NCBI GenBank assembly: GCA_029248525.1
Contig: JAQWJE010000049.1
Location: 675,836 to 739,835 of the forward strand
Direction: 5' to 3'
Source: Candidatus Binatia bacterium
GTDB taxonomy: Bacteria > Desulfobacterota > Binatia > UBA12015
DNA: 64,000 bases
The position numbers and the translations under genes were made by a program. Of the stretch, positions 1 to 64,000 are shown one piece after another. Positions within the stretch are counted from its first letter, which is position 1. The number at the start of each line of letters is the position of its first letter. The notes under the pieces were generated by a model that saw only the letters and a program-made list of their open reading frames with translations, had not been told where the DNA came from and ran no database searches.

Positions 1-851
1 TGCGCAGTGCAGCTATCGACTCGGGGGGCCATGCGGGAACTGTCCGGGTCGGCCCGTCGTTCTGTGGCCGGGAGAATACACTTGGAGGCGTCGGCACAGG
101 TGGCGCAATCGATAAAGTCCATCGCTCGCTCAAAGGGTATGCCGTCGGCCCCGCGGCGGGGACTGAGGATCTCTCGGTTTCGCGTGGCCGCTTCGGGATT
201 TCCCCTGGGATAATCCCGATCAAAAGGTTTTTTGCGACGGAAGCGTCGATCCACAAATGTTTTCCCGTAGGCCCATTTCCCGCCGGCCATGGTCAGATAG
301 GTGGTCGGGTCTCGAATACCTTGCTCTTCAGAAAACCCGGGTAACCATTCCGGCAGTGTCGGGGTGAGGATCTTGCCGCGAACGGACTGGTAATCGCCAT
401 TATGGAGTCCTGTGAGGATGCTGGCCATGGAAGGTTTGCAGACAACGGCCCCCGTGTGGGCTGCCGGGAAATAGGAACCGTCTTCGGCGAGGCGATCGAT
501 CGAAGGCGTGAGAATTCGATGGATTGGCGGGGTGCAGTCACCGTCCCTGCAGGGCTGACAACCGGGTTGGTCGACGCCGCAATCCTGTGTGGGACTTGAG
601 GAGACGATGTCCTCGGGGATCACGATTTCGGGATGGTCGTAACCTTCCCTGAAGCGAGTCGGGTCGATCCGGAATTCACCGCGGTTCAAACGTTCGCGGA
701 GATATCGCTGCATGAAGCCATAGTAGGGCCACCCGTGATCATCCGAGATGATCAGAATAATATTCGGGTTCTCTTGCGGCTTGGCGGCCTGCGCCAAGGC
801 GGGGACGCAGAGAAGGCCAAATGCACACAGGATCCAACCAAGACAACGCAT
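1..851 (-). CDS. Secreted sulfatase, 3' end outside window
   Basis: Sulfatase family (alkaline phosphatase superfamily), probably periplasmic; the substrate is unknown. The start at 851 opens a clear signal peptide (residues 1-22, ending ALAQA) and the frame stays open to base 1, giving 284 visible residues. The N-terminal metal motif IISDDHGW carries Asp36/Asp37. The formylglycine site is VVCKPSMASILTG with Cys138. Canonical sulfatases read CxPxR here, so the Arg of the maturation motif is Met in this copy. Several extra Cys follow (for example DCATCADASKC near the visible end). The sulfatase assignment is firm; whether it is matured and active is uncertain. Confidence 0.85.
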   Translation of the reverse strand, partial: MRCLGWILCAFGLLCVPALAQAAKPQENPNIILIISDDHGWPYYGFMQRYLRERLNRGEFRIDPTRFREGYDHPEIVIPEDIVSSSPTQDCGVDQPGCQPCRDGDCTPPIHRILTPSIDRLAEDGSYFPAAHTGAVVCKPSMASILTGLHNGDYQSVRGKILTPTLPEWLPGFSEEQGIRDPTTYLTMAGGKWAYGKTFVDRRFRRKKPFDRDYPRGNPEAATRNREILSPRRGADGIPFERAMDFIDCATCADASKCILPATERRADPDSSRMAPRVDSCTA

Positions 852-1030
852 CAAGTCACCTTACCGGAAAGCAAAAGGCGCCGTAAAGGCTCTTAGTTTA
901 TCTGAAATTACCGCAGGACCTCCAGCGAATATGGCTTTTTTCGTGGGGCTTCGGACTGGCGATCATTCCTTCTGCCGGGTAGCGTCCAACGGGCAGATGG
1001 CCTGATTCCGCAGGTCTCGGAGGAGAAATC

Positions 1031-2125
1031 ATGCGTGCAGCCGTATTGGAAGAAGCCGGAAAACCGGTCGAGATTCGTCAGGACGTGGAAATCGCAGCAC
1101 CCAAGGCCGGGCAGGTCTCGGTGGAAGTTCGCCATTGCGGTCTCTGCCACTCGGATCTCAGCATCATTGACGGCGTGTTTCCCGGAATGATGCCTCTGGT
1201 GCTTGGCCACGAAGCTTCGGGCGTCGTTGCGGAAGTGGGCCCCGGGGTGACCTCTCTGGTTCCGGGGGATCACGTCGTTCTGACACCGACGCCGCCCTGC
1301 GGCACCTGCTATTTCTGCATTCGGGGTGAGGCCAGCGTTTGCACCAATGCCAACTCGATTATCACCGGCCTGTTGCCCGACGGAACAACGCCGCTCTCCA
1401 TCAATGGTGAGCCTGTCTATCGTGGGGTCGGTGTCGGTGCGTTTGCGGACCGGGTGGTCACGCAGGAAACCGGTGCGGTGAAGATCGACAAGGATATTCC
1501 TCTTGATATTGCCTGCGTGATTGGATGCGCCGTGCAGACGGGCACAGGAGCGGTCCTGAACGCAGCCGGTGTGAAATCCGGGGACACTGTTCTGATCATG
1601 GGATTGGGTGGTGTCGGACTATCCGCCGTTCAGGGGGCTCGCGTCGCCGGAGCCTCTCGCATTCTTGTTTCCGATCCGGTGGGGGAGCGGCGCGAGGCGG
1701 CTCTCTCCATGGGAGCTACGGACCTGCTCGATCCGATGCAGGACGATGTCGCGGCAGTCGCGCAGGCTGTGAACGGCGTGGGTGTGGACTTCGCTTTCGA
1801 GACCGCAGGTAAAAGCGCTCTCCTCGACACCGGTTTGGCTGCGATCCGCAATGGGGGCACTCTGGTCTGCGTCGGAGCACCGCCGCTGGATGAAGCCTTT
1901 ACTGTTCTTCCTGCCGCGCTCGTGATCACGGGAAAGAAAATCATCTCGACTGTTCTGGGTGATGCGCATTCGCTGCGCGATATCCCTCGCTACCTCGATC
2001 TCTGGAAGGCGGGACGCCTCGATCTGGAGGCTTTGATCACCAACAGCCGTCCGATCGAAGAAATCAACCAGGCCTGCGACGACCTGCGGTCGGGCAAGGG
2101 TGTGCGAACCGTCCTGAACTTTTAG
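1031..2125 (+). CDS. Zinc-dependent alcohol dehydrogenase (MDR superfamily)
   Basis: NAD(P)-dependent oxidation of an alcohol in the cytoplasm; the substrate is not predictable from sequence. At 364 residues it has the family's usual length. Catalytic zinc ligands are visible in CGLCHSDLS (Cys39) and LGHEASG (His60/Glu61). The structural zinc lobe is Cys90, Cys93, Cys96 and Cys104. The nucleotide-binding motif is GLGGVGLSAVQGA. The start is supported by GGAGG a few bases upstream (tcggaggagaaatc). A hypothetical gene follows after 26 bp on the same strand, so the two are probably co-transcribed. The divergent sulfatase lies about 180 bp upstream. Confidence 0.92.
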   Translation: MRAAVLEEAGKPVEIRQDVEIAAPKAGQVSVEVRHCGLCHSDLSIIDGVFPGMMPLVLGHEASGVVAEVGPGVTSLVPGDHVVLTPTPPCGTCYFCIRGEASVCTNANSIITGLLPDGTTPLSINGEPVYRGVGVGAFADRVVTQETGAVKIDKDIPLDIACVIGCAVQTGTGAVLNAAGVKSGDTVLIMGLGGVGLSAVQGARVAGASRILVSDPVGERREAALSMGATDLLDPMQDDVAAVAQAVNGVGVDFAFETAGKSALLDTGLAAIRNGGTLVCVGAPPLDEAFTVLPAALVITGKKIISTVLGDAHSLRDIPRYLDLWKAGRLDLEALITNSRPIEEINQACDDLRSGKGVRTVLNF

Positions 2126-2151
2126 GGAGATGGTGCGAAAAGGAGATCTCG

Positions 2152-2862
2152 ATGCCGCGACAATCATTTCTGCAGCGAAAATTGACGGCCCGGCGACTCT
2201 GGAAGGAGTTCGCCCCATTGGCCAATGAGGTTCTGACGGCGACCGACGCGGAGAATGTGGGTCATTCAGCCGCATGGTTCCAGCAAGTCCTCGCGGAGAA
2301 AGCGGGTTCGGGTGATTCCGTGTCCGTTGGTAGGCTTCGGTTTGCGATGGAATTACCCGAAGTGGTGGACCTGATTCGTTACAAGGCTGAGGTTCTCGCA
2401 CTCCAGCGTTCCCTGGCCGAAGTCGCAGACGCAACCTTCTCGCCTTATGATGCAGTCGCGGCAGCCGTGGTCGATCGCAGCTTTCTGGATGTCTGTCGAA
2501 TGCTCTTCCCCGAGCATGATGGGATTTGTCTGGGGGATTTGGTGCCCCATATCCGGCGTCCCGTTGTTCGTGAATTCTTCGGACCAGCGGGACCTGCCGC
2601 GATGCGCTCTCGTCTGGAGAGCATCCAGTTGGCGGCCGCGGCGCGGACGTCTCGAATGGAAGAAGCCTCCTTTGCCCTCGATCGCGAAGTGAATTTGGCG
2701 AATGCCGAAATGTCAGGTGCGACCGGTCCCGGTACCGGCGCCCTGGCCGAGCTCTGGTTCGGCAAGGATGCGACCCTGAATGTCGAGACGCTCTTGCAGG
2801 TACCTCAGGTAGAGGCTTTCGCGAGGTTGGCGAAGTGGCGCATCATGATGGCGGCCGCCTGA
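2152..2862 (+). CDS. Hypothetical protein downstream of the alcohol dehydrogenase
   Basis: I do not recognise this 236-residue protein. It lacks a signal peptide and membrane segments, is rich in Ala, Arg and Leu, and looks largely alpha-helical and soluble. The start has a good ribosome site (aaaaggagatctcg). It sits 26 bp after the alcohol dehydrogenase and so is probably in the same transcript, suggesting an accessory or regulatory role (inference). It ends 3 bp before the convergent membrane protein gene. Codon use resembles its neighbours and there is no sign of truncation. Confidence 0.7.
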   Translation: MPRQSFLQRKLTARRLWKEFAPLANEVLTATDAENVGHSAAWFQQVLAEKAGSGDSVSVGRLRFAMELPEVVDLIRYKAEVLALQRSLAEVADATFSPYDAVAAAVVDRSFLDVCRMLFPEHDGICLGDLVPHIRRPVVREFFGPAGPAAMRSRLESIQLAAAARTSRMEEASFALDREVNLANAEMSGATGPGTGALAELWFGKDATLNVETLLQVPQVEAFARLAKWRIMMAAA

Positions 2863-2865
2863 ACA

Positions 2866-4506
2866 TCATTTTTTTCGAGGAGGGTTTTTGGGAATCCCCC
2901 AGCGATCGTCCGCCTCGTAGCCAAAGGCCTCGCCAATCGTGCGGTCGATCCGATACTGGTCCTTGTTGAACTTGGTCTTGAGGAAAAACGGAGTGCCCCA
3001 CGAGTAGATACGCTGATAGCTGAGGGCCAGCGCGATATTGGCCCAGCCGCTCCAGAGGGTGAGCAGGATCAAGAGGGCGCCCAGAGACTTTTTGGCAACG
3101 CCTCGCTTGATGTCGGCCAGCGCAAAAAGACCGGCCGCGCAGGCAATGGCTGCTGCCGGAAAGGCATCGTGCAGGAAGCGGTGGGTGACTCCGACTGACA
3201 TGAGGAAGGGGAATGCTCCCGCAAGAGCTCCCAGCAGAGGCAGGCGCAGGTAGCGCCCCAGACCGCGAGCACCCCGAGCGATGCTGATCGCGCCGATCAA
3301 GCCAAGCAGAAGAATGGCGGGCATGGTGGTGGTTGCGCTGGCATAGCGTTCCACGAAATCGGCGTAGGTATTCGGGAATGCGCTTGCGGCAACCCACGCG
3401 GGTTGCGGATAGATACGCACCCGTCGAGAAGGGCGTGTGAGGTAGGAAGGAGGTTCCATCTCGGCGGCCGAGATCGGAATCGCACTATGCAGCGTCGGGT
3501 AGATCCACGGAAAGGATTCATCGAACATGATATTCCGCGGGTCGAGATAGCTGTAGAGATTGCGGGGGGCGTTGCGAAGATGGAGGAGGCTGCCCCCGAC
3601 CTTCTCCAGACGGCCCTCATCCTGATAGCTGACATGGTAACGGAGGGGGACACCCTCGAGTGCGTTGCCGAACTTCTGGTAGTTCACGAAACCGAAGCTG
3701 GCGACGATCAGTGCGGCCATCGCAATGGCAAGGATTCCGTCGCGTTTGGCATCGGCGCGGCTCGACGCAGCCCACCAGGCACAGATGCGTTGACGTCGGC
3801 TCGAACGAGCGGGAGACACGAGGAGCAGAAGGCCCGTGAGCAGAAGGGCAACGACCGTTCCACCACCAACGGACGCTCGGGAAAGGACAGCGAATATTCC
3901 CAGAAAGCCGCTGGCGACAAGGGCTGCGGTCCGAGGTTCGCGGAGGTAGGAGGCGAGCGAGATATAGGACCCGAGAGCGGCGAGGCTCCCGAATAGAATC
4001 GCCTCATGGTACACGAAGGCGCGTGCGTTGATGAAAGGCAGCGTCGAGCCGAGCCCCATCAGCAAGAGGAAGCCGCCGACCCAGATGGGTCGCAGGTGGA
4101 GAGGGTTGCTTTCTTCCTCACGAACGCGCGCCATCCACTGGATCAGGCCCAATAACGAGAAGAGCGTCGCCAGCGTCCCCAGAAAGACAAATGAGCGGCT
4201 CCAGCTCCCCGGGGCAGCCTCGCCAAACGCATACGTCACAAAGCGCAGAAGCGCCGGGCCCGGGCCAAAGTACATATAGGCCTTGCCATTGACGAGAAAG
4301 GTTTCGACGTGAGTGACTTTCTCCGGCACATCCCAGGTTCCGTTTTCCCAGAGGACCTTGGCTTGCCAGTCGTAAAGGGACCCCTGTGGCTCCCAGGCAA
4401 AGAATCCGAAGTGCCCCCAGGTGACCAGCCATGCAGAAGCCCATCCGATGAGGGCGATTGCGAGAAGTGCCCAGGGATTGTGCATCCCGATGCGTTTCGA
4501 GTTCAT
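2866..4506 (-). CDS. GT-C fold membrane protein (GT39-like)
   Basis: Multi-spanning inner-membrane protein of about 546 residues with roughly ten hydrophobic helices. It has the layout of lipid-linked sugar transferases: an N-terminal helix, a polar periplasmic loop (LVNGKAYMYFGPGPALLRF) and a helical bundle. It probably transfers a sugar from a polyprenyl phosphate donor; donor and acceptor are unknown. I chose the start at 4506 because its ATG overlaps the upstream gene's TGA (ATGA), indicating translational coupling; an in-frame start exists at 4527. It is the last gene of a minus-strand block with another GT-C protein and a sulfatase-fold lipoprotein. Confidence 0.7.
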   Translation of the reverse strand: MNSKRIGMHNPWALLAIALIGWASAWLVTWGHFGFFAWEPQGSLYDWQAKVLWENGTWDVPEKVTHVETFLVNGKAYMYFGPGPALLRFVTYAFGEAAPGSWSRSFVFLGTLATLFSLLGLIQWMARVREEESNPLHLRPIWVGGFLLLMGLGSTLPFINARAFVYHEAILFGSLAALGSYISLASYLREPRTAALVASGFLGIFAVLSRASVGGGTVVALLLTGLLLLVSPARSSRRQRICAWWAASSRADAKRDGILAIAMAALIVASFGFVNYQKFGNALEGVPLRYHVSYQDEGRLEKVGGSLLHLRNAPRNLYSYLDPRNIMFDESFPWIYPTLHSAIPISAAEMEPPSYLTRPSRRVRIYPQPAWVAASAFPNTYADFVERYASATTTMPAILLLGLIGAISIARGARGLGRYLRLPLLGALAGAFPFLMSVGVTHRFLHDAFPAAAIACAAGLFALADIKRGVAKKSLGALLILLTLWSGWANIALALSYQRIYSWGTPFFLKTKFNKDQYRIDRTIGEAFGYEADDRWGIPKNPPRKK

Positions 4507-6272
4507 GGTTGGCCCTCGGCGGGCCACTGATTGCGCATCCAGATTTGATAGAACTTGGTTCTCACTTCGAGATGGAAGGACTTCTGCAGCTGTGCGACGA
4601 CCCAGGGTTCATATGAGGCGAAGTTGCCAGCACCAAATTCGGGGTATCGTCGCCGGCTGAGAATCAGGAATGGGGTCTCGGCATCGTCGATCTGCTGCAG
4701 GAATCGCTCTTTGTCTGCCTGTGTGGCCAGCCACCCGGGGCCGACGCCCGTGTCGGTGGTCGGATGCGGGGTTTCGGCGAAAAAATTGATCAACTGCTCT
4801 TCAGGCAAGACGGCCACGGCGGTTCCCGGTCTGGTTTGCATGCGCAGAAAGTCGACCGTCCGCTTCATGGGAATTCCAGTTTGGGGTGTCGTGTAGATCG
4901 TTCCCCGCGGGAAGCTGAGTGGAAACGTCTTGCTGCGATATTGGGAGGCATGTGCGCTCGCGCCGCATGCAATCCATACCGTCAGGACGAAGGCCATGCC
5001 GCGAGACCGCTGCGGTACAGCCGGGTAGAAGAATCTGGTTACCCCGGAGACCAGCCATACGACCAGGAAAGGGGCGAGAACTGCATAATAGGCAGGCCAG
5101 GCGACGCGAAATGACCAGCGCAGGGTGACGATAAAGGAGAAAAGACCCACGATCGCGAGGACGCGCCAACGATTCAGGGGCGCCATACGGTCGCGGAGAA
5201 CCATCGCGACTGCGGTAAGGGAAATCCATGCCAAAGGAGCCCAGCTGAACTGAATCTGTTTGTAGATGTTGACGATCTCGTCGGGGCTAAAATGGCGCGT
5301 CGCGAGGTAGGTAATGCCGGCGGCAAGAAGCAGGAGAAAAATTCCGGCAATCGCATCGATGACACCCTGCCGGATCCAACTGACGCCCAGGGCGGCAATG
5401 CCGGCGGTCGCCGGAAAAACAACCAGATAGCAAAGAGCGGCATTGGTAACTTCCGGCCACAAGGGCGGGAACAAGTTTCTGGTATAATTATCAAGAGCGT
5501 CGGAGAGGGAGCGTACCCGATAGATATTGTCGAAAATCAGAACATCCCACGACACGGTGGTCAGAAGAGCGCCCAGCACGAGTGCTGCCAACAGAGCTCC
5601 CGGAAGGCCCACGCGTAAAAGATCTGCTCCTCGACTTCGGATCGCCTCTGACGTGGTTTGTTCCGGGCGGGGCCTGATCAACAGCGTATAGAAGACCACG
5701 GTGATGGCCGTTGCCAGACCGTACTCGAGTTTGGAGAGTCCTGTCATGCCGACCAGCAGGCTGGCGGCAAGCAGCTTGTTGGCCCGGGGAGCCTCGATGT
5801 CGGATACGATCATCGCGACGACGGCTGTGGCAAACAGGCTGGCGAACGTACCTGCGAAGACGTTCGGGAGTACCCAATTGAAAAGACCCGGCTGAAAAGC
5901 GAGCAGGAGCCAGAATGCGATCAGACCGATCGCGGTTTCGGATTCATCGAGGAAGCGACGGGCAATTTTCCATAGCAGCAAGGATTGCAGCATCAGGATC
6001 GCCAGGCCGGTCAGATAGACAACGGTCAGGTGCTTGCCGAAGACCGCCAGAAGCGCTGCCATCGTGTAGGGCGCCAGCGGTGTATAGTGCACCTGGACGT
6101 CACGATAGAGAATGGCGCCATCGGCCAGGCGTTCGGCGCGGTGGAGCGCCCCGCCCATATCGACCCGCACGTGCCCCCAAGCCGCCCAGGTGAAGGCGGT
6201 CGTCACCAGAAAGACGAGCGCCAGAAGGACGGCCGTTTTCCGTTGGGGTAGAGGGGCTCCTATCGTCACCAT
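4503..6272 (-). CDS. GT-C fold glycosyltransferase-like membrane protein
   Basis: A 589-residue polytopic membrane protein with about eleven hydrophobic segments. The first loop has the acidic VRVDMGGALHRAERL and then DVQVHYTPLAPY, as in GT39/PMT-like transferases that use polyprenyl-phosphate sugars. The hydrophilic C-terminal tail (from about residue 470) lies outside the membrane and contains ATQADKERFLQQIDDAE. Its ATG at 6272 directly follows the TAG of the upstream sulfatase-fold gene, and its TGA overlaps the ATG of the next gene, so the three genes are tightly coupled. Function beyond glycan assembly is inference. Confidence 0.72.
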   Translation of the reverse strand: MVTIGAPLPQRKTAVLLALVFLVTTAFTWAAWGHVRVDMGGALHRAERLADGAILYRDVQVHYTPLAPYTMAALLAVFGKHLTVVYLTGLAILMLQSLLLWKIARRFLDESETAIGLIAFWLLLAFQPGLFNWVLPNVFAGTFASLFATAVVAMIVSDIEAPRANKLLAASLLVGMTGLSKLEYGLATAITVVFYTLLIRPRPEQTTSEAIRSRGADLLRVGLPGALLAALVLGALLTTVSWDVLIFDNIYRVRSLSDALDNYTRNLFPPLWPEVTNAALCYLVVFPATAGIAALGVSWIRQGVIDAIAGIFLLLLAAGITYLATRHFSPDEIVNIYKQIQFSWAPLAWISLTAVAMVLRDRMAPLNRWRVLAIVGLFSFIVTLRWSFRVAWPAYYAVLAPFLVVWLVSGVTRFFYPAVPQRSRGMAFVLTVWIACGASAHASQYRSKTFPLSFPRGTIYTTPQTGIPMKRTVDFLRMQTRPGTAVAVLPEEQLINFFAETPHPTTDTGVGPGWLATQADKERFLQQIDDAETPFLILSRRRYPEFGAGNFASYEPWVVAQLQKSFHLEVRTKFYQIWMRNQWPAEGQP

Positions 6273-8369
6273 CTAATCCATGTAGCCAAGTGCGCGCAGC
6301 TTGTTCGCCACGCTTTCGTCGAGTGGTTTTGCGGGTGCCTGATCTTGCTCCTCCGACTGCAGCAGCATTCGAGCGGTCATGGCCTCGACTACCCAATCCT
6401 TGTAGGTGCGGATCAATTCCTGACTCGCAGCCCGGTCTTCTTCGCTCAACTCCATCGGGTTTTTCTCCTCGGGATCGCTGGCGAGATCGTAGGCTTGTCT
6501 CGGCACCTTTTGACTTCCGTTGAAGATGAACTTGCGATCGATGGTGCGCGCGGCCCATTGTTGGCCGTTTTTGCCAAAGTTCTGCGCGTAGACGGCTCGA
6601 GGCTCGGCCAGGTCTTCGCCCCGGATAAGTGGTCGCAAAGAAACTCCCTGAGCTTTCGGCTCGGGCGGCAGGCCGGCAAAGTCGAGCAGCGTCGGGAGAA
6701 TATCGACAAGTGATGCGGGTGCTGCGACGCGAGTCTGCGGCGGGATCTGGCCCGGGTAATGAATACTCATCGGAATATTCAGCACCTCGCTATGCAGAGT
6801 TTCCGCGTGGCCGATATGTCCATGCTCGGCGAATTCCTCTCCGTGATCTGAGGTGATGACAATGATCGTATTCTCGAGATCGACAAGTGACTCCAGTGCG
6901 GTGAGAAGTGAGCCAACTTCCGCATCCATGTAGAGGACTTCGCCCGCATAGCCTGCCTCGGACCAGAAGGCTTGCCGAGCGAGTTTTTCCTTCGGCAATT
7001 TTCCCTTGAGGTTTTTGCGGAAATGGTTGTGTCGCTCGGGGGGCGTGTAGGGAAAATGAACCTGGTAGGTGTGGATGAACAAGAAAAATCGCTCGTCTTC
7101 GTGGGCTTTCAGCCACGACAGGGCGTCCGTGAACGTTTTCTCGATGGAGCCCTCCGTTGACCAGACATCGTCGCCCTTTTGCTCCTGGTAGGAATCGAAC
7201 CCGCGCAGGAATCCGGAGCCCGCATTCAGCATGGCGTTTTCGGTCACGGCCGCCGTGGCATATCCGTGATAGGCCAAGGTTTCCGCCATCGTCGGTATGG
7301 CGTTGGGCAATGTCTTTCGCGCATGGATGGTTTCATGCGTGGCGGGGTAGACGCCGGTGAACAGGCTCATATGAGAACCCGTGGTTGAGGGGTAGGTGGT
7401 CATCGCATTTTGGAAGACGGCACCGGTTTCGCGAAAGCGATCGAGTTCCGGCGTGAGACGATGGCCTTGTTTTTCGATGCCAACGTAGTCCGAACGCAGG
7501 GTATCGAGCGAAATCACGATGATACTCGGTGGGCCCGAATTTTCGACGGGCGCCACAACAATTGGCGCGCCCCAGAGAGGCGCGCTGAAGTTTTCCGTAT
7601 CACGGCCCCCGACGACCTCGCTGATGAAATGGAAAGAAACTTCCTCGCCCGCGTAGGCTTGCAGGTCCAGTTCATGGTCCTGCCATGTGGTTGCCGTCGC
7701 GGGCGACAGTCGCGTATCGAGGAGGGTGTGCTGTCCCGCAGCGTTTTCGACCTTCAGCCACATCCTAACCGGCGCGGCACCGACCGCACTCGCGACTGGA
7801 GCGATGCCGACCCCCACCTGCAGAGTTGCCCCGGATGGAATACGCCGCGGTCGCGTGCGGTAGTGACGAAGGTTGGGCGGCAGCGGCCTGGCCCAGATCT
7901 GCAGGAGTTCGTCGTCCGTGGCGGCGGATTCGAATTCGTAACTGGCGACATCCTTGCGGACGTATTGGGGAGCGAGCCCTCTCCAGTCCAGATCCGATCT
8001 TTTCTTGGTTGTGCGTTCCAGAATGAGGGATTGTTTTTGCAGCGGCTGCGGGATGGGCAGGCTCATCCGGATTTCTCCCTGTTCTTCGGGTGGGAGGGGT
8101 CCGGAAAACAAGGCAATTGCCGGCAGGCAGCCCAGCGAGGGGCGAATTTCATTGCCGATCGCGCACGTGAGATCCCCCGCGGCGATCGGACCGGAATGCA
8201 TCCATTCCATGAGTCTGTAGAGCGGGGCGCGCCGGAGGTTGTCGCCCGCTTCACCCTGCATGGCCACCGAGTCCACCCCGAGCGGCTTGGCGGGTTCGGT
8301 CGTGCACGAGCCAAGCGCCAGCAGTGTGCTCAGCAGGGAAGTTGCCGAAATTAGATTCTTCTTGGACAT
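6273..8369 (-). CDS. Sulfatase-fold lipoprotein with Thr at the nucleophile position
   Basis: 698 residues. The signal peptide ends in lipobox LALGSC (lipidated Cys22). Residues 30-280 form a conserved beta-rich region of unknown function (contains TCAIGNEIRPSLGC); the alkaline-phosphatase/sulfatase fold runs from about 282. Metal motif IIVISLDTLRSDYVG (Asp289) and later TSDHGEEFAEHGHIGH are present. The nucleophile region is YPSTTGSHMSLFTG, with Thr where sulfatases have Cys/Ser, as in phosphoethanolamine or phosphoglycerol transferases. The start has gaaggtacatccg upstream. It is a close paralogue of the gene ending at 31363: both share AVTENAML and SGF.RGF.SY and end LGY(M/V)D. It may act on cell-envelope glycans made by the adjacent GT-C proteins (inference). 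Confidence 0.8.
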   Translation of the reverse strand: MSKKNLISATSLLSTLLALGSCTTEPAKPLGVDSVAMQGEAGDNLRRAPLYRLMEWMHSGPIAAGDLTCAIGNEIRPSLGCLPAIALFSGPLPPEEQGEIRMSLPIPQPLQKQSLILERTTKKRSDLDWRGLAPQYVRKDVASYEFESAATDDELLQIWARPLPPNLRHYRTRPRRIPSGATLQVGVGIAPVASAVGAAPVRMWLKVENAAGQHTLLDTRLSPATATTWQDHELDLQAYAGEEVSFHFISEVVGGRDTENFSAPLWGAPIVVAPVENSGPPSIIVISLDTLRSDYVGIEKQGHRLTPELDRFRETGAVFQNAMTTYPSTTGSHMSLFTGVYPATHETIHARKTLPNAIPTMAETLAYHGYATAAVTENAMLNAGSGFLRGFDSYQEQKGDDVWSTEGSIEKTFTDALSWLKAHEDERFFLFIHTYQVHFPYTPPERHNHFRKNLKGKLPKEKLARQAFWSEAGYAGEVLYMDAEVGSLLTALESLVDLENTIIVITSDHGEEFAEHGHIGHAETLHSEVLNIPMSIHYPGQIPPQTRVAAPASLVDILPTLLDFAGLPPEPKAQGVSLRPLIRGEDLAEPRAVYAQNFGKNGQQWAARTIDRKFIFNGSQKVPRQAYDLASDPEEKNPMELSEEDRAASQELIRTYKDWVVEAMTARMLLQSEEQDQAPAKPLDESVANKLRALGYMD

Positions 8370-8408
8370 CGGATGTACCTTCGCACTTCCTTGTGGGAAA
8401 GGGGAATC

Positions 8409-10172
8409 CTATTGAGCCTCTGGCGCGTAGGCTTTCACGGGCTTCCAGTTTCGGGGGGGCGGTTGCAGGCCTCGCTTGGCCCTCTCCTCGGCGACGAAGC
8501 TCAAAAGCCAGCGGTTTCGAGCCAGAACCAGTGGGCCTTCGGGGGGTTGCTCACCAGCGATTATTTTTTCCGCGACACCACGCATGCGAGTTTCCGCGGT
8601 CCATTCATAACCTCCGATAAGCGCCTTGATTTCCTGCTTCTCAGCCTCATCAAATGCCTTGAGGACAGATTCTTCTCGGCCATCTTGCTCGAAGCGAAAG
8701 GCGACTCCCCAGGCGATTCCTCGAACCATGATCAGGCGCGGCATCAGTTCCGGCACGACGCGAGTCTCGGCCAATGCCTCGCCGAGATTGCGCTCGTACT
8801 TTCGATGCGAGAGAAGCCCCCAGACCTGATAGCCGAAGTCGTTCGAAAAAGGTTTCTTCCGGAGCATTTCGCGAGTCGCGCCCAGTCCGGTCGCCGTGCT
8901 CGAGGCGAGGAGAAAGACCGCCACGGCGATCGACACGAGGACCTTATGGGATGGGAAATTGCGGCTTGCCGATTCGGCAACTGGCAGCGAGAGCAGTACC
9001 GCGGCCGGAAGAAAGAAACGATACGTCACGGGTCCTTCCTTCAAGGCGATTACAAAGCTGGAGCCGAGAAAGATCGCCAGGAAGATCATGCCATAGAGTG
9101 CATAGACCAGTTCTCGCTGGCGGCCTTCGCTCCCGCCACGCAGAAGTCGGTAGACGAAGAGAATGAGGCCGCAGGCAAAAGGAATGCCAAACCCGGCTTG
9201 CAGGGCGGGCGCGAGGCCTGCGGACATGGGTTCGATATAGGGCGTCACGAGACCTTCGAGCCAGTCTTGTGCGAAAAGATTGCGCAACTTTTCGCCAGCA
9301 CTCATCTCGATCCAGGGATCGATCGGTTCCAGATAACCGAACATCTCGAAAATTCGGTCGAGACCGCGGAATCCATACTTGATATTATAGATGAACCACG
9401 GGATCAGCCCGACCGCGGCCCCCAAAAGGGCTGCCAGAAATTCACGCCAGCGCGGGAAGCCGTAAAGCAGCAGCCATGCGAGGCCGCAGGCTGCGAGGGT
9501 GAGGCCGGCTGTGTAGCAGAACCAGAGGCCCGCTCCTGCCACCAGCCCGAAGGCGAGCCAGGTTCCAGTGGAGCGCCCGGAAGTTGTCTGCAGTCGATGG
9601 AAAAGCAGCAGCATGCCGAGTGAGAAGATCAGCGACTCCCCGTGACTGCCCATGACGACGAGACCCCAATAAGCAACCAGCGGTGGCCCGGCGAGATAAC
9701 CGAGACCCGCAAGCACCGCGGTGCGGTAGCCGAAATGTTTCCGCCCCACGAGGAAAAGAAGTCCGAGGGTGGTCGTCGAGCAGGCGATGGCCGCCATCTT
9801 GAACGCGAGGGGGCCGACGCCGAATATATACGTGAACCCGGCCGCCATCAGGGTGAGAAGAAGAGAGCCTCCCTGGTAGTGGTCGGCCTGATAGTCGAGG
9901 GTGCCGCGGAGGGGGCCACTCAGAATCTCGTGCACAGCGACCCATCGAAAATCTTCTTCCCAATAGACGGTCGCGGCGAAATTCCCCTCGACCCAGAGAA
10001 TCCGGGTAAGAAGGAAGACCGTGAGGAGAAGGAATAACGTGATCAGGTCTGTGCGATCGAGAGGGTGCAGGCGGTAAGGGAATATTTGCTTCGGAGGATC
10101 AAGCATAAGATCAATCCGACAACCCGAGGCGGTCGGTGGCGGCATTGTCTCGACTTCCGCAGGGCTGCGCAA
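8409..10172 (-). CDS. GT39-like membrane glycosyltransferase
   Basis: Polytopic membrane protein of up to 587 residues resembling dolichyl-/polyprenyl-phosphate mannosyltransferase-like proteins (PMT_2). The first periplasmic loop has the acidic motif YWEEDFRWV after the first helix (LITLFLLLTVFLLTRI), typical of the catalytic Asp/Glu pair. About ten further helices follow, then a soluble C-terminal tail with TAETRMRGVAEKIIAGE. The start is unsettled: 10172 is the longest, 10145 has ggaag upstream, and 10106 begins nearest the first helix. It lies 39 bp upstream of the sulfatase-fold lipoprotein gene on the same strand. Confidence 0.75.
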   Translation of the reverse strand: MRSPAEVETMPPPTASGCRIDLMLDPPKQIFPYRLHPLDRTDLITLFLLLTVFLLTRILWVEGNFAATVYWEEDFRWVAVHEILSGPLRGTLDYQADHYQGGSLLLTLMAAGFTYIFGVGPLAFKMAAIACSTTTLGLLFLVGRKHFGYRTAVLAGLGYLAGPPLVAYWGLVVMGSHGESLIFSLGMLLLFHRLQTTSGRSTGTWLAFGLVAGAGLWFCYTAGLTLAACGLAWLLLYGFPRWREFLAALLGAAVGLIPWFIYNIKYGFRGLDRIFEMFGYLEPIDPWIEMSAGEKLRNLFAQDWLEGLVTPYIEPMSAGLAPALQAGFGIPFACGLILFVYRLLRGGSEGRQRELVYALYGMIFLAIFLGSSFVIALKEGPVTYRFFLPAAVLLSLPVAESASRNFPSHKVLVSIAVAVFLLASSTATGLGATREMLRKKPFSNDFGYQVWGLLSHRKYERNLGEALAETRVVPELMPRLIMVRGIAWGVAFRFEQDGREESVLKAFDEAEKQEIKALIGGYEWTAETRMRGVAEKIIAGEQPPEGPLVLARNRWLLSFVAEERAKRGLQPPPRNWKPVKAYAPEAQ

Positions 10173-10194
10173 GGTGTCGAAGCCCCCTCGTCGG

Positions 10195-10764
10195 TCAGGT
10201 TTGTAAAATATGGTTGGCGGCGGCGGTTATATCCTGGACGACGGCATCGTGCGGGACGTTGCCCAGTTTCGCCACCTCCTCCTCCCCGTGCCCAGTCAGA
10301 AGAAGGATGCCGCGAGCGCCAGCATTCGCAGCTGTTTCCACGTCTTTTACGTGATCCCCGATCACCCACGACGCCTCGATATCTGCCTGATGGTTGTCTC
10401 TGGCATGGAAAAGCGAAGTCGGCAGCGGCTTGCGACAGACGCAGGCTTCGTCGGGGGCATGCGGGCACATATAGGTTTCGACGATTTCCAGACCTGCGTT
10501 CTCGAGATCGGAAAGCAGCTGGCCATGGAAAATTTCATAGTCTTCGATGCCGAAAATGCCGCGCCCGAGCCCACTCTGGTTTGTCACGATCGCGAGGCGG
10601 AATCCGGCATCTCGGAACCTTTGCAGGGACTCGATCGCCCCGGGAATCAGCGCATAGTCTTCGAGTTTATGCCCATAATAGACTTCCTCGACGAGGGTTC
10701 CATCCCGGTCGAGAAAGACAAAGGGATGTTTTGTCGCTTGTTCCGATGGCTGCATGAATGACAT
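10195..10764 (-). CDS. gmhB: D-glycero-D-manno-heptose 1,7-bisphosphate phosphatase
   Basis: HAD-IIIA phosphatase that removes the C7 phosphate of heptose 1,7-bisphosphate in ADP-heptose synthesis for LPS; cytoplasmic. Visible motifs are FLDRDGTLVEEVYY (nucleophile and acid/base Asp), IVTNQSGLGRG, the zinc loop CPHAPDEACVCRKP and VIGDHVKDVETAANAG. The length of about 189 residues fits the family. I used ATG 10764 (MSFMQPS); the longer frame to 10884 adds unrelated residues overlapping the divergent gene. Alternative ATG at 10755. Its presence supports a Gram-negative envelope. Histidinol-phosphate phosphatases are related, but the zinc loop and YYG region favour GmhB. Confidence 0.85.
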   Translation of the reverse strand: MSFMQPSEQATKHPFVFLDRDGTLVEEVYYGHKLEDYALIPGAIESLQRFRDAGFRLAIVTNQSGLGRGIFGIEDYEIFHGQLLSDLENAGLEIVETYMCPHAPDEACVCRKPLPTSLFHARDNHQADIEASWVIGDHVKDVETAANAGARGILLLTGHGEEEVAKLGNVPHDAVVQDITAAANHILQT

Positions 10765-10812
10765 CTTTCTGTGGTCAAGTGTGTGGACCTGTTCTACGCG
10801 AAGGGGAACGAA

Positions 10813-11430
10813 ATGAAAAAGGCAAAGCTGAATCGCGAGGGACGGAAACTGAGGGTGACTGTCTACGCAGCTTCTTCGCGCCAATCACCGAAATCCTTTC
10901 TGGCGGCCGGCCGCGCCGTGGGGCAAGGGCTGGCGGAGAGGGGACATATTCTTGTTTATGGAGGCGCTACAGTCGGCGTGATGGGGGCTTTGGCCGCTGG
11001 CGCCCTGGCAGCAGGAGGCCGGGTCGAGGGTGTGATTCTGGACGAGTTTTCCTCGGTGGCGCATCCCGATCTCCACGAGTTGGAAACTGTTGCGACGATG
11101 CGGGCACGCAAGGCGGGGCTCGCTGATCGCGGCGATGCTTTTATCGCGCTGCCCGGAGCCCTCGGGACGCTCGAAGAACTCAGTGAGATTTTGGTCGAGC
11201 GACAATTGGGATTTCACGCCAAGCCGATTTATTTGCTGAATCCGGACGGTTTCTGGACGCATCTCCTCTCTTTTCTCGATCGACAGGTCGAGGACGGAAT
11301 CCTGGCTCCCGAGAATCGGGAGATCGCGCAGGTTTTTCCCGACGTCGAGACGCTTTTCGCGGCTTTGGATGCGGAGATGCCGCCTGCCGCGGGAGTCGGG
11401 CCGGCACCACCGTCGCCCGCGGCCAGATAA
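10813..11430 (+). CDS. LOG-family phosphoribohydrolase (TIGR00730-like)
   Basis: Lysine-decarboxylase-like Rossmann protein of the LOG family, which cleaves ribose 5-phosphate from nucleoside 5'-monophosphates (cytokinin-type activity in plants and bacteria). Motifs: YGGATVGVMGALAAGAL near residue 47, MRARKAGLAD, and LPGALGTLEELSEIL, equivalent to the family PGGxGTxxE with the second Gly as Ala. About 205 residues, normal length, cytoplasmic. The start at 10813 is chosen for aaggggaacgaa immediately upstream; the frame extends to 10771 without a better site. It is divergent from gmhB and ends 53 bp before an isocitrate lyase-family gene. Confidence 0.85.
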   Translation: MKKAKLNREGRKLRVTVYAASSRQSPKSFLAAGRAVGQGLAERGHILVYGGATVGVMGALAAGALAAGGRVEGVILDEFSSVAHPDLHELETVATMRARKAGLADRGDAFIALPGALGTLEELSEILVERQLGFHAKPIYLLNPDGFWTHLLSFLDRQVEDGILAPENREIAQVFPDVETLFAALDAEMPPAAGVGPAPPSPAAR

Positions 11431-11483
11431 GCTGTCCGGCGCAAGCCTTTGGCGGGCCTGCCCCGGCTTGTTAGTGGCAGGGC

Positions 11484-12380
11484 ATGACGATGCAGCCTAC
11501 CTCTTCCGAGCCCCGCTCTCCGGCGGCAACCGTGCGGGCCTTGCTGGCCGAGGACCGTCCTCTGGTGATGGGTGGTTTTTATGACGGGGTTTCCGCGCGT
11601 CTGGTGAACAAGGCTGGGTTTCCGATCACTTTCATGGGCGGATACGCGGTGGCGGCATCGCTGTTGGGTGAACCGGATATCGGAATCCTCGGCCAGGCGG
11701 AGATGGTCGCGACGGTCCAAAGGCTTTGTCCTCATGTTGTGGCTCCGGTTCTGGTGGACGCGGACACCGGCTATGGCGGCACCGCCGAGGCCCGGAAGAC
11801 CGCAGAACTCTATGCCGCCGCCGGCGCGGCCGGTCTCTTTCTCGAAGATCAGGTCTGGCCGAAACGATGCGGACATATGGCCGGTAAGGAAGTTGTGCCG
11901 GCTGACGAATGGCTGGAGAAACTTGCGGCTGTTCTCGAGGTTCGCTCGCAAACCGATCTTTTCGTCGTGGCGAGGACGGATGCGCGGGCACCGGCCGGCT
12001 TGCAGGAGGCTCTGGCTCGAGGAAAAGCGGCTCGAGACCTCGGGGTGGATGCGGTCTTTGTGGAAGCGCCGCAATCTGTCGAAGAATTGGACAGGATCGC
12101 CGAGGCGATCCCCGGTCCCAAAATTGCCAATATGGTGGAATTCGGCAAGACCCCACTTCTGCCTCCCGACGAACTCCACGCGCGCGGTTTTGATCTGATC
12201 GTCTACCCGGTAGCGGCCGTGTTGGCTCAGGCCAAAGCTGTCGAGGGGATCTACGCTACCTTGATGGCCGCGGGGACCACGGAGGGGTCGTCGCAGGAAC
12301 TTTATAATTTTGGCGAGTTCAACGATTTGATGGGTCTGGCAACGCATCGCAGAGCTGAATCTGAAAGCAGCGATCCCTGA
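11484..12380 (+). CDS. Isocitrate lyase/PEP mutase family protein
   Basis: Mg-dependent C-C or C-P bond enzyme of the ICL/PEPM superfamily, cytoplasmic, 298 residues. The metal-binding motif is VLVDADTGYGGTAEA, and LEDQVWPKRCGHMAGK contains the KRCGH active-site loop with catalytic Cys. The Cys-containing loop argues for a lyase (2-methylisocitrate lyase or oxaloacetate decarboxylase type) rather than a PEP mutase; the substrate cannot be fixed. An alternative start is the second ATG at 11490, better spaced from caggg. It is followed by a hairpin and the convergent thiolase gene. Confidence 0.85.
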   Translation: MTMQPTSSEPRSPAATVRALLAEDRPLVMGGFYDGVSARLVNKAGFPITFMGGYAVAASLLGEPDIGILGQAEMVATVQRLCPHVVAPVLVDADTGYGGTAEARKTAELYAAAGAAGLFLEDQVWPKRCGHMAGKEVVPADEWLEKLAAVLEVRSQTDLFVVARTDARAPAGLQEALARGKAARDLGVDAVFVEAPQSVEELDRIAEAIPGPKIANMVEFGKTPLLPPDELHARGFDLIVYPVAAVLAQAKAVEGIYATLMAAGTTEGSSQELYNFGEFNDLMGLATHRRAESESSDP

Positions 12381-12406
12381 TCCTCCGGGCCCCCGGAAAC
12401 GCAAAC

Positions 12407-12434
12407 GGGGGATTCGCCTGATGGCGAACCCCCC
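12407..12434. terminator. Hairpin between convergent genes (possible bidirectional terminator)
   Basis: GGGGG-a-TTCGCC pairs with GGCGAA-CCCCC across a TGAT loop, giving about 11 base pairs with one bulged A. It lies between the convergent ends of the isocitrate lyase-family and thiolase genes. No T-tract follows on either strand, so intrinsic termination is not certain. Confidence 0.4.
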
Positions 12435-12484
12435 GCACATGGATCTGCTAGCGGCCACTCGAAGGCGGCTGCCGTGGAGCGATT

Positions 12485-13684
12485 TTAGACGTTAGCCTCG
12501 AAGAGGCCTGCGGCGCCCATACCACCACCGACGCACATGGTGACGACGCCCCACTTCTGCTTGCGACGACGCAATTCCAGAAGAAGCGTGCCGACCAGGC
12601 GAGAGCCGGTCATGCCATACGGGTGTCCGATGGAGATCGAACCGCCATTGACATTGTATTTCTCGGGATCGATCTCGAGCTTGTCGCGGCAATATGCTGC
12701 CTGCGAGGCGAAGGCTTCATTGAGTTCCCAGAGATCGATATCATCGACCTTGAGGCCATTGCGCTCGAGCAATTTGGGAATCGCAAAGACCGGGCCAATG
12801 CCCATTTCGTCCGGCTCGCAGCCCGCAAAGACGCAGCCACGGAAAAAGCCGAGGGGTTCAATGCCCAACTGGCCCGCGCGTTCGGCCGACATGATCAGCT
12901 GCGCTGCGGCTCCGTCGGAGAACTGAGAGGAGTTGCCGGCCGTGACCGTACCGTTTTCCTTGTCGAAGGCGCCGCCGAGGCCACCGAGAGTTTCCATGGT
13001 TGTGCCGGGGCGGTTGCATTCGTCGGTGGTTACCGTGACTTCCTTCTCGGAAACTTCGCCGGTTTCCTTGTCCTTCACCTGGCATGTCGTGGTGACCGGG
13101 ACGAGTTCTTCGAGCAGGGTACCCGAGTCCTGAAAGGCGGCCGTCCGCATTTGCGACTCATAGGCCAACTTGTCCTGCACCTCACGCGTCACGTTGTAGC
13201 GCTTGGCCACATTCTCGGCGGTGATTCCCATGGGCATGTAGATGTCCTGCTTGTTCTCCATCAGCCAGGGGTTGAAGAGGTTCGTGGTGTTCATGTCGTT
13301 CTGGATCATGGTGATCGACTCGCAGCCGCCACCGATCACGGCGTTGGCGCCTTCGTTTTCGACCATATGGGCGGCGACTGCCACGGCATTGAGGCCGGAG
13401 GAGCAGAAGCGGCTGACCGTGGAGCCGGGAACGTTGAGCGGAAGTCCCGCAAGCACAGCGACGTTTCGGCCAACGTTGAAGCCCTGAGGTCCTTCGGGAA
13501 AGCCGGTGCCCACAACGACGTCGTCGATTTCAGCCGGGTCGAGCGCGGTGGTCTTCCCCACAACGTTCTCGATACAACGCGCCATCAGATCGTCGGGTCG
13601 GGTCATGTTGAATGAACCCCGGAATGATTTCGCCAGACCCGTTCGGGCTGTCGCTACAATTGCGGCTTCCTGCCGTTTTGCCAT
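12485..13684 (-). CDS. Acetyl-CoA C-acyltransferase (thiolase)
   Basis: Thiolase for the last step of beta-oxidation or for acetoacetyl-CoA formation; cytoplasmic. 399 residues, standard length. Nucleophile Cys94 in [10 protein letters not shown], His354 in [11 protein letters not shown] and Cys384 in [14 protein letters not shown] form the expected triad. The start is fixed at 13684 by ggaggttccg directly upstream; the frame runs open far beyond (to 15421) but that part is antisense to dtd and the Dus-like gene and is not coding. Other fatty-acid genes lie at 37-40 kb rather than alongside. Confidence 0.93.
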
Positions 13685-13828
13685 CGGAACCTCCATTACG
13701 CATGGGGGCGCCGGTTTATCCGGGGCAGACCATGCCAAGTTGATAGGGAAAGTTCGCAATCGAGGCCGCGAGATGCAACGTGGCGCCAGGAGGGTGCAGA
13801 TCAGACTCGGAAGAGGTAAGCCGCCGGA

Positions 13829-14269
13829 GTGCGTGCGGTTGTGCAGAGAGTCCGGCAGGCCCGGGTAGAAGTGGCGGGAAGCTGCGTGGGGCAGATCGGC
13901 CCGGGGATGTTGATTTTGCTGGGGATTCACCGCGAAGACGGTTCGGCCGAGGTCCGTGTTCTGGCTCGGCGCCTGCTCTCTCTGAAGATTTTCGAGGATG
14001 CTTCCGGCGCGATGAATCAGTCCTTGGAAGAACTTCCGGCGGCGGAAGTTCTTTGTGTTTCGCAGTTCACCTTGTGGGGCGATACCCGAAAGGGGCGCAA
14101 GCCTTCGTGGAGCCGTGCTGCGCCCGCGCCCAGGGCCGAGCCTCTTTATCTCGAGTTTCTCGAGATACTCCGGGAAGCGGGTGTCGGCGTCGCCAGCGGA
14201 ATTTTTGGTGCCGATATGGATGTGCATCTGATCAATCATGGCCCGATGACGCTCGTCGTGGAGTCCTGA
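13829..14269 (+). CDS. dtd: D-aminoacyl-tRNA deacylase
   Basis: Hydrolyses D-aminoacyl-tRNA (and Gly-tRNA-Ala) to recycle mischarged tRNA; cytoplasmic homodimer. 146 residues, the typical DTD length. The signature [17 protein letters not shown] is present, and the cross-subunit Gly-cisPro motif reads NHGPMT instead of the usual NxGPVT, within normal variation. The start codon is GTG (MRAVVQRV, the classic DTD N-terminus); an agagg lies about 12 bases upstream. The phosphatase gene follows after 30 bp and the Dus-like gene directly after that, so a three-gene operon is likely. Confidence 0.93.
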
Positions 14270-14299
14270 GCCTGCCGGTTGGCGTGCTAGAAGAAACCA

Positions 14300-14788
14300 A
14301 TGCCGGCAGACCTCCAACACCCTTTCCTGCGGCCCGAGGGGCGACCCAGCATCTCGCCCATTCTGGAAGGCGAGCTTTTTGTGGGTTCGTTTCCGACCGC
14401 GAACGACGCGGATTGGTTGCGATCCGAGCACGGCGTGGAGGCGGTCCTCTCCTTGCAGGATGACTGGGATCTTCTGGCAAAGAATCTGGTCGAGCGCGAT
14501 CTCGAAAAGGCTTATGCCTCCGCCGGGATCCGTTTTACCCGCCTGCCGATTATCGATGGCGATCTCCAGGATGTTGCCCGCCGAATGGATGCTGTGATCG
14601 GCTGCCTCGAGGAGATGATCGCGGGATCGGGCGCGGTTCTGGTCCACTGCAATGCGGGCTACAATCGGGCGCCGACAGCGGCGATTGGCTATCTGCACCG
14701 GTGCCGGGGGATGGCCTTGCGCGAGGCTGAGCTCTTCGTGCGGCGTCGGCGCTCCTGCGCACCCTATACGAGCGTTCTGGAGGCCTGA
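14300..14788 (+). CDS. Dual-specificity/tyrosine phosphatase-like protein
   Basis: Cysteine-based phosphatase of 162 residues, cytoplasmic. The P-loop [13 protein letters not shown] has nucleophile Cys117 and Arg123 (HCxxGxxR). The general-acid Asp is probably in PIIDGD (residues 84-88). The fold begins with [15 protein letters not shown], similar to DSP/laforin-type phosphatases. The substrate is unknown (protein, phosphoinositide or glucan). Its TGA is followed immediately by the ATG of the Dus-like gene. dtd lies 30 bp upstream. Confidence 0.8.
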
Positions 14789-15859
14789 ATGGCGGGTGCG
14801 GTTCCCGATTTGCGCGAACAGCGGTGCTCCGAGAGCGCAGCGGCCTTTGCCCGGGGTCATACGATGGATCCTCGGATCGCCTCGCTGGTGCCGGGTTTCG
14901 AGGTGCCATTTTTTCAAGCGGGTCTGGCGGGTTACTCCGACCATGCGATGCGGCTGACCGCTCGCCGATTGGGTGCACCCTATTGTGTGACCGAGTCGAT
15001 GCTGGATCACACCTTGCTGACCAGTCGTCGTAAACGGCGCGCGGAGCATCCCGATCGGGTGGCCGGTGCGGATCGGCCCATTGCCGGCCAAATCGTGGGT
15101 CACGATGCTGGAGAGATGGCCGCGGCCGCCGGGATTATCGTCGAGATGGGATTCGACGTCGTGGATGTCAATCTGGCGTGTCCCTCGAAGCTGGCCAAAC
15201 GACGGCCGCGCGGCGGAAATCTGCTGGCCGATCCGGAGACGGCGATCGAGATCCTGAGTGCGGTCCGGCGCGCGGTGCCGACGAAAACGCCTTGCACCGT
15301 GAAGCTGCGGCGCGCATGGGACGATACTCCGGAAATGGCGCTGGCCTTCGATCGGATTTTTGGTGCTGCTTACGAACTTGGTTTTGCCTGGGCGACCGTA
15401 CATTCCCGGACGGTGGAGCAACGCTATATTGGTCGTGGGCGTTGGAATGCTCTGGCCGATTTGGTGCGGCGCTACCCTGACCGTTTGATCTTCGGCTCAG
15501 GGGACGTGGATACCGCCGAAGATATTTTCTCGATGATGGAACTCTGCGGTGTCCAGGCGGTTGCCGTGGCGCGCGGAGCGATTGCCAACCCGTGGATCTT
15601 TCGGCAAGCGCGCGAACTGCTCGCGGGATGCGAGAAGACGGGCCCTTCGCTCGCGGAGCAGGGGGGGGTGCTGCAAGAGCAATTCGACCAACGCGCCATT
15701 CTGCTCGGAGAACGCAAGGCCTCCATCCTGATGCGCAAGCAGTCGATTCATATCGCGGAGAGTCATCCCGCAGGGGAAGATGTTCGTGCGGCCTTTGTGG
15801 ACGCAAAGACCGCCACGGAATGGCGAGCCGTCATTGACCGCTGGTACCCACGGGGCTGA
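14789..15859 (+). CDS. tRNA-dihydrouridine synthase-like flavoprotein
   Basis: FMN-dependent reductase of the Dus family, which reduces uridine in tRNA D-loops. TIM-barrel features: [15 protein letters not shown] near the N-terminus, [16 protein letters not shown] with the active-site Cys, [16 protein letters not shown] and [11 protein letters not shown] plus [12 protein letters not shown] (phosphate binding). [12 protein letters not shown] diverges from the canonical NxGCPxxKV, so this is an outlying Dus. 356 residues from the ATG directly after the phosphatase stop (ggaggcctga upstream); a start at 14864 (MDPRIASL) would remove a non-conserved N-terminus. Confidence 0.8.
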
Positions 15860-15865
15860 AATCGC

Positions 15866-17272
15866 TTACATATGAAGGGCGCGACCGTCGACTGCCAGAG
15901 CAGCTTCCTTGACGGCTTCGGGCAGGGTCGGGTGGGCGTGGACGCTACGGGCGAGGTCCTCGGAACTCGCTCCCATTTCCATCGCAACTGCAGCTTCTGC
16001 GATCAAGGCGGAAGCCTCCGGCCCGACGATATGAACGCCGAGAATACGATCGGTGCTCGCGTCGGCTATGATTTTTACGGCGCCCTCGGTTTCGCCCATG
16101 GTTTTCGCGCGACCGTTGGCCGCAAAGGGAGACAGGCCGATGTTGGTGGCAATCCCCTGTGCGGCTGCGGCTTCACTGGTCAATCCGACAGAGGCAAATT
16201 CGGGATGGGTATAGACGACCGCGGGGATGGTCTCGTAGCTCACGTGGCCGGCTTTTCCCGCGAGAAGTTCGACGCAGGCGACACCCTCTTCCTCGGCCTT
16301 GTGGGCGAGCATGGGGCCGGCAATCACATCACCGATCGCAAAGACCCCGGGGACGTTGGTCTGGAAGTTGGCGTCCACCGGTATGCGTCCTCGATCGTCG
16401 ATCTCGACGCCTGCATTGGCAAGGCCGAGGCTGTCGGCATAAGCGCGACGCCCCACGGCGACAAGCACGACGTCGGCTTCGAGCGATTCCGTAGAGCCGT
16501 CTTTTTTTCCGAGAGTTGCGGTGATGCCGCTCTCAGTTGGCTCAGCCGATTGGACGGAGGTCTCTAGAAGGAACTTCAGGCCCTGCTTTTTCAAGGATTT
16601 CTGGAGAACTTTGCTCATCTCTGCGTCCATGCCGCTGGCAATGCCGTCGGTCATCTCGACTACCGTGACAGCAGATCCGAGTCGGGCCCAAACCGATCCC
16701 ATCTCGAGTCCGATCGCGCCGGCACCGACGACCAGAAGCCTTTCGGGCACGGACTCGAGTTCCAACGCTGCAGTGGAATCGACAATACGCACGCCGTCAA
16801 AGGGCAAACTCGGGAGCTCGATCGGAACACTCCCGGAGGCAATCAGAATCGTCTTCGCTGACAAGGTGCGAGAACCATCGGCGCCGGAGACCAGACATTT
16901 TCCTGAACCGAGAAGCGACGCACTCCCTTGAACAGCTTCGACTCCTGCTTTTTTCAGCAGGCCGGCGACCCCTCGGGTCAGAGTGGTGACTACCCGATCC
17001 TTGCGCTTCATCATCGCGCCGAGGTCGAGACTGAGTTCGCCGACACCGATCCCGTGCGTTTTGAAGTCCTTGCCTGCCTGCGCGAAAAGAGCACTCGACT
17101 GCAGCAATGCCTTGCTGGGGATACAGCCCACGTTGAGACAAGTTCCGCCCAGCGTCAGATCTTTTTCCACACATGCGGTCCGGAGGCCGAGTTGGGCTGC
17201 GCGAAGCGCGGCGACATAGCCTCCCGGGCCGGCCCCAATCACCACAAGGTCAAAATTATCGGTCTCGGACAT
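15866..17272 (-). CDS. lpd: Dihydrolipoamide dehydrogenase (E3)
   Basis: FAD/NAD disulfide oxidoreductase that reoxidises lipoyl groups of 2-oxoacid dehydrogenase complexes; cytoplasmic. 468 residues. FAD motif VVIGAGPGGYVAA, redox disulfide in GGTCLNVGCIPSK (Cys45/Cys50), NAD motif VVGAGAIGLEMG, and the C-terminal active-site HAHPTLPEAVKE (His447/Glu452). The start lies 3 nt after the stop of sucB, with ctggag a little upstream, so it is the last gene of sucA-sucB-lpd. It ends 6 bp from the convergent Dus-like gene. Confidence 0.96.
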   Translation of the reverse strand: MSETDNFDLVVIGAGPGGYVAALRAAQLGLRTACVEKDLTLGGTCLNVGCIPSKALLQSSALFAQAGKDFKTHGIGVGELSLDLGAMMKRKDRVVTTLTRGVAGLLKKAGVEAVQGSASLLGSGKCLVSGADGSRTLSAKTILIASGSVPIELPSLPFDGVRIVDSTAALELESVPERLLVVGAGAIGLEMGSVWARLGSAVTVVEMTDGIASGMDAEMSKVLQKSLKKQGLKFLLETSVQSAEPTESGITATLGKKDGSTESLEADVVLVAVGRRAYADSLGLANAGVEIDDRGRIPVDANFQTNVPGVFAIGDVIAGPMLAHKAEEEGVACVELLAGKAGHVSYETIPAVVYTHPEFASVGLTSEAAAAQGIATNIGLSPFAANGRAKTMGETEGAVKIIADASTDRILGVHIVGPEASALIAEAAVAMEMGASSEDLARSVHAHPTLPEAVKEAALAVDGRALHM

Positions 17273-17275
17273 GAC

Positions 17276-18541
17276 TCAGATCTCCAGAAGCAGTTTGGCG
17301 GGTGCTTCCAATGCCTCTTTGACTCGCACCAGGAAGGTAACCGCACCTTCTCCGTCGACGATCCGGTGGTCGTAGGAAAGCGCAAGATACATCATCGGGC
17401 GAATCACGATGGCATCGTCTACGACCATCGGCCTTTTCTCGATCTTATGCATTCCGAGAATACCGCTCTGCGGCGGGTTGAGAATCGGAGTCGAAAGTAG
17501 CGAGCCGTAAACCCCGCCATTGGAGATGGTAAAGGTAGCTCCGGAGAGATCGCTGACGCCGAGTTTTCCTTCACGTCCCTTGGCAGCCAGTCGTGCGATT
17601 TCTCGCTCGATCCCGGCAAAGGAAAGAAGATCGCAATCCCGAACGACCGGCACGACAAGCCCCTTGGGAGTGCCGACAGCGATCCCCATATTCACAGCTT
17701 CGCGATAGACGATTTCGTCTTCCTGGATTTCTGCATTCAACTCGGGGACGGTTCGGGCGGCCGCACAGCATGCCTTGGCAAAAAACGACATGAAGCCCAA
17801 GCCGACATCGTGCTTCTCTCGGAAGGCTTCCTTATGCTCGGAACGCAGTGTCATCACGGCGCTGAGGTCAACTTCGTTAAAGGTGGTGAGGATCGCTGCG
17901 GTTCGTTGCGATTCGACCATCCGTCTGGCGATCACCTGACGCATACGGCTCATGCGCACCCGTGTCTCGCCACGCGGTTCTCCCGGAACGCTCGAAGCAG
18001 GACTTGCGACCGGGGGTTTGCCGGTCGGTTCCGGGCTTGTCGGCACGGCTTCGGCGGCTTGCAGCGCGTCTGCCTTGGTGATGCGGTTGCCGGGACCGGT
18101 TGCGGGGATGGTTGCCGGATCGAGGTTTTCTTCCTTTACGATCCGACGGACGGCCGGGCTGAGGAAGGGTTCGGCTTCCGACGAATCGTTCGAACTCGCC
18201 TGCGGTTGACTCGCGGCCGGGGCCGCAGGTTGAGCTGGCGCCTCGCTCGCCGCCTTGTCCCCGCTTGCCTGCGATGGCGGAGGGGTATCCGGCTTGGCGG
18301 ATGCCGCAGCGGGATCGATCTCGGCGACCACGTCGCCCTCGGAAACGGTATCGCCTTCCTGCTTCAGGATATGCAGCTGCCCTGCGACTTCGGCGGCGAT
18401 TTCCATATTGGCCTTGTCGCTCTCCAATTCGAAGATGACTTCATCGACGGCGACGGTCTGGCCTTCCTGCGCCAGCCAGGAGCCGAGAACCGCTTCGGTT
18501 ACGGATTCGCCCAGGGAAGGGATTTTCACTTGCACGGCCAT
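17276..18541 (-). CDS. sucB: Dihydrolipoyllysine succinyltransferase (E2 of 2-oxoglutarate dehydrogenase)
   Basis: Transfers the succinyl group from lipoyl to CoA; core of the complex. 421 residues: lipoyl domain 1-77 with the lipoylated Lys43 in [12 protein letters not shown]; an Ala/Pro/Ser linker; an E1/E3-binding domain about 123-160 ([15 protein letters not shown]); a second linker; and a catalytic domain with [12 protein letters not shown] (His392, Asp396). A single lipoyl domain and position between sucA and lpd favour the succinyl rather than acetyl enzyme. The start has gagaggtttcg upstream; 24 nt separate it from sucA. Confidence 0.95.
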
Positions 18542-18565
18542 CGAAACCTCTCGTTCTGCAGCAAC

Positions 18566-21424
18566 TCAGGTGCGCTTGCTGTTTGCGGTGCTTGCGGGGA
18601 TTTCCCCCGACGTCGCCACTGTGGGCGCTCGATCGAATACCTCTGTCATGATTTCCTTCTGCTCGCGACCATGCAGGGTATAGGATCCCACCGCAGGGGT
18701 GGCGGCGGCGGCACGACTGGCGCTGCGCAGGCTTTGCTTCTCGCCCAGCACGGAGGGAAGGTGTTGCGCCATATACCACCAGGCGCCCATATTGGCGGGC
18801 TCTTCCTGGGCCCATACGATGTCATGGGCGTTCGGGTAGCGAGACAGGACCTCCTGAATTTCGGACCCCGGGAATGGCGCGATTTCCTCGATTCGGATCA
18901 GCGCAACTTCGTCGGCAGAGCGTTCTTCGCGGGCTTTGGCGAGATCGAAGAATAATTTGCCCGTGCAGAGTACAGCCGTCGTGATCTTCTCGGCCGCAGC
19001 GGGGACGGGATCGTCCATCACGGGACGGAAGGTGCCTTGCGTCAAGTCTTCAATATGGGAAGCCGCCGGCTTGTAGCGCAGCAAGCTCTTTGGCGTCATC
19101 ACGACCAGTGGCTTTCGGAAGGGCCGGTGAATCTGGCGACGCAGCAGGTGGAACATCTGTGCTGGTGTCGTGGGCTGGACCACCTGCAGGTTGTCGTCGC
19201 CGCAGAGTTGCAGCCATCGTTCGAGGCGTGCGCTCGAATGCTCGGCACCTTGGCCTTCGTAACCATGCGGCAGGAAGAGCACCAAGCCGTTCGATCGCTG
19301 CCAACGGGATTCCCCTGCTGCGATGAAGCAATCGATGATGATCTGGGCACCGTTGGAGAAGTCGCCGAACTGCGCCTCCCAGATGCAGAGTGTTTGCGGC
19401 GCAGCAGACGAGAACCCGTACTCGAAACCGAGGACCGCTGCTTCGGAAAGCGGGCTGTCGAGGACCTCGAAATGTGCCTGCGAATCCCCGTCCCGTGCCA
19501 GGTGGTTCAGGGGAATATACTGATCTGCCTTCTGCTGATCGTGGAGGACGGAGTGTCGGTGGCTGAAAGTACCGCGACCAGAGTCCTGACCGGAGAGTCG
19601 CACGGGTGTGCCCTCGAGGAGCAGGGAGCCCATGGCCAACATTTCGGCACAGCCGAAGTCGATGCCTTTTCCGGCGGTCACCATCTCGACTCGTTGCTCG
19701 TAGACCTTGCGAACTTTCGCATGGGGTTCGAAGGTCTCGGGAATCTGTCCTGCGACCGTGGCGATTTCTTCGAGAACCTCTGCGGGCAGAGCTGTATCGG
19801 CGAGCCGATTTTCGGTGGCCGGCCCCAATCCGTTCCACGCATCACCAAAGCTGAAGACCTCCTGCCTCGGTCGGAAGTCGCGGGCGAAGGTCAGTGCTGC
19901 ATTCAGCTCATCCTGAACTTCCGCCTTCTCCTTTTCGAGTTCTTCCTCGGTAAACACGCCGTCCTGCAGAAGCTTCTGCTCGTAGACGGTTCGCGTGCCC
20001 GGATGTTTGGCGATCTCCTCGTACATTCGCGGCTGGGTGAAGCTCGGTTCGTCCAGCTCGTTATGGCCATGCTTTCGGAAACAGACCAGTTCGATGAGGA
20101 CGTCCTGGCCAAATCTTTGACGAAACCCTGCGGCCAGCTTGGCTGCGTGGACGGCCATCTCGGGGTCGTCGCCGTTGACGTGGAACACGGGAGATTCGAT
20201 GATCTTGGCGATATCCGTGGCGTAGCGGGTGGGGCGGGAGGATTCGGGAGGCGTGGTGAAGCCCACCTGATTGTTGATCACGACATGAATGGTGCCGCCG
20301 GTATCGTACCCTTTGAGGTGGGTCATCAGGAGAGTTTCGGAAACGACGCCCTGGCCCATGAAAGCCGCGTCGCCGTGCATCAGAAGGGGGACGACCCGGG
20401 TGCGATCGGTATCCCCCAATTCGTTCTGCTTGGCTCGAACTTTGCCCTCCACCACCGGATTTACCGCTTCCAGGTGGCTGGGGTTGGGGGTCAAGGAAAT
20501 ATGGACATTCCGGCCGTTGGTCCCCTCGTGATCCCGTGAGTAGCCGGCATGATATTTCACATCGCCGTCGCCTTCGACCCAATCGGGGAGGGTGGAGCCT
20601 TCGAATTCGGCAAGAACCATCTCGAGTGGCTTGTGGACGATATTGGCGAGCACATTGAGGCGCCCTCGGTGGGCCATGCCCACAACCAACTCATCGACAT
20701 CCTGCTCGGTGCAACACTCGACCAAGCTTTCGAGCATGGGGATCAGCGTTTCGCCGCCCTCGAGCGAAAAGCGTTTCTGACCGCGGAACTTCACGTGCAG
20801 GAAGCGCTCGAGGGATTCGGCCTCCACGAGTTTCCGATAAATCCGTCCCCGCTCCCGGGTGCTCAAGTCAGGCTGGTTGCGGGCGGGCTCCATGCGCTCC
20901 TGAAGCCACCTGCGTTGCTCGGGGTCCCGGATTCCGGTGAATTCAACACCGAGCTTTCCGCAATAGGTTTGTTGCAGGGCATCGACGAGCTCGCGGAGGG
21001 AGCCCGGTAGGGGCCCGAGAAATCCGCCCGGTGCGCACGGCGAGTCCAGATCCCCCGGCGTGAAGGCGAAATGGCCGATGTCGAGCAGGGGGTGCCAAGC
21101 CGGGGGTTTGCTGAGGGGGTCGAGGTCGGCCAGCAGGTGCCCCAGTTCCCGGTAGTTGCTGACGAGGCCGAAGGTGCGTGGTCGCGCACCCGGTACGGGG
21201 GCGGTGTCGCTGGTCGGTGCCTCGAGGCGGCCCACTTCCATGCCGGCAAAAAAGGCCTGCCAATCCAGACTGACGGATTGAGGATCACGGGCGTAGCGAG
21301 CGGCCATATCCTCCAGCCAGGCAGGGTCCACGCCGCCGAGGAAAGCGGGGGCCAGCGGCGCCTCTTCAGGTTCTTCAAGCTCTTGGGTTGGACTTTTACC
21401 GTGAATCGCCACTGTAGGTCTCAA
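18566..21424 (-). CDS. sucA: 2-oxoglutarate dehydrogenase E1 component
   Basis: Thiamine-diphosphate enzyme that decarboxylates 2-oxoglutarate in the TCA cycle. 952 residues, family length. The N-terminal E2-binding stretch is visible (LAPAFLGGVDPAWLEDM). Active-site segments include MHGDAAFMGQGVVSETL, FTTPPESSRPTRYATDIAK, VNGDDPEMAVHA and KHGHNELDEPSFTQP. The start is TTG at 21424 (taggttaca upstream) or GTG at 21412; neither ribosome site is strong. First gene of the sucA-sucB-lpd operon, divergent from the oxidase operon across an intergenic region with inverted repeats. Confidence 0.96.
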   Translation of the reverse strand: MRPTVAIHGKSPTQELEEPEEAPLAPAFLGGVDPAWLEDMAARYARDPQSVSLDWQAFFAGMEVGRLEAPTSDTAPVPGARPRTFGLVSNYRELGHLLADLDPLSKPPAWHPLLDIGHFAFTPGDLDSPCAPGGFLGPLPGSLRELVDALQQTYCGKLGVEFTGIRDPEQRRWLQERMEPARNQPDLSTRERGRIYRKLVEAESLERFLHVKFRGQKRFSLEGGETLIPMLESLVECCTEQDVDELVVGMAHRGRLNVLANIVHKPLEMVLAEFEGSTLPDWVEGDGDVKYHAGYSRDHEGTNGRNVHISLTPNPSHLEAVNPVVEGKVRAKQNELGDTDRTRVVPLLMHGDAAFMGQGVVSETLLMTHLKGYDTGGTIHVVINNQVGFTTPPESSRPTRYATDIAKIIESPVFHVNGDDPEMAVHAAKLAAGFRQRFGQDVLIELVCFRKHGHNELDEPSFTQPRMYEEIAKHPGTRTVYEQKLLQDGVFTEEELEKEKAEVQDELNAALTFARDFRPRQEVFSFGDAWNGLGPATENRLADTALPAEVLEEIATVAGQIPETFEPHAKVRKVYEQRVEMVTAGKGIDFGCAEMLAMGSLLLEGTPVRLSGQDSGRGTFSHRHSVLHDQQKADQYIPLNHLARDGDSQAHFEVLDSPLSEAAVLGFEYGFSSAAPQTLCIWEAQFGDFSNGAQIIIDCFIAAGESRWQRSNGLVLFLPHGYEGQGAEHSSARLERWLQLCGDDNLQVVQPTTPAQMFHLLRRQIHRPFRKPLVVMTPKSLLRYKPAASHIEDLTQGTFRPVMDDPVPAAAEKITTAVLCTGKLFFDLAKAREERSADEVALIRIEEIAPFPGSEIQEVLSRYPNAHDIVWAQEEPANMGAWWYMAQHLPSVLGEKQSLRSASRAAAATPAVGSYTLHGREQKEIMTEVFDRAPTVATSGEIPASTANSKRT

Positions 21425-21441
21425 TGTAACCTAGCGGGTGG

Positions 21442-21504
21442 TGGAAACAATGCATAAGGGGTCTGCGGCGATGCGAAAATCGTGGAAATTTCCATTTGTT
21501 TCCA
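21442..21504. promoter_or_regulatory. Nested inverted repeats in the sucA/coxB divergent region
   Basis: TGGAAACA (21442-21449) and TGTTTCCA (21497-21504) form an outer inverted repeat. Just inside its right arm lies the perfect 12-bp palindrome TGGAAATTTCCA (21483-21494). The stretch is AT-rich compared with flanking genes and sits between the divergent starts of sucA (21424) and coxB (21622). This is the layout of an operator for a dimeric regulator. The regulator and the promoters are not identified; I saw no convincing -35/-10 pair. Confidence 0.45.
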
Positions 21505-21621
21505 AACGTATTTATCAAAAAAATGAGCGTGCCAGAGATTCGATGCCAAGTAGCCGCAGCCAAATGCGATCCCCGGTCCTTGTTGACGCGGGGGCGTGTT
21601 CATGGCTTGTTCGGATCAGCG

Positions 21622-22662
21622 ATGCACCAAGTCCTTTGCAAAGCCCTGATTGGCGCCCTTTGGATACTCGTCCTGGTGCCTTTGGCCGCAGTGGCCGAGG
21701 GCCCCATGCCTCATCAATACTCGAATATTTTTGACCCTGTCTCGGTAACGGGTCATCAGATCAAGGATATTTCGTGGTTCGTGATCGGGATCTGCGCGCT
21801 GATCTTCCTGATCACCCAGGGGATCCTGCTGTGGTGCATCCTCAAATTCCGCGCCCGGCCGGGTGATGACGGCCGCGATCCTCCTCAGATTTACGGCTCG
21901 ACACCCGTCGAAGTGGCCTGGACGATCGTGCCGATGATCATCGTCGTTGTGCTCTTTCTCGCTACGGCCCGAACGATTGCCGAGATTCAGATCGAAGAGC
22001 CCCCCGAGGAGGCTCTGGTTGTCGATGTGGTCGGCCACCGATGGTGGTGGGAGTTCAAGTATCCGGAATACGGCATCACGACGGCCAACGAATTGCACAT
22101 CCCCACCAGTACCCCGGAAAATTGGCGTCCGACTTTTTTACGCCTTCTCTCGCAGGACGTGATCCATAGTTTCTGGGTTCCTCGCCTCGGCGGCAAATCC
22201 GACGTGGTGCCGAACAAGGAGAATTGGCTTTGGTACGACACACCGACCGCCGGGATGTACCTCGGGCAATGTGCCGAATACTGCGGAACGCAGCATGCTC
22301 ATATGCTCCTGCGGGTCTACGTTCACACGCCCGACGAGTTTGCGGTCTGGGTTGCCGATCAGCAGAAAGCCGACGTTGAGGACCCCAAAGTCGCTGCAGG
22401 GCGGGAGCTTTTCCAGAAAACGGCCTGCATCAATTGCCATACGCTGGGCGGAACCGTCGCCAACGGAACCTACGGCCCGGATCTTTCCCATTTCATGAGC
22501 CGCAAGACGCTCGGCGCAGGCGTGGCCCTGAATACTCCGGAAAATCTCCGCGCCTGGATCGAGGACCCGCAAGCGCTCAAGCCGGGTTGTCGGATGCCGA
22601 ATATGAAACTTACGGAGCTGGAGGTGGATCATATCGTCGATTACCTCCTGACATTGCAATGA
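21622..22662 (+). CDS. coxB: Cytochrome c oxidase subunit II with fused cytochrome c domain
   Basis: Periplasmic-facing electron-entry subunit of the aa3-type oxidase (caa3 type). From ATG 21622: signal sequence 1-26, two helices (about 50-72 and 97-117), and a CuA cupredoxin domain with ligands His182, Cys217, Glu219, Cys221, His225 and Met228 (GQCAEYCGTQHAHM). A C-terminal cytochrome c domain follows, with heme site CINCH (Cys269, Cys272, His273) and Met325 or Met328 as the likely sixth ligand. The frame extends upstream to 21496, but that part lacks signal-peptide character. First gene of the respiratory operon. Confidence 0.94.
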   Translation: MHQVLCKALIGALWILVLVPLAAVAEGPMPHQYSNIFDPVSVTGHQIKDISWFVIGICALIFLITQGILLWCILKFRARPGDDGRDPPQIYGSTPVEVAWTIVPMIIVVVLFLATARTIAEIQIEEPPEEALVVDVVGHRWWWEFKYPEYGITTANELHIPTSTPENWRPTFLRLLSQDVIHSFWVPRLGGKSDVVPNKENWLWYDTPTAGMYLGQCAEYCGTQHAHMLLRVYVHTPDEFAVWVADQQKADVEDPKVAAGRELFQKTACINCHTLGGTVANGTYGPDLSHFMSRKTLGAGVALNTPENLRAWIEDPQALKPGCRMPNMKLTELEVDHIVDYLLTLQ

Positions 22663-22675
22663 TCGGGGAGGCCGC

Positions 22676-24352
22676 ATGACGGTGATGGACGGACCGATCG
22701 GCACCGCATCGGAGACGGCTCCCGTTTCGCGCTGGGTGACCGTTCACGATTGGGCAACAACCACCGATCATAAAAAATTAGGCGTCATGTACATCGGAGC
22801 GGCGCTGTTTTTCTTCGGTTTCGGGGGGCTCGAGGCTTCGTTGATGCGGATCCAGTTGGCGTTTCCGGACCTGCAATTTCTTGCCCCGGAGACCTTCAAC
22901 CGCATGATGACCATGCACGGCACAACGATGGTTTTTCTCGTTGGAATGCCGATGCTCTTTGGATCCGCCAACTACCTGATTCCACTACAGATTGGTTGCC
23001 GAGATCTGGCCTTTCCACGGCTGAATTCTATGGGTTTCTGGCTATTTTTCCTGGGTGGCTGCCTGCTCTATTTCAGCTTTTTGGGGGGCGATGGCCTCTA
23101 CGGTGCGGGAACGGCACCCGATGTGGGCTGGTTTGCCTACGCTCCGTTGACGGGCAAGGCTTTTTCGCGCGGCAACAGCACGGATTACTGGATTCTCGGA
23201 ATTATGGTGTCGGGGCTTGGTTCGACCATGACCGCCCTCAATCTGGTCACGACCATCCTGTGTTCGCGCTGCCGTGGCATGACCTTTTCCAAGCTGCCGG
23301 TCTTCACCTGGATCATGCTGGTGGATTTTGTGCTCGTGCTGGTCGCGCTTACCCCGCTGACCGCCGCGCAGTTCATGCTGCTCTTCGATCGCTTCCTCGG
23401 ATCGCATTTTTTTGACACGCAGGCCGGAGGGTCGGCCGTATTGTGGCAGCATTTCTTCTGGATTTTCGGCCACCCGGAAGTCTATATCCTGATTCTACCG
23501 GCCTTCGCTTGGGCCTCTGAAATCATTCCGGTGTTCTCCCGCAAGGTGATTTTCGGCTACTCGATGATGGTCTACGCAACTCTTTCGATCGGCTTCATCA
23601 GCCTCGGGGTCTGGGCGCACCATATGTTCACGGTGGGCCTCTCTCCTTCCGCCAACACATTTTTTGCCGCCTCGACGATGCTGATTGCCGTCCCGACCGG
23701 CCTGAAAATCTTCAACTGGCTGGCGACCATGTGGGGCGGGAAGATTCGCTTTGAATTGCCGATGCTCTTTTCCACGGCGTTCTTGTGCCAGTTCGTGATC
23801 GCCGGTTTGACGGGCATCATGTTGTCGGTGGTGCCTTTCGACTGGCAATTGAGCGATTCATACTTCGTCGTGGCGCATTTTCACTATGTGCTCATCGGCG
23901 GCCTGCTCTTCATGTTCTTTGCCGCCGTCTACTATTGGTATCCGAAGGTGACCGGCCGGATGCTCAGCCGGAAGATCGGCCACCTGCATTTCTGGATTTT
24001 CCTCGTCGGGTTCAATCTCACCTTCGGGCCGATGCACGGCTCGGGGATTCTCGGGATGCCACGGCGAATCTACACGTACGATGCTGGCCGGGGTTGGGAT
24101 ATCTTCAACCTGATGGCGTCCATTGGCGTCGCTGTTCAGGCAATCGGGATTCTCTTTTTCGTCTGGAACCTCTACTGGTCAGCCCGCAACGGCGAAGAAG
24201 CCGGGGATGATCCCTGGGATGCATGGACTTTGGAATGGACAACAACTTCGCCACCGCCGGCCTATAATTTCGAAGAATTGCCCGTGGTGCACAGTCGTCG
24301 GCCGCTTTGGGATCGCAAGCATCCCGAGGATCCTGATTGGAAGTACGAATGA
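22676..24352 (+). CDS. coxA: Cytochrome c oxidase subunit I (aa3 type)
   Basis: Catalytic heme-copper subunit, 558 residues, about 12 helices. Heme a ligands His81 and His403, heme a3 ligand His401, and CuB ligands His266, His315 and His316. The cross-linked Tyr270 and Glu268 are in FGHPEVYI. The D-channel Asp110 (GCRDLAFPRLN) and a K-channel Lys344 (TGLKIF) are present, so it is an A-type proton-pumping oxidase. It begins 13 bp after coxB and its TGA overlaps the coxC start. Confidence 0.97.
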   Translation: MTVMDGPIGTASETAPVSRWVTVHDWATTTDHKKLGVMYIGAALFFFGFGGLEASLMRIQLAFPDLQFLAPETFNRMMTMHGTTMVFLVGMPMLFGSANYLIPLQIGCRDLAFPRLNSMGFWLFFLGGCLLYFSFLGGDGLYGAGTAPDVGWFAYAPLTGKAFSRGNSTDYWILGIMVSGLGSTMTALNLVTTILCSRCRGMTFSKLPVFTWIMLVDFVLVLVALTPLTAAQFMLLFDRFLGSHFFDTQAGGSAVLWQHFFWIFGHPEVYILILPAFAWASEIIPVFSRKVIFGYSMMVYATLSIGFISLGVWAHHMFTVGLSPSANTFFAASTMLIAVPTGLKIFNWLATMWGGKIRFELPMLFSTAFLCQFVIAGLTGIMLSVVPFDWQLSDSYFVVAHFHYVLIGGLLFMFFAAVYYWYPKVTGRMLSRKIGHLHFWIFLVGFNLTFGPMHGSGILGMPRRIYTYDAGRGWDIFNLMASIGVAVQAIGILFFVWNLYWSARNGEEAGDDPWDAWTLEWTTTSPPPAYNFEELPVVHSRRPLWDRKHPEDPDWKYE

Positions 24353-24954
24353 GTACTTCCACCCAGCCAACGGCCGCAATGGATGTGCCGCCCGAGCACG
24401 AGGAATGGATCCTGCCCTCCAAGGGCAAGGTGGGCATGGCTTGTCTGATCCTGACCGAATCGACCTTCTTTGCGATCTTTGTCGTCGCGCACCTTTTCTA
24501 CCTCGGAAAGAGTCTGACCGGACCCTTTGCCGATGTCCTGAATACGCCCATCATCGCCTCGATTTGTCTGCTCTCGTCCAGCCTCACGGTGGTGATGGCC
24601 ACGCGCGCGCTGGCGCGAGGGAAATTGATCCCCTTCGAACTCTGGATGTTGGCTACGATCGCTCTCGGGGGCGTTTTTCTCGGGGCCACCGGTATCGAAT
24701 GGTGGGGATTGATCTATCATGAAGGCCTGACGATCTACTCGAACCTGCTCGGGACAACTTTCTACTCGCTGGTCGGTTTCCATGCGCTGCATGTGACGAT
24801 CGGTCTCTCGATGCTCGCCTTCGTGCTGATTCTTTGTCTGCTTGGCCACGTCCGGGAAGAACATGCCGAGCGCGTCGAAATTCTCTCCTGGTACTGGCAT
24901 TTCGTAGACGCCGTATGGATCGTGGTTTTCACGGTCGTTTATGTGATCCGATGA
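24349..24954 (+). CDS. coxC: Cytochrome c oxidase subunit III
   Basis: Accessory integral subunit, about 201 residues with five hydrophobic helices: the short form typical of caa3-type oxidases that lacks the first two helices. Characteristic segments are FFAIFVVAHLFYLG, LGATGIEWWGLI, FHALHVTIGLSML and WHFVDAVWIVVF near the C-terminus. The start at 24349 overlaps the coxA stop (ATGA), and its own TGA overlaps the next start at 24951. It supports stability of subunit I and lipid/oxygen access rather than catalysis. Confidence 0.94.
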   Translation: MSTSTQPTAAMDVPPEHEEWILPSKGKVGMACLILTESTFFAIFVVAHLFYLGKSLTGPFADVLNTPIIASICLLSSSLTVVMATRALARGKLIPFELWMLATIALGGVFLGATGIEWWGLIYHEGLTIYSNLLGTTFYSLVGFHALHVTIGLSMLAFVLILCLLGHVREEHAERVEILSWYWHFVDAVWIVVFTVVYVIR

Positions 24955-25793
24955 GGGAAAGTTTGCCACAAGAGGAAGGTATCGAATTGCCGGCCAACAC
25001 CGGCTGGCCGCTGCTGGCGGCCGTCGGGTTGACCCTCGGCTTTGCCGGTCTGGTCACGCATGCCGCCGTCACGGTGACCGGCGTGGTCCTGTTTGCGATC
25101 TCGGCGACCGGATGGTTTCGCCTCGTTTTGCCGCACGCGGACGAAAGTCTGGTGCCCCGGGTTCCGGTGTCGGAACGCCCCTCGGTGGTTGCGACCGCGG
25201 GTGAGGCCGAGCGATTGTCGGTCGGCGAGGATATGCACCGGATGCGCCTGCCTCTGGCCCGACATCCCTACAGTGCGGGGATCAAGGGCGGGTTGGTCGG
25301 AGGCATCGCCATGGCCCTCACGGCCGAGATTTACGGTATCTTTGTGCTCGGAAGTCCCTGGTATGTGGTGAACCTGCTGGCGGCCTCGGCGGTTTCGTCA
25401 TTGGCGGCGCTGACGCCTGATGAGCTGATGCAATTCAGCGCGATCGGCTTGGGTGTGGGTTTGATCATCCACGTGCTCTTGTCGCTTTTCATGGGGCTTC
25501 TCTACGGGACGCTCTTGCCGATGTTCCCGCGCCAACCGATTTTATGGGGCGGTTTCGTAGCCCCTCTCTTATGGACGAGCTTGGTCTATACGGGCGTCGG
25601 GGTGGTCGATCCCAAGCTGGAAGCCTTGATACAGTGGCCCTTTTTCGTGGCATCGCAGATTGCCTTTGGTGTGGTCGCCGGTGTGGTTGTGGATCGCACC
25701 GAGAAGATCGAGACGCTGCAGAGCCTTTCGATCTATGAACGTGCCGGTGTCGAGGCGCCTGGCATCATCGGCGAAAAGGAGCGACCCGAATGA
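24951..25793 (+). CDS. Membrane protein in the oxidase operon, function unknown
   Basis: I do not recognise a named family. About 280 residues from ATG 24951 (ATGA overlap with coxC). The N-terminal part has two helices (about 17-55) with the shape of a small subunit IV (LAAVGLTLGFAGLVTHAA, VVLFAISATGWFRLVLP). A charged linker follows, then a bundle of about five Gly/Ala-rich helices beginning GIKGGLVGGIAMALTAEI. The TGA overlaps the next start at 25790, so it is made in step with the oxidase and bc subunits. It could be a fused subunit IV plus a supercomplex or assembly module (inference). Confidence 0.7.
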   Translation: MRESLPQEEGIELPANTGWPLLAAVGLTLGFAGLVTHAAVTVTGVVLFAISATGWFRLVLPHADESLVPRVPVSERPSVVATAGEAERLSVGEDMHRMRLPLARHPYSAGIKGGLVGGIAMALTAEIYGIFVLGSPWYVVNLLAASAVSSLAALTPDELMQFSAIGLGVGLIIHVLLSLFMGLLYGTLLPMFPRQPILWGGFVAPLLWTSLVYTGVGVVDPKLEALIQWPFFVASQIAFGVVAGVVVDRTEKIETLQSLSIYERAGVEAPGIIGEKERPE

Positions 25794-26545
25794 GTTGGTT
25801 GCTTCGCTCCGCCTGTGCGGCAGGATTGCTGGTCTTCGCCCTGGGCTGTGACAGTTTGCCGGGAAAGCCGCTCGAGTCTGCACGTCCGATCAACCCGATT
25901 GATGTTACCGACTTCAACACACTCTGGTCGACTCATTGCGCCGGTTGCCATGGTGCAGAGGGCAAGCTGGCTGCGGCCCGTCCAATGAATGACCCGGTTT
26001 ATCTCGGCGTCGTCACGGATGATGAGATGCGGGGCGTAATTGCCCACGGCGTCAAGGGAAGTGCGATGCCCGGATTTTTGGCCACCGACGGTCTGGGGCT
26101 GAGCGCCAAACAAATTAATCTGGTTCTGGCCGGCATGCGCGAGCGCTGGGCGGATCCCAAAGTGCTGGCAGGGCGGCGACCCCCGTCCTACCGCGTCGTC
26201 GGTTCCGGAAGCGTGGCTGCCGGACAGAGAACGTTCCAGCGTGCCTGCGCCTCCTGTCATGGCCCGACTGGCGACGGTCAGGGCGGCTCGGTTCACGGTT
26301 CGGTCGTGGACCCGGCATTCCTTGCCCTGGTCAGTGACCAGTCCCTGCGATCTACGGTCATCTTTGGTCGTGTCGATCTGGGTATGCCGGATTGGTTCGG
26401 CTACCGATCGGGAGCGCTGAGCGAACAGGACGTAACCGATCTGGTGGCCTGGCTTGCCTCGCACCGTGTCGAATTCCCCGGGCGACCTTACCCCGGGAAG
26501 GACAAACAAGCGGCCATGGTCGCTCGGGAGAAATCTGATGGCTGA
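25790..26545 (+). CDS. Diheme cytochrome c lipoprotein
   Basis: Membrane-anchored periplasmic electron carrier, 251 residues. A signal peptide with lipobox VFALGC puts the lipid on Cys20. Two mono-heme cytochrome c domains: heme 1 site THCAGCH (Cys50, Cys53, His54) with a likely Met ligand in GSAMPGFL, and heme 2 site ACASCHGPTGDGQGG (Cys153, Cys156, His157) with Met in LGMPDWFG. It probably takes the cytochrome c1 role or bridges bc complex and oxidase. The start overlaps the preceding stop (ATGA); its stop lies inside the start of the Rieske gene. Confidence 0.9.
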   Translation: MSWLLRSACAAGLLVFALGCDSLPGKPLESARPINPIDVTDFNTLWSTHCAGCHGAEGKLAAARPMNDPVYLGVVTDDEMRGVIAHGVKGSAMPGFLATDGLGLSAKQINLVLAGMRERWADPKVLAGRRPPSYRVVGSGSVAAGQRTFQRACASCHGPTGDGQGGSVHGSVVDPAFLALVSDQSLRSTVIFGRVDLGMPDWFGYRSGALSEQDVTDLVAWLASHRVEFPGRPYPGKDKQAAMVAREKSDG

Positions 26546-27074
26546 GGAGCAAAAGGCGCCCACGATGAATCCTCCGTCGCCCCCTTCGGTGTCGCGACGA
26601 TTTTTTCTCCTCAAACTCGGAGTTTTTCTGAACGTGATCGCTGCTGGTCTGATCGGGATTCCTCTGATTGGCTACATCGCAGGTGCCATGCGACGGAAGG
26701 CCTATAACGCCTGGATTCCTCTGGGCGATATCAAAAGCTTTCCCAGTGGGGAGACGCGGCTGGCCAGCTATACGAATCCTTTTCGGGTTCCCTGGGATGG
26801 CATGACGGCCGAGATCCCCTGCTGGGTGCGCCACGTCGACGGTGAGAAATTTCAAATATTCGCCATCAACTGTGCTCATCTCGGTTGTCCGGTGCGTTGG
26901 TTCCGCGAGTCCCAGCTATTCATGTGCCCCTGTCATGGTGGCGTTTATTACGCCGACGGCGCCCGTGCGTCGGGTCCACCGCCGCGCGGTCTCTACGAAT
27001 ACGAATATGAACTCCGAGGCGATGACCTCTGGGTCCGTGGCGGGCAAATTCCGTCGCTTTCGGCGGGGGTCTGA
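26538..27074 (+). CDS. Rieske iron-sulfur protein of the bc complex
   Basis: High-potential [2Fe-2S] subunit that oxidises quinol at the Qo site. 178 residues from ATG 26538, overlapping the cytochrome c gene by 8 bp. The N-terminus carries a Tat-like SRRFFLLK followed by a single helix anchor (about 27-50). Cluster ligands are in CAHLGC (Cys112, His114, Cys117) and CPCHGG (Cys130, Cys132, His133); Cys117 and Cys130 form the expected disulfide. A longer frame to 26454 is antisense-like and ignored. Its TGA overlaps the cytochrome b ATG. Confidence 0.94.
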   Translation: MAEEQKAPTMNPPSPPSVSRRFFLLKLGVFLNVIAAGLIGIPLIGYIAGAMRRKAYNAWIPLGDIKSFPSGETRLASYTNPFRVPWDGMTAEIPCWVRHVDGEKFQIFAINCAHLGCPVRWFRESQLFMCPCHGGVYYADGARASGPPPRGLYEYEYELRGDDLWVRGGQIPSLSAGV

Positions 27075-28543
27075 TGGCGGCAACGGGTTCCGGGCCAAAA
27101 AACCGTCTCGCGCGTATCGGTACGTGGTTTGACGACAGGCTCCATTTTACCGAATCGATCCTGCCACCGATCGTGCACGCCGTGCCGTCCAACGCGGCGA
27201 GCTGGGCGTATGTTTTTGGATCGGCCACGCTTCTTTGTCTGGTGATGCAGATCATCACAGGTATCTGCCTTGCCCTGGTGTACGCGCCGGCGGCCGATGA
27301 AGCCTGGAAGAGTCTGCTCTATCTGAACTACGTCCAGCCCCTGGGTTGGTTCCTGCGCGCGATGCACGCCTGGGGCTCTCATTTCATGATTGCCCTGATG
27401 ACGATCCACCTGGTGCAGGTGTTCATGTTCGGGGCTTATAAATACCCGCGAGAGCTGACCTGGGTGGTGGGCTGCCTGCTCTTTATTCTGACGCTAGCCA
27501 TGGGTTTTTCCGGACAAATCATGCGCTTTGATCAAGATGCCTACTGGGGGCTCGGCATTGTTGTCTCGATTATCGGCCGCGTGCCTCTGATCGGCGGCGA
27601 ATTGATCCATCTGGTTCTCGGTGGTCCGATCATCGGCGCCGAGACGCTGTCCCGCTGGTTTGCCCTGCATGTTTTTGTCCTGCCCGGATTGCTTCTTGGC
27701 CTGATCGCTCTGCACCTGTGGCTGGTGGTCAAGATCGGGATCAATGAATGGCCGATGCCCGGGCGTCTGGTGACGCGGGAGCGATATCTCGAGGAGTACC
27801 ATCAGTTGGTGGCAGACGAAGGCGAGCCCTTCGTGCCTGATGGCGTCCAGAAGGATGTGGTCTTTGCCGGGATTGTGCTTCTGGCACTGGTCACATGTGC
27901 GGCCGTTTTTGGTCCCGCGGGCCCGAATGGCGAGCCCAATCCGACCTTGATCAATACCCTTCCCCGGCCAGATTTCTGGTTCCTGCCCCTCTTCGCCATC
28001 TTCGCCTTGCTTCCGCCTTATATGGAGTCCTTCCTGATGCTGGCGGGGCCGCCGGTGTTGATCCTGTTGGCCGTCGCCTTGCCCTTCTATTCCAATCTTG
28101 GAGAAAAGAGCTTCAAGCGCAGGCCCGGTGCCTGGGTGCTGGTGATCATGGTCTTCCTGATCCTCGGGGTCCTGGCCTGGTTGGGGACCTTCTCCCCCTG
28201 GTCGCCTCATATGTCGGCCTGGAGCGGTGTCCCCACGCCGGTCCAATATGTGCAGGGGCGCACGCCTCTGGAATTACAGGGCGCTTTGGTGATTCAGAAC
28301 AAGCAATGCCGTAACTGTCATTCGCTCGGGGGTGAGGGCGGCCTGCGTGGTCCTCCTCTGGACGATGTGGCGGGTCGTTTGAGCCATGACGAGTTGATTC
28401 GTCAGGTGTTGCAAGGGGGCGGTAATATGCCGGCCTACGGCAAGCACCTGAGTCCGGAACAGGTCACGGCGCTGGTAGCCTTCCTGGAAACGATGGTTCG
28501 GGGCGGGCAACCTCCCGAGCGTAACTCGACAGAGCCTCGCTGA
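27074..28543 (+). CDS. Cytochrome b fused to a C-terminal cytochrome c domain
   Basis: Quinol-oxidising diheme membrane subunit of the bc complex, 489 residues. Heme b ligand helices are visible: HAWGSHFMIALMTIHLV and WFALHVFVLPG...ALHLWLV, with the Qo segment LIGGELIHLVLGG. After the last helix (about 345-375) comes a c-type domain with heme site CRNCH (Cys412, Cys415, His416) and Met452 (GGNMPAYGKHLSPEQ). It therefore carries its own c-type heme, and no separate cytochrome c1 gene is in the operon. The start overlaps the Rieske stop (TGATG). Confidence 0.94.
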   Translation: MAATGSGPKNRLARIGTWFDDRLHFTESILPPIVHAVPSNAASWAYVFGSATLLCLVMQIITGICLALVYAPAADEAWKSLLYLNYVQPLGWFLRAMHAWGSHFMIALMTIHLVQVFMFGAYKYPRELTWVVGCLLFILTLAMGFSGQIMRFDQDAYWGLGIVVSIIGRVPLIGGELIHLVLGGPIIGAETLSRWFALHVFVLPGLLLGLIALHLWLVVKIGINEWPMPGRLVTRERYLEEYHQLVADEGEPFVPDGVQKDVVFAGIVLLALVTCAAVFGPAGPNGEPNPTLINTLPRPDFWFLPLFAIFALLPPYMESFLMLAGPPVLILLAVALPFYSNLGEKSFKRRPGAWVLVIMVFLILGVLAWLGTFSPWSPHMSAWSGVPTPVQYVQGRTPLELQGALVIQNKQCRNCHSLGGEGGLRGPPLDDVAGRLSHDELIRQVLQGGGNMPAYGKHLSPEQVTALVAFLETMVRGGQPPERNSTEPR

Positions 28544-28563
28544 TCGACGGGTTCACATAGATC

Positions 28564-30864
28564 ATGGTGTTGGCCGACGCAGTGCTTGGGTCGTGGCGGC
28601 TGGATCCGGTCGAGATCTTGTTGCTGGCGGGCAGCCTTTTGCTCTATTTGCGGGGCTTCGGTCGCGTCCGGGTGCAGATGCCGGATCGCTTTCCTCCATG
28701 GCGCGCCTGGTGCTTTGGTCTTGGATTGCTGGTCGTGTGGGTGGCGATCGCCTCACCGCTCGACACTTTTGCGGGGTTTCTTTTCTGGACCCATATGGTG
28801 CAGCACCTTCTCCTGATGTTTGTGGCCCCGCCACTTTTATTGCTCGGGTCACCCGCCTTGCCGTTCTTGCGCGGTCTTCCCGAGAGCGTTGCCAAAGAGG
28901 GTGCGGGGCGTGTGCTGCGCCAGCGTCGATGGCAGAATTTCTTCCATCGCCTCACGCATCCAGTCGTTTGCTGGAGCGTTTTTGTTCTGGTCACGTGGGT
29001 TTGGCACGCCCCGGCTCTCTACGATCTGGCCTTGCGCAACACGTTCTGGCACGGTGCCGAACACCTTTCTTTTCTCGCCGCTTCGCTGCTTTTCTGGTGG
29101 CCGGTGGTGCAGCCGTGGCCGAGCAAGCCGCATTGGCCGAGGCTTGCCATGGTGCCGTATCTACTGCTCGCAGATGTACAGGCCTCCGTTCTTTCGGCAA
29201 TTTTTTCCTTCAGTTCGACTCCGATCTATCCCACCTACGCCGCGGCACCCCGAATCGGCTCATTGTCGCCGCTGGAAGACCAGGCCTTGGCTGGCGCCCT
29301 GATGTGGGTGCCGGGAACGGTCGTTCTCCTCACGGCGTTGCTCGCCGTTGTGGTCGACGCGCTCTCGCCGAATCTGGTGCGTCGGCCCGGCTCCCGGCCG
29401 GAACCGCGCGAGGGCTTGTTCGAGCGGTTGGGGGGAACACGCGCGGGGGCGCGCCGCTTTGATCTTCTTCGAGTCGCCGGGTTGGGGGGGCTGCTGCGCT
29501 CCTTGCGCGTGCGTCGTATGGTGCAGTTCTCGCTATTTTTACTCGCCCTGCTGGTGGTTGCCGATGGTTGGTGGGGTGATCCCGAAAGTGGGCGGAACCT
29601 CGCGGGCGTTCTTCCCTGGACGTACTGGCGAGCGTTTGTCGTGGTGGGGTTGCTGGTTGCAGGGAATATTTTCTGTTTCGCATGTCCTTTCCTCCTGCCG
29701 AGAGAGTTGGCGCGAAAGTTCTTGCCGGAAGGGCGGCGCTGGCCGCGTGCCCTGCGCTCGAAGTGGCTCGCACTAGCCTTGCTCGCCGCTTATCTGGTGG
29801 CGTACGAAGTCCTGGGGATTTGGGATAGTCCCTTCTGGACCGCATGGATCATCGTTGGATATTTCGCGGTCGCACTTCTGGTTGACGGGTTTTTCAGGGG
29901 CGCCCCTTTTTGTAAATGGGTCTGTCCGATCGGGCAGTTTCACTTTATCCAATCCATGGTTTCGCCGCTTTCGGTGGAGGTGCGCGACCCCGCAACGTGT
30001 GGCGACTGCCGAACTCGGGACTGCTTGGTCGGGAATGAGGTTTCTCGTGGCTGTGAGTTGGACCTCTATCTTCCGCGGAAGGTTGGTAGTCTGGACTGCA
30101 CCTTCTGCCTCGATTGTGTGCGCGCTTGTCCGGAAGACAATATCGGTATTCTTGCGACAAGCCTGGCTCGGGAAACTATTGAGGAAGGCCCCCGAGCCTC
30201 CATCGGGCGGTTGGCCCAGCGCCCGGATCTGGCGGCACTTGCCGCGCTGCTGATCAGTGCGGCCTTTGTTTCTGCAGTTGCGATGACGGCGCCTTTTGTC
30301 GCGTGGGAAGAGCAACTGGTTGCGGGGTTCCCGCAGCTGTCGCCGGAGGCCGCGAGTGCTGGCTTGCTTCTTTTGCTGCTGATCGGGTTGCCATTATTGT
30401 TGATTGTCGTCGCGACGATTCTCAGTCGCCGTTTGGGCCATATGGATATGGCGAGTCGAGCGGTCGCCTGCAGCTTTGTATTCCCTCTGATTCCTTTGGG
30501 GCTTTCCATGTGGTGCGCGCACTTTCTATTTCATTTCGCGAGCGGTTGGAATTCTGTATGGCCCGTCGCCATTCGGGGTATGCGGGATCTTGGTTGGGAC
30601 TTCGAGCAGCCCTTGTTCATTTTGGGTCATGCGTCTCACGGCATGCAGGCATTGGGGCTCTTGCTTCTCGATATCGGCTTGCTGCTTTCCCTCTGGCGCA
30701 TTTGGCAGTGTGCTGGCCGGTTGGGAGCCGATCCGAGACGTGCGGAGTGGGCGGCTCTGCCCTGGAGCGTGGTCGCTGTTCTCCTGTTTCTCTGCGGCGT
30801 CTGGATCACCTTCCAGCCTATGGAGATGCGCGGACTTCTATTGTTGGCCGGTGGAGGCAACTGA
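28564..30864 (+). CDS. CtaG-like copper assembly domain fused to a FixG/NapH-like polyferredoxin
   Basis: 766-residue membrane protein. Residues 1-270 match the CtaG/caa3 assembly-factor type: about six helices with His-rich HMVQHLLLMFVAPP (His77, His81), VWHAP and FWHGAEHLSF. Residues 320-540 are a polyferredoxin: FCFACPFLLP (Cys371/374), FCKWVCPIGQ (Cys450/454), Cys479/482/487/497 and a classical 4Fe-4S site CTFCLDCVRACPE (Cys512-522). Residues 540-766 add about five helices. FixG/CcoG proteins reduce copper for oxidase assembly, so one chain may reduce and deliver copper to CuA/CuB (inference). It starts 20 bp after cytochrome b, and the next start overlaps its stop. Confidence 0.85.
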   Translation: MVLADAVLGSWRLDPVEILLLAGSLLLYLRGFGRVRVQMPDRFPPWRAWCFGLGLLVVWVAIASPLDTFAGFLFWTHMVQHLLLMFVAPPLLLLGSPALPFLRGLPESVAKEGAGRVLRQRRWQNFFHRLTHPVVCWSVFVLVTWVWHAPALYDLALRNTFWHGAEHLSFLAASLLFWWPVVQPWPSKPHWPRLAMVPYLLLADVQASVLSAIFSFSSTPIYPTYAAAPRIGSLSPLEDQALAGALMWVPGTVVLLTALLAVVVDALSPNLVRRPGSRPEPREGLFERLGGTRAGARRFDLLRVAGLGGLLRSLRVRRMVQFSLFLLALLVVADGWWGDPESGRNLAGVLPWTYWRAFVVVGLLVAGNIFCFACPFLLPRELARKFLPEGRRWPRALRSKWLALALLAAYLVAYEVLGIWDSPFWTAWIIVGYFAVALLVDGFFRGAPFCKWVCPIGQFHFIQSMVSPLSVEVRDPATCGDCRTRDCLVGNEVSRGCELDLYLPRKVGSLDCTFCLDCVRACPEDNIGILATSLARETIEEGPRASIGRLAQRPDLAALAALLISAAFVSAVAMTAPFVAWEEQLVAGFPQLSPEAASAGLLLLLLIGLPLLLIVVATILSRRLGHMDMASRAVACSFVFPLIPLGLSMWCAHFLFHFASGWNSVWPVAIRGMRDLGWDFEQPLFILGHASHGMQALGLLLLDIGLLLSLWRIWQCAGRLGADPRRAEWAALPWSVVAVLLFLCGVWITFQPMEMRGLLLLAGGGN

Positions 30865-31388
30865 TGCGCCTCGGGTGGCGATGGCTCGCTTTGATCCTCT
30901 TGGCGATGCCGGTCGCCGTGGACGCCGACCCCGGCGTTGAGGTCGCTCGAGGCAATGCTGAGGGAGTTACCTGGTATCTCTATGCCGAGAGCCCGGGGCT
31001 GGTTCTGGGAGAGGGATCTCTCGGTGTGCTGCTCGAAGACCCGGAGGCGGGGGTCCTTCTCGAGCCGAAGTTGCAGATGACAATTGCTGCTCCCGACGGG
31101 AGCAAGCAGACCCGAATCGCTCAGCCAGGTTTTGCCGACAACCTCTTGATTCAGGGGGCGCCGGTCTTTTTTCATGAGACCGGAACATGGACGTTGGAGA
31201 CTCGTTCGCCAGCGTTTGGTGGTGGAGAAATGTTCAGAATTTCTTTTGAGGTCCACGACGGGCCCGGGCTCTGGCGTCGCGCCTGGCCTTGGCTGCTTTT
31301 CCCTCTTGTGGTCCTGCTGGTCGCCCGCGCGACACGTTCCCGAGGGGGACGCTCACACGGTTCTAGTCGACGTAGCCCAGCACCTTGA
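30864..31388 (+). CDS. Periplasmic beta-sandwich protein with C-terminal anchor (FixH/YtkA-like)
   Basis: 174 residues from ATG 30864, which overlaps the preceding TGA. A signal peptide (ALILLAMPVAVDA) is followed by a beta-rich domain of about 110 residues (for example LQMTIAAPDGSK, FFHETGTWTLETRSP), a helix WPWLLFPLVVLLVAR and a basic tail. FixH/YtkA-like proteins have this kind of domain and often follow FixG/CcoG genes, so an oxidase copper- or assembly-related role is inferred from context, not from a residue signature. Its last 26 bp overlap the end of the convergent sulfatase-fold gene. Confidence 0.65.
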   Translation: MRLGWRWLALILLAMPVAVDADPGVEVARGNAEGVTWYLYAESPGLVLGEGSLGVLLEDPEAGVLLEPKLQMTIAAPDGSKQTRIAQPGFADNLLIQGAPVFFHETGTWTLETRSPAFGGGEMFRISFEVHDGPGLWRRAWPWLLFPLVVLLVARATRSRGGRSHGSSRRSPAP

Positions 31389-33420
31389 GTTTTCTCTGCA
31401 TATCGCTGTCGAGCGTTGTTGTTGCCGGGGGAAGGTTGCCCGCGGCGTCGCGACTCAGAGTCTCCTCATTCCAGGTGCGGTAGGGCGCCAGAGCCTGTCG
31501 GCCCAGTTCCATCAGTTCCGGATCGCCGACGAGGTTCTCCTGTTCGCCGGGGTCGGCCTCGAGGTCGTAAATCTCGAGGGGCTCGGTCGCGAACTCCCGC
31601 GAAATAAATTTATATTTCTCGTTTCGCGCACCAAAGACACGACCTGTCGGTTTCCCGCCCTTCGGAGCTTCGGCATAGATATAGCTTTCTGCTGAAGCAC
31701 CGATCTCTCCGCGGATCTGCGGAGCCAGACTGTTGCCGGCCATGCTCGCCGGTTGCGCCAGATCGACCAGATCAAAGATGGTCGGGGCCACATCGACCAG
31801 GGAAACCTGACCGGGAACGCGCTTGCCGGCCGGCAGGAAGCCTGGCGCCCAGAAGATCAATGGGACGTGGAGGAACTCGTCATAAACCTTCCAGGAATGT
31901 CCGACATGGCCATGCTCGCCAAAAGCCTCTCCATGATCGGAGGTGATGATCACGATGGTTTCCTTGCTCAGGTCGAGTTCCTCCAGTGTCTCGAAAAGTT
32001 TCTGCATCGTGCGGTCGGTGTGCCGGGTTTCGCCCTGATAGTTCCGCAACTTTTTCTCCGCGACCGAAGCTGTGGCTGGAAGCGGCGGCAGGGCGACGTC
32101 CGCGGGGGGCTTGTAGGGAGAGTGGACTTCGTAGGTATGCAGAAAGAGGAAAAATATTTCATCGGAATGATTTTTGAGCCAGGTGATGCCGTCGTTGAAT
32201 GTTGCCTCGGCTTCGCCAGCTGATTCCCATCGTCCAATACCCTTGTTCTCCTTGTAGCTCTGGAAGCCACGGGCAAATCCCGAATGCGCCGCGAGCATGG
32301 CATTCTCGGTTACAGCGCCGGTCGTGTAGCCATTCTGCGCAAAGACCTCGGTGACGGTTGTCAGCCATCGGGGCGCGAGTTGGTTGGCGAAAGTGACTCG
32401 GTGTACGACAGGGTAGACACTCGTGAACAAAGACATATGACCGGCGCTGGTCGAGGGGTAAGCGGAAAAGGCCTTCTCGAAAAGAACGCCCCCCTCGGCC
32501 ACTTTGGCAAGCGATGGCATCAGGGCGATGCCATCTTGCACCTTCTCGACATGATCACCGCGCAACGTATCCAGCGAGATCAGAATCACATTACGCTGTT
32601 TGCCGCGAGGTTTTCGAACCTGCACCTGCGGTGAGCCGAACAAAGGAAAGGAAACTCCGTCCTCGACACGCTCGGACTCGAATACGAACCGGACTTTCTC
32701 TCCGGAAAACTCGGAGATATCCCATGTCTTCTGCTCCCAGTCTGCCGGGGGTGGAGCAATGGTTCCCTCGCCCAGAGTTTGATCGATTTGATCACCCACC
32801 ACGCGGATGCGGAAATTCGTCTGGGGATGCTCGATCTCGAGGATGGGCTTTTGTTGGCCGATGCCGGTGGTCAAGTTGGCATTTTCGGGAAGTGTCATCT
32901 CCTGCGTGACCCAGGATTGTTTGGCTTCCGCCACGGCGATTCCGTTGACCAGAATACGGAGTTCGCGAGCCTTGTCGGTAATCATTCCCTCCATCGGGAT
33001 TTCCAGTTCCAGCACCGGAGGTGTTTTCGCCAGGTAAAATTCTTGGCGTGGCTCCCAGCTATGTCCCCGGCGGCCTACCAGCTTGGTTTCGAAGATCATC
33101 GGTTTTCCAATGAGTTCCCGGGGGATCGCGACGCGCGCAGCGACCGCGTCTACTTCGTCGGGGAAGGCTCGGACATCATGGAGAAGTTGGTGGATTTGCG
33201 GGCAGCCAAGAGCCGGACGAATTTCATCGTTAATGGCACAATCCCAGCCGAACGAGCCTTCCGGGCCGATCGCGATTTGTTGCCGTAGCTCTGCCGTGGA
33301 GCGATAGGGGTCGTTCGACGGCGCTTCGCAGGCACCCAACGTGACCGCTATCGCCGCCAGGGCCAGAATGCTCGCACGGCGGAACCCTGAATCGAATGTC
33401 GTCATTGTTGAAATCCTCAT
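31363..33420 (-). CDS. Sulfatase-fold lipoprotein, paralogue of the 6273-8369 gene
   Basis: About 685 residues from ATG 33420 (ggtgagg upstream); a GTG at 33429 is possible. Lipobox AVTLGAC gives lipid Cys31. The N-terminal beta-rich region contains WDCAINDEIRPALGC, matching the paralogue's TCAIGNEIRPSLGC. The sulfatase-fold domain starts at VILISLDTLRGDHV. The nucleophile region reads YPSTSAGHMSLFT, with Thr where Cys would be and no CxPxR. TSDHGEAFGEHGHVGH completes the metal site. It ends KLKVLGYVD. It could be a phosphotransferase or hydrolase of envelope lipids or glycans (inference). Convergent with the respiratory operon, with a 26-bp overlap. Confidence 0.8.
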   Translation of the reverse strand: MRISTMTTFDSGFRRASILALAAIAVTLGACEAPSNDPYRSTAELRQQIAIGPEGSFGWDCAINDEIRPALGCPQIHQLLHDVRAFPDEVDAVAARVAIPRELIGKPMIFETKLVGRRGHSWEPRQEFYLAKTPPVLELEIPMEGMITDKARELRILVNGIAVAEAKQSWVTQEMTLPENANLTTGIGQQKPILEIEHPQTNFRIRVVGDQIDQTLGEGTIAPPPADWEQKTWDISEFSGEKVRFVFESERVEDGVSFPLFGSPQVQVRKPRGKQRNVILISLDTLRGDHVEKVQDGIALMPSLAKVAEGGVLFEKAFSAYPSTSAGHMSLFTSVYPVVHRVTFANQLAPRWLTTVTEVFAQNGYTTGAVTENAMLAAHSGFARGFQSYKENKGIGRWESAGEAEATFNDGITWLKNHSDEIFFLFLHTYEVHSPYKPPADVALPPLPATASVAEKKLRNYQGETRHTDRTMQKLFETLEELDLSKETIVIITSDHGEAFGEHGHVGHSWKVYDEFLHVPLIFWAPGFLPAGKRVPGQVSLVDVAPTIFDLVDLAQPASMAGNSLAPQIRGEIGASAESYIYAEAPKGGKPTGRVFGARNEKYKFISREFATEPLEIYDLEADPGEQENLVGDPELMELGRQALAPYRTWNEETLSRDAAGNLPPATTTLDSDMQRKLKVLGYVD

Positions 33421-33496
33421 GGCAAACACACCTCACCCTATGCGCTAGCAGGGAAGCGGATCTGAAGTCGAATTCAGATAGGTGATGATCGCAGAA

Positions 33497-36400
33497 TCAA
33501 GGTTGGGGTGTGACGCGAATGGTTACTGGCGGGGAAGTGAGCCCGGTTCCGATATCCGTTGCCCACAGAAGGACTTCGCCAGGCCTCTGCGCCTGCATTT
33601 GTCCGTAGCTCCCGCGCTGCTCCTTGACCTCGATAATCGAGGGGTCGGTGCTGATCACGTGAGCATAGCGAGTCAGGTAGCGGCGCTTCCCGTTCTCGTA
33701 GGTCCCAATGACGCGGAACCGGCCCCTCTCTCCGCTCTGAAGCTCGCTGTGGCGCGCGGTCAGCTCGAGCGATTGGAGGGCTTCACGCACTCGAATCGTG
33801 GCGGTTGCTTCAACTCCGGTGGGTGTCGTGGCGGTAATGGTTGCGGTGCCTGTCGTACCGCCGGTCAGAATGCGCCCGGGTTCCGCGTCGGTCGGAGCAA
33901 GGCGGACGATGCTTTCATCGCTGGATTTCAGCTCCGCGTATCGGGTCATCGTGATTTCGCGCCCATCGCTCAGCGTGCCGGTGAGCCGCAATCGCCTTCC
34001 CGTGCCCCCGCGGATGGTGACTTTCCTGGGCGTGAATTTCATCGTTTCAACGCCTCCGGAAACGATGAGTTCCACAATGGCGAAGAAGCCGTTCTCGTAT
34101 GACGCGACCAGATACGTCGTGCCGGATCCGAGAAAGTTGACCTTCCCGGGTTCCTGCGGGTCGAACTCGGCAACCTCCTCGTTGGTCAGCACCCAGACAG
34201 CTTCACGTGTGACATCGACAAGTTGGTCGTTCGCGTATTCCGCGTAGGCGCGGAAGCGGTAGCTCCGGTAGGCGGAGAACCGTGTGCGATTGTTGCCAAA
34301 GCGAAGTCCGGTGCTCCCGCCCAGAACGACGACCTCGAGCGAGGCGGTAAGACCGCTGCAATTGGCGCGAATAGTTGTTGTCCGTCCCGCTTGGTGGCCG
34401 CTGACGATTCCTTTCTCCGGGGGCTCGTTGGTTACACTCGCAATGGCTGCAGCGTCGGTAGACCACTCGCATTTATCACTGATGTTCTGGGTCTCGGCAT
34501 CTTCGAAGGTCGCACGGACCTTGAACGTCGATTGGGTTCCGAACCCGACGAGTCCTCGATCCGGGGCTTCCATCGCGATACTGACGATGCTCCCCTGAAT
34601 TTTCAGATTCCGACGGCCTGAGGTGACCCATCCGTTCACCGGATCACGCGCCTCCAGGGTCGTCCAGCCAGCGCTGAGCCCCTCGACTTCACCCGGATCA
34701 AGATCAGGGTTTTCCGCGGATCCCACTCGTGCGATCGTCGGGTCCTCAACCCGCCACTCCAAAGCTGGCCGCAGATCGTCAGTTTCGCTTCCATCCGAGA
34801 GTCTCGCGCGAACCTTTGCCTTGCGCTGATTGCCGATATCGACGCGCATGGGAGTGATTTCAAGGCCTTCGACCGTCCCGCCGACCGTGATGCGCGCGGG
34901 ACTGCCCGACGCAGTCAGTCCTGTCGCCGGGTGGAAGGCTTGCACGGTACTTTCGCCGACAGCCTGTGCCTGCACCCATCCATCTCCATCGATCGAGATT
35001 GCTGATTCGTTGGTCGAGGACCAGACCACCGTGCTGGTGATATTGCTGCGACTTCCGTCCGCGCGCTTGCCGTAGGCGCGCAATGGATAGCGAAGGCCGA
35101 CGCCGAGGTGCAGGGAGTCTGGTTCGATTTCGATCGATTCAATCGCGCCGCGAACTTCGAGATTGTTGCTCTGCAGCGAGGCTATTCCGGTGCTGTTCTC
35201 TGTCGCGACCAGGGTTGTCGTTCCCGCGCTTACGCCTGTGACTGCGCCCGGGCTCCCGACTGCGTTGCTGACGGTAGCAATCGAAGAGTTGTCGGTGGCC
35301 CAGCTGACAACGCGGCGCAGATCGCTGGTAACGCCGCCGGTGCTCAAAAGGCCGTGGACGCGCGCATTGCGAGATTCGCCCGTGGTTATCGCGAGGGGCT
35401 GCACCAGAACTTCCCGCAGCACTCCTTCCACGCGGATTGTCGTCGATCCGAGACTGTCGCTGGCACGCAGCCCGCGTTCGGGATCAAACGCGTCAACGGT
35501 CACGGTTCCCGCTCGAAGACCGGTGATCTGACCAGCATCATTGCCACCTTCGACGATACTCACGACACCTGCGCCTTGAATCCCGAATACCACATCGTCG
35601 GTGATCTGAGAGCGGGTTCCGTCGGTACGATAAGCATAGACACGGAGGGGAAGATTCATATCTCTGCCGAGAACGTACTGCAGTGCCTCAAAATCGATAT
35701 GTGTGACGCCCGCGCGAACCACGGTGTCCCCATCGGTGCTCGAAAGCGCTGTCTCGGGATCGTAGGCGGTGATCACACAGGTCCCGATTTGATGGGCGGA
35801 CACCCATCCCGCGTTTGGCCCCGAACTGATGACGGATGCGATCTGGGGATCCGAACTGCTCCAGCGGACGCGATCGCTGATGTCCGTATCACTGCCGGAC
35901 GCATAGACGCCGCGAGCGGTGAAGAGTTCTTCCTGACCGATCTCCAGAGATTTGGTGGTCGGTTTTGTGCGGAGCCGGATGATGGGTTGGGGGGGCTCCG
36001 TGGGGGGACGAACCTCGAGGTTGTTCAAGCCTGGCGACGATATCCCCGTGACAGGATCGATGGCGACGATGGTGGTTGTTCCCGCGCTGTGTCCGGTAAT
36101 TTCGCCGGGACTGCCGCCCGAATTCTTGATCGTGGCAATCGATGTATTCATGGACTGCCAGGTCACGACGCGACGCAAATCAGTCGTAAGCTCCCCGGTC
36201 GACAGTTGGCCGTAGGCATGCGCGTTACGGGAATCTCCGATGCGCACCGACAGGGGGTCGACCAGAATTCTCTGCAGAGTCCCCGAGACGCGGATCGTGG
36301 TCTTCCCCAGACTCGAACTGGCATAGAGGCCGCGCTCCGGGTCGAATGCATCTACCTGCACGCTTCCCTGGCGCAGGGGGCGAATACCGCCGGGGTTTTC

Positions 36401-37258
36401 ATTCCCCGAGGTAACCACCGCGATCCCGGCCCTGCTGAGCAGGTAATCGACATCCTCGGTAATCTGCGTTCGGGTTCCGTCATCACGGTATGCATAGACG
36501 CGCAGCGGTAACTCCATATTGAGGCCGAGCAGGTATTCGGACTCCTCGAAGTCGATATGCGTCACGCGCGCACGGACGCGGGTGAATCCGTCGGTGTTGC
36601 GGAAGCCACTTTCGGGATCGTAAGCGGAAATATTGGTAGTACCGACCCGGTTTGCGGTGACCCTTGCATCTTGCTCGTCGTTGATGGTCACCGACGCGAT
36701 CGTCGGGTCCGAGCTGCTCCACTGTACGCGACTGGTGATATCGACGTCGTAGCCGCTCTGGTACATGAGTCGTGCCGTAAAAGTCTCGGCAAGACCGACC
36801 TCGAGAGATTTTGTGGTGGGCTTGGTGCGGAGTCCGGTGATGGGACCGGCATCAACCCGAAGGTCGGCACTGCCCCTGTTGCTGTCATCGAAGTAGTAGA
36901 ACTTCGCCTGAATTTTGACCTCGCCGGGGCCTCGGGCGATGACGGTGCCGGCACTCCCCGGTTCGTTGCTCATGCGTGCAACAGAAGATCTCGAAGTGGT
37001 CCACGTGGCGAACGAAGTGATTTCGACAGAGGTATTGTCCGAATATTCTGCGAAGGCCCGATAGGCGTATTCCTGATCCGGTTCGAGGACAATATTATTC
37101 GGCTCGACGCGGATGCCGACAAGGTAGGCCGCGGAAGAGGGTGTCGAGATCGAGCCGACCCACAAGCAAACCAATGCGACGAACCAGAGGCACTCAGTCG
37201 CGCGGAGATTTCGAATCGAGGACATGGGAGATATGAGAACGCCGACTCGCCGGCTCAA
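33497..37258 (-). CDS. Large secreted Big2 (bacterial Ig-like) repeat protein
   Basis: 1253 residues. The TTG start at 37258 has gagggaatc upstream and gives an N-terminus MSRRVGVLISPMSS before the hydrophobic signal (CLWFVALVCLWVGS); ATG 37225 is the alternative without a ribosome site. The rest is about 12-13 Big2-type domains of roughly 90 residues, each with a strand like TFTARLMYQSG, a WSSSDPTIASV core and a GTT.I.AYDP end. Residues about 140-417 and 427-704 are a near-exact-length tandem duplication of three domains. No anchor or sorting signal is visible. Likely an extracellular or surface adhesive/structural protein. Confidence 0.82.
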   Translation of the reverse strand: MSRRVGVLISPMSSIRNLRATECLWFVALVCLWVGSISTPSSAAYLVGIRVEPNNIVLEPDQEYAYRAFAEYSDNTSVEITSFATWTTSRSSVARMSNEPGSAGTVIARGPGEVKIQAKFYYFDDSNRGSADLRVDAGPITGLRTKPTTKSLEVGLAETFTARLMYQSGYDVDITSRVQWSSSDPTIASVTINDEQDARVTANRVGTTNISAYDPESGFRNTDGFTRVRARVTHIDFEESEYLLGLNMELPLRVYAYRDDGTRTQITEDVDYLLSRAGIAVVTSGNENPGGIRPLRQGSVQVDAFDPERGLYASSSLGKTTIRVSGTLQRILVDPLSVRIGDSRNAHAYGQLSTGELTTDLRRVVTWQSMNTSIATIKNSGGSPGEITGHSAGTTTIVAIDPVTGISSPGLNNLEVRPPTEPPQPIIRLRTKPTTKSLEIGQEELFTARGVYASGSDTDISDRVRWSSSDPQIASVISSGPNAGWVSAHQIGTCVITAYDPETALSSTDGDTVVRAGVTHIDFEALQYVLGRDMNLPLRVYAYRTDGTRSQITDDVVFGIQGAGVVSIVEGGNDAGQITGLRAGTVTVDAFDPERGLRASDSLGSTTIRVEGVLREVLVQPLAITTGESRNARVHGLLSTGGVTSDLRRVVSWATDNSSIATVSNAVGSPGAVTGVSAGTTTLVATENSTGIASLQSNNLEVRGAIESIEIEPDSLHLGVGLRYPLRAYGKRADGSRSNITSTVVWSSTNESAISIDGDGWVQAQAVGESTVQAFHPATGLTASGSPARITVGGTVEGLEITPMRVDIGNQRKAKVRARLSDGSETDDLRPALEWRVEDPTIARVGSAENPDLDPGEVEGLSAGWTTLEARDPVNGWVTSGRRNLKIQGSIVSIAMEAPDRGLVGFGTQSTFKVRATFEDAETQNISDKCEWSTDAAAIASVTNEPPEKGIVSGHQAGRTTTIRANCSGLTASLEVVVLGGSTGLRFGNNRTRFSAYRSYRFRAYAEYANDQLVDVTREAVWVLTNEEVAEFDPQEPGKVNFLGSGTTYLVASYENGFFAIVELIVSGGVETMKFTPRKVTIRGGTGRRLRLTGTLSDGREITMTRYAELKSSDESIVRLAPTDAEPGRILTGGTTGTATITATTPTGVEATATIRVREALQSLELTARHSELQSGERGRFRVIGTYENGKRRYLTRYAHVISTDPSIIEVKEQRGSYGQMQAQRPGEVLLWATDIGTGLTSPPVTIRVTPQP
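35149..36841 (-). repeat. Tandem 287-codon duplication inside the Big2 gene
   Basis: Two consecutive units of about 861 bp encode protein blocks that align end to end. Unit 1 starts TGLRTKPTTKSLEVG and unit 2 IRLRTKPTTKSLEIG; both continue with VTHIDFE, LPLRVYAYR.DGTR and DAFDPERGL. A third, degenerate copy of part of the unit follows (IESIEIEPDSLHLGVGLRYP). The divergence between units suggests an old duplication. Confidence 0.75.
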
Positions 37259-37466
37259 GATTCCCTCGAGCGGAAAATGCGTCGAACAACAAGACTTAAG
37301 TGTGTCATTTCAGGGTTTGGGAGGGAAGTTTAAAAATCGCTACATAGCCCCGATTTTGCACGGGCGGACGTGCTTCTGCGGAGCTGCCACAACTTTTCTC
37401 AGCGCAAAAGGCCCAGCGAATGCGGGGTATGCAATTTCGCAAGATCCGCGATAGAAGCCGAAGGCG

Positions 37467-38630
37467 ATGGAGATGCGTTTTTCGGAGGCTGCAGAGGCAT
37501 TTCGGGGTGAATTGCGGTCCTGGCTTCGGGATAATATCCCGGCCGGGTTTGGTACCGACAGTTGGCCTGAACCGGTTTCTCTGGCCGAGGAATTTTCCTT
37601 CCTGCGGGAATGGCAGGGGCGTCTGGCGCGCGAGCGATGGGTGGGCGTCCACTGGCCCGAGTCGCATGGCGGTCGCGGGGCGACCGCCGAGGAGAACTAT
37701 ATTTTCCAGGAGGAGATGGCCGCGGCGCGCGCGCCGGAAGTGATCAACCGCATCGGGGTCAATCTGGTCGGCCCTTCCTTGATGGCCCACGGAACCGATC
37801 GGCAACGAGAGCAGTACCTCCGCCGAATCCTTACCGCTGAAGATATCTGGTGCCAATTATTCTCGGAGCCGGGCGCGGGGTCGGATCTGACGGGACTGAC
37901 GACTCGCATCGAAGAAGACGGGGATGCATTCGTGGTGAGCGGTCAGAAAGTCTGGACCAGTTGGGCCCAATACGCGGATTACGGCATCTTGCTCGGGCGC
38001 TCGGACCCTGCCGCATCGAAGTCTCGCGGAATCTCGTACCTGATCGTACCGATGCGGAGTCCGGGGATCGAAGTGCGACCGCTGCGCCAAATGACCGGAT
38101 CGACCGAGTTCAACGAAGTCTTCCTCGATCAAGTGCGTGTGCCCCGCGAGAACCTTGTGGGGATGCCGGGTGAAGGCTGGCGCATTGCACAGACCACGCT
38201 GGCTCATGAGCGGGGAACGTCCCCGCGACAGTTGGTGATTCATCGCATGTTGCTGGATGATTTATTGCGTCTTGCCGCGGAGCGGGGCGTGGACGCGCAG
38301 ATGCGACAGAAGTTGGCGCAGGCGAAAATCGAGGTCGAGATCGCTAAATTCAACAACTGGCGGACCCTCACGCGGCTGACGCGAGGCGAGGAGTTGGGGC
38401 CCGAGTCTTCCTTTATCAAGTTGTATTGGAGCGAGATGAGTCAACGCATGCACGAGACCATGATGGAATTATTGGGTCCCGCAGGCCTGCTGGACGGGGG
38501 GCCGCACGCGGTGGCGCAGGGCCGTTTATTGAGGTCCTGGATGTACTATCGCGCGGCCTCGATCTTTGCTGGTACCAGCGAGATCCAGCGGAATATCATC
38601 GCCCAGCGGGCGTTGGGCATGCCCCGATGA
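37467..38630 (+). CDS. Acyl-CoA dehydrogenase
   Basis: FAD enzyme that introduces a 2,3-double bond into an acyl-CoA; cytoplasmic, 387 residues. The family segments are clear: LFSEPGAGSDLTGL (FAD/substrate loop), VSGQKVWTSWAQYADYG, and near the C-terminus IFAGTSEIQRNIIAQRALG. The chain-length or branched specificity cannot be read. Its TGA overlaps the ATG of a CaiB-type CoA-transferase, suggesting a pathway in which an acid is activated by CoA transfer and then dehydrogenated. A second start at 37473 is possible. Confidence 0.93.
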   Translation: MEMRFSEAAEAFRGELRSWLRDNIPAGFGTDSWPEPVSLAEEFSFLREWQGRLARERWVGVHWPESHGGRGATAEENYIFQEEMAAARAPEVINRIGVNLVGPSLMAHGTDRQREQYLRRILTAEDIWCQLFSEPGAGSDLTGLTTRIEEDGDAFVVSGQKVWTSWAQYADYGILLGRSDPAASKSRGISYLIVPMRSPGIEVRPLRQMTGSTEFNEVFLDQVRVPRENLVGMPGEGWRIAQTTLAHERGTSPRQLVIHRMLLDDLLRLAAERGVDAQMRQKLAQAKIEVEIAKFNNWRTLTRLTRGEELGPESSFIKLYWSEMSQRMHETMMELLGPAGLLDGGPHAVAQGRLLRSWMYYRAASIFAGTSEIQRNIIAQRALGMPR

Positions 38631-39829
38631 GCAAGGGCACAGGCCCACTGGCCGGGCTCCGTGTCCTCGATATCGGAACCCGTATCGCAGCCCCGTTTGC
38701 GGCCGGCCTTCTGGCAGATTTCGGGGCCGAGGTCGTCAAGATTGAAAATCCTCGTGGTGGAGATTTCATGCGCGCGATCGGCCCGTTTTCCGAGGATTAC
38801 TCGCTCTGGTGGGCAGTCGAGGGCCGTGGGCGCAAGTCGATCACGCTGGACCTGCGTCAGGCGGAAGGCCAGGAACTTTTTCGTCGCCTGGTCCCTCATT
38901 TTGATGTGGTTGTCGAGAATTTCCGCCCCGGCACCTTGGAGAAGTGGAATATCGGTCCGGACGTGCTGGATAAAATTCATCCAGGTCTGATTCTTTCGCG
39001 GGTCAGCGTATACGGGCAAACCGGTCCCTATCGCGATCGGCCAGGCCTGGATCGGAACGGGATTGCGATGGGTGGTCTTTTGCATTTGACGGGTGAGGCC
39101 GACCGGCCGCCAGTTCGTCCCGGGATCGTACTTTCGGATTATCTCACCGGCGTTTTCAACGCCTTCTCGATTCTGGTTGCCCTGTTCGAGCGAGACCGGG
39201 CCAGCGGCAAGGGACAGACAATTGATCTATCGCTCTACGGATCGGTGTTGCGGATTCTCGAGCATACAATTGCCGCGCATGATCGATTGGGTGTGGTTCG
39301 TGGACGCCACGGGAATCGGGTGCCCAATTCGGCCCCGCTGGATAATTGGCAGACGCTCGACGGGGTCTACATCAGTCTGGTTGCGGCAGGCGATGGTCTT
39401 TTCCCCCGACTCGCGAAGTTGATCGACCGCGAGGACCTTCTGACCGACTCGCGTTTTGCCACCGCTCGCGCACGAGTAGAGAACACGGATGCGATCAACA
39501 GGGTTGTCGCGGAATGGTGTCGTACCCATACCGCGGCCGAGATCGAATCGTTGGCAGTTGCTGGCGACGTTCCTTTTGCGCGGGCCTTTACAGCAGAGGA
39601 TATTGCGCAGGATCCGCATATCGCCGCGCGCGGTGATCTGGCGGAAGTCGAAGACCCGGTAGCCGGCCGCATTCGGATGCAGGGTGTTTATCCACGGATG
39701 AGCCGTACGCCCGGCAAGGTTGCCGGCCCGGCGCCGGAGTTGGGTCAACACAATGCCGAGGTCTATGGCGACCTTCTCGGTTTGGGCGAGGAAGAAATTT
39801 CTGCCCTGAAAGATTCAGGCATTCTCTAG
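38627..39829 (+). CDS. CaiB/BaiF-type (family III) CoA-transferase
   Basis: Transfers CoA between carboxylic acids; cytoplasmic dimer, about 400 residues from ATG 38627, which overlaps the dehydrogenase stop (ATGA). Family motifs include LAGLRVLDIGTRIAAPF, LLADFGAEVVKIE, DLRQAEGQELFRRL, VVENFRPGTLEKW and GLDRNGIAMGGLLHLTG, the region of the catalytic Asp. Substrate unknown; partner of the upstream acyl-CoA dehydrogenase. The 67 residues upstream in the same frame are antisense-like and excluded. Confidence 0.92.
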   Translation: MSKGTGPLAGLRVLDIGTRIAAPFAAGLLADFGAEVVKIENPRGGDFMRAIGPFSEDYSLWWAVEGRGRKSITLDLRQAEGQELFRRLVPHFDVVVENFRPGTLEKWNIGPDVLDKIHPGLILSRVSVYGQTGPYRDRPGLDRNGIAMGGLLHLTGEADRPPVRPGIVLSDYLTGVFNAFSILVALFERDRASGKGQTIDLSLYGSVLRILEHTIAAHDRLGVVRGRHGNRVPNSAPLDNWQTLDGVYISLVAAGDGLFPRLAKLIDREDLLTDSRFATARARVENTDAINRVVAEWCRTHTAAEIESLAVAGDVPFARAFTAEDIAQDPHIAARGDLAEVEDPVAGRIRMQGVYPRMSRTPGKVAGPAPELGQHNAEVYGDLLGLGEEEISALKDSGIL

Positions 39830-39853
39830 CGGTCGTTGCCCGCCTGGCAGGAG

Positions 39854-40711
39854 CTAACGGTAGTCCTGCAGGATCTCCGCGCCGCGCATTTCATGTGCTT
39901 CAATGAAAGGCCGCAAAGCCTTGAGTGCCTGCGGCTGGCTCCAATGTGGAATGCGCGGGTAGAGGTGGTGAATTGCATGGTGCGTCATGGACTGCACGGC
40001 GAAGCGCGGGACCATCGGGAGCCGCCAGAAGCGAGCCAGCTGATAGCGCTCCTGTTGGTCTGCCGGGTGATGCGGCATCCAGGCGAAAAAGACCGTCGTG
40101 TAGCTCAGTGCAATTCTGGACGGCAGCCACCACAGAAAAAATGTTGGCAGTGGCCAGGCCACCGCGCAGATCAGCATGAGCAGTGAGAATAATTTCTTGA
40201 CCGGAAGGGAGGCGGCGAGGTCCTGAGCAAACACAGGATCCTCGTTCATATGGAGCTCGAGGATCTCTTGCGGCGGGTCGCGATGGACCCCGCGTGCGGC
40301 ATGCCACCAATGCGGACCGGAGTAGTGATAGTCCGTGTCGCGATCGGGATCATTGGTGAAGGCATGATGCCGCATATGAGTGGCCTGCGCGAAGCGGTAG
40401 GGATAGCACAGGTTGCTCAGACTGACGTGTCCCACCAATTCATTCAGCCATTTCAGCCTTTCGTTCTTGCCCGCGATGTTTCCATGCTGGGCCTCGTGCG
40501 AAGGCAGGTAGGCAAAGCAGCAGCAGACCAGAGCGATCGGGAATCCGGCCCAGAGAGGTAGTGCACCTTGAATTCCGGCGACGAAGACCGCCAGCCATAA
40601 GGTGAACTGCCCCAGTCCGATCAGAACCATCTCCCACTGGAAGCGGCCGATGAATTGTCGCGCGATGCGCCTCTCGGCCGCGATGGTGACGTCGAGATCC
40701 GACGAGTTCAT
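39854..40711 (-). CDS. Membrane fatty acid desaturase-like protein
   Basis: Di-iron membrane oxygenase family, 285 residues. Three His boxes: HEAQH (His72/His76), HMRHH (His112/115/116) and HHAIHH (His245/248/249), with about four membrane helices between them. It may desaturate or hydroxylate acyl chains or a related hydrophobic substrate such as a carotenoid. The start at 40711 has aaagggg six bases upstream and overlaps the TGA of the preceding small gene (ATGA). It is convergent with the CoA-transferase gene. Confidence 0.87.
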   Translation of the reverse strand: MNSSDLDVTIAAERRIARQFIGRFQWEMVLIGLGQFTLWLAVFVAGIQGALPLWAGFPIALVCCCFAYLPSHEAQHGNIAGKNERLKWLNELVGHVSLSNLCYPYRFAQATHMRHHAFTNDPDRDTDYHYSGPHWWHAARGVHRDPPQEILELHMNEDPVFAQDLAASLPVKKLFSLLMLICAVAWPLPTFFLWWLPSRIALSYTTVFFAWMPHHPADQQERYQLARFWRLPMVPRFAVQSMTHHAIHHLYPRIPHWSQPQALKALRPFIEAHEMRGAEILQDYR

Positions 40712-40911
40712 AGCCACCCCTTTCGATGCCGCGCGATCAATCCGGCGGCAAGACCAAGCGAGCCTCCGATGGCCTGCGCGGTCATCGGTTTCAGGTCGGG
40801 AAAGGCCTCCTGAAGGAAAGCACCGCCGACGCTGCCCCAAAACACGAGACCGAAGACGGGCTTTCCCCAACTGTTTACGAGTGCAAACGCACGCTTTGGC
40901 CACTCATCCAT
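40708..40911 (-). CDS. Small membrane protein coupled to the desaturase
   Basis: 67 residues from ATG 40911 (aagggttcgcaac upstream). It has a hydrophobic segment PVFGLVFWGSVGGAFL and a second Gly-rich segment AIGGSLGLAAGLIA, with a basic tail RHRKGWL. The stop codon overlaps the desaturase start (ATGA), so the two are translationally coupled; it could be a small partner or electron-transfer anchor, but no cofactor motif is visible. Longer upstream starts (to 41040) would overlap the divergent gene. Confidence 0.65.
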   Translation of the reverse strand: MDEWPKRAFALVNSWGKPVFGLVFWGSVGGAFLQEAFPDLKPMTAQAIGGSLGLAAGLIARHRKGWL

Positions 40912-41029
40912 GTTGCGAACCCTTCCCACCAGCCTGTGGCCGATTCTTGCGATTAGCGAAGCTGTTTTCAAGCAGAATTCTTCGCGGTCGGCGGATGGAA
41001 ATCGAGGCGCGGACGGGTACTGTGCTGGC

Positions 41030-41707
41030 GTGTCCACCACTCGGCAAATTCGGCTGGCGCCATGGGCCGTCTGGGTCCTGCTGGCTCTGGCTTTTGCGCT
41101 CGGTTACTGGGTCCACCTGCAAGCCTCGTTCGACCTTTCCCTGGATGGCTTGCGGGTGTGGATTCAGAGCTGGGGCCGCTGGGCTCCCCTGCTATTCGTA
41201 ACGGTCCTGACCTTCCGACAATTTCTGCTGCTTCCGTCGCTGGTATTGCTCACCGTGGGGGGGCTTGGTTTTGGCGTCTTTTGGGGCACAATCCTCGGTG
41301 CCGTGGGATTGTTTTTCTCCGGAATTGTCACCTTCGCGCTGGGTCGTGGTTTGGGCGGAGAGCGTATGCGCCGAAAAATAAAGGAACGCTACCCCGAGAT
41401 GGAGGCCCGCGTTGAGGCTCTGGGTCCCTTTCTGGTTCTGGTCGTCATGGCTTATCCCGGGGGCCCGATGACGGCGGTTTTTTGGGCTTCGGGACTGACG
41501 ACGATGGGCTTTTTGCCATTTGCCGCGGCGGTTCTGGCGGGCGGCGTCGTGCGCTCCTTCCTTTATTCCTTGTTCGGATCCACCCTGATCGAGGGTTTCT
41601 CCGCACAGTTTTTATGGATTTCTCTGGTGATGGCCGCCGTTTTTCTGCTGCCACTCTGCTTTGCCCGTGTCCGACAACTTCTTGGCTTAAGTCGGTTGCG
41701 GGACTAA
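41030..41707 (+). CDS. VTT/TVP38-DedA type membrane protein
   Basis: Polytopic inner-membrane protein, about 225 residues from GTG 41030. Family-like segments are the re-entrant LVLLTVGGLGFGVFWGT and VVMAYPGGPMTAVFWASG. These proteins are implicated in lipid scrambling or membrane homeostasis (TMEM64/DedA superfamily). The frame continues upstream to 40910, but that stretch is polar and faces the divergent small gene, so the GTG before the first helix (PWAVWVLLALAFALGYW) is preferred; its ribosome site is weak. Confidence 0.72.
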   Translation: MSTTRQIRLAPWAVWVLLALAFALGYWVHLQASFDLSLDGLRVWIQSWGRWAPLLFVTVLTFRQFLLLPSLVLLTVGGLGFGVFWGTILGAVGLFFSGIVTFALGRGLGGERMRRKIKERYPEMEARVEALGPFLVLVVMAYPGGPMTAVFWASGLTTMGFLPFAAAVLAGGVVRSFLYSLFGSTLIEGFSAQFLWISLVMAAVFLLPLCFARVRQLLGLSRLRD

Positions 41708-41846
41708 AAATGAGAAGATTCCTATCGTTTTCGGCAATCTAGCCGATGAAACGAGTGGCGAGTTCGATTTTGGTGATTTCGCATGCTCCGGATCTCCGCT
41801 AGATACGCGGTCGGCGACGGCGTACATTTTTCATGAGGAGGTTCAG

Positions 41847-42476
41847 ATGAGGATCCTGGTATTTGGTGCACACCCTGACGACATGGAAGTCGGCATGGGC
41901 GGCACGATCGCCAAGCACGCCAACTTTGGCGATTCCGTAGCCATGGTTGTCGGCACGGTGCCCTCGATGAACGACGTCCGGCGTGAGGAAGCGCGGGCCG
42001 GGGCCGATGTGCTTGGCGGGGAACTGCGTTTCCTGGATATCGAGTCCGAGGAGTTCGAGTACAATCGGGCTCTTGTCGGTCAGATTGATGCCATTTTGAA
42101 AGATGTTCGTCCCGACATGATCTACACCCAATGGGATCAGGACTCCCATCAGGACCACAACAATCTGTCCCGGGGTGTCATATCGGCCTGCCGGAAGAAT
42201 CAATGCTCGCTCTATATGTACGAGCAGACGATCCCGGGCGGCATCGTGCCGGGAGGCTTCAATCCCCAGTCCTATGTCGATATCTCCGATACGATCGATC
42301 AGAAGTCCGACAGCGTATTGGCGCATGCGTCGCAGGTGAAAGTGCATGGGGATCTCTGGGTGGAAGGGGTGAAGGGTCGCTGTGCTTATCGCGGCTATCA
42401 GATTCACGTGGCCTACGCCGAGGCCTTCCAGGTGGTCAAGGAAATCAACGGCTGCTTTTCGGATCGTGCGCGCTGA
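41847..42476 (+). CDS. PIG-L/LmbE-family deacetylase
   Basis: Zinc-dependent N-acetyl-sugar deacetylase family, cytoplasmic, 209 residues. The zinc/catalytic motif GAHPDDMEVGMGG holds His9, Asp11 and Asp12, and SHQDHNN supplies the third zinc ligand. Related enzymes (BshB, MshB, LpxC-unrelated GlcNAc deacetylases) act on GlcNAc conjugates; the substrate here is unknown. A strong ribosome site (gaggaggttcag) fixes the start. It is monocistronic-looking, with about 140 bp upstream. Confidence 0.88.
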   Translation: MRILVFGAHPDDMEVGMGGTIAKHANFGDSVAMVVGTVPSMNDVRREEARAGADVLGGELRFLDIESEEFEYNRALVGQIDAILKDVRPDMIYTQWDQDSHQDHNNLSRGVISACRKNQCSLYMYEQTIPGGIVPGGFNPQSYVDISDTIDQKSDSVLAHASQVKVHGDLWVEGVKGRCAYRGYQIHVAYAEAFQVVKEINGCFSDRAR

Positions 42477-42538
42477 GACCGGCCTGTTTGTCGTAAAAGT
42501 CGTTGGCTGCCGTCACTCGAAGAGCGTAGACTTTTCCT

Positions 42539-44842
42539 GTGGGGCGTTGTCAGGATAAAAACCCGACCGGCAGGATATCTTTCGGGAGCCTTGTTTTCTG
42601 GTTGGCCCTCATGGTGCTGGCTTCCGGATGCGGCTTTCCCCTGATCTTCGGCTCGGGTCGATCGGCTGAACCCGTTGGTGTTGCTCGAACTCATGCCTTG
42701 CTTCTGAACGGAGGCGGGAGCAAATCCATCAACTACGCCTCTCATCTCCAACATCTCAAAGGGGTGTTGGCGGTGCTGGAGACCTCGGGAGTGCCTCCAG
42801 GGGACATCACAATTTTTTCCAGCGATGGCGAAGATCCAAGCCGGGATCTGGCGACGCGAGGTCCGAGTTTGGTGGTCGGCCCAACCCACGGCCTCTTTCG
42901 CCGCAATCCGATTCGCTACCGGAATACGAAAATTCCCGGGTATGTCCTTCGCCCGGCAACCAAAGCCGGACTGGCATCCTATTTCAGAGAAGATGCCAGT
43001 CGCTTCCCTCCGGGCTCCACGCTTTTCCTCTACGTCACCGACCACGGAACCGACGGGGACGATGGTCCACGTTCCAACCGGATCTCGTTATGGGGCGAGA
43101 GCCTTTCCGTCACCGACCTCGAGTCGATGCTGGCGGAGCTTCCGCCAGATATCCGGGTGGTTATGGTGATGTCGCAATGTTTTTCGGGCGGCTTTGCCTT
43201 TATCGATATCTCTCGTGGCCCGGGCTCGGAAACTTGCGGCTACTTTTCGACGACGGCCGACCGTCTTGCATACGGATGCTACCCCGAGCATCGCGGCGAT
43301 GCGGGTGTCGGCCATTCGATGCGCTTTCTCGAAGGTTTGCGCGCGGGATTGCGATTCCCCCAAACTCACGATCTGGTTCTCGAAACCGACCGTACCCCGG
43401 ATGTTCCCTTGCGGACCTCGGATGTGCGCTACGGAACCCTGCTGCAAGAAGCGGCGATGGCGCGAGGCCAGGACGAAATCGTTTTGGTCGATGAGCTTCT
43501 GGCGCAGGCATGGCAAAATCCGGTGGCTTACGAGCCCTTGATTCGTGAGTTGGACCGAGTCGGCGTATCCTTCGGGGTGGCGAGTCCCCGATCGCTGGCG
43601 GAGCTTCGCGAGCGTATGGAGGTTCTGCCCGTTGTCAGTGGGCGCTTGAGCAAGCATTCCGAGGCATGGGACGAGGCACGCGAGGACGCGGAACGAGCCC
43701 TCCTGCAACGGTTCGGTCTGGAGCACCCGGACATCTACGCCCGTCTGGAATCCGGAAAGTCTCTCAAGCGAGCCGGCCGCCGAGCGCTCCGGGCGGATTT
43801 CAATGCCGTATTCCCCGGCTGGTTAAAAACAGCAGGGTCCAATCGACGTATGAGCTCGCTGGCGTCGCGGTCGCGAATTGCGCGAAATATTGCCAGCCGG
43901 ATGGCCGTCCGGGAGGCCGTGTTACTGCGGTTCGAAGCCCTTCTCGTTCGGGTGGCCGCGCAAGAGTACCTGGCTCGCTACGGCACGAAAGCCGAGAAGG
44001 CCGAGTTTGCCTCTTTGCTTGCCTGTGAAGATTTCGCCCTGCCGATTCCTGTTGGAGACCTGCGAGCGATACCCGAGCGCAAGGCTTACCCCTCCTACGA
44101 GGGGGATATCGAGAGGGCACGCAGAGTCCTCCCAGCGTGGATGGGGATTCAATTCCGACCGGCCGAGAAAGCCACAAAAGAGCGGTTCGATTTGCCGGCC
44201 GGGACCGTGCAGGTTCGGCACGTCTATCCCGAATCGCCCGCGGGTGCGGCGGGCCTGGTGGTCGGAGATCTGATCCTCGGTCCGCCCGGGAAGCCTTTTG
44301 AGGAGCCGCGCCAGATTCGCGAGTGGACGATGTTTCAGATGGCTGGCGTGGAGCGGCGATTGTCCGTCCTTCGCGACGGCGAACCAATCGAAATTCTTCT
44401 CGTACCGGGCGAGCATCCCGGCGCCTTTCCCTCCCTCCCGCAACCGCCTGTCGTCGGGGGGGCGGCTCCGTCGTTTTCGCTGGAGCCCTACCGGGGCGAT
44501 TTGCCGGAAGTCTGGTCCGGCGCGGGCAAGCACCTCCTGTTTTTCTGGGCCACCTGGTGTGCCCCCTGCAAGGCGGCGTTGCCGGAGTTGATGGCCTGGT
44601 CGGAGCGCACCGGGATCCCCATTGTGGCGATTACGGATGAGTCTGCCGAACGTCTCGATTCCTTTTTTACCGAGGTTGACGGAGGCTACCCCGCGATTAT
44701 CGCCAGAGACCCCCTGCGCCAGGCAACGCTCGCTTTCGGCATCAGTGGCACGCCGACATTCGTTTTGCTCGATGATGCAGGGCGTGTCGAGGCTTTCGCG
44801 ACTGGATACGCGGCCAATCGGCCGTGGCCGCTGCCGGAGTAA
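42539..44842 (+). CDS. Clan-CD peptidase-like / PDZ / thioredoxin-domain lipoprotein
   Basis: 767 residues from GTG 42539. Lipobox VLASGC (lipid Cys31). Residues 50-270 look like a caspase/legumain (clan CD) fold: strand THALLLNGGGSKS, catalytic-type His169 in YVTDHGTDGDDG and Cys214 in VMSQCFSGGFAF. Residues 300-530 are helical and charged with no named domain. Residues about 535-625 form a PDZ domain (VRHVYPESPAGAAGLVVGD). Residues 640-767 are a TlpA-like thioredoxin with WCAPC (Cys674/677) and cis-Pro739 (GTPT). I know of no named family with this order; the likely location is the periplasmic face. Function unknown; each half keeps its catalytic residues. Confidence 0.8.
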   Translation: MGRCQDKNPTGRISFGSLVFWLALMVLASGCGFPLIFGSGRSAEPVGVARTHALLLNGGGSKSINYASHLQHLKGVLAVLETSGVPPGDITIFSSDGEDPSRDLATRGPSLVVGPTHGLFRRNPIRYRNTKIPGYVLRPATKAGLASYFREDASRFPPGSTLFLYVTDHGTDGDDGPRSNRISLWGESLSVTDLESMLAELPPDIRVVMVMSQCFSGGFAFIDISRGPGSETCGYFSTTADRLAYGCYPEHRGDAGVGHSMRFLEGLRAGLRFPQTHDLVLETDRTPDVPLRTSDVRYGTLLQEAAMARGQDEIVLVDELLAQAWQNPVAYEPLIRELDRVGVSFGVASPRSLAELRERMEVLPVVSGRLSKHSEAWDEAREDAERALLQRFGLEHPDIYARLESGKSLKRAGRRALRADFNAVFPGWLKTAGSNRRMSSLASRSRIARNIASRMAVREAVLLRFEALLVRVAAQEYLARYGTKAEKAEFASLLACEDFALPIPVGDLRAIPERKAYPSYEGDIERARRVLPAWMGIQFRPAEKATKERFDLPAGTVQVRHVYPESPAGAAGLVVGDLILGPPGKPFEEPRQIREWTMFQMAGVERRLSVLRDGEPIEILLVPGEHPGAFPSLPQPPVVGGAAPSFSLEPYRGDLPEVWSGAGKHLLFFWATWCAPCKAALPELMAWSERTGIPIVAITDESAERLDSFFTEVDGGYPAIIARDPLRQATLAFGISGTPTFVLLDDAGRVEAFATGYAANRPWPLPE

Positions 44843-44850
44843 TCGATCTG

Positions 44851-45486
44851 TCAGCTGGTGCTCCGGCCGCGACGGGCAACCGCCCATAGTCCCTCACCGG
44901 AGCGCGAAGCCCTCGCGGTCCAGTCTCCGGGCAGCGCGGCCACGAAATCTTCGGGGCTGAGGTGGATGGGGGTGTTCTCGGCGCGCGAGTTGACCCAGAC
45001 CACCGTGCCCTCCGGCTTGAGGACGCGCGCGACCTCGGCGGGAAAGAGCAACATATTGAGCAGGACGATCGAGTCGACCGAATCCGGCGGGAAGGGCAGG
45101 CAGCAAGCATCAGCGCGTACCCGCGCAGCACTCGGGGTGTTCAGGCGTCGCAGCATCTCGAAGGAGAGGTCGACCGCGACGACCCGCGTGAAGGATTCTT
45201 CCAGAATCGGGGTCGCGGGCCCGGTGCCGCAGCCCAGTTCCAGACAGTTTCCGGGATGGATATCGCCGCGCTCCAGCGCGTCGCGGAGCGGCAAGAGGCG
45301 ATCATCTGCGTGTTTCAGGTGCCACTCGGGGGCCAGTTCATCGAATAGTTTTTCGACTTTCCGACGCCTTTCGGGCGTCCAGGTGGGGGCATCAAAGGCG
45401 ACGTCACGGGTGATCTGACGCATCGGGTGGTTTTGCGGGCGAGGCGTGGCAGCCGTGACCTCGCTGGAGGGCAGATATTCGACCAT
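44851..45486 (-). CDS. SAM-dependent methyltransferase (type 11-like)
   Basis: Class I methyltransferase, up to 211 residues, cytoplasmic. Motif I is CLELGCGTGPATPIL; acidic motif II VVAVDLSFEML; later VRADACCLPFPPDSVDSIVL and ARVLKPEGTVVWV fit the methyltransf_11 pattern. The N-terminal helix FDAPTWTPERRRKVEKL is typical of small-molecule methyltransferases. The start is unsettled (45486 or 45423); neither has a clear ribosome site. It is convergent with the peptidase-PDZ-thioredoxin gene, 8 bp apart. Confidence 0.83.
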   Translation of the reverse strand: MVEYLPSSEVTAATPRPQNHPMRQITRDVAFDAPTWTPERRRKVEKLFDELAPEWHLKHADDRLLPLRDALERGDIHPGNCLELGCGTGPATPILEESFTRVVAVDLSFEMLRRLNTPSAARVRADACCLPFPPDSVDSIVLLNMLLFPAEVARVLKPEGTVVWVNSRAENTPIHLSPEDFVAALPGDWTARASRSGEGLWAVARRGRSTS

Positions 45487-45597
45487 ATTTGTTTGTCGGT
45501 GTTGGAATCTTGACGGTCAAGGGCAAGGGGCTCCCTTTACGCGTGAGCGGCCGTTGGATACGGATGCACTATGCTCTTGGACCTTGGAGGAGAAAAA

Positions 45598-46986
45598 ATG
45601 CGTCTTTTACCCGGATTCGTGATGGTTATTGTTCTGATGATGACTTCTGCCGCTGGTGCCGCGACGTTCAACGTCGACTCCCAGGTAGATTCTCCCGATG
45701 CGACTCTCGGCGATGGCATTTGCGCCTCCAAGGCCGGCGGTTGCACCTTGCGTGCGGCTGTCGAAGAAGCGAATGCTTCTTCGAGGTCCTCCACCATCAA
45801 CCTGCCGGAGGGCACCTATACGCTGACGAGTGCCGATGAAGGAGCGAATTTCGGTCAGAGCGGGGTGCTCCTGCTGGGCGGTGTGACTACCGTTGCCGGA
45901 GCCGGTTTGCGGACGACTGTGGTGAACGGCGATGGAAAGCATCGACTTTTCGAGGTCGGCAACAAGGCAACGGTGACGATCTCGGGTCTCACTCTGCGGG
46001 AAGCTCAAGTGCAGGGAGGCGATGGTGCGGCGCTTCTCAATCGTGGCAACTTGACCGTCTCCAACGTGCTCTTCCTGCAGAATCGAGCGGTGGGTGATCC
46101 GCTTGTTCCCAAGAGCGGGCGTGGGGCGGCTCTGTTCAACACCAATGGTGGCACCGCATCGCTCAACTCGGTCGTCGCGCTGAAAAACTCCTCGGACGGC
46201 AAGGGCGGAGCCTTCTTCAATGACGAGGCCAGCACTTTGAAGATCATGAATGGCGAAATTTTGGGCAACCAATCCCTCGCGGATTCCGGTGGCGGAATCT
46301 CCAACAGCGGCACCCTCGAGGTTACCATCTCGACGATTCGAGGGAACCAGGCAATGCAGGCTGCCGGTGGGCTGGATAATATCGAGAGCAGCGCAAAGTT
46401 GCTTGACGTGGAAATTACCGAAAATACGGCGGGGTCGGAAGGCGGCGGGCTGCGCAGCTCCGGAGAGCTGTCCGGGCATAATCTGACAGTGTCGGAGAAC
46501 AAGGCATCGAGCGCCGGCGGGATTTTGGCCCGCGCTCCGGGCAAGGTCTCCCTGAACAACGTGACGGTCGGCGACAATCAGGGTGGCGGGCTGGCTGCGG
46601 AAAAAGGAGCGACGCTGGCGATCGCGAACACCTTGGTCGCGCGCAACGAGACCGAGAGCAAGCCCACGGATTGTTCGGGGCAAATCCAGTCGGGTGGTTT
46701 CAATCTGATCGAGAATCCCGCAGGCTGCCAGATCCGCGGCAATACGACAGGAAACCTGAGTGCGGTCTCTGCGGAATTGGGCAAATTGGCTCTGAACGAC
46801 GGCCAGAATCGCACTCAGGCTTTGGGTGCGGGCAGCGCAGCAATCGATGCCGGTAGCCCCGCGAAGCCGGGTGGCCCCGAGGGTTCTTGCCTGATCGCTG
46901 ACCAAAGAGGTGTGCGCCGGCCGCAGGCCGTGCGAGGCGATGTGCCCCGCTGTGATATCGGCGCCTTTGAGAATAAGGGCTCCTGA
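45598..46986 (+). CDS. CSLREA/choice-of-anchor-type beta-helix protein
   Basis: Secreted right-handed beta-helix protein, 462 residues from ATG 45598 (ggaggagaaaaa upstream). Signal peptide ending SAAGAA. The CSLREA-type N-terminal element reads DGICASKAGGCTLRAAVEE. Repeats with parallel-beta-helix spacing follow (LLNRGNLTVSNVLFLQN, GGISNSGTLEVTIS and others). The C-terminus has DQRGVRRPQAV and CDIGAFEN, the usual closing element of these proteins. Likely a surface or extracellular protein of unknown ligand. Confidence 0.85.
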   Translation: MRLLPGFVMVIVLMMTSAAGAATFNVDSQVDSPDATLGDGICASKAGGCTLRAAVEEANASSRSSTINLPEGTYTLTSADEGANFGQSGVLLLGGVTTVAGAGLRTTVVNGDGKHRLFEVGNKATVTISGLTLREAQVQGGDGAALLNRGNLTVSNVLFLQNRAVGDPLVPKSGRGAALFNTNGGTASLNSVVALKNSSDGKGGAFFNDEASTLKIMNGEILGNQSLADSGGGISNSGTLEVTISTIRGNQAMQAAGGLDNIESSAKLLDVEITENTAGSEGGGLRSSGELSGHNLTVSENKASSAGGILARAPGKVSLNNVTVGDNQGGGLAAEKGATLAIANTLVARNETESKPTDCSGQIQSGGFNLIENPAGCQIRGNTTGNLSAVSAELGKLALNDGQNRTQALGAGSAAIDAGSPAKPGGPEGSCLIADQRGVRRPQAVRGDVPRCDIGAFENKGS

Positions 46987-47033
46987 AGTCGATTCGTTTG
47001 CATTGGTAGGGGTGTCAGTGGGACGTTTGCGCC

Positions 47034-48767
47034 ATGGCACCCCTCCCGTCGCTGGATGGAATTGTCTCGGTAGCCGATTGTATTCGCCGCAACGCTGTCG
47101 ACCCGGAGATTGCAGACAAGCCGTTTCTCCGCCTGGATGATTTCGCTCTCTCCCACGCCGAGTTTGCTGAAGCATCGGCGCGGCTGGCTGCTCTGCTGCA
47201 GGAGCGTCGTGATCCCACCCGCCCGTTCCATCTGGGTATTCTACTGGAAAATGTCCCGGAATATCTGATTGCTTTTGGGGCCTGCGCTCTGGCTGGCGCG
47301 ACAGCGGTGGGGATCAACCCGATCCAGCGCGGGGCTTCTCTGCTCCGCGATATTCTGCATACGGATTGCCAATTCCTGCTAACGGCACCGGCGCACCATG
47401 ATCTTCTGCGGCCGATCTGGAGCGAACTGGATCTGTCTCGGGAGCGCACCTGGATCACCCGTGCGCATGCATTGGGGGATGTCTCGCCGGGGGCGGAGTT
47501 CGGAGAGGACTTCAGCGAGGCACTCACGTCGGTGACCGGCGTGGATCTGAGCGGACCTTCGGTCGATCCCGACGCCCCCTATATTCTGGTTTTCACGAGC
47601 GGCACGACTGGCGCGCCCAAGGGTGTGCAGATCAGCCAGAGCCGGATGCTTTCCACGGGAGAGAAGATCGGGGCCTTGATGGAGGTCGATCGGGAGGGAT
47701 GCGGCTATCTGGCGATGCCACTCTTTCACGCCAATTCTCAGCAATGTGGATTCATGCCCGCGTTGTTGCAGGGGGCCTCTCTCGGGTTGATTCGTCGGTT
47801 CAGTCGTTCCCGATGGCTGAGCGATATCCGCCGCTACGGAGTCACCTATTTTAACTATACCGGCAAACCACTCAGCTTTATCCTGACGACGCGCAGGTCC
47901 TCCGACGATCGGGAGAATCCCTTGCGGATTGCGTATGGAAACGAGGGATCGTCCCGCATTCTTGACGAGTTCAGCGAACGATTCGGCTGTCGGATTATCG
48001 ATGGCTTCGGGGCGACCGAAGGTGGATTCGGGTTTGCGCGCGCGCCGACAGACCCCGCCAACAGCGTGGGCCGACCGCCACCGGAGGTCCATATTCTCTC
48101 GCCCGAGGGTGCCCGCAGGCCCCCGGGAATTCTCGATTCGCATGGCCGGGTGCAGAACCCCGACGAGGCGATTGGCGAAATTGTGAATACCGCCGGGTTC
48201 GGGAAATTCGAAGGATATTATCGAAACCCCGAGGCCACCGCGGAGAGGACCCGCGGCGGCATGTATTGGTCCGGGGACTTCGGGTTTCAGGACGCTGACG
48301 GATTTCTATATTTTACCGGTCGCGATATCTCCTGGATTCGCGTGGACGGCGAGAATTTTCTCGCTCGCCCGATTGAAGATATCCTGCAGCGGCATCCGGA
48401 TATCTACCTTTGCGCCGTTTATGCCGTGCCCGATCGGGACGCAGGTGATCGGGTCATGGCAACGGTAGTGCTGGCAGAAGAGGCGACCTTCGACGGTCAG
48501 GTATTTGCCGATTTTCTCGAGTCTGAGGAGGATTGTTCGCCCAAATGGTGGCCAACCTTCGTGCGCATTGCGACTCGGATTCCACAAACGGCGACTCATA
48601 AAATTCTCAAACGAGAACTGCGGACGCAGGGCTTTTCACCGCAGAGGGTGGCTGATCCGATCTTCCATAAAGTCCGCGGAGAATCTTTCTATCGGGTGTT
48701 TGACGACGCAGCCTATCGCGACCTCAGAGATGCGTTTCTGGCAAGGGGGCGCGGCCACCTTCTTTAG
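47034..48767 (+). CDS. AMP-dependent acyl-CoA synthetase/ligase
   Basis: Activates a carboxylic acid to acyl-AMP and then acyl-CoA; cytoplasmic, 577 residues. The P-loop TSGTTGAPKGVQ and the downstream IDGFGATEGGFGFAR, YWSGDFGFQDADGFLYFTGR and DRDAGDRVMATVVL segments are diagnostic of the ANL superfamily. The substrate (fatty, short or aryl acid) cannot be fixed. Its stop overlaps the end of the convergent MBL-fold gene by 4 bp; the beta-helix gene lies 47 bp upstream. Confidence 0.92.
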   Translation: MAPLPSLDGIVSVADCIRRNAVDPEIADKPFLRLDDFALSHAEFAEASARLAALLQERRDPTRPFHLGILLENVPEYLIAFGACALAGATAVGINPIQRGASLLRDILHTDCQFLLTAPAHHDLLRPIWSELDLSRERTWITRAHALGDVSPGAEFGEDFSEALTSVTGVDLSGPSVDPDAPYILVFTSGTTGAPKGVQISQSRMLSTGEKIGALMEVDREGCGYLAMPLFHANSQQCGFMPALLQGASLGLIRRFSRSRWLSDIRRYGVTYFNYTGKPLSFILTTRRSSDDRENPLRIAYGNEGSSRILDEFSERFGCRIIDGFGATEGGFGFARAPTDPANSVGRPPPEVHILSPEGARRPPGILDSHGRVQNPDEAIGEIVNTAGFGKFEGYYRNPEATAERTRGGMYWSGDFGFQDADGFLYFTGRDISWIRVDGENFLARPIEDILQRHPDIYLCAVYAVPDRDAGDRVMATVVLAEEATFDGQVFADFLESEEDCSPKWWPTFVRIATRIPQTATHKILKRELRTQGFSPQRVADPIFHKVRGESFYRVFDDAAYRDLRDAFLARGRGHLL

Positions 48768-49522
48768 CGCAACATCGGGTCCCCGAGCCGCACGACCAGG
48801 GAGTCGTGCGCTGTCGGTTCGGGGATTTCATCCACTCGGGCCTGCACTTCGGGGCCGAGGTGGGTGAGCAGGATTTCGCCGCACGAAAAAGATTTACGAT
48901 TGTTCTCGATATCGGCGTAGCGAATATGTCGTCCGCTGGATTCGTGGAGGTCTGTGCACTCGCACAGGAAAAGGTCTGCGTTTTCGCTTTCCCGCAGCAG
49001 ACGATCGGTCCAGGGGGTGTCCCCCGAGAAGACCAGCTGCTGGCCGTCGGCACGGAGACGGTAGCCCAGAGAGATCTCCGTTTCCTGGTGCGGGACCTCG
49101 AAACCCGAGAGGTGAAACCCGCCAATCTCGGTTTGGCTTCCATCCACCATTTCGATGAATTGCAGCGGGAAGGAGAAAGTGCGGCCCCGACTCTCCCAGT
49201 AGAGGGTATCGAGAAGCCGCCGCACGCGACTCTCGGTACCCGGCGGCCCGATGACGACAAAGGGACGATCTCGTTTAGTTTGATGTTCGTACTCAAGCAG
49301 CAGAAAGGGGAGGCCTGCGAAATGGTCTCCGTGCAGGTGGCTGAGAGCGACACCGTCGAGGGCGGCCATTTCCTGCTGTCGAGATTTGAGTTGCGTCAGA
49401 ATGCTGGGGCCAGCTTCGAGCAGGATCTGGGTTTCTTTGGTTCGGACGCGGTAGCCGGCACAATGCCGTCCCCCGGAGCCCAGTGCATCTGCCGTACCGA
49501 GGCAGGCCAGTTCGATCGCCAT
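48764..49522 (-). CDS. MBL-fold hydrolase (RNase Z-like)
   Basis: Metallo-beta-lactamase-fold hydrolase, about 252 residues from ATG 49522 (MAIELACLGTADALGSGG). The metal site HLHGDHFAGLPF is intact, with further ligands in the SGDTPW and ECTDL regions and THLGPE. The N-terminal strand and GSGG resemble RNase Z-like/AtsA-like hydrolases, but the RNase Z exosite arm is not evident. Substrate unknown. A longer frame to 49606 exists without a ribosome site; neither start has a strong one. Confidence 0.83.
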   Translation of the reverse strand: MAIELACLGTADALGSGGRHCAGYRVRTKETQILLEAGPSILTQLKSRQQEMAALDGVALSHLHGDHFAGLPFLLLEYEHQTKRDRPFVVIGPPGTESRVRRLLDTLYWESRGRTFSFPLQFIEMVDGSQTEIGGFHLSGFEVPHQETEISLGYRLRADGQQLVFSGDTPWTDRLLRESENADLFLCECTDLHESSGRHIRYADIENNRKSFSCGEILLTHLGPEVQARVDEIPEPTAHDSLVVRLGDPMLR

Positions 49523-49742
49523 GATGGCGGGATACGCCAGTGTGGTGGCAAATGCCAAACACGGGGTTGGGGGTGGGGCCTTACGCTCGCCGAGACGTAT
49601 CGGCAATATTTTGACGATGTGCGTTATTGTCCCGTTGTAGAAATAGCGAATTTACCGCCCGATTTTATATAAAACCAAGTTAAATCAATATTTTACGATA
49701 TGGCATCCGCTTTGCAATGACCTTCTGCCCAGGGAGGGAAAA

Positions 49743-51596
49743 TTGAGGATGTATTTCTTACGGATAGTTCTGGCCTTTGTGGCATTAGTGGTGGGTGGCG
49801 TGAGGCCGGCGGAGGCGACGACGTGGATCGTTCCCGAGCCTGAGGAGCTTTTGATCGAGGCCGATGCCATCGTTCTGGCGCGAGTCGACTCGATTCGGAG
49901 TGTCGCTTCTTTCGATGGATCTTCGATCGATACGGAAATCGAGTTGCTGGTCATCGAAGGTTACAAGGGTGCGGTTGCGGGCGAGCGAATTCTGGTTCGC
50001 GAAGTGGGCGGACAGGTTGGCGAAGACCAGCAGTGGGTCTTCGGTGCTGCCGAATATCGCGTCGACGAGATCGTGCTGACCCATTTGGCGCAGACCGAAG
50101 ACGGCCAGGTGCGAACCCTTCATATGGGTTTGGGAAAATCGAGTGCCACCATCGCTGATGATGGCGAGATCAGCTTTTCACGTTCACGCTCGGGGGGGCG
50201 TCGCGAGAAAGTCCGGATTCGCAAATTCCGAGGTGAAATGGATCGTGCGGGCGTTCAGAAGGGCCATCGACGACTGGGGGGTCGTTCGATCGCTGCGATG
50301 AGCACGGATGCACCGGCCGCGTTCGGGCAGGTGCAGGAGAATCGCCAGTTCAACCTTCTTGCCGACCCCGGCTCCCGCTGGTTTGGCGGTCCGGTTCAGG
50401 TGTGGGGTGCGCTCACGGGCGATGCCCGGCTGGGCAAGGCAGTCTCCAATAAAATGGTGCAGGCCGCGGCTAGTGCCTGGGATAACCGCGACGGATCTTC
50501 TCTGGATCTGGTATACGCCGGCGAGCGCAAGGGAGACGGCTGGAGCTGCAACGACGGTTTCATCAACGTTTCGTTCAATGATCCGAAAAACCAGATCGCC
50601 AACCCGCGGAACTGCGGTGGGGGTACGCTGGCGATCGGCGGTTTTTGCATGAAGGCAAAGCCCTATCAGGACTCGCGCTATCATGAGGTAGTTTCGGGTT
50701 CGATTGTCCTCGCCGACGGCTGGGGTAATTGCTCCTTTTGGAACGAAAGCAACGTGGCCGAAGTTCTGACCCATGAACTCGGGCATACCATCGGGTTCGG
50801 CCACTCCTGGGAGAGCAGCCTTGGTGCAGAAGGCGACTCATTCATTCGTGATGCCACAATGTACTGGGCCGCTCATTTTGATGGCCGCGGGGCGTCTCTC
50901 GAGGATTACGACCTCGGGGCGCTGGCCTGGCTCTATGACGATTCGGGATCGCAAGACCCGCAAGATCCCGAAGACCCGGAAGACCCGGAAGACCCGGAAG
51001 ATCCGGAAGATCCGGAAGATCCCGAAGAAGACCCCGATACCGATGGCGATGGATGGGACGATGCGAACGATAATTGCCCCACGGTTGCGAACCCCGAGCA
51101 GGTCGATACCGATGATGACGGCAAGGGTGACCTCTGTGATGTCTGTCCGGAACAAAGCGGCATGAATGAGGATGGCACCTGCGGTGATTTCACCGGATCC
51201 GTCCGGATCTCGCGTCGCAAGAATGGCGTCACGACATTGACTCTTCGCGCGCAGCTTCCTCTGCTGGCGGATGCTCGCAAGTTAGGTGCGGTTTCTGTCC
51301 AGATCGAGGGAAATTCAGAGGTCTATGAATTGGCTTTGGATCCTGGTGCGATGGCCACGAACAGCCGGGGCACAAGGGCGCATTATCGTCGCTCGAAGAC
51401 CCGTGTGTCGGTTCGCCAATGGCGCAAGTCCTCAAGTATTTTGAGTGTGCGTCTGAATTCGCGGGATCTGCAGTACCTGATGGATGATGAGTTGACCGTC
51501 GGGCTTCAGATTGGCGGCGAAACCTTGGTGGCCAATATGAATTGTCGCACTCGTTATCCGGAAGGCCGCACCGTGACACGTTGCGACGCCGATTGA
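49743..51596 (+). CDS. Secreted matrixin-like zinc metalloprotease with thrombospondin-type-3 repeats
   Basis: 617 residues. Start TTG 49743 (aggaggg-type site, agggagggaaaa upstream) or ATG 49749. Signal peptide to about Ala25. Zinc motif THELGHTIGFGH: His344, Glu345, His348, His354 (HExxHxxGxxH). A Cys-bearing region (WSCNDG, NCGGG, NCSFW) precedes it. Residues about 402-427 are a Asp-Pro-Glu repeat, followed by Ca-binding TSP3-type DTDGDGWDDANDNCP and a beta-rich C-terminal domain. Likely a secreted protease; the N-terminal 160 residues are probably a propeptide (inference). Confidence 0.86.
   Translation: MRMYFLRIVLAFVALVVGGVRPAEATTWIVPEPEELLIEADAIVLARVDSIRSVASFDGSSIDTEIELLVIEGYKGAVAGERILVREVGGQVGEDQQWVFGAAEYRVDEIVLTHLAQTEDGQVRTLHMGLGKSSATIADDGEISFSRSRSGGRREKVRIRKFRGEMDRAGVQKGHRRLGGRSIAAMSTDAPAAFGQVQENRQFNLLADPGSRWFGGPVQVWGALTGDARLGKAVSNKMVQAAASAWDNRDGSSLDLVYAGERKGDGWSCNDGFINVSFNDPKNQIANPRNCGGGTLAIGGFCMKAKPYQDSRYHEVVSGSIVLADGWGNCSFWNESNVAEVLTHELGHTIGFGHSWESSLGAEGDSFIRDATMYWAAHFDGRGASLEDYDLGALAWLYDDSGSQDPQDPEDPEDPEDPEDPEDPEDPEEDPDTDGDGWDDANDNCPTVANPEQVDTDDDGKGDLCDVCPEQSGMNEDGTCGDFTGSVRISRRKNGVTTLTLRAQLPLLADARKLGAVSVQIEGNSEVYELALDPGAMATNSRGTRAHYRRSKTRVSVRQWRKSSSILSVRLNSRDLQYLMDDELTVGLQIGGETLVANMNCRTRYPEGRTVTRCDAD
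50954..51031 (+). repeat. In-frame 9-bp tandem repeat (Asp-Pro-Glu linker)
   Basis: About eight copies of a 9-bp unit gacccggaa, with variants gatcccgaa and gatccggaa, lie inside the metalloprotease gene and encode repeated Asp-Pro-Glu. Copy changes would keep the reading frame, so the linker length could vary between strains. It joins the catalytic domain to the TSP3 calcium-binding region. Confidence 0.85.
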
Positions 51597-51642
51597 GGCC
51601 GTTGAGAGGTTCGTCCGTGCGAACTTCCGAAACTTCAGGAGA

Positions 51643-51675
51643 AGCCGGCCGGGGATTCCCCCGGCCGGCTTTTTC
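51643..51675 (+). terminator. Rho-independent terminator
   Basis: A 12-bp GC stem (AGCCGGCCGGGG / CCCCGGCCGGCT, loop of about four bases) is followed by a T-run (ctttttc). It lies 46 bp after the metalloprotease stop and just before the convergent coiled-coil gene, whose end it may also protect. The clearest intrinsic terminator in the window. Confidence 0.88.
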
Positions 51676-51693
51676 GTTCGGGGGAAAAGGCCC

Positions 51694-52104
51694 TTAATTG
51701 AGAGCTGTACCGGCCGCGGGACTTGCTGTCGGAACAGCGCTCGGTGCGGGACCGGGGCTCGCGCTCGGTGGCGTGGGCAAGGTTGGAAGAGTTTTCTCAG
51801 GCGGCGGTGGTGTCGTCCCGGTGGGGACGATCTTCGGTGCCGGCACGCCGCTTAAAGCTTCGAAGCGGGCGGAGAGGCTGAGGAAGCGCGACTCCAGCCG
51901 GCTACCCATCTGGGTGGCTTCGCCAAGCCGTCCCCTTAGCCATTGACGTTCCTGATCGGCTTCACGCAAGGAGGCTTCGAGCTCTCGTACCCGAGGGCTG
52001 GCCCCGACAAAATAGTCTCCGCCGCCGGCGGTGATCAAAAAGGCAGAGGCTCCCCCGATTCCGAGAATCAGGCCCAGAAGCAGTCCGATCAGAAATTTGG
52101 TCAT
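51694..52104 (-). CDS. Single-pass membrane protein with coiled coil and Pro-rich tail
   Basis: 136 residues from ATG 52104, whose start overlaps the TGA of the upstream acetyltransferase (ATGA); aaaggacgaaaccga precedes it. N-terminal helix TKFLIGLLLGLILGIG, then a predicted coiled coil about residues 35-80 (RELEASLREADQERQWLRG), then a Pro/Ala/Thr-rich tail. No enzymatic motif is visible. It could be an envelope spacer or scaffold; function unknown. Confidence 0.72.
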   Translation of the reverse strand: MTKFLIGLLLGLILGIGGASAFLITAGGGDYFVGASPRVRELEASLREADQERQWLRGRLGEATQMGSRLESRFLSLSARFEALSGVPAPKIVPTGTTPPPPEKTLPTLPTPPSASPGPAPSAVPTASPAAGTALN

Positions 52105-52556
52105 TCGGTTTCGTCCTTTCGCAGCGAGGTCACCCAATGGGTTCCCCCCGGTTGGAATCCTGTTGCGGCAATCGCGCTGGAGAGTGCCGGGTCGTCGGTG
52201 GCGCAGTCGATGGCAACACAGCCGCGTCGACGGGCGCGGTCGAGCGCCAGAGCGAGGAGCTTCGCACGCACCTCATCGGCCAGACTTCCCGTTTCCGTTG
52301 TATTCAAGCTGTCAATCGTGGCTGTGAGCCCACCGTGTTGCAGGCTGCGACGATAGAGAATGGCGACGCATCCATTGATCTCGCCGTCGGCATTATGAAT
52401 ATACACATCAGCGACCAAGGTCTTGAGCAGTCGCCTCAGGGCGCGTACGCGTCCCGCGATCGGCCCGGAAGTGAGCTGAATCAGGGCATGAATGTCCTCC
52501 CGGCGAGCCCGGCGCAAACCAGCTTTCTTCCGCGATGCATGCACGACCGGGTCCAC
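52101..52556 (-). CDS. GNAT-type N-acetyltransferase-like protein
   Basis: 151 residues, cytoplasmic. The start of a GNAT fold is visible (LRRARREDIHALIQL), with a core strand ADVYIHNADGEINGCVAILYRRSL and a later VRAKLLALALDRARRRGC region equivalent to the acetyl-CoA helix, ending with GFQPGGTHWV. The canonical acetyl-CoA RxxGxG motif is weak, so acetyl-transfer is likely but not certain. It precedes the coiled-coil membrane protein with a start/stop overlap. Confidence 0.62.
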   Translation of the reverse strand: MDPVVHASRKKAGLRRARREDIHALIQLTSGPIAGRVRALRRLLKTLVADVYIHNADGEINGCVAILYRRSLQHGGLTATIDSLNTTETGSLADEVRAKLLALALDRARRRGCVAIDCATDDPALSSAIAATGFQPGGTHWVTSLRKDETE

Positions 52557-52662
52557 CCGGGTAGATGTATCATAAGGATTCCCTGACAGTTAGCGCTGCC
52601 GAGGTCGGTTGACTTGGCAATGGGTGCATCACTATCGTGCAATCGAGGCCGGAGACTTGCGC

Positions 52663-52911
52663 ATGGCAAAAAAAGATAAAGATTCGGCCAAGCCGAAAAT
52701 CACGATTCTCCCGGGGCGGGGCGTTTCCCAGACAATCAATTATCTTCTCGAGGACCGAGATGATCTGGAATGGTTGGTGGCTGTAGGCCGGAACAAAAAC
52801 GGAGAGATCTTCTTCTACGACACCGGCGGCGATATCGTCGAGGATCTCGGCACACTTGATTACTTAAAGCAGCGAATCCTGCGCGCACATTTCGGGGACG
52901 AGCCCGAGTAG
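52663..52911 (+). CDS. Small hypothetical protein
   Basis: 82 residues from ATG 52663 (ggagacttgcgc upstream). Lys-rich N-terminus MAKKDKDSAKPKI, then a mixed alpha/beta domain (ITILPGRGVSQTINYLLED, WLVAVGRNKNGEIFFYD). I do not recognise the family. No signal peptide. It ends 2 bp before the convergent Rieske ferredoxin gene. The upstream extension to 52609 is polar and has a weaker context. Confidence 0.65.
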   Translation: MAKKDKDSAKPKITILPGRGVSQTINYLLEDRDDLEWLVAVGRNKNGEIFFYDTGGDIVEDLGTLDYLKQRILRAHFGDEPE

Positions 52912-52912
52912 T

Positions 52913-53284
52913 TCAGGCCTCTTCGTCGAGGGAGGGCCATTGGGCAAAAACCTTTCCGGCGTGGTTGATCAGGGGCACTCGAAACAGGGCTTTCCCATAA
53001 GCCGGTCCGCCGACACAGGCACCGGTGTCGGGCTGGAAGAGGGCCCCGTGCGTCGGACAGAGAATGAACTCGCCGTCCTCTGTGAGGAATTGGTTCTCCA
53101 CCCAGTCCATGGTCATGGGGATATGGCGACACCGATTGACGAAGGCTTGCAAATCGCCTCGCCACCGGACGACGAAGCACGGGAGTCGCTCCTCGCCGTC
53201 CACCAAGGCGAACGTTTTGGATTCACCATCCGCAAGTTCGTCGCTGTTGAGAATGAAGAGTCCCTTTTTTGGGAAGGTGGCCAT
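52913..53284 (-). CDS. Soluble Rieske-type ferredoxin
   Basis: 123 residues without signal peptide: a cytoplasmic [2Fe-2S] protein. Cluster ligands are in NRCRHIPMTMD (Cys-x-His) and LCPTHGALFQ (Cys-x-x-His), as in dioxygenase-type or biphenyl-type Rieske ferredoxins, and unlike the bc-complex Rieske there is no disulfide Cys pair. It may donate electrons to an oxygenase encoded elsewhere. The small cytochrome c gene lies 9 bp upstream on the same strand, so the two are probably co-transcribed. Confidence 0.85.
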   Translation of the reverse strand: MATFPKKGLFILNSDELADGESKTFALVDGEERLPCFVVRWRGDLQAFVNRCRHIPMTMDWVENQFLTEDGEFILCPTHGALFQPDTGACVGGPAYGKALFRVPLINHAGKVFAQWPSLDEEA

Positions 53285-53293
53285 CCGAAGAGT

Positions 53294-53659
53294 CTAGGGA
53301 TGCTTCGGGGGTTTCGCGAGGGTGAGCAGCCAGGCCGTGATGTTGGCGCGGTCACTGGCGCTGAGGCTGATGCCGCCATTGGGTGGCATCCCGCCGGGGT
53401 ATTGGTTCGTGCCGCGATGCCCGTTTTCGATAAATTTATCGATCGCCTCGGCCTTGCCGGCCCTGATCAGCGGAGCCGATCGGAGGTCCATTCCCATCCC
53501 GGCCATCCCCTGAGCCTCGAGTCCATGGCATTGGACGCAGATTGATTTTTGGAATTTGGTCTTTCCGGCCGCTGCATCCGGGGCTCCGGCAGCCGGGTTG
53601 GGTTGCAGCAAGGAAAGCGAAAGGAATCCGAGCCATCCAAGAAATTTGATCAACTGCAA
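53294..53659 (-). CDS. Small periplasmic cytochrome c
   Basis: 121 residues with a signal peptide (LGWLGFLSLSLLQPNPAAGA). One heme c site ICVQCHGLEAQG (Cys-x-x-Cys-His) and a Met-bearing GGMPPNGG in the position of the sixth ligand. A class I cytochrome c, alpha-helical C-terminus ANITAWLLTLAK. It precedes the soluble Rieske gene by 9 bp. A role in periplasmic electron transfer is expected; the partners are not identifiable. Confidence 0.83.
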   Translation of the reverse strand: MQLIKFLGWLGFLSLSLLQPNPAAGAPDAAAGKTKFQKSICVQCHGLEAQGMAGMGMDLRSAPLIRAGKAEAIDKFIENGHRGTNQYPGGMPPNGGISLSASDRANITAWLLTLAKPPKHP

Positions 53660-53745
53660 ATCACACCTCCCATGTTTCTTGTTCTCTTTTCACGGCGGGC
53701 GAGGAAACTCTAGCGACAACCGGGCGCCTCCTATAAACAGACCCC

Positions 53746-55218
53746 ATGGCCCGATATTGGTACGAACGCCTGACCGCGTTGGATTCATCTTTTTTGATGT
53801 TGGAAAAGCCGCATGCCCCCTTGCATGTGGCCTCTACCCTTTTGTTCGAGTCGGAAGCTCTGCGTCGGCCTGATGGTGGGATTGATGCGGATCTGATTCG
53901 GAACCACGTCGCTGCCGAAATTCATCGGATTCCGCGCTACCGGCAGAAACTCCAATGGGTTCCGATGTCGATGCGCCCGGTCTGGGTCGACGATGATCGA
54001 TTTCGTCTCGATTATCATGTCCGACATACGGCACTGCCAAAACCGGGGACCGAGGAGCAGCTGCGACTCCTTTCCGCACGGATCATGGAGCAACCACTCG
54101 ACCTGTCCCGGCCGCTCTGGGAGACCTGGATCGTCGAAGGATTGGAGGGCGATCGGTTTGCGCTGATTTCCAAGGTTCATCACTGCATGATCGATGGCGT
54201 GTCGGGCGCCGAGTTGCTCAAAATTCTTCTCAGCATCACGCCGGAAGTCCCCGAGCCCAAACCGGCTCGGTTCTTTCCCCGTCGGGCGCCGTCCCCGTTC
54301 CAGCTCTGGCGGGACGAGGGGGCACGCCGGCTTTCCCTCCCGATCGATCTGGTGCGGGATGTGGGAGCTTTTTTTCGCGAAGCCGAAGACCGTCGTCGAG
54401 AAGTGCTCTCCCATTTTCGGGCTGCTGCTGATTTCGTCGGTTCAAGCATGCACCGAGCCTCCCCGACGCCGCTGAACGCACCCGTGAGCCCGCACCGGCG
54501 ATTCGATTGGTTGACGATGGACTTCAAGGAGTTGCGCGATATTCGCCGGACGCTGGGAGGCAGCGCCAATGATCTTGTACTGACGATCGTGACAGGTGCT
54601 GTTCAGCGCTTTATGGAGCATCGGCAGGTAAGTCCGAGCGCGATCGATTTTCGCGTGATGGCACCCGTCAGCGTCCGACGCCGGGAAGACCAGGAAGCTC
54701 TCGGAAATCAGGTGTCGGCCTGGTTGATCGATCTCCCGATCGCCGAGGAGGACCCTCGCGAGCAGATCCGTCAGATCAAGCGCAAGACCAATGAACTCAA
54801 GCGCAGCAAGCAGGCAGTCGGTGCGACGGTCCTTTCGGATGCGGCCGAGTGGGGGTCTTCTACCTTGCTGGCTCTCGGTGCGCGGAATATCTCGCGGGTT
54901 TTGCCGTGCAATATTATCGTCACGAATGTTCCGGGCCCGCAGTTCCCTCTTTATATGACCGGCGCGCGGATGCTCGAAGCCTACCCGCTGGTCCCGCTGG
55001 TCGACAATCTTGGGCTGGGCATCGCCTTGATGAGCTATAACGGCAATCTCTGCTGGGGATTCAATGCGGACTACGAGCTGGTGCCGGACCTCGAAGTCTT
55101 CAAGGAGTTCATCGTGGAAGCCTTCGATGCGCTCAAGGAAGCGGCTGGCGCTGCAGCCAGCGAAGAGAGCTCTGCCGGGGAAGAAGAAGCTCCTCTGCAG
55201 ATCGTCCCGCAACCCTAG
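53746..55218 (+). CDS. Wax ester synthase/diacylglycerol acyltransferase (WS/DGAT)
   Basis: Esterifies fatty alcohols or diacylglycerol with acyl-CoA to make storage lipids. 490 residues, family length. The catalytic motif is KVHHCMIDGVSG (His145, His146, Asp150). The WS/DGAT N-terminus is recognisable (ALDSSFLMLEKPHAPLH), as are VDDDRFRLDYHVRH and the C-terminal NIIVTNVPGPQFPLYM. It fits with the acyl-CoA genes elsewhere in the window. The start has no strong ribosome site; 86 bp upstream to the divergent cytochrome gene. Confidence 0.93.
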   Translation: MARYWYERLTALDSSFLMLEKPHAPLHVASTLLFESEALRRPDGGIDADLIRNHVAAEIHRIPRYRQKLQWVPMSMRPVWVDDDRFRLDYHVRHTALPKPGTEEQLRLLSARIMEQPLDLSRPLWETWIVEGLEGDRFALISKVHHCMIDGVSGAELLKILLSITPEVPEPKPARFFPRRAPSPFQLWRDEGARRLSLPIDLVRDVGAFFREAEDRRREVLSHFRAAADFVGSSMHRASPTPLNAPVSPHRRFDWLTMDFKELRDIRRTLGGSANDLVLTIVTGAVQRFMEHRQVSPSAIDFRVMAPVSVRRREDQEALGNQVSAWLIDLPIAEEDPREQIRQIKRKTNELKRSKQAVGATVLSDAAEWGSSTLLALGARNISRVLPCNIIVTNVPGPQFPLYMTGARMLEAYPLVPLVDNLGLGIALMSYNGNLCWGFNADYELVPDLEVFKEFIVEAFDALKEAAGAAASEESSAGEEEAPLQIVPQP

Positions 55219-55251
55219 CCTGGCGGGGCGGGTCCGCGAGGGGTCCGCTGG

Positions 55252-55827
55252 TCAGAGTTGAGGGGCGTGTTCGGAATAGTCCGGGGAGAGTACGAGGCGA
55301 CGATGCTCGGCGTACCCGAGAGCAATTTCTCCGCCCACCAGCCCGGTTTTCTCGGTCGGTTTCCCCTCGATCTCGCCAATCCAGCTGACGTGGCAGAGAA
55401 CAAAATACTCTCCGGCAGGAAGCCCTTCGAATTGGAAATTTCCATCGATATCGGTGCGGCCCGTCCAGATCACGACACCCTTTTCATCGAGGTCGGTCAG
55501 CGGCATGCGCCCCTCGGCAGTCGCCGCAGCAAATTCCATCCGAGAGAATGTGGTGGCCGGCATCAGCCGCACGCTGAGGTTGCGTGCGACGACCTTCTCC
55601 CCCATGTCGTTGACCAGAGATATATTGCCGGAAACGACTGAAGCACCGGGCTGTCGGTAGGGGGCATAAGCTTCGGCGATTCGCTGGGATCGCAAGGCGT
55701 CTCGCTGGAAGCCGAAGGTATGCCCGCGCGCCCCGCAGCTCATCACCAACGGCATGACCACGAGAGTGACTCCAAAGAGGAAGCTCGCTCGAAACCCGCG
55801 AAGACCTATTCCGATTCTTTGCACCAT
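55252..55827 (-). CDS. Lipoprotein with carboxypeptidase-regulatory-like domain
   Basis: 191 residues. The N-terminus has a hydrophobic signal (RASFLFGVTLVVMPLVMSC) with a possible lipobox LVMSC. The rest includes a prealbumin-like beta-sandwich: TGRTDIDGNFQFEGLPAGEYFV, the typical CarboxypepD_reg pattern. Likely an outer-surface or periplasmic binding lipoprotein; no catalytic motif. It is convergent with the WS/DGAT gene and downstream of the inverted repeat at 55.9 kb. Confidence 0.68.
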   Translation of the reverse strand: MVQRIGIGLRGFRASFLFGVTLVVMPLVMSCGARGHTFGFQRDALRSQRIAEAYAPYRQPGASVVSGNISLVNDMGEKVVARNLSVRLMPATTFSRMEFAAATAEGRMPLTDLDEKGVVIWTGRTDIDGNFQFEGLPAGEYFVLCHVSWIGEIEGKPTEKTGLVGGEIALGYAEHRRLVLSPDYSEHAPQL

Positions 55828-55894
55828 CTATCTCGCGAGAATGTGTCAGGGAGCGCTTCCCGTCAAGGTATAGCGACAAGCTTGGCAAAGATTA

Positions 55895-55986
55895 CCGGGG
55901 TTTTTCCCCGATTCCCTATCGATCGGCCCCCGCGCGCGAGACCGCTTAGAGGGGGTGCGGGGGTCGCGCGCGAGGGATCGATTCTC
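55895..55986. repeat. Long imperfect inverted repeat (CGCGCGCGA stem)
   Basis: A small hairpin CGGGG-TTTTT-CCCCG (55896-55910) is followed by a long imperfect inverted repeat. The left arm has ATCGATC then CGCGCGCGA (55931-55939), and the right arm TCGCGCGCG (55964-55972) then GATCGAT, around a G-rich loop. It lies between two minus-strand genes, downstream of the DUF5658-like gene. It could be a terminator or a regulatory RNA structure; no T-tract suits either strand well. Confidence 0.5.
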
Positions 55987-56021
55987 GCTGTTTTTGGTGG
56001 CGCCAGAGAGGGAGGAGGGGT

Positions 56022-56345
56022 TTAGCCGGGGGGTGATCCGGCCAGAAGTAGCGTCCACGGTAGAACAGCAAGAAAAATATAAGCCAGGGCGATGGAACCA
56101 AGACTGGGAATCACCAGCGGGTGATCGCCCCGACGATAGATCAGGTAAAGGAAGCTGATTGCCATCAGCTTCATGAACAAGATGCCGCCCATGGGCCCGA
56201 TCGAGGTCATGGCGGCGGCCACCAGCGGGTTTCCCTCGGCAAAACCGCGGGAGGTTCCAAGGATCGTGACAAACCCGTCGGCAAACTGGAGGAGAACGTT
56301 GGCTCCGACGAGAACTCGGAGCCTTGTGAGATTGCTTTTGTCCAT
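56022..56345 (-). CDS. DUF5658-like small membrane protein
   Basis: 107 residues from ATG 56345 (gcggagtgcg upstream). Three hydrophobic segments (VLVGANVLLQFADGFVT, GGILFMKLMAISFLYLIYR, LGSIALAYIFLAVLPWTLL). The FADGFVTILG...GNPLVAAAM pattern resembles the DUF5658 type of membrane protein. No active-site residues are known for the family. The frame extends to 56588 but that portion lacks coding character. Function unknown. Confidence 0.7.
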   Translation of the reverse strand: MDKSNLTRLRVLVGANVLLQFADGFVTILGTSRGFAEGNPLVAAAMTSIGPMGGILFMKLMAISFLYLIYRRGDHPLVIPSLGSIALAYIFLAVLPWTLLLAGSPPG

Positions 56346-56563
56346 CGCACTCCGCATCCATTGCAAGCAGCGAACCAATGAAACCCAGCAAATCCGGCAC
56401 TTTTTTTCTGCGCTTATCTTGCCGAGTTGCAAGGAATGAGGAACTGCTGAGGCAGATGCATGGAAACCTGCGGGAAGCGATAGATTTTGAGTTAGAGGAG
56501 AGGCTGGCTGAATTTCGCGTCTGCGATTGCTTTGCGTGTTGACAGAAGGGAATTTGGAGACGA

Positions 56564-57718
56564 ATGCGCATCGCGATTCTTGGGACACGCGGGGTCCCCG
56601 CCAATTACGGGGGTTTCGAGACCTTTGCCGAGGAATTATCGACTCGTTTGGCGTGTCGGGGGCACGAGGTCACGGTCTTTGGGCGCTCGACGCATATTCC
56701 CGAGGAACTGAACGGGACTCTCTGGCGAGGGGTGCGGATCGAAATTTTGCCGGCACCGGCGCGGAAGCATTTCGAGACCGTGGTGCATACCCTCCGGTCG
56801 ACAGCCCATGTTCGCGGTCGATTTGATGCCGCACTGCTCTGCAATGGGGCCAATTTTCTTTCGCTGCCGCTTCTGCGGGCTGCGGGGCTCCCGACGGCGG
56901 TAGCCGTCGATGGCGTGGAGAGCGCACGGCGGAAATGGGGCCTGGCCGGGCGCACCTTTCATGGCATCGCGCAGGCGCTGGTGCCGCGAATGGCAGATGT
57001 GATCGTCGCGGATTGCGAGGTGATCGAGTCTTTCTATCGCCGGCAAGGGGCACAGCGAGTGGTGCGGATCGCCTACGGTGCGGAACCACCATCCGATCAG
57101 GGCACCGATGTGCTGGACTCGATGGGGCTTCGCTCCAGAGGGTATGTTCTCTACGTCAGCCGTTTCGAGCCGGAGAATAACGCGGACGTAGTGATTCGCG
57201 GTTATCAGGCGTCGGGCATCCCCGAGGATCTCGTGGTCGTCGGTGACGCACCCTATGCGGATGCCTACAAGGCAGAACTGCATCGACTGGCTGCGGGCAA
57301 CCCGCGTATTCATTTTCCCGGATACGTTTTTGGTGCGGGCTATGATCAACTCCGCAGCCATGCAGCTGCATGGGTGCAGGCCACGGAAGTTGGCGGGACG
57401 CACCCGGCGCTTTTGGAAGCGATGGCGGCGGGCCTGCCCATTGCTGCGAATGATATCCCCGAGCACCGGGAGGTCCTGGGGGATGCCGGTGTCTATTACG
57501 CATGGAATGACGCGGAGTCGCTGGGCCACCGTTTGCAGGATTTGCTCGCCCCGCCTCGCAAGGAGGAGAGTCTGCATGTCTACGGGGGGGCGGCTCGTGC
57601 ACGCGTGCACGAACTTTACTCCTGGGATGTGATTGTGGAGGCCTACGAGAATCTTTTCGAGCATCTCGCCGAAACACCACGCGATCAATGGCTTGCCGGA
57701 GGGGAAGCGCTTGGCTAA
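56564..57718 (+). CDS. Glycosyltransferase family 1-like (DUF1972-containing)
   Basis: GT-B fold sugar transferase, 384 residues, cytoplasmic, membrane-associated. The N-terminal DUF1972 segment MRIAILGTRGVPANYGGFET and the nucleotide-sugar region SRFEPENNADVVIRGYQ, with EVGGTHPALLEAMAAGLPI (GT1 donor-site EAMA), are visible. A good ribosome site (ggagacga) precedes it. First gene of a cluster with a polyprenyl glycosylphosphotransferase and a DegT aminotransferase, so it probably extends an undecaprenyl-linked oligosaccharide. Confidence 0.88.
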   Translation: MRIAILGTRGVPANYGGFETFAEELSTRLACRGHEVTVFGRSTHIPEELNGTLWRGVRIEILPAPARKHFETVVHTLRSTAHVRGRFDAALLCNGANFLSLPLLRAAGLPTAVAVDGVESARRKWGLAGRTFHGIAQALVPRMADVIVADCEVIESFYRRQGAQRVVRIAYGAEPPSDQGTDVLDSMGLRSRGYVLYVSRFEPENNADVVIRGYQASGIPEDLVVVGDAPYADAYKAELHRLAAGNPRIHFPGYVFGAGYDQLRSHAAAWVQATEVGGTHPALLEAMAAGLPIAANDIPEHREVLGDAGVYYAWNDAESLGHRLQDLLAPPRKEESLHVYGGAARARVHELYSWDVIVEAYENLFEHLAETPRDQWLAGGEALG

Positions 57719-57727
57719 TCCGCATCG

Positions 57728-59257
57728 ATGGTTGCGCCTGTTCGCCGACGTCAGACTCCGATTGCCGGAGCTCGCAAGGCGGCCGATGTGAACCAGACCT
57801 TTCGATCGTCGCCGCCGCTGTCGCGAGGTGCCGCCCGACAATACGCGCCGTCGCGTGCCGGGCCTGCGGCGCAATACCGACATCTGGCACAAATCGCGGA
57901 TGGCTTGCTGCTTTTGGTGGCCTTCCCGATCGCCTATTTCATCAAGACCAGAATCCTCCCAGCGGATTTGACCAGCCTGTACGACCCTTCTGTCTACATC
58001 GGACCGGCGGCAATTTTCGGCCTGGCGGCTTTGGTGTCGATGGAGCGCCGAGGAGCCTATGCGCCACTTGCGTTCCTTCATTTGCGCGAAATGGTGCTGC
58101 CGGTCCTGCTGTCGTTCGGTCAGGCCCTTCTGGTCGGCTCCACAGTCCTTTTTGTTTTCAAGCTGGGCTACGTCTCGCGTTTGTTTATCGCCCTCTACGC
58201 ACTGACTGGACTTGGATTGGTTTTGTTGGTGCGGGCCGGCCTGCGCGTACTGGCGGCTCGTCTCCGCGCCGGCGGAGCGGGGGCTGCGCGTATTTTGCTT
58301 GTTGCCGAGGAAGCCGACGGGATTCGGTTGACGGCAGAATTGATTCGAGAAGCCGCCTTTGGTGTGACGATCGTGGGACGCGTCGATCCTGCCGAACTGC
58401 GCTCCACCGTTCAGGAAGGCCGCACGCTGGACGAACGTCTATCGAGCGCATTTTCGCAGGACGCCGTCGATGAAGTGTTTTTTGTCGCCCCGAACTATTC
58501 GACCGATGAGGTCAGCGTTCTGATCGAGGCCTGTTCTCGCGAGGGGATCGTGTTGCATTTGGTGAGCGGAATCATCGGGCACGGGATGGAGCGAGTGGTC
58601 GTCGATCAGGTGGGAGATATTCGGTTACTTTCGCTGCACGCGCAAAAGGATGCACCGATGGCCCGCGCAATGAAGCGTGTTTTTGACCTCGTTGCTGCGA
58701 TCCTTCTATTGGTTCTGACGGCCCCGGCCTGGCCGTTGATCGCTCTGGCAATTCGTTTGGACTCTCGCGGCCCGGTATTTTTCCGCCAGGAGCGACTTGG
58801 TTTGAATAAGCGACGCTTCGGCATGCTCAAATTTCGCAGCATGGTGGTGGGGGCGGATGGCCAGATGCCGGAGATGGAGCCCCTCAACGAAGCGGACGGT
58901 CCCATTTTCAAATTGCGTGAAGATCCCCGAGTGACCCGTACGGGCCGGTATTTGCGACGGTTTGATGTGGATGAACTGCCGCAATTACTGAATGTGATTG
59001 CGGGTCATATGAGTTTGATCGGCCCGCGGCCCATGCTGGAGCATGAAATCCGCGGCTTTGCCGCATGGCAGCGCAAGCGTTTCTCCGTATTGCCGGGCAT
59101 CACCGGATTGTGGCAAGTGAGCAACCGTTTGGGAGACCCTTTTATCGCGGGTCTCGAGGCTGACCTTGATTATATTGACGATTGGTCGTGGCGGCTCGAT
59201 CTCGAGATCCTCTTGCGCACGATCCCCGCGGTTCTTCGGGATCGAATTTCGCCTTGA
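57728..59257 (+). CDS. Exopolysaccharide polyprenyl glycosylphosphotransferase
   Basis: Transfers sugar-1-phosphate to undecaprenyl phosphate to start repeat-unit assembly. About 509 residues from ATG 57728; the GTG at 57788 is better supported by aagg and gives MNQTFRSS. About four N-terminal helices (from IADGLLLLVAFPIAYFI), a CoA-binding-like middle part, and a C-terminal bacterial sugar transferase domain: MKRVFDLVAAILLLVL, SRGPVFFRQERLG, KFRSMV and FDVDELPQLLNVI. WcaJ/WbaP-like; the sugar is unknown. It starts 9 bp after the glycosyltransferase gene. Confidence 0.92.
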   Translation: MVAPVRRRQTPIAGARKAADVNQTFRSSPPLSRGAARQYAPSRAGPAAQYRHLAQIADGLLLLVAFPIAYFIKTRILPADLTSLYDPSVYIGPAAIFGLAALVSMERRGAYAPLAFLHLREMVLPVLLSFGQALLVGSTVLFVFKLGYVSRLFIALYALTGLGLVLLVRAGLRVLAARLRAGGAGAARILLVAEEADGIRLTAELIREAAFGVTIVGRVDPAELRSTVQEGRTLDERLSSAFSQDAVDEVFFVAPNYSTDEVSVLIEACSREGIVLHLVSGIIGHGMERVVVDQVGDIRLLSLHAQKDAPMARAMKRVFDLVAAILLLVLTAPAWPLIALAIRLDSRGPVFFRQERLGLNKRRFGMLKFRSMVVGADGQMPEMEPLNEADGPIFKLREDPRVTRTGRYLRRFDVDELPQLLNVIAGHMSLIGPRPMLEHEIRGFAAWQRKRFSVLPGITGLWQVSNRLGDPFIAGLEADLDYIDDWSWRLDLEILLRTIPAVLRDRISP

Positions 59258-59300
59258 GCCTTCCTGCACCGAGCCGGATTCGTGCTAAAATAAGAACGCT

Positions 59301-60425
59301 ATGAGTGCTGCGGAACCGATTCGGTTGTTGGATATTGGGGCTTCCTGGGCGGAGGTTGCTGCGGAAGCGGAGCCCGCCGTGTTGGAGGTCCTGCGCAGCG
59401 GACAATGGGCGCTTGGCCCCCGCGTGCAGGCCTTCGAGGAAGAGATGGCAGCCTACGTCGGAGCGCGTCATGGTATCGGCGTCGCCTCGGGCACCGACGC
59501 TTTGCTTCTGGCACTGATGGCGCTGGATGTTGGCCCCGGCGATGAAGTTGTGACAACGCCATTCACGTTTTTCTCGACGGCGTCGGTGATCGTTCGTGCC
59601 GGTGCGACGCCCGTCTTTGCCGATATTGGCGAAGCCGATTGCCTGCTGGACCCGGCGGCTGCAGCCGCTGCGCTGTCGCCTCGAACGCGCGCCCTGATCC
59701 CGGTGCACCTCTACGGACAATGTGTGGATGGCGCTGCCTTCGATGCCATGGCCCGTCGGCAACAGATCGCTATCGTGGAAGACGCTTGCCAGGCGATTGG
59801 TGCCACCCGGGGAATTGCCCGGGCCGGTTCCTTCGGGGACCTTGCCGCCTTCAGCTTTTATCCGACCAAAAACCTTTCGGCGGCTGGCGATGCGGGCATC
59901 GTCACGACGAATGACGATGCCCTCGCTGCGCGTGTGCGACGCTTGCGGGTCCATGGTTCGGAGAAACGTTACGAGCACATCGAACTCGGTCTCAACAGCC
60001 GTCTCGATGCCCTCCAAGCGGTGATTTTATCGATTCGCCTGCAACGCCTGGCGGCCTGGAATGAGGCCCGAGGCATATTGGCCGATCGCTATGACGAACT
60101 CCTCGCGGCGCACGGAATCTCTGATCGGGTGCGTCCGCTGCAGCGCCACGAAGGGACCCACGTCTTTCATCAATATATTGTTCGGGCCGATCGTCGCGAT
60201 GAGCTCCGCGAATGGCTGGCGGGTCGCGGGATCGGCAGCGAAGTCTACTACCCTATCCCCTTGCATTTGCAGGAATGTTTTACCGATCTCGGCTATCGTG
60301 AGGGCGACTTTCCGGTCGCCGAGCGTGCCGCACGGGAGGTTCTCGCCCTGCCGATCTACCCGGGGCTTACCGAAGCCGAGCAGGTCCGGGTCATCGAAGC
60401 CATCCGAGATTTTCTGGATTCTTGA
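59301..60425 (+). CDS. DegT/DnrJ/EryC1-family aminotransferase
   Basis: PLP-dependent transaminase of nucleotide-linked keto-sugars, 374 residues. PLP Lys190 in FSFYPTKNLSAAGDAG and Asp161 in VEDACQAIGAT are conserved, as are GTDALLLAL and TTPFTFFSTA. It makes an amino-sugar for the polysaccharide started by the upstream transferase (inference from context). It begins 44 bp after that gene; a weak ribosome site. Followed by a GC hairpin and a convergent nitroreductase gene. Confidence 0.92.
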   Translation: MSAAEPIRLLDIGASWAEVAAEAEPAVLEVLRSGQWALGPRVQAFEEEMAAYVGARHGIGVASGTDALLLALMALDVGPGDEVVTTPFTFFSTASVIVRAGATPVFADIGEADCLLDPAAAAAALSPRTRALIPVHLYGQCVDGAAFDAMARRQQIAIVEDACQAIGATRGIARAGSFGDLAAFSFYPTKNLSAAGDAGIVTTNDDALAARVRRLRVHGSEKRYEHIELGLNSRLDALQAVILSIRLQRLAAWNEARGILADRYDELLAAHGISDRVRPLQRHEGTHVFHQYIVRADRRDELREWLAGRGIGSEVYYPIPLHLQECFTDLGYREGDFPVAERAAREVLALPIYPGLTEAEQVRVIEAIRDFLDS

Positions 60426-60427
60426 GC

Positions 60428-60444
60428 GGCTGCTCCGTGCAGCC
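60428..60444. terminator. Short GC hairpin after the DegT gene
   Basis: GGCTGC-TCCGT-GCAGCC lies 3 bp after the aminotransferase stop, between convergent genes. A 6-bp stem without T-tract, so a weak terminator candidate only. Confidence 0.3.
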
Positions 60445-60479
60445 ACGGGAAGGCAAGGCGCTGTCTCCCGGCCGAGTCC

Positions 60480-60935
60480 CTAGTCGCGGGGGCTGCAGAT
60501 AAAAATCGGAATGTCTCGTGTGGTCCGGGTCCGGTATTCGGCGAAAGGTGCATAATGCCGGTCGCAGATCGGCCAGAGGGCATCTTTTTCCTCAGGTTTC
60601 GCCAGACGCGCCCGGAACGCACCCGTGCGGTTTCCGTGGCGGATGGTGATGTCAGGGTGGGCCACCAGATTCCCGAACCAGACCGGGTTTTTCGGGGCCC
60701 CACCCTGAGAGGCGACCAACAGCACCTGGTCTTCGTGGGGGACGTACATGAGGGGAATTGTCCGGGCCCGCCCGGTCTTCCGCCCTACCGTGCCCACGAA
60801 ACAAACATCATCTCCGCCCAAAGTGTTCCACAGGCGCCCGCCGCTGAGTTCGCTGACCAGAACATGAAGTCGCGTAAACAGCTTCATGATCCACCGAGGA
60901 GGTGGGGCCCCGGTCTTTTTTGTTGCTTCTTCCAC
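60480..60935 (-). CDS. F420/FMN-type nitroreductase family (DDN-like)
   Basis: 151 residues, split beta-barrel flavin/deazaflavin-binding family (TIGR00026 type). Visible: VGTVGRKTGRARTIPLMYV (the GRxTGRxRTxPL region typical of the deazaflavin-dependent group), LLVASQGGAPKNPVWFGNLVAHPD and RHGNRTGAFRARLA. In mycobacteria such proteins use F420. The start is GTG at 60935, with ggaggttctt ending right before it. F420 use in this organism is inference; no fbi genes are in the window. Confidence 0.85.
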   Translation of the reverse strand: MEEATKKTGAPPPRWIMKLFTRLHVLVSELSGGRLWNTLGGDDVCFVGTVGRKTGRARTIPLMYVPHEDQVLLVASQGGAPKNPVWFGNLVAHPDITIRHGNRTGAFRARLAKPEEKDALWPICDRHYAPFAEYRTRTTRDIPIFICSPRD

Positions 60936-61585
60936 AAGAACCTCCGGATCGTTCTTCTCGGCGTATCAGGTCCCTCTCTCGCACCACAACTGCGGCGGGT
61001 GCCGCTCCGGGGCGATCGAGCGACTTGGGGAGACGTCCGGCGCCGGTGCGCGGGCCGAGACTCCTGATTCTCGAGGCCGATGGTTGCGCATGGCGGTGAA
61101 AAAAAATGACCGGGCGACCAAAAAAGAGCAGGTTCGTTGGTTACAGCGTATGTGGGCGGAAGAAGAAGGGTGCTCGGGTGCGTGAGCCAGATTTGAAGTT
61201 CCGATAGATCGCCCGGTCGAGTCTAACAATAAGCAACCATGGTGCCAAAAAAAAGCCCATGTTTACTCGTTTATGCTCTGGCAAACCTGCAAGGGATCGA
61301 AACAGCTGCAAATGCAGGTGAGTCTCCGGAGCTCCGCAGCCCCTATGGTCCAGGCCTGTTTGTACTCGAAATCCTTTATGAAGTTGGTCAAAGGTGAGGA
61401 ATCCTACCTAACCCTATGCCCTAAAAACGATATTCCGGAGCTTTTGAGAGGCCCTCTCGATATGAGGGTGCGTTGTCGACAAAATGGCCAAACGTGCCCA
61501 GATGCACGATTCGTTCTGTCCGGGCCGGTTCGATGGCGAACCGGGGTGTGGACCTCTCGCGGCTTGCGCGGTAGGACAGCGGCGA
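60936..61585. other. Sparse region with no confident gene
   Basis: About 650 bp between the nitroreductase and pgpA starts. It contains one short plus-strand frame at 61090-61185 (31 codons, MAVKKNDRATKKEQVRW, basic, no good ribosome site), an A-run near 61246, and a hairpin-like pair CCTGCA (61286-61291)/TGCAGG (61313-61318). It looks locally less GC-rich than its neighbours. A promoter for the pgpA-cinA genes or a small RNA could lie here; nothing specific is identifiable. Confidence 0.5.
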
Positions 61586-62047
61586 GTGGCGGCAAGAATT
61601 GATGAGGGGGTCCTGTGGTTGGCTCGTGGGTTGGGGTTGGGTCTGGTGCCTCGGGCGCCAGGCACCGCGGGTTCTCTGCTCGGAATTCCCCTTTTCTTTT
61701 TGGTTCATCGTCAGGGCTGGCCTGTCGCCGTTGAGTGCGCGATTGTCGCGGCCTTTGTGCTTCTGGCCTGCGCGATCGCGGGTCGAGCGGAGAAAATTCT
61801 TGGAACGCACGACTCCGGACAGATTGTTATCGACGAAATTGCCGGGATGTGGGTGGCTCTGCTCGGGCATCCGGTCGGTTGGGAATCGATTTTGGTCGTA
61901 TTCGTGATCTTCCGTATTCTGGATATCTGGAAGCCGGGACCGATTCGATGGCTGGACCGGCGCGTCCCCGGCGGAGCCGGGGTGGTCGTCGATGATGTGG
62001 CAAGTGGCGCGATTGCGAGTATTCTCGCATGGGGGATTGGATTTTGA
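61586..62047 (+). CDS. pgpA: Phosphatidylglycerophosphatase A
   Basis: Dephosphorylates phosphatidylglycerophosphate to phosphatidylglycerol at the inner membrane. About 153 residues from GTG 61586; the frame is open to 61484, but the family begins near RAPGTAGSLLG. Family motifs: PRAPGTAGSL, HDSGQIVIDEIAGMW (IVxDE), and FRILDIWKPGPIRWLDRR with GGAGVVVDDVASG. Hydrophobic helices between. It overlaps the cinA frame slightly and precedes cinA and recA, a common gene order. Confidence 0.86.
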   Translation: MAARIDEGVLWLARGLGLGLVPRAPGTAGSLLGIPLFFLVHRQGWPVAVECAIVAAFVLLACAIAGRAEKILGTHDSGQIVIDEIAGMWVALLGHPVGWESILVVFVIFRILDIWKPGPIRWLDRRVPGGAGVVVDDVASGAIASILAWGIGF

Positions 62048-62055
62048 AGAATGAA

Positions 62056-63339
62056 ATGAAGCGGGTCGTCTTGTTGTCGACCGGAGATGAACTGACCAGC
62101 GGCAAGATCGCCGATACCAACGCCCAATGGCTCTCGGACCGATTTTATACGCTCGGACTGGAAGTGGTGGCTGTGCTGACGGTCGGGGATTTTCGCGAAC
62201 GTCTGGTTTGGGCCTGGGAGCAGGCATTGGAGCTTGGGGACCTTGTGGTCTCCACCGGAGGAATCGGCCCCACCGCCGATGATCTGACGACCGAGACCGT
62301 CTCGGGGCTGCTCGGAGAAGATCTCCGCTTCGATGAACCGACAGCCGACCGGATGCGTCGCATGTTTGAGGGAATGCGCCGGCCGATGCCGGAAAATAAC
62401 CTGAAACAGGCCTACTTTCCCAAGAGCGCGGTGATCGTCCCCAATCCGCTGGGGACGGCGCCCGGCTACCGGGTGTCAACCGAGAGGACCGTTGGCGAGA
62501 AAACCGTGCAGCGTCATCTCGTGGTTTTGCCCGGTGTTCCGCGGGAAATGAAGCCGATGTTTGATGAAACGGTAGTTCCCTGGGTTACGGCGCAGCAGGG
62601 AGATGCCGCTCCTCCGATGGCCCGGACCTTTCAGACTTTCGGCATGAGCGAATCGGCTCTGGATGAAGCCGTGGCCGAGGTGATCCCGGAGGATGCGGCT
62701 CGGGTGAGCTTTCGGGCCAGCTTCCCGAAGATCGGGATTACCTTGCTGATTCGGGGCGAGGGCGCGGAGGCTCGTCTCGAGGCGCTTTCGGCGAAGTTGC
62801 ATGAACGCCTCGGCGGCGTGATCTACGCCGAGGGCGAAACTCTGATGGAGGAAGCCGCCGGTCAGGCGCTCCGGGAACGCGGTGCGACCGTGGCGCTCGC
62901 CGAGTCCTGTTCCGGTGGTTTGATCGGGAGCCGCTTGACCGATGTGCCCGGGAGTTCGTCCTACTTTCTGGCCGATTTCGTGACCTATTCCAATCAGGCC
63001 AAACAGGAGGTTCTGGGCGTTCCGGCGGCAACGCTCGAGCAGTTTGGGGCCGTTAGCGAGGAGACCGTTCGTGCGATGGCCGAGGGGGCTCGTGAGCGCG
63101 CGGGATCGGATATCGCCATCGCGACCTCCGGGATCGCCGGTCCCGGGGGTGGGACCGAAGAGCGCCCCGTGGGAACGGTATGTTTCGCCATGGCGAGTGC
63201 TGAGGGAGTCGTGTCTCGTCGACACCAGCTCTGGGGTTCCCGCGACTGGATCAAGTTGCTGACATCGCAGATTGCCCTGGACTGGATCCGCCGTTGGGCA
63301 AAAAACCTCGATGTGGTGGAATCGGGCTTCCGAAGGTGA
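62056..63339 (+). CDS. cinA: CinA-like protein (competence/damage-inducible; nicotinamide-nucleotide amidase)
   Basis: 427 residues from ATG 62056. N-terminal molybdopterin-binding-like domain (STGDELTSGKIADTNAQW, STGGIGPTADDLTTE, VVLPGVPREMKPMF) and C-terminal NMN amidohydrolase domain (LAESCSGGLIGSRLTDVPGS, YSNQAKQEVLGV, AIATSGIAGPGGGTEERP). CinA acts in pyridine-nucleotide recycling and often sits next to recA, as here (174 bp gap). The start favoured over 62029 matches the usual KRVVLLSTGDEL opening. Confidence 0.92.
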   Translation: MKRVVLLSTGDELTSGKIADTNAQWLSDRFYTLGLEVVAVLTVGDFRERLVWAWEQALELGDLVVSTGGIGPTADDLTTETVSGLLGEDLRFDEPTADRMRRMFEGMRRPMPENNLKQAYFPKSAVIVPNPLGTAPGYRVSTERTVGEKTVQRHLVVLPGVPREMKPMFDETVVPWVTAQQGDAAPPMARTFQTFGMSESALDEAVAEVIPEDAARVSFRASFPKIGITLLIRGEGAEARLEALSAKLHERLGGVIYAEGETLMEEAAGQALRERGATVALAESCSGGLIGSRLTDVPGSSSYFLADFVTYSNQAKQEVLGVPAATLEQFGAVSEETVRAMAEGARERAGSDIAIATSGIAGPGGGTEERPVGTVCFAMASAEGVVSRRHQLWGSRDWIKLLTSQIALDWIRRWAKNLDVVESGFRR

Positions 63340-63350
63340 TACGAAGAAAA

Positions 63351-63375
63351 GGCGAAGATCGATCGAGTCTTCGCC
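63351..63375. terminator. Hairpin between cinA and recA
   Basis: GGCGAAGA pairs with TCTTCGCC (63368-63375) around a 9-nt loop, 11 bp after the cinA stop. No clear T-tract follows, so it may be a weak terminator or attenuator of pgpA-cinA. No LexA-like box was recognisable by eye in the recA leader; TTGACA at 63446-63451 is a possible -35 but without a convincing -10. Confidence 0.4.
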
Positions 63376-63513
63376 AAGTTGGTCCGCGGACAATGACAGT
63401 CGGACTTTTCCGGCGTAGTCATCATCCGAAAACATAACGCTGCAATTGACAAAACCCGCGATCGGACACCCAGAGGGGACCACCAGTCGCGCGGAGACAG
63501 AAGGAGAAAAAGA

Positions 63514-64000
63514 TGGACGAGAACCGAGAACGGGCAATGGAACTGGCGATTGGCCAGATTGAAAAACAATTTGGCAAGGGTTCCATCATGAAGCTCGGTT
63601 CGGATGCGGTAGCGCCGGATATTTCCGCCGTTTCCACGGGTTCTCTTTCTCTCGATATCGCTCTGGGTGTCGGTGGCGTCCCGCGGGGGCGAGTCATCGA
63701 GATCTACGGGCCTGAGTCTTCGGGCAAGACCACGCTCTCGCTGCAGATTGTCGCCGAGGCGCAAAAGCTGGGCGGGACGTGTGCGTTCGTGGATGCCGAG
63801 CACGCGCTGGACACCGTCTATGCGGATAAATTGGGAGTTCAGCTCGAGGAGCTGCTGATCGCTCAGCCCGATAATGGTGAACAGGCGTTGGAGATTGCCG
63901 AAACTCTGGTGCGCTCTGGTGCGCTCGACGTGCTGGTCGTGGATTCGGTGGCCGCTCTGGTGCCCCGTGCCGAACTGGAAGGTGATATGGGCGACCCCCA
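63514..64000 (+). CDS. recA: Recombinase RecA, 5' part
   Basis: Homologous-recombination ATPase; 162 codons are visible and the gene runs off the window. The start at 63514 has gaaggag six bases upstream. Walker A GPESSGKT at residues 66-73. [16 protein letters not shown] has Thr where most RecA proteins have Pro (HALDP), a mild variation. Walker [23 protein letters not shown] is near the cut end. Follows cinA, as in many bacteria. Confidence 0.97.

Follow-up and report, generated by a model that had tools for sequence, protein, structure and literature searches.

The window, by which we mean the whole stretch of 64,000 nucleotides of Candidatus Binatia bacterium DNA that was analysed, contains a gene for a predicted envelope protein that joins a legumain-like cysteine peptidase, a helical region, a PDZ domain and a thioredoxin domain in a single chain. 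The ORF lies at 42539-44842 on the + strand, as does every part of it described below, and this order of parts follows from the reading frame, Pfam, the relatives and a structural model. Its anatomy and its kinship with the C13 peptidases are well supported by sequence comparison and by predicted structures. We believe the most likely reading of the whole is reductive proteolysis or quality control of disulfide-containing envelope proteins; we hold this reading tentatively, and the coupling of the two activities is something we infer. Reduction and proteolysis outside the cytoplasm are usually described as separate systems. The literature searched holds no description of the peptidase-PDZ-thioredoxin architecture, which is short of proof of absence since subscription papers and preprints are thinly covered there. 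C13 is already listed as occurring in bacteria in the available text of PMC4357240, so a bacterial C13 peptidase as such is not new.

The gene and its relatives

The original prediction described a 767-residue ORF with TDHG, SQCFSGG and WCAPC motifs, and all of these are present in the sequence: the 767-aa frame opens with GTG, TDHG occupies residues 167-170, SQCFSGG surrounds Cys214 and WCAPC lies at 673-677. Frame 1 of the opposite strand has three stops within the gene. Overlapping minus-strand ORFs exist, the longest among those listed being 321 aa (43922-44887), and we found no support for any of them. Twenty-five relatives can be aligned end to end with the window protein at 29-49% identity, and His169, Cys214, Cys674, Cys677 and Pro739 are invariant across the 26 sequences. 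Because the relatives are full length and these residues do not vary, the arrangement is more than chance. The dN/dS ratio is 0.06-0.37 per domain (five close pairs).

The gene is single copy in its own genome, where seven other matches cover PDZ or thioredoxin stretches only. Its nearest named record, the MAG Deltaproteobacteria bacterium UBA12015, is 99% identical; the two copies differ by 6 bases and 4 residues, none of the latter at catalytic or conserved cysteine positions. In the family tree the window copy has a long terminal branch (0.87 against a median of 0.31) and has evolved faster than its same-family relatives. A simple upstream scan, which means little in this lineage, found no promoter-like site, and PADLOC gave no defence-system match.

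Conservation is given below as rows with a letter at the column, among 56 aligned family members. Left out of these rows are L131 and L134 (which duplicate L037 and L035), L028 and L100 (from the same species as another row, or nearly so), L103 (contig shared with L033), L096-L099 (weak family-f2 matches, C13-like only), L142, L154 and L155 (in which the profiles find neither PDZ nor thioredoxin), the second piece of L147, and members of the class not extracted in full, such as G031, which is split over contigs. Partial rows were retained for L107, L147, L151 and L152, and for L101, which breaks off ahead of the thioredoxin. The putative signal peptide (42539-42631), identified by eye, ends in L-A-S-G-C31 with Ala at -3, plausibly the lipobox of a lipoprotein. 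It is not universal in the family: the column holds Cys in 36 of 56 rows, the others having a different residue or an N-terminus of undefined position.

A legumain-like peptidase

Residues 48-298 (42680-43432) form the putative peptidase domain, assigned to C13 of clan CD by profiles, Foldseek and structure comparison. Pfam Peptidase_C13 scores 18.2 bits on the window protein, under the cut-off of 22.8. The same family, PF01650, is above cut-off in eight of the 10 relatives scanned, below it in one and without a match at E 0.1 in the remaining one, and 25 of the 26 sequences match it at E up to 1. Searching with a sequence profile of residues 48-300 gives E 7.8e-6 for legumain and E 0.43 for metacaspase-4. 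The predicted structures agree. The full-length model built from the 26 sequences has a pLDDT of 84.9 and a pTM of 0.82, and the peptidase domain modelled alone reaches 82.1 and 0.84. Foldseek places 4n6o_A best for the full model (E 4.3e-8). The top 23 rows are all legumains, asparaginyl endopeptidases or ligases, and structures of thioredoxins and of HtrA PDZ domains come next; for the domain alone 4n6o_A is matched at E 1.5e-10. In VIA the full model aligns to legumain with Z 21.3 over 218 of 263 residues at 3.0 A, and the domain alone with Z 20.2 over 209 residues at 3.1 A. Other matches of the full model include asparaginyl ligases (Z 21.2), GPI transamidase (19.3), the best metacaspase (18.6) and caspase (17.1), where rows whose Z differs by no more than 1 count as ties.

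The clan-CD fold that had been predicted from the sequence is thus what the models give: residues 48-300 are legumain-like both alone and within the full model. Closer kinship with C14, the caspases and metacaspases, did not hold, since these have lower Z and a weaker profile match and the window protein has the Asn discussed below. The fold held in common with legumain (MEROPS C13) extends across nearly the whole peptidase domain, and one difference lies in the fusion to PDZ and thioredoxin. The catalytic subunit of GPI transamidase, also C13, is alike in fold, whereas the window protein has neither its membrane complex partners nor GPI and belongs to a different domain fusion.

The predicted active site is supported by alignment: the histidine of the DHG motif and Cys214 align with legumain catalytic residues. 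In the profile alignment Asn65 (42731-42733) corresponds to legumain Asn42, His169 of TDHG (43043-43045) to His148 and Cys214 of SQC (43178-43180) to Cys189; they are conserved in 53/53, 54/55 and 55/55 rows. According to the available text of PMC9604545, Cys189, His148 and Asn42 are the legumain catalytic triad, and the Asn is replaced by a backbone carbonyl oxygen in caspases and metacaspases. The S1 pocket is another matter. Its legumain residues are Arg44, His45, Ser216 and Asp231 in the part of PMC4357240 available, and of this asparaginyl-specific set only His45 is kept, as His69 (54/54). The Arg44 column is variable (Ala67 in the window protein, Arg in 11/53), the Ser216 column has Ala in 52/55, and Asp231 falls inside an unaligned insert. 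Legumain Ser215 and Glu190 are not kept in the window family either, and Glu190, described as an activity brake, is replaced by Phe, Tyr or His. Most legumain S1 residues are not kept, therefore the specificity should differ. Judged from these alignments, cleavage is expected and asparagine specificity is not.

Besides the CxxC the mature protein has four conserved cysteines: Cys214, Cys233 (43235-43237, 55/55), Cys247 (43277-43279, 56/56) and Cys496 (44024-44026, 55/55). In 50 of the 56 rows there is no cysteine from residue 48 on except these four and the CxxC. Asn65, His169 and all four cysteines occur together in 51/56 rows, the exceptions being four incomplete rows and L153, where His169 is lost. 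Cys247 lies opposite the Cys of legumain SYACYY, which leaves Cys233 and Cys496 as the ones without a seen legumain counterpart; that these two form a disulfide is our guess.

The helical region and the PDZ domain

Between the peptidase and the PDZ domain the full model has a helical region (residues about 299-520; 43433-44098) with long helices at 353-395 and 434-481. By sequence, nothing in the PDB matches it at an E below 0.6. In VIA with the full model, prolegumain rows align only to about chain residue 303, and no prolegumain C-terminal (LSAM) domain is aligned. VIA also aligns the full model to legumain up to model residue 502. We considered and rejected the idea that the helical region is an insertion in the peptidase fold, since the domain alone (48-300) already reaches legumain residue 271-274; the segment 495-502 could add only about 8 legumain residues.

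The PDZ domain of the original prediction is present at residues 535-618 (44141-44392) by Pfam and profile matches, and resembles that of DegP and DegQ. Pfam PDZ_2 scores 26.9 bits against a cut-off of 27. The HtrA/DegP periplasmic proteases share with the window protein a common plan, an envelope peptidase with a PDZ domain. They have a trypsin-like serine domain, whereas the window protein has a clan-CD cysteine peptidase and an added thioredoxin; no trypsin-like domain precedes its PDZ, and HtrA models match residues 510-626 only. NCBIfam NF041199, named Trx7/PDZ domain-containing (seleno)protein, also sets a PDZ beside a thioredoxin. The likeness consists of the name and a weak PDZ match, whereas the window protein is far under the cut-off (12.6 of 300 bits, with the match limited to the PDZ) and the model name has no peptidase in it.

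The thioredoxin domain

Residues 639-758 (44453-44812) are a ResA/TlpA-like thioredoxin domain by Pfam, NCBIfam and profile matches, and the Pfam thioredoxin-like families score above cut-off. Among the 49 rows having this domain, the active site C674-A-P-C677 (44558-44569) and Pro739 at the cis-Pro position (44753-44755) are each kept in 48. The claim of a TlpA-like thioredoxin with WCAPC and a cis-Pro is therefore borne out, with ResA/DsbE-type proteins the nearest. The ResA/TlpA/CcmG type is nearest in both sequence and fold and has the CxxC and cis-Pro in common with the window protein, which falls below the NCBIfam cut-offs for ResA (45.2 of 170 bits) and DsbE (39.1 of 123.15 bits).

A role in cytochrome c biogenesis had also been suggested, and this we consider disfavoured. 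In the available text of PMC5909903, a Glu three residues after the CxxC is present in characterised dedicated CcmG-type proteins and in StoA, and HP0377, with Thr but no such Glu, is reported to act more widely, as both reductase and isomerase. Position 680, three after the second Cys of the CxxC, has no Glu in any of the 49 rows, and Thr precedes the cis-Pro in 36 of them. The Glu of the cytochrome-maturation thioredoxins is Glu80 in ResA, which lies opposite Ala680 of the window protein; the same alignment rules out Glu701 as its equivalent. Together the missing Glu and the Thr before the cis-Pro point to a thiol reductase or isomerase of general function, not one specialised for cytochromes.

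Distribution and natural variants

The peptidase-domain profile has matches in 43 of 148 genomes of the window's class, 39 of them strong, with the window's own genome and its species counted. Four family-f2 matches there (E about 1e-8) are other C13-like proteins. All 12 same-family genomes examined carry the gene, some in pieces. A wider draw of the phylum (395 genomes, with six candidates scored in each) found it in at least 4, every one belonging to the window's class. Outside it, the gene is carried by three named MAGs (L035, L036, L037), of which one has two copies and another three. The class of L036 has profile matches in 16 of 57 genomes; 14 of these combine peptidase, PDZ and thioredoxin, one being split into two frames and one having no helical match at threshold, and the other two (G560, G570) have a C13-like part only. 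Because the complete set of four modules is found in two classes, the linkage is old.

The modules have been lost in different ways. Five proteins (G041, G113, G114, G115, G116) stop right after the PDZ and have no thioredoxin domain, and no thioredoxin of this type occurs near them in loci of 7-20 kb. They keep the catalytic residues and all four cysteines. In a quick tree without bootstrap they form one set (SH-aLRT 97) with one change of state, which is most simply read as the thioredoxin having been lost once. L140 has kept the thioredoxin domain without the CxxC, along with the four cysteines. L153 (G580) has lost Asp168 and His169 and kept Cys214, Cys233, Cys247, Cys496 and the CxxC, which makes it a candidate pseudo-protease whose redox part is live. 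Thioredoxin, CxxC and catalytic His are lost in different members, therefore the modules are separable. A further sequence, L165 (G016:C29, about 36223-36612), is 51% identical to the family thioredoxin domain and has one stop. No match to the peptidase, helical or PDZ part lies within 8 kb of it, and it is perhaps a remnant.

Redox background and gene neighbourhood

The window genome has a 615-aa DsbD-type protein, a VKOR match and DsbA matches. By its predicted gene content it is equipped for disulfide formation (VKOR, DsbA) and for reduction (DsbD-type). Among the member genomes searched, DsbD_TM is found in 30/30 and VKOR in 27/30, and in each of the three VKOR-less genomes (G024, G044, G107) the thioredoxin domain is present. 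DsbD_TM scores are low (66-73 bits) in G113 and G114, and low likewise in G029, G036 and G049. Loss of the thioredoxin cannot be put down to a missing oxidation or reduction system, since all five thioredoxin-less genomes have VKOR and DsbD_TM.

Across the loci compared (22 of 25), no neighbouring gene is shared as a conserved partner beyond the window's family. A PIG-L deacetylase gene, 41847-42476 (+), ends 62 bases upstream of the focal gene. A bacillithiol link through it was rejected: its best NCBIfam match, BshB1, is below cut-off (100.3 of 182.5 bits), BshC is found in 0/10 genomes, and PIG-L lies upstream in only 2 of the 8 same-family genomes searched (G005, G009). Downstream, the product of 45571-46986 (+) is a beta-helix protein in which a choice-of-anchor Q domain scores 55.2 bits (cut-off 25), and the protein ends four residues past the anchor-domain match; a relative lies within 10 kb downstream of the focal gene in 7/8 same-family genomes searched. 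Elsewhere in the window, a nine-base tandem repeat of 8.4 copies (50953-51028) encodes an acidic proline-rich linker of DPE repeats in the ORF 49743-51596, and 33497-37258 (-) encodes a 1253-residue secreted-looking protein with many similar repeats, which resemble bacterial Ig-like repeats.

What the protein may do

Under reductive proteolysis, the protein would be exported by its lipoprotein signal and act as an envelope-anchored legumain-type cysteine peptidase. The PDZ would bind an exposed or C-terminal segment of the client, as in HtrA proteases, the thioredoxin domain would open the client's disulfides and be recharged by the genome's DsbD-type protein, and the opened chain would be cut at the Asn65-His169-Cys214 site. 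To judge from the family's sequences, the peptidase function probably cannot always require the thioredoxin, given the five members without it and L140; in L153 the thioredoxin part may act without cutting. The stricter version, a single-chain reducing protease that captures through its PDZ, reduces with its own thioredoxin and makes a legumain-type cut with a specificity unlike legumain's for Asn, is possible, and we remain doubtful of it.

In a different use of the same parts, the thioredoxin would act on its own chain. It would either maintain Cys214 in the reduced state or break a regulatory disulfide formed within the set Cys214, Cys233, Cys247 and Cys496, and protease activity would then track the redox state of the envelope. 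The four conserved cysteines of the peptidase and helical parts, in a family where 50/56 rows have no others outside the CxxC from residue 48 on, fit this, and the member genomes with VKOR and DsbD_TM have a source of oxidation and one of reductant side by side. However, the thioredoxin-less five keep the four cysteines with no such thioredoxin in their loci, and L140 keeps them without a CxxC. Because those five genomes have VKOR, they argue against a strict need of the thioredoxin for a reduced Cys214. The original prediction that the thioredoxin protects the catalytic Cys is thus disfavoured in its obligatory in-cis form, the peptidase being intact in all five; a reductant in trans could still serve such members, and a looser protective role may exist. 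The guard or switch as a whole is in our view less likely than not, a little behind reductive proteolysis.

Two further explanations have less in their favour. The C13 site might trim the tail of a surface protein and join the protein elsewhere, with thioredoxin and PDZ preparing the substrate; GPI transamidase and the asparaginyl ligases are among the structural matches, and the beta-helix choice-of-anchor Q neighbour recurs in the family. We think such a transpeptidase or sorting enzyme unlikely, since the window's beta-helix protein has no sorting tail, the association was not found outside the window's family, and fold similarity does not separate protease from ligase. Finally, the protein could be a chaperone or reductase that uses its peptidase domain chiefly for binding, as a pseudo-enzyme. 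L153 would suit this, being without the catalytic His yet with CxxC and four cysteines kept, but the near-invariance of His169 and Asn65 in the family makes it very improbable.

If the reductive proteolysis reading is true, it would allow a direct test of whether one enzyme both opens and destroys disulfide-locked bacterial envelope proteins. The family also adds to C13 a bacterial branch whose S1 site is altered, and its natural variants without thioredoxin, without CxxC or without the catalytic His allow the role of each module to be tested.
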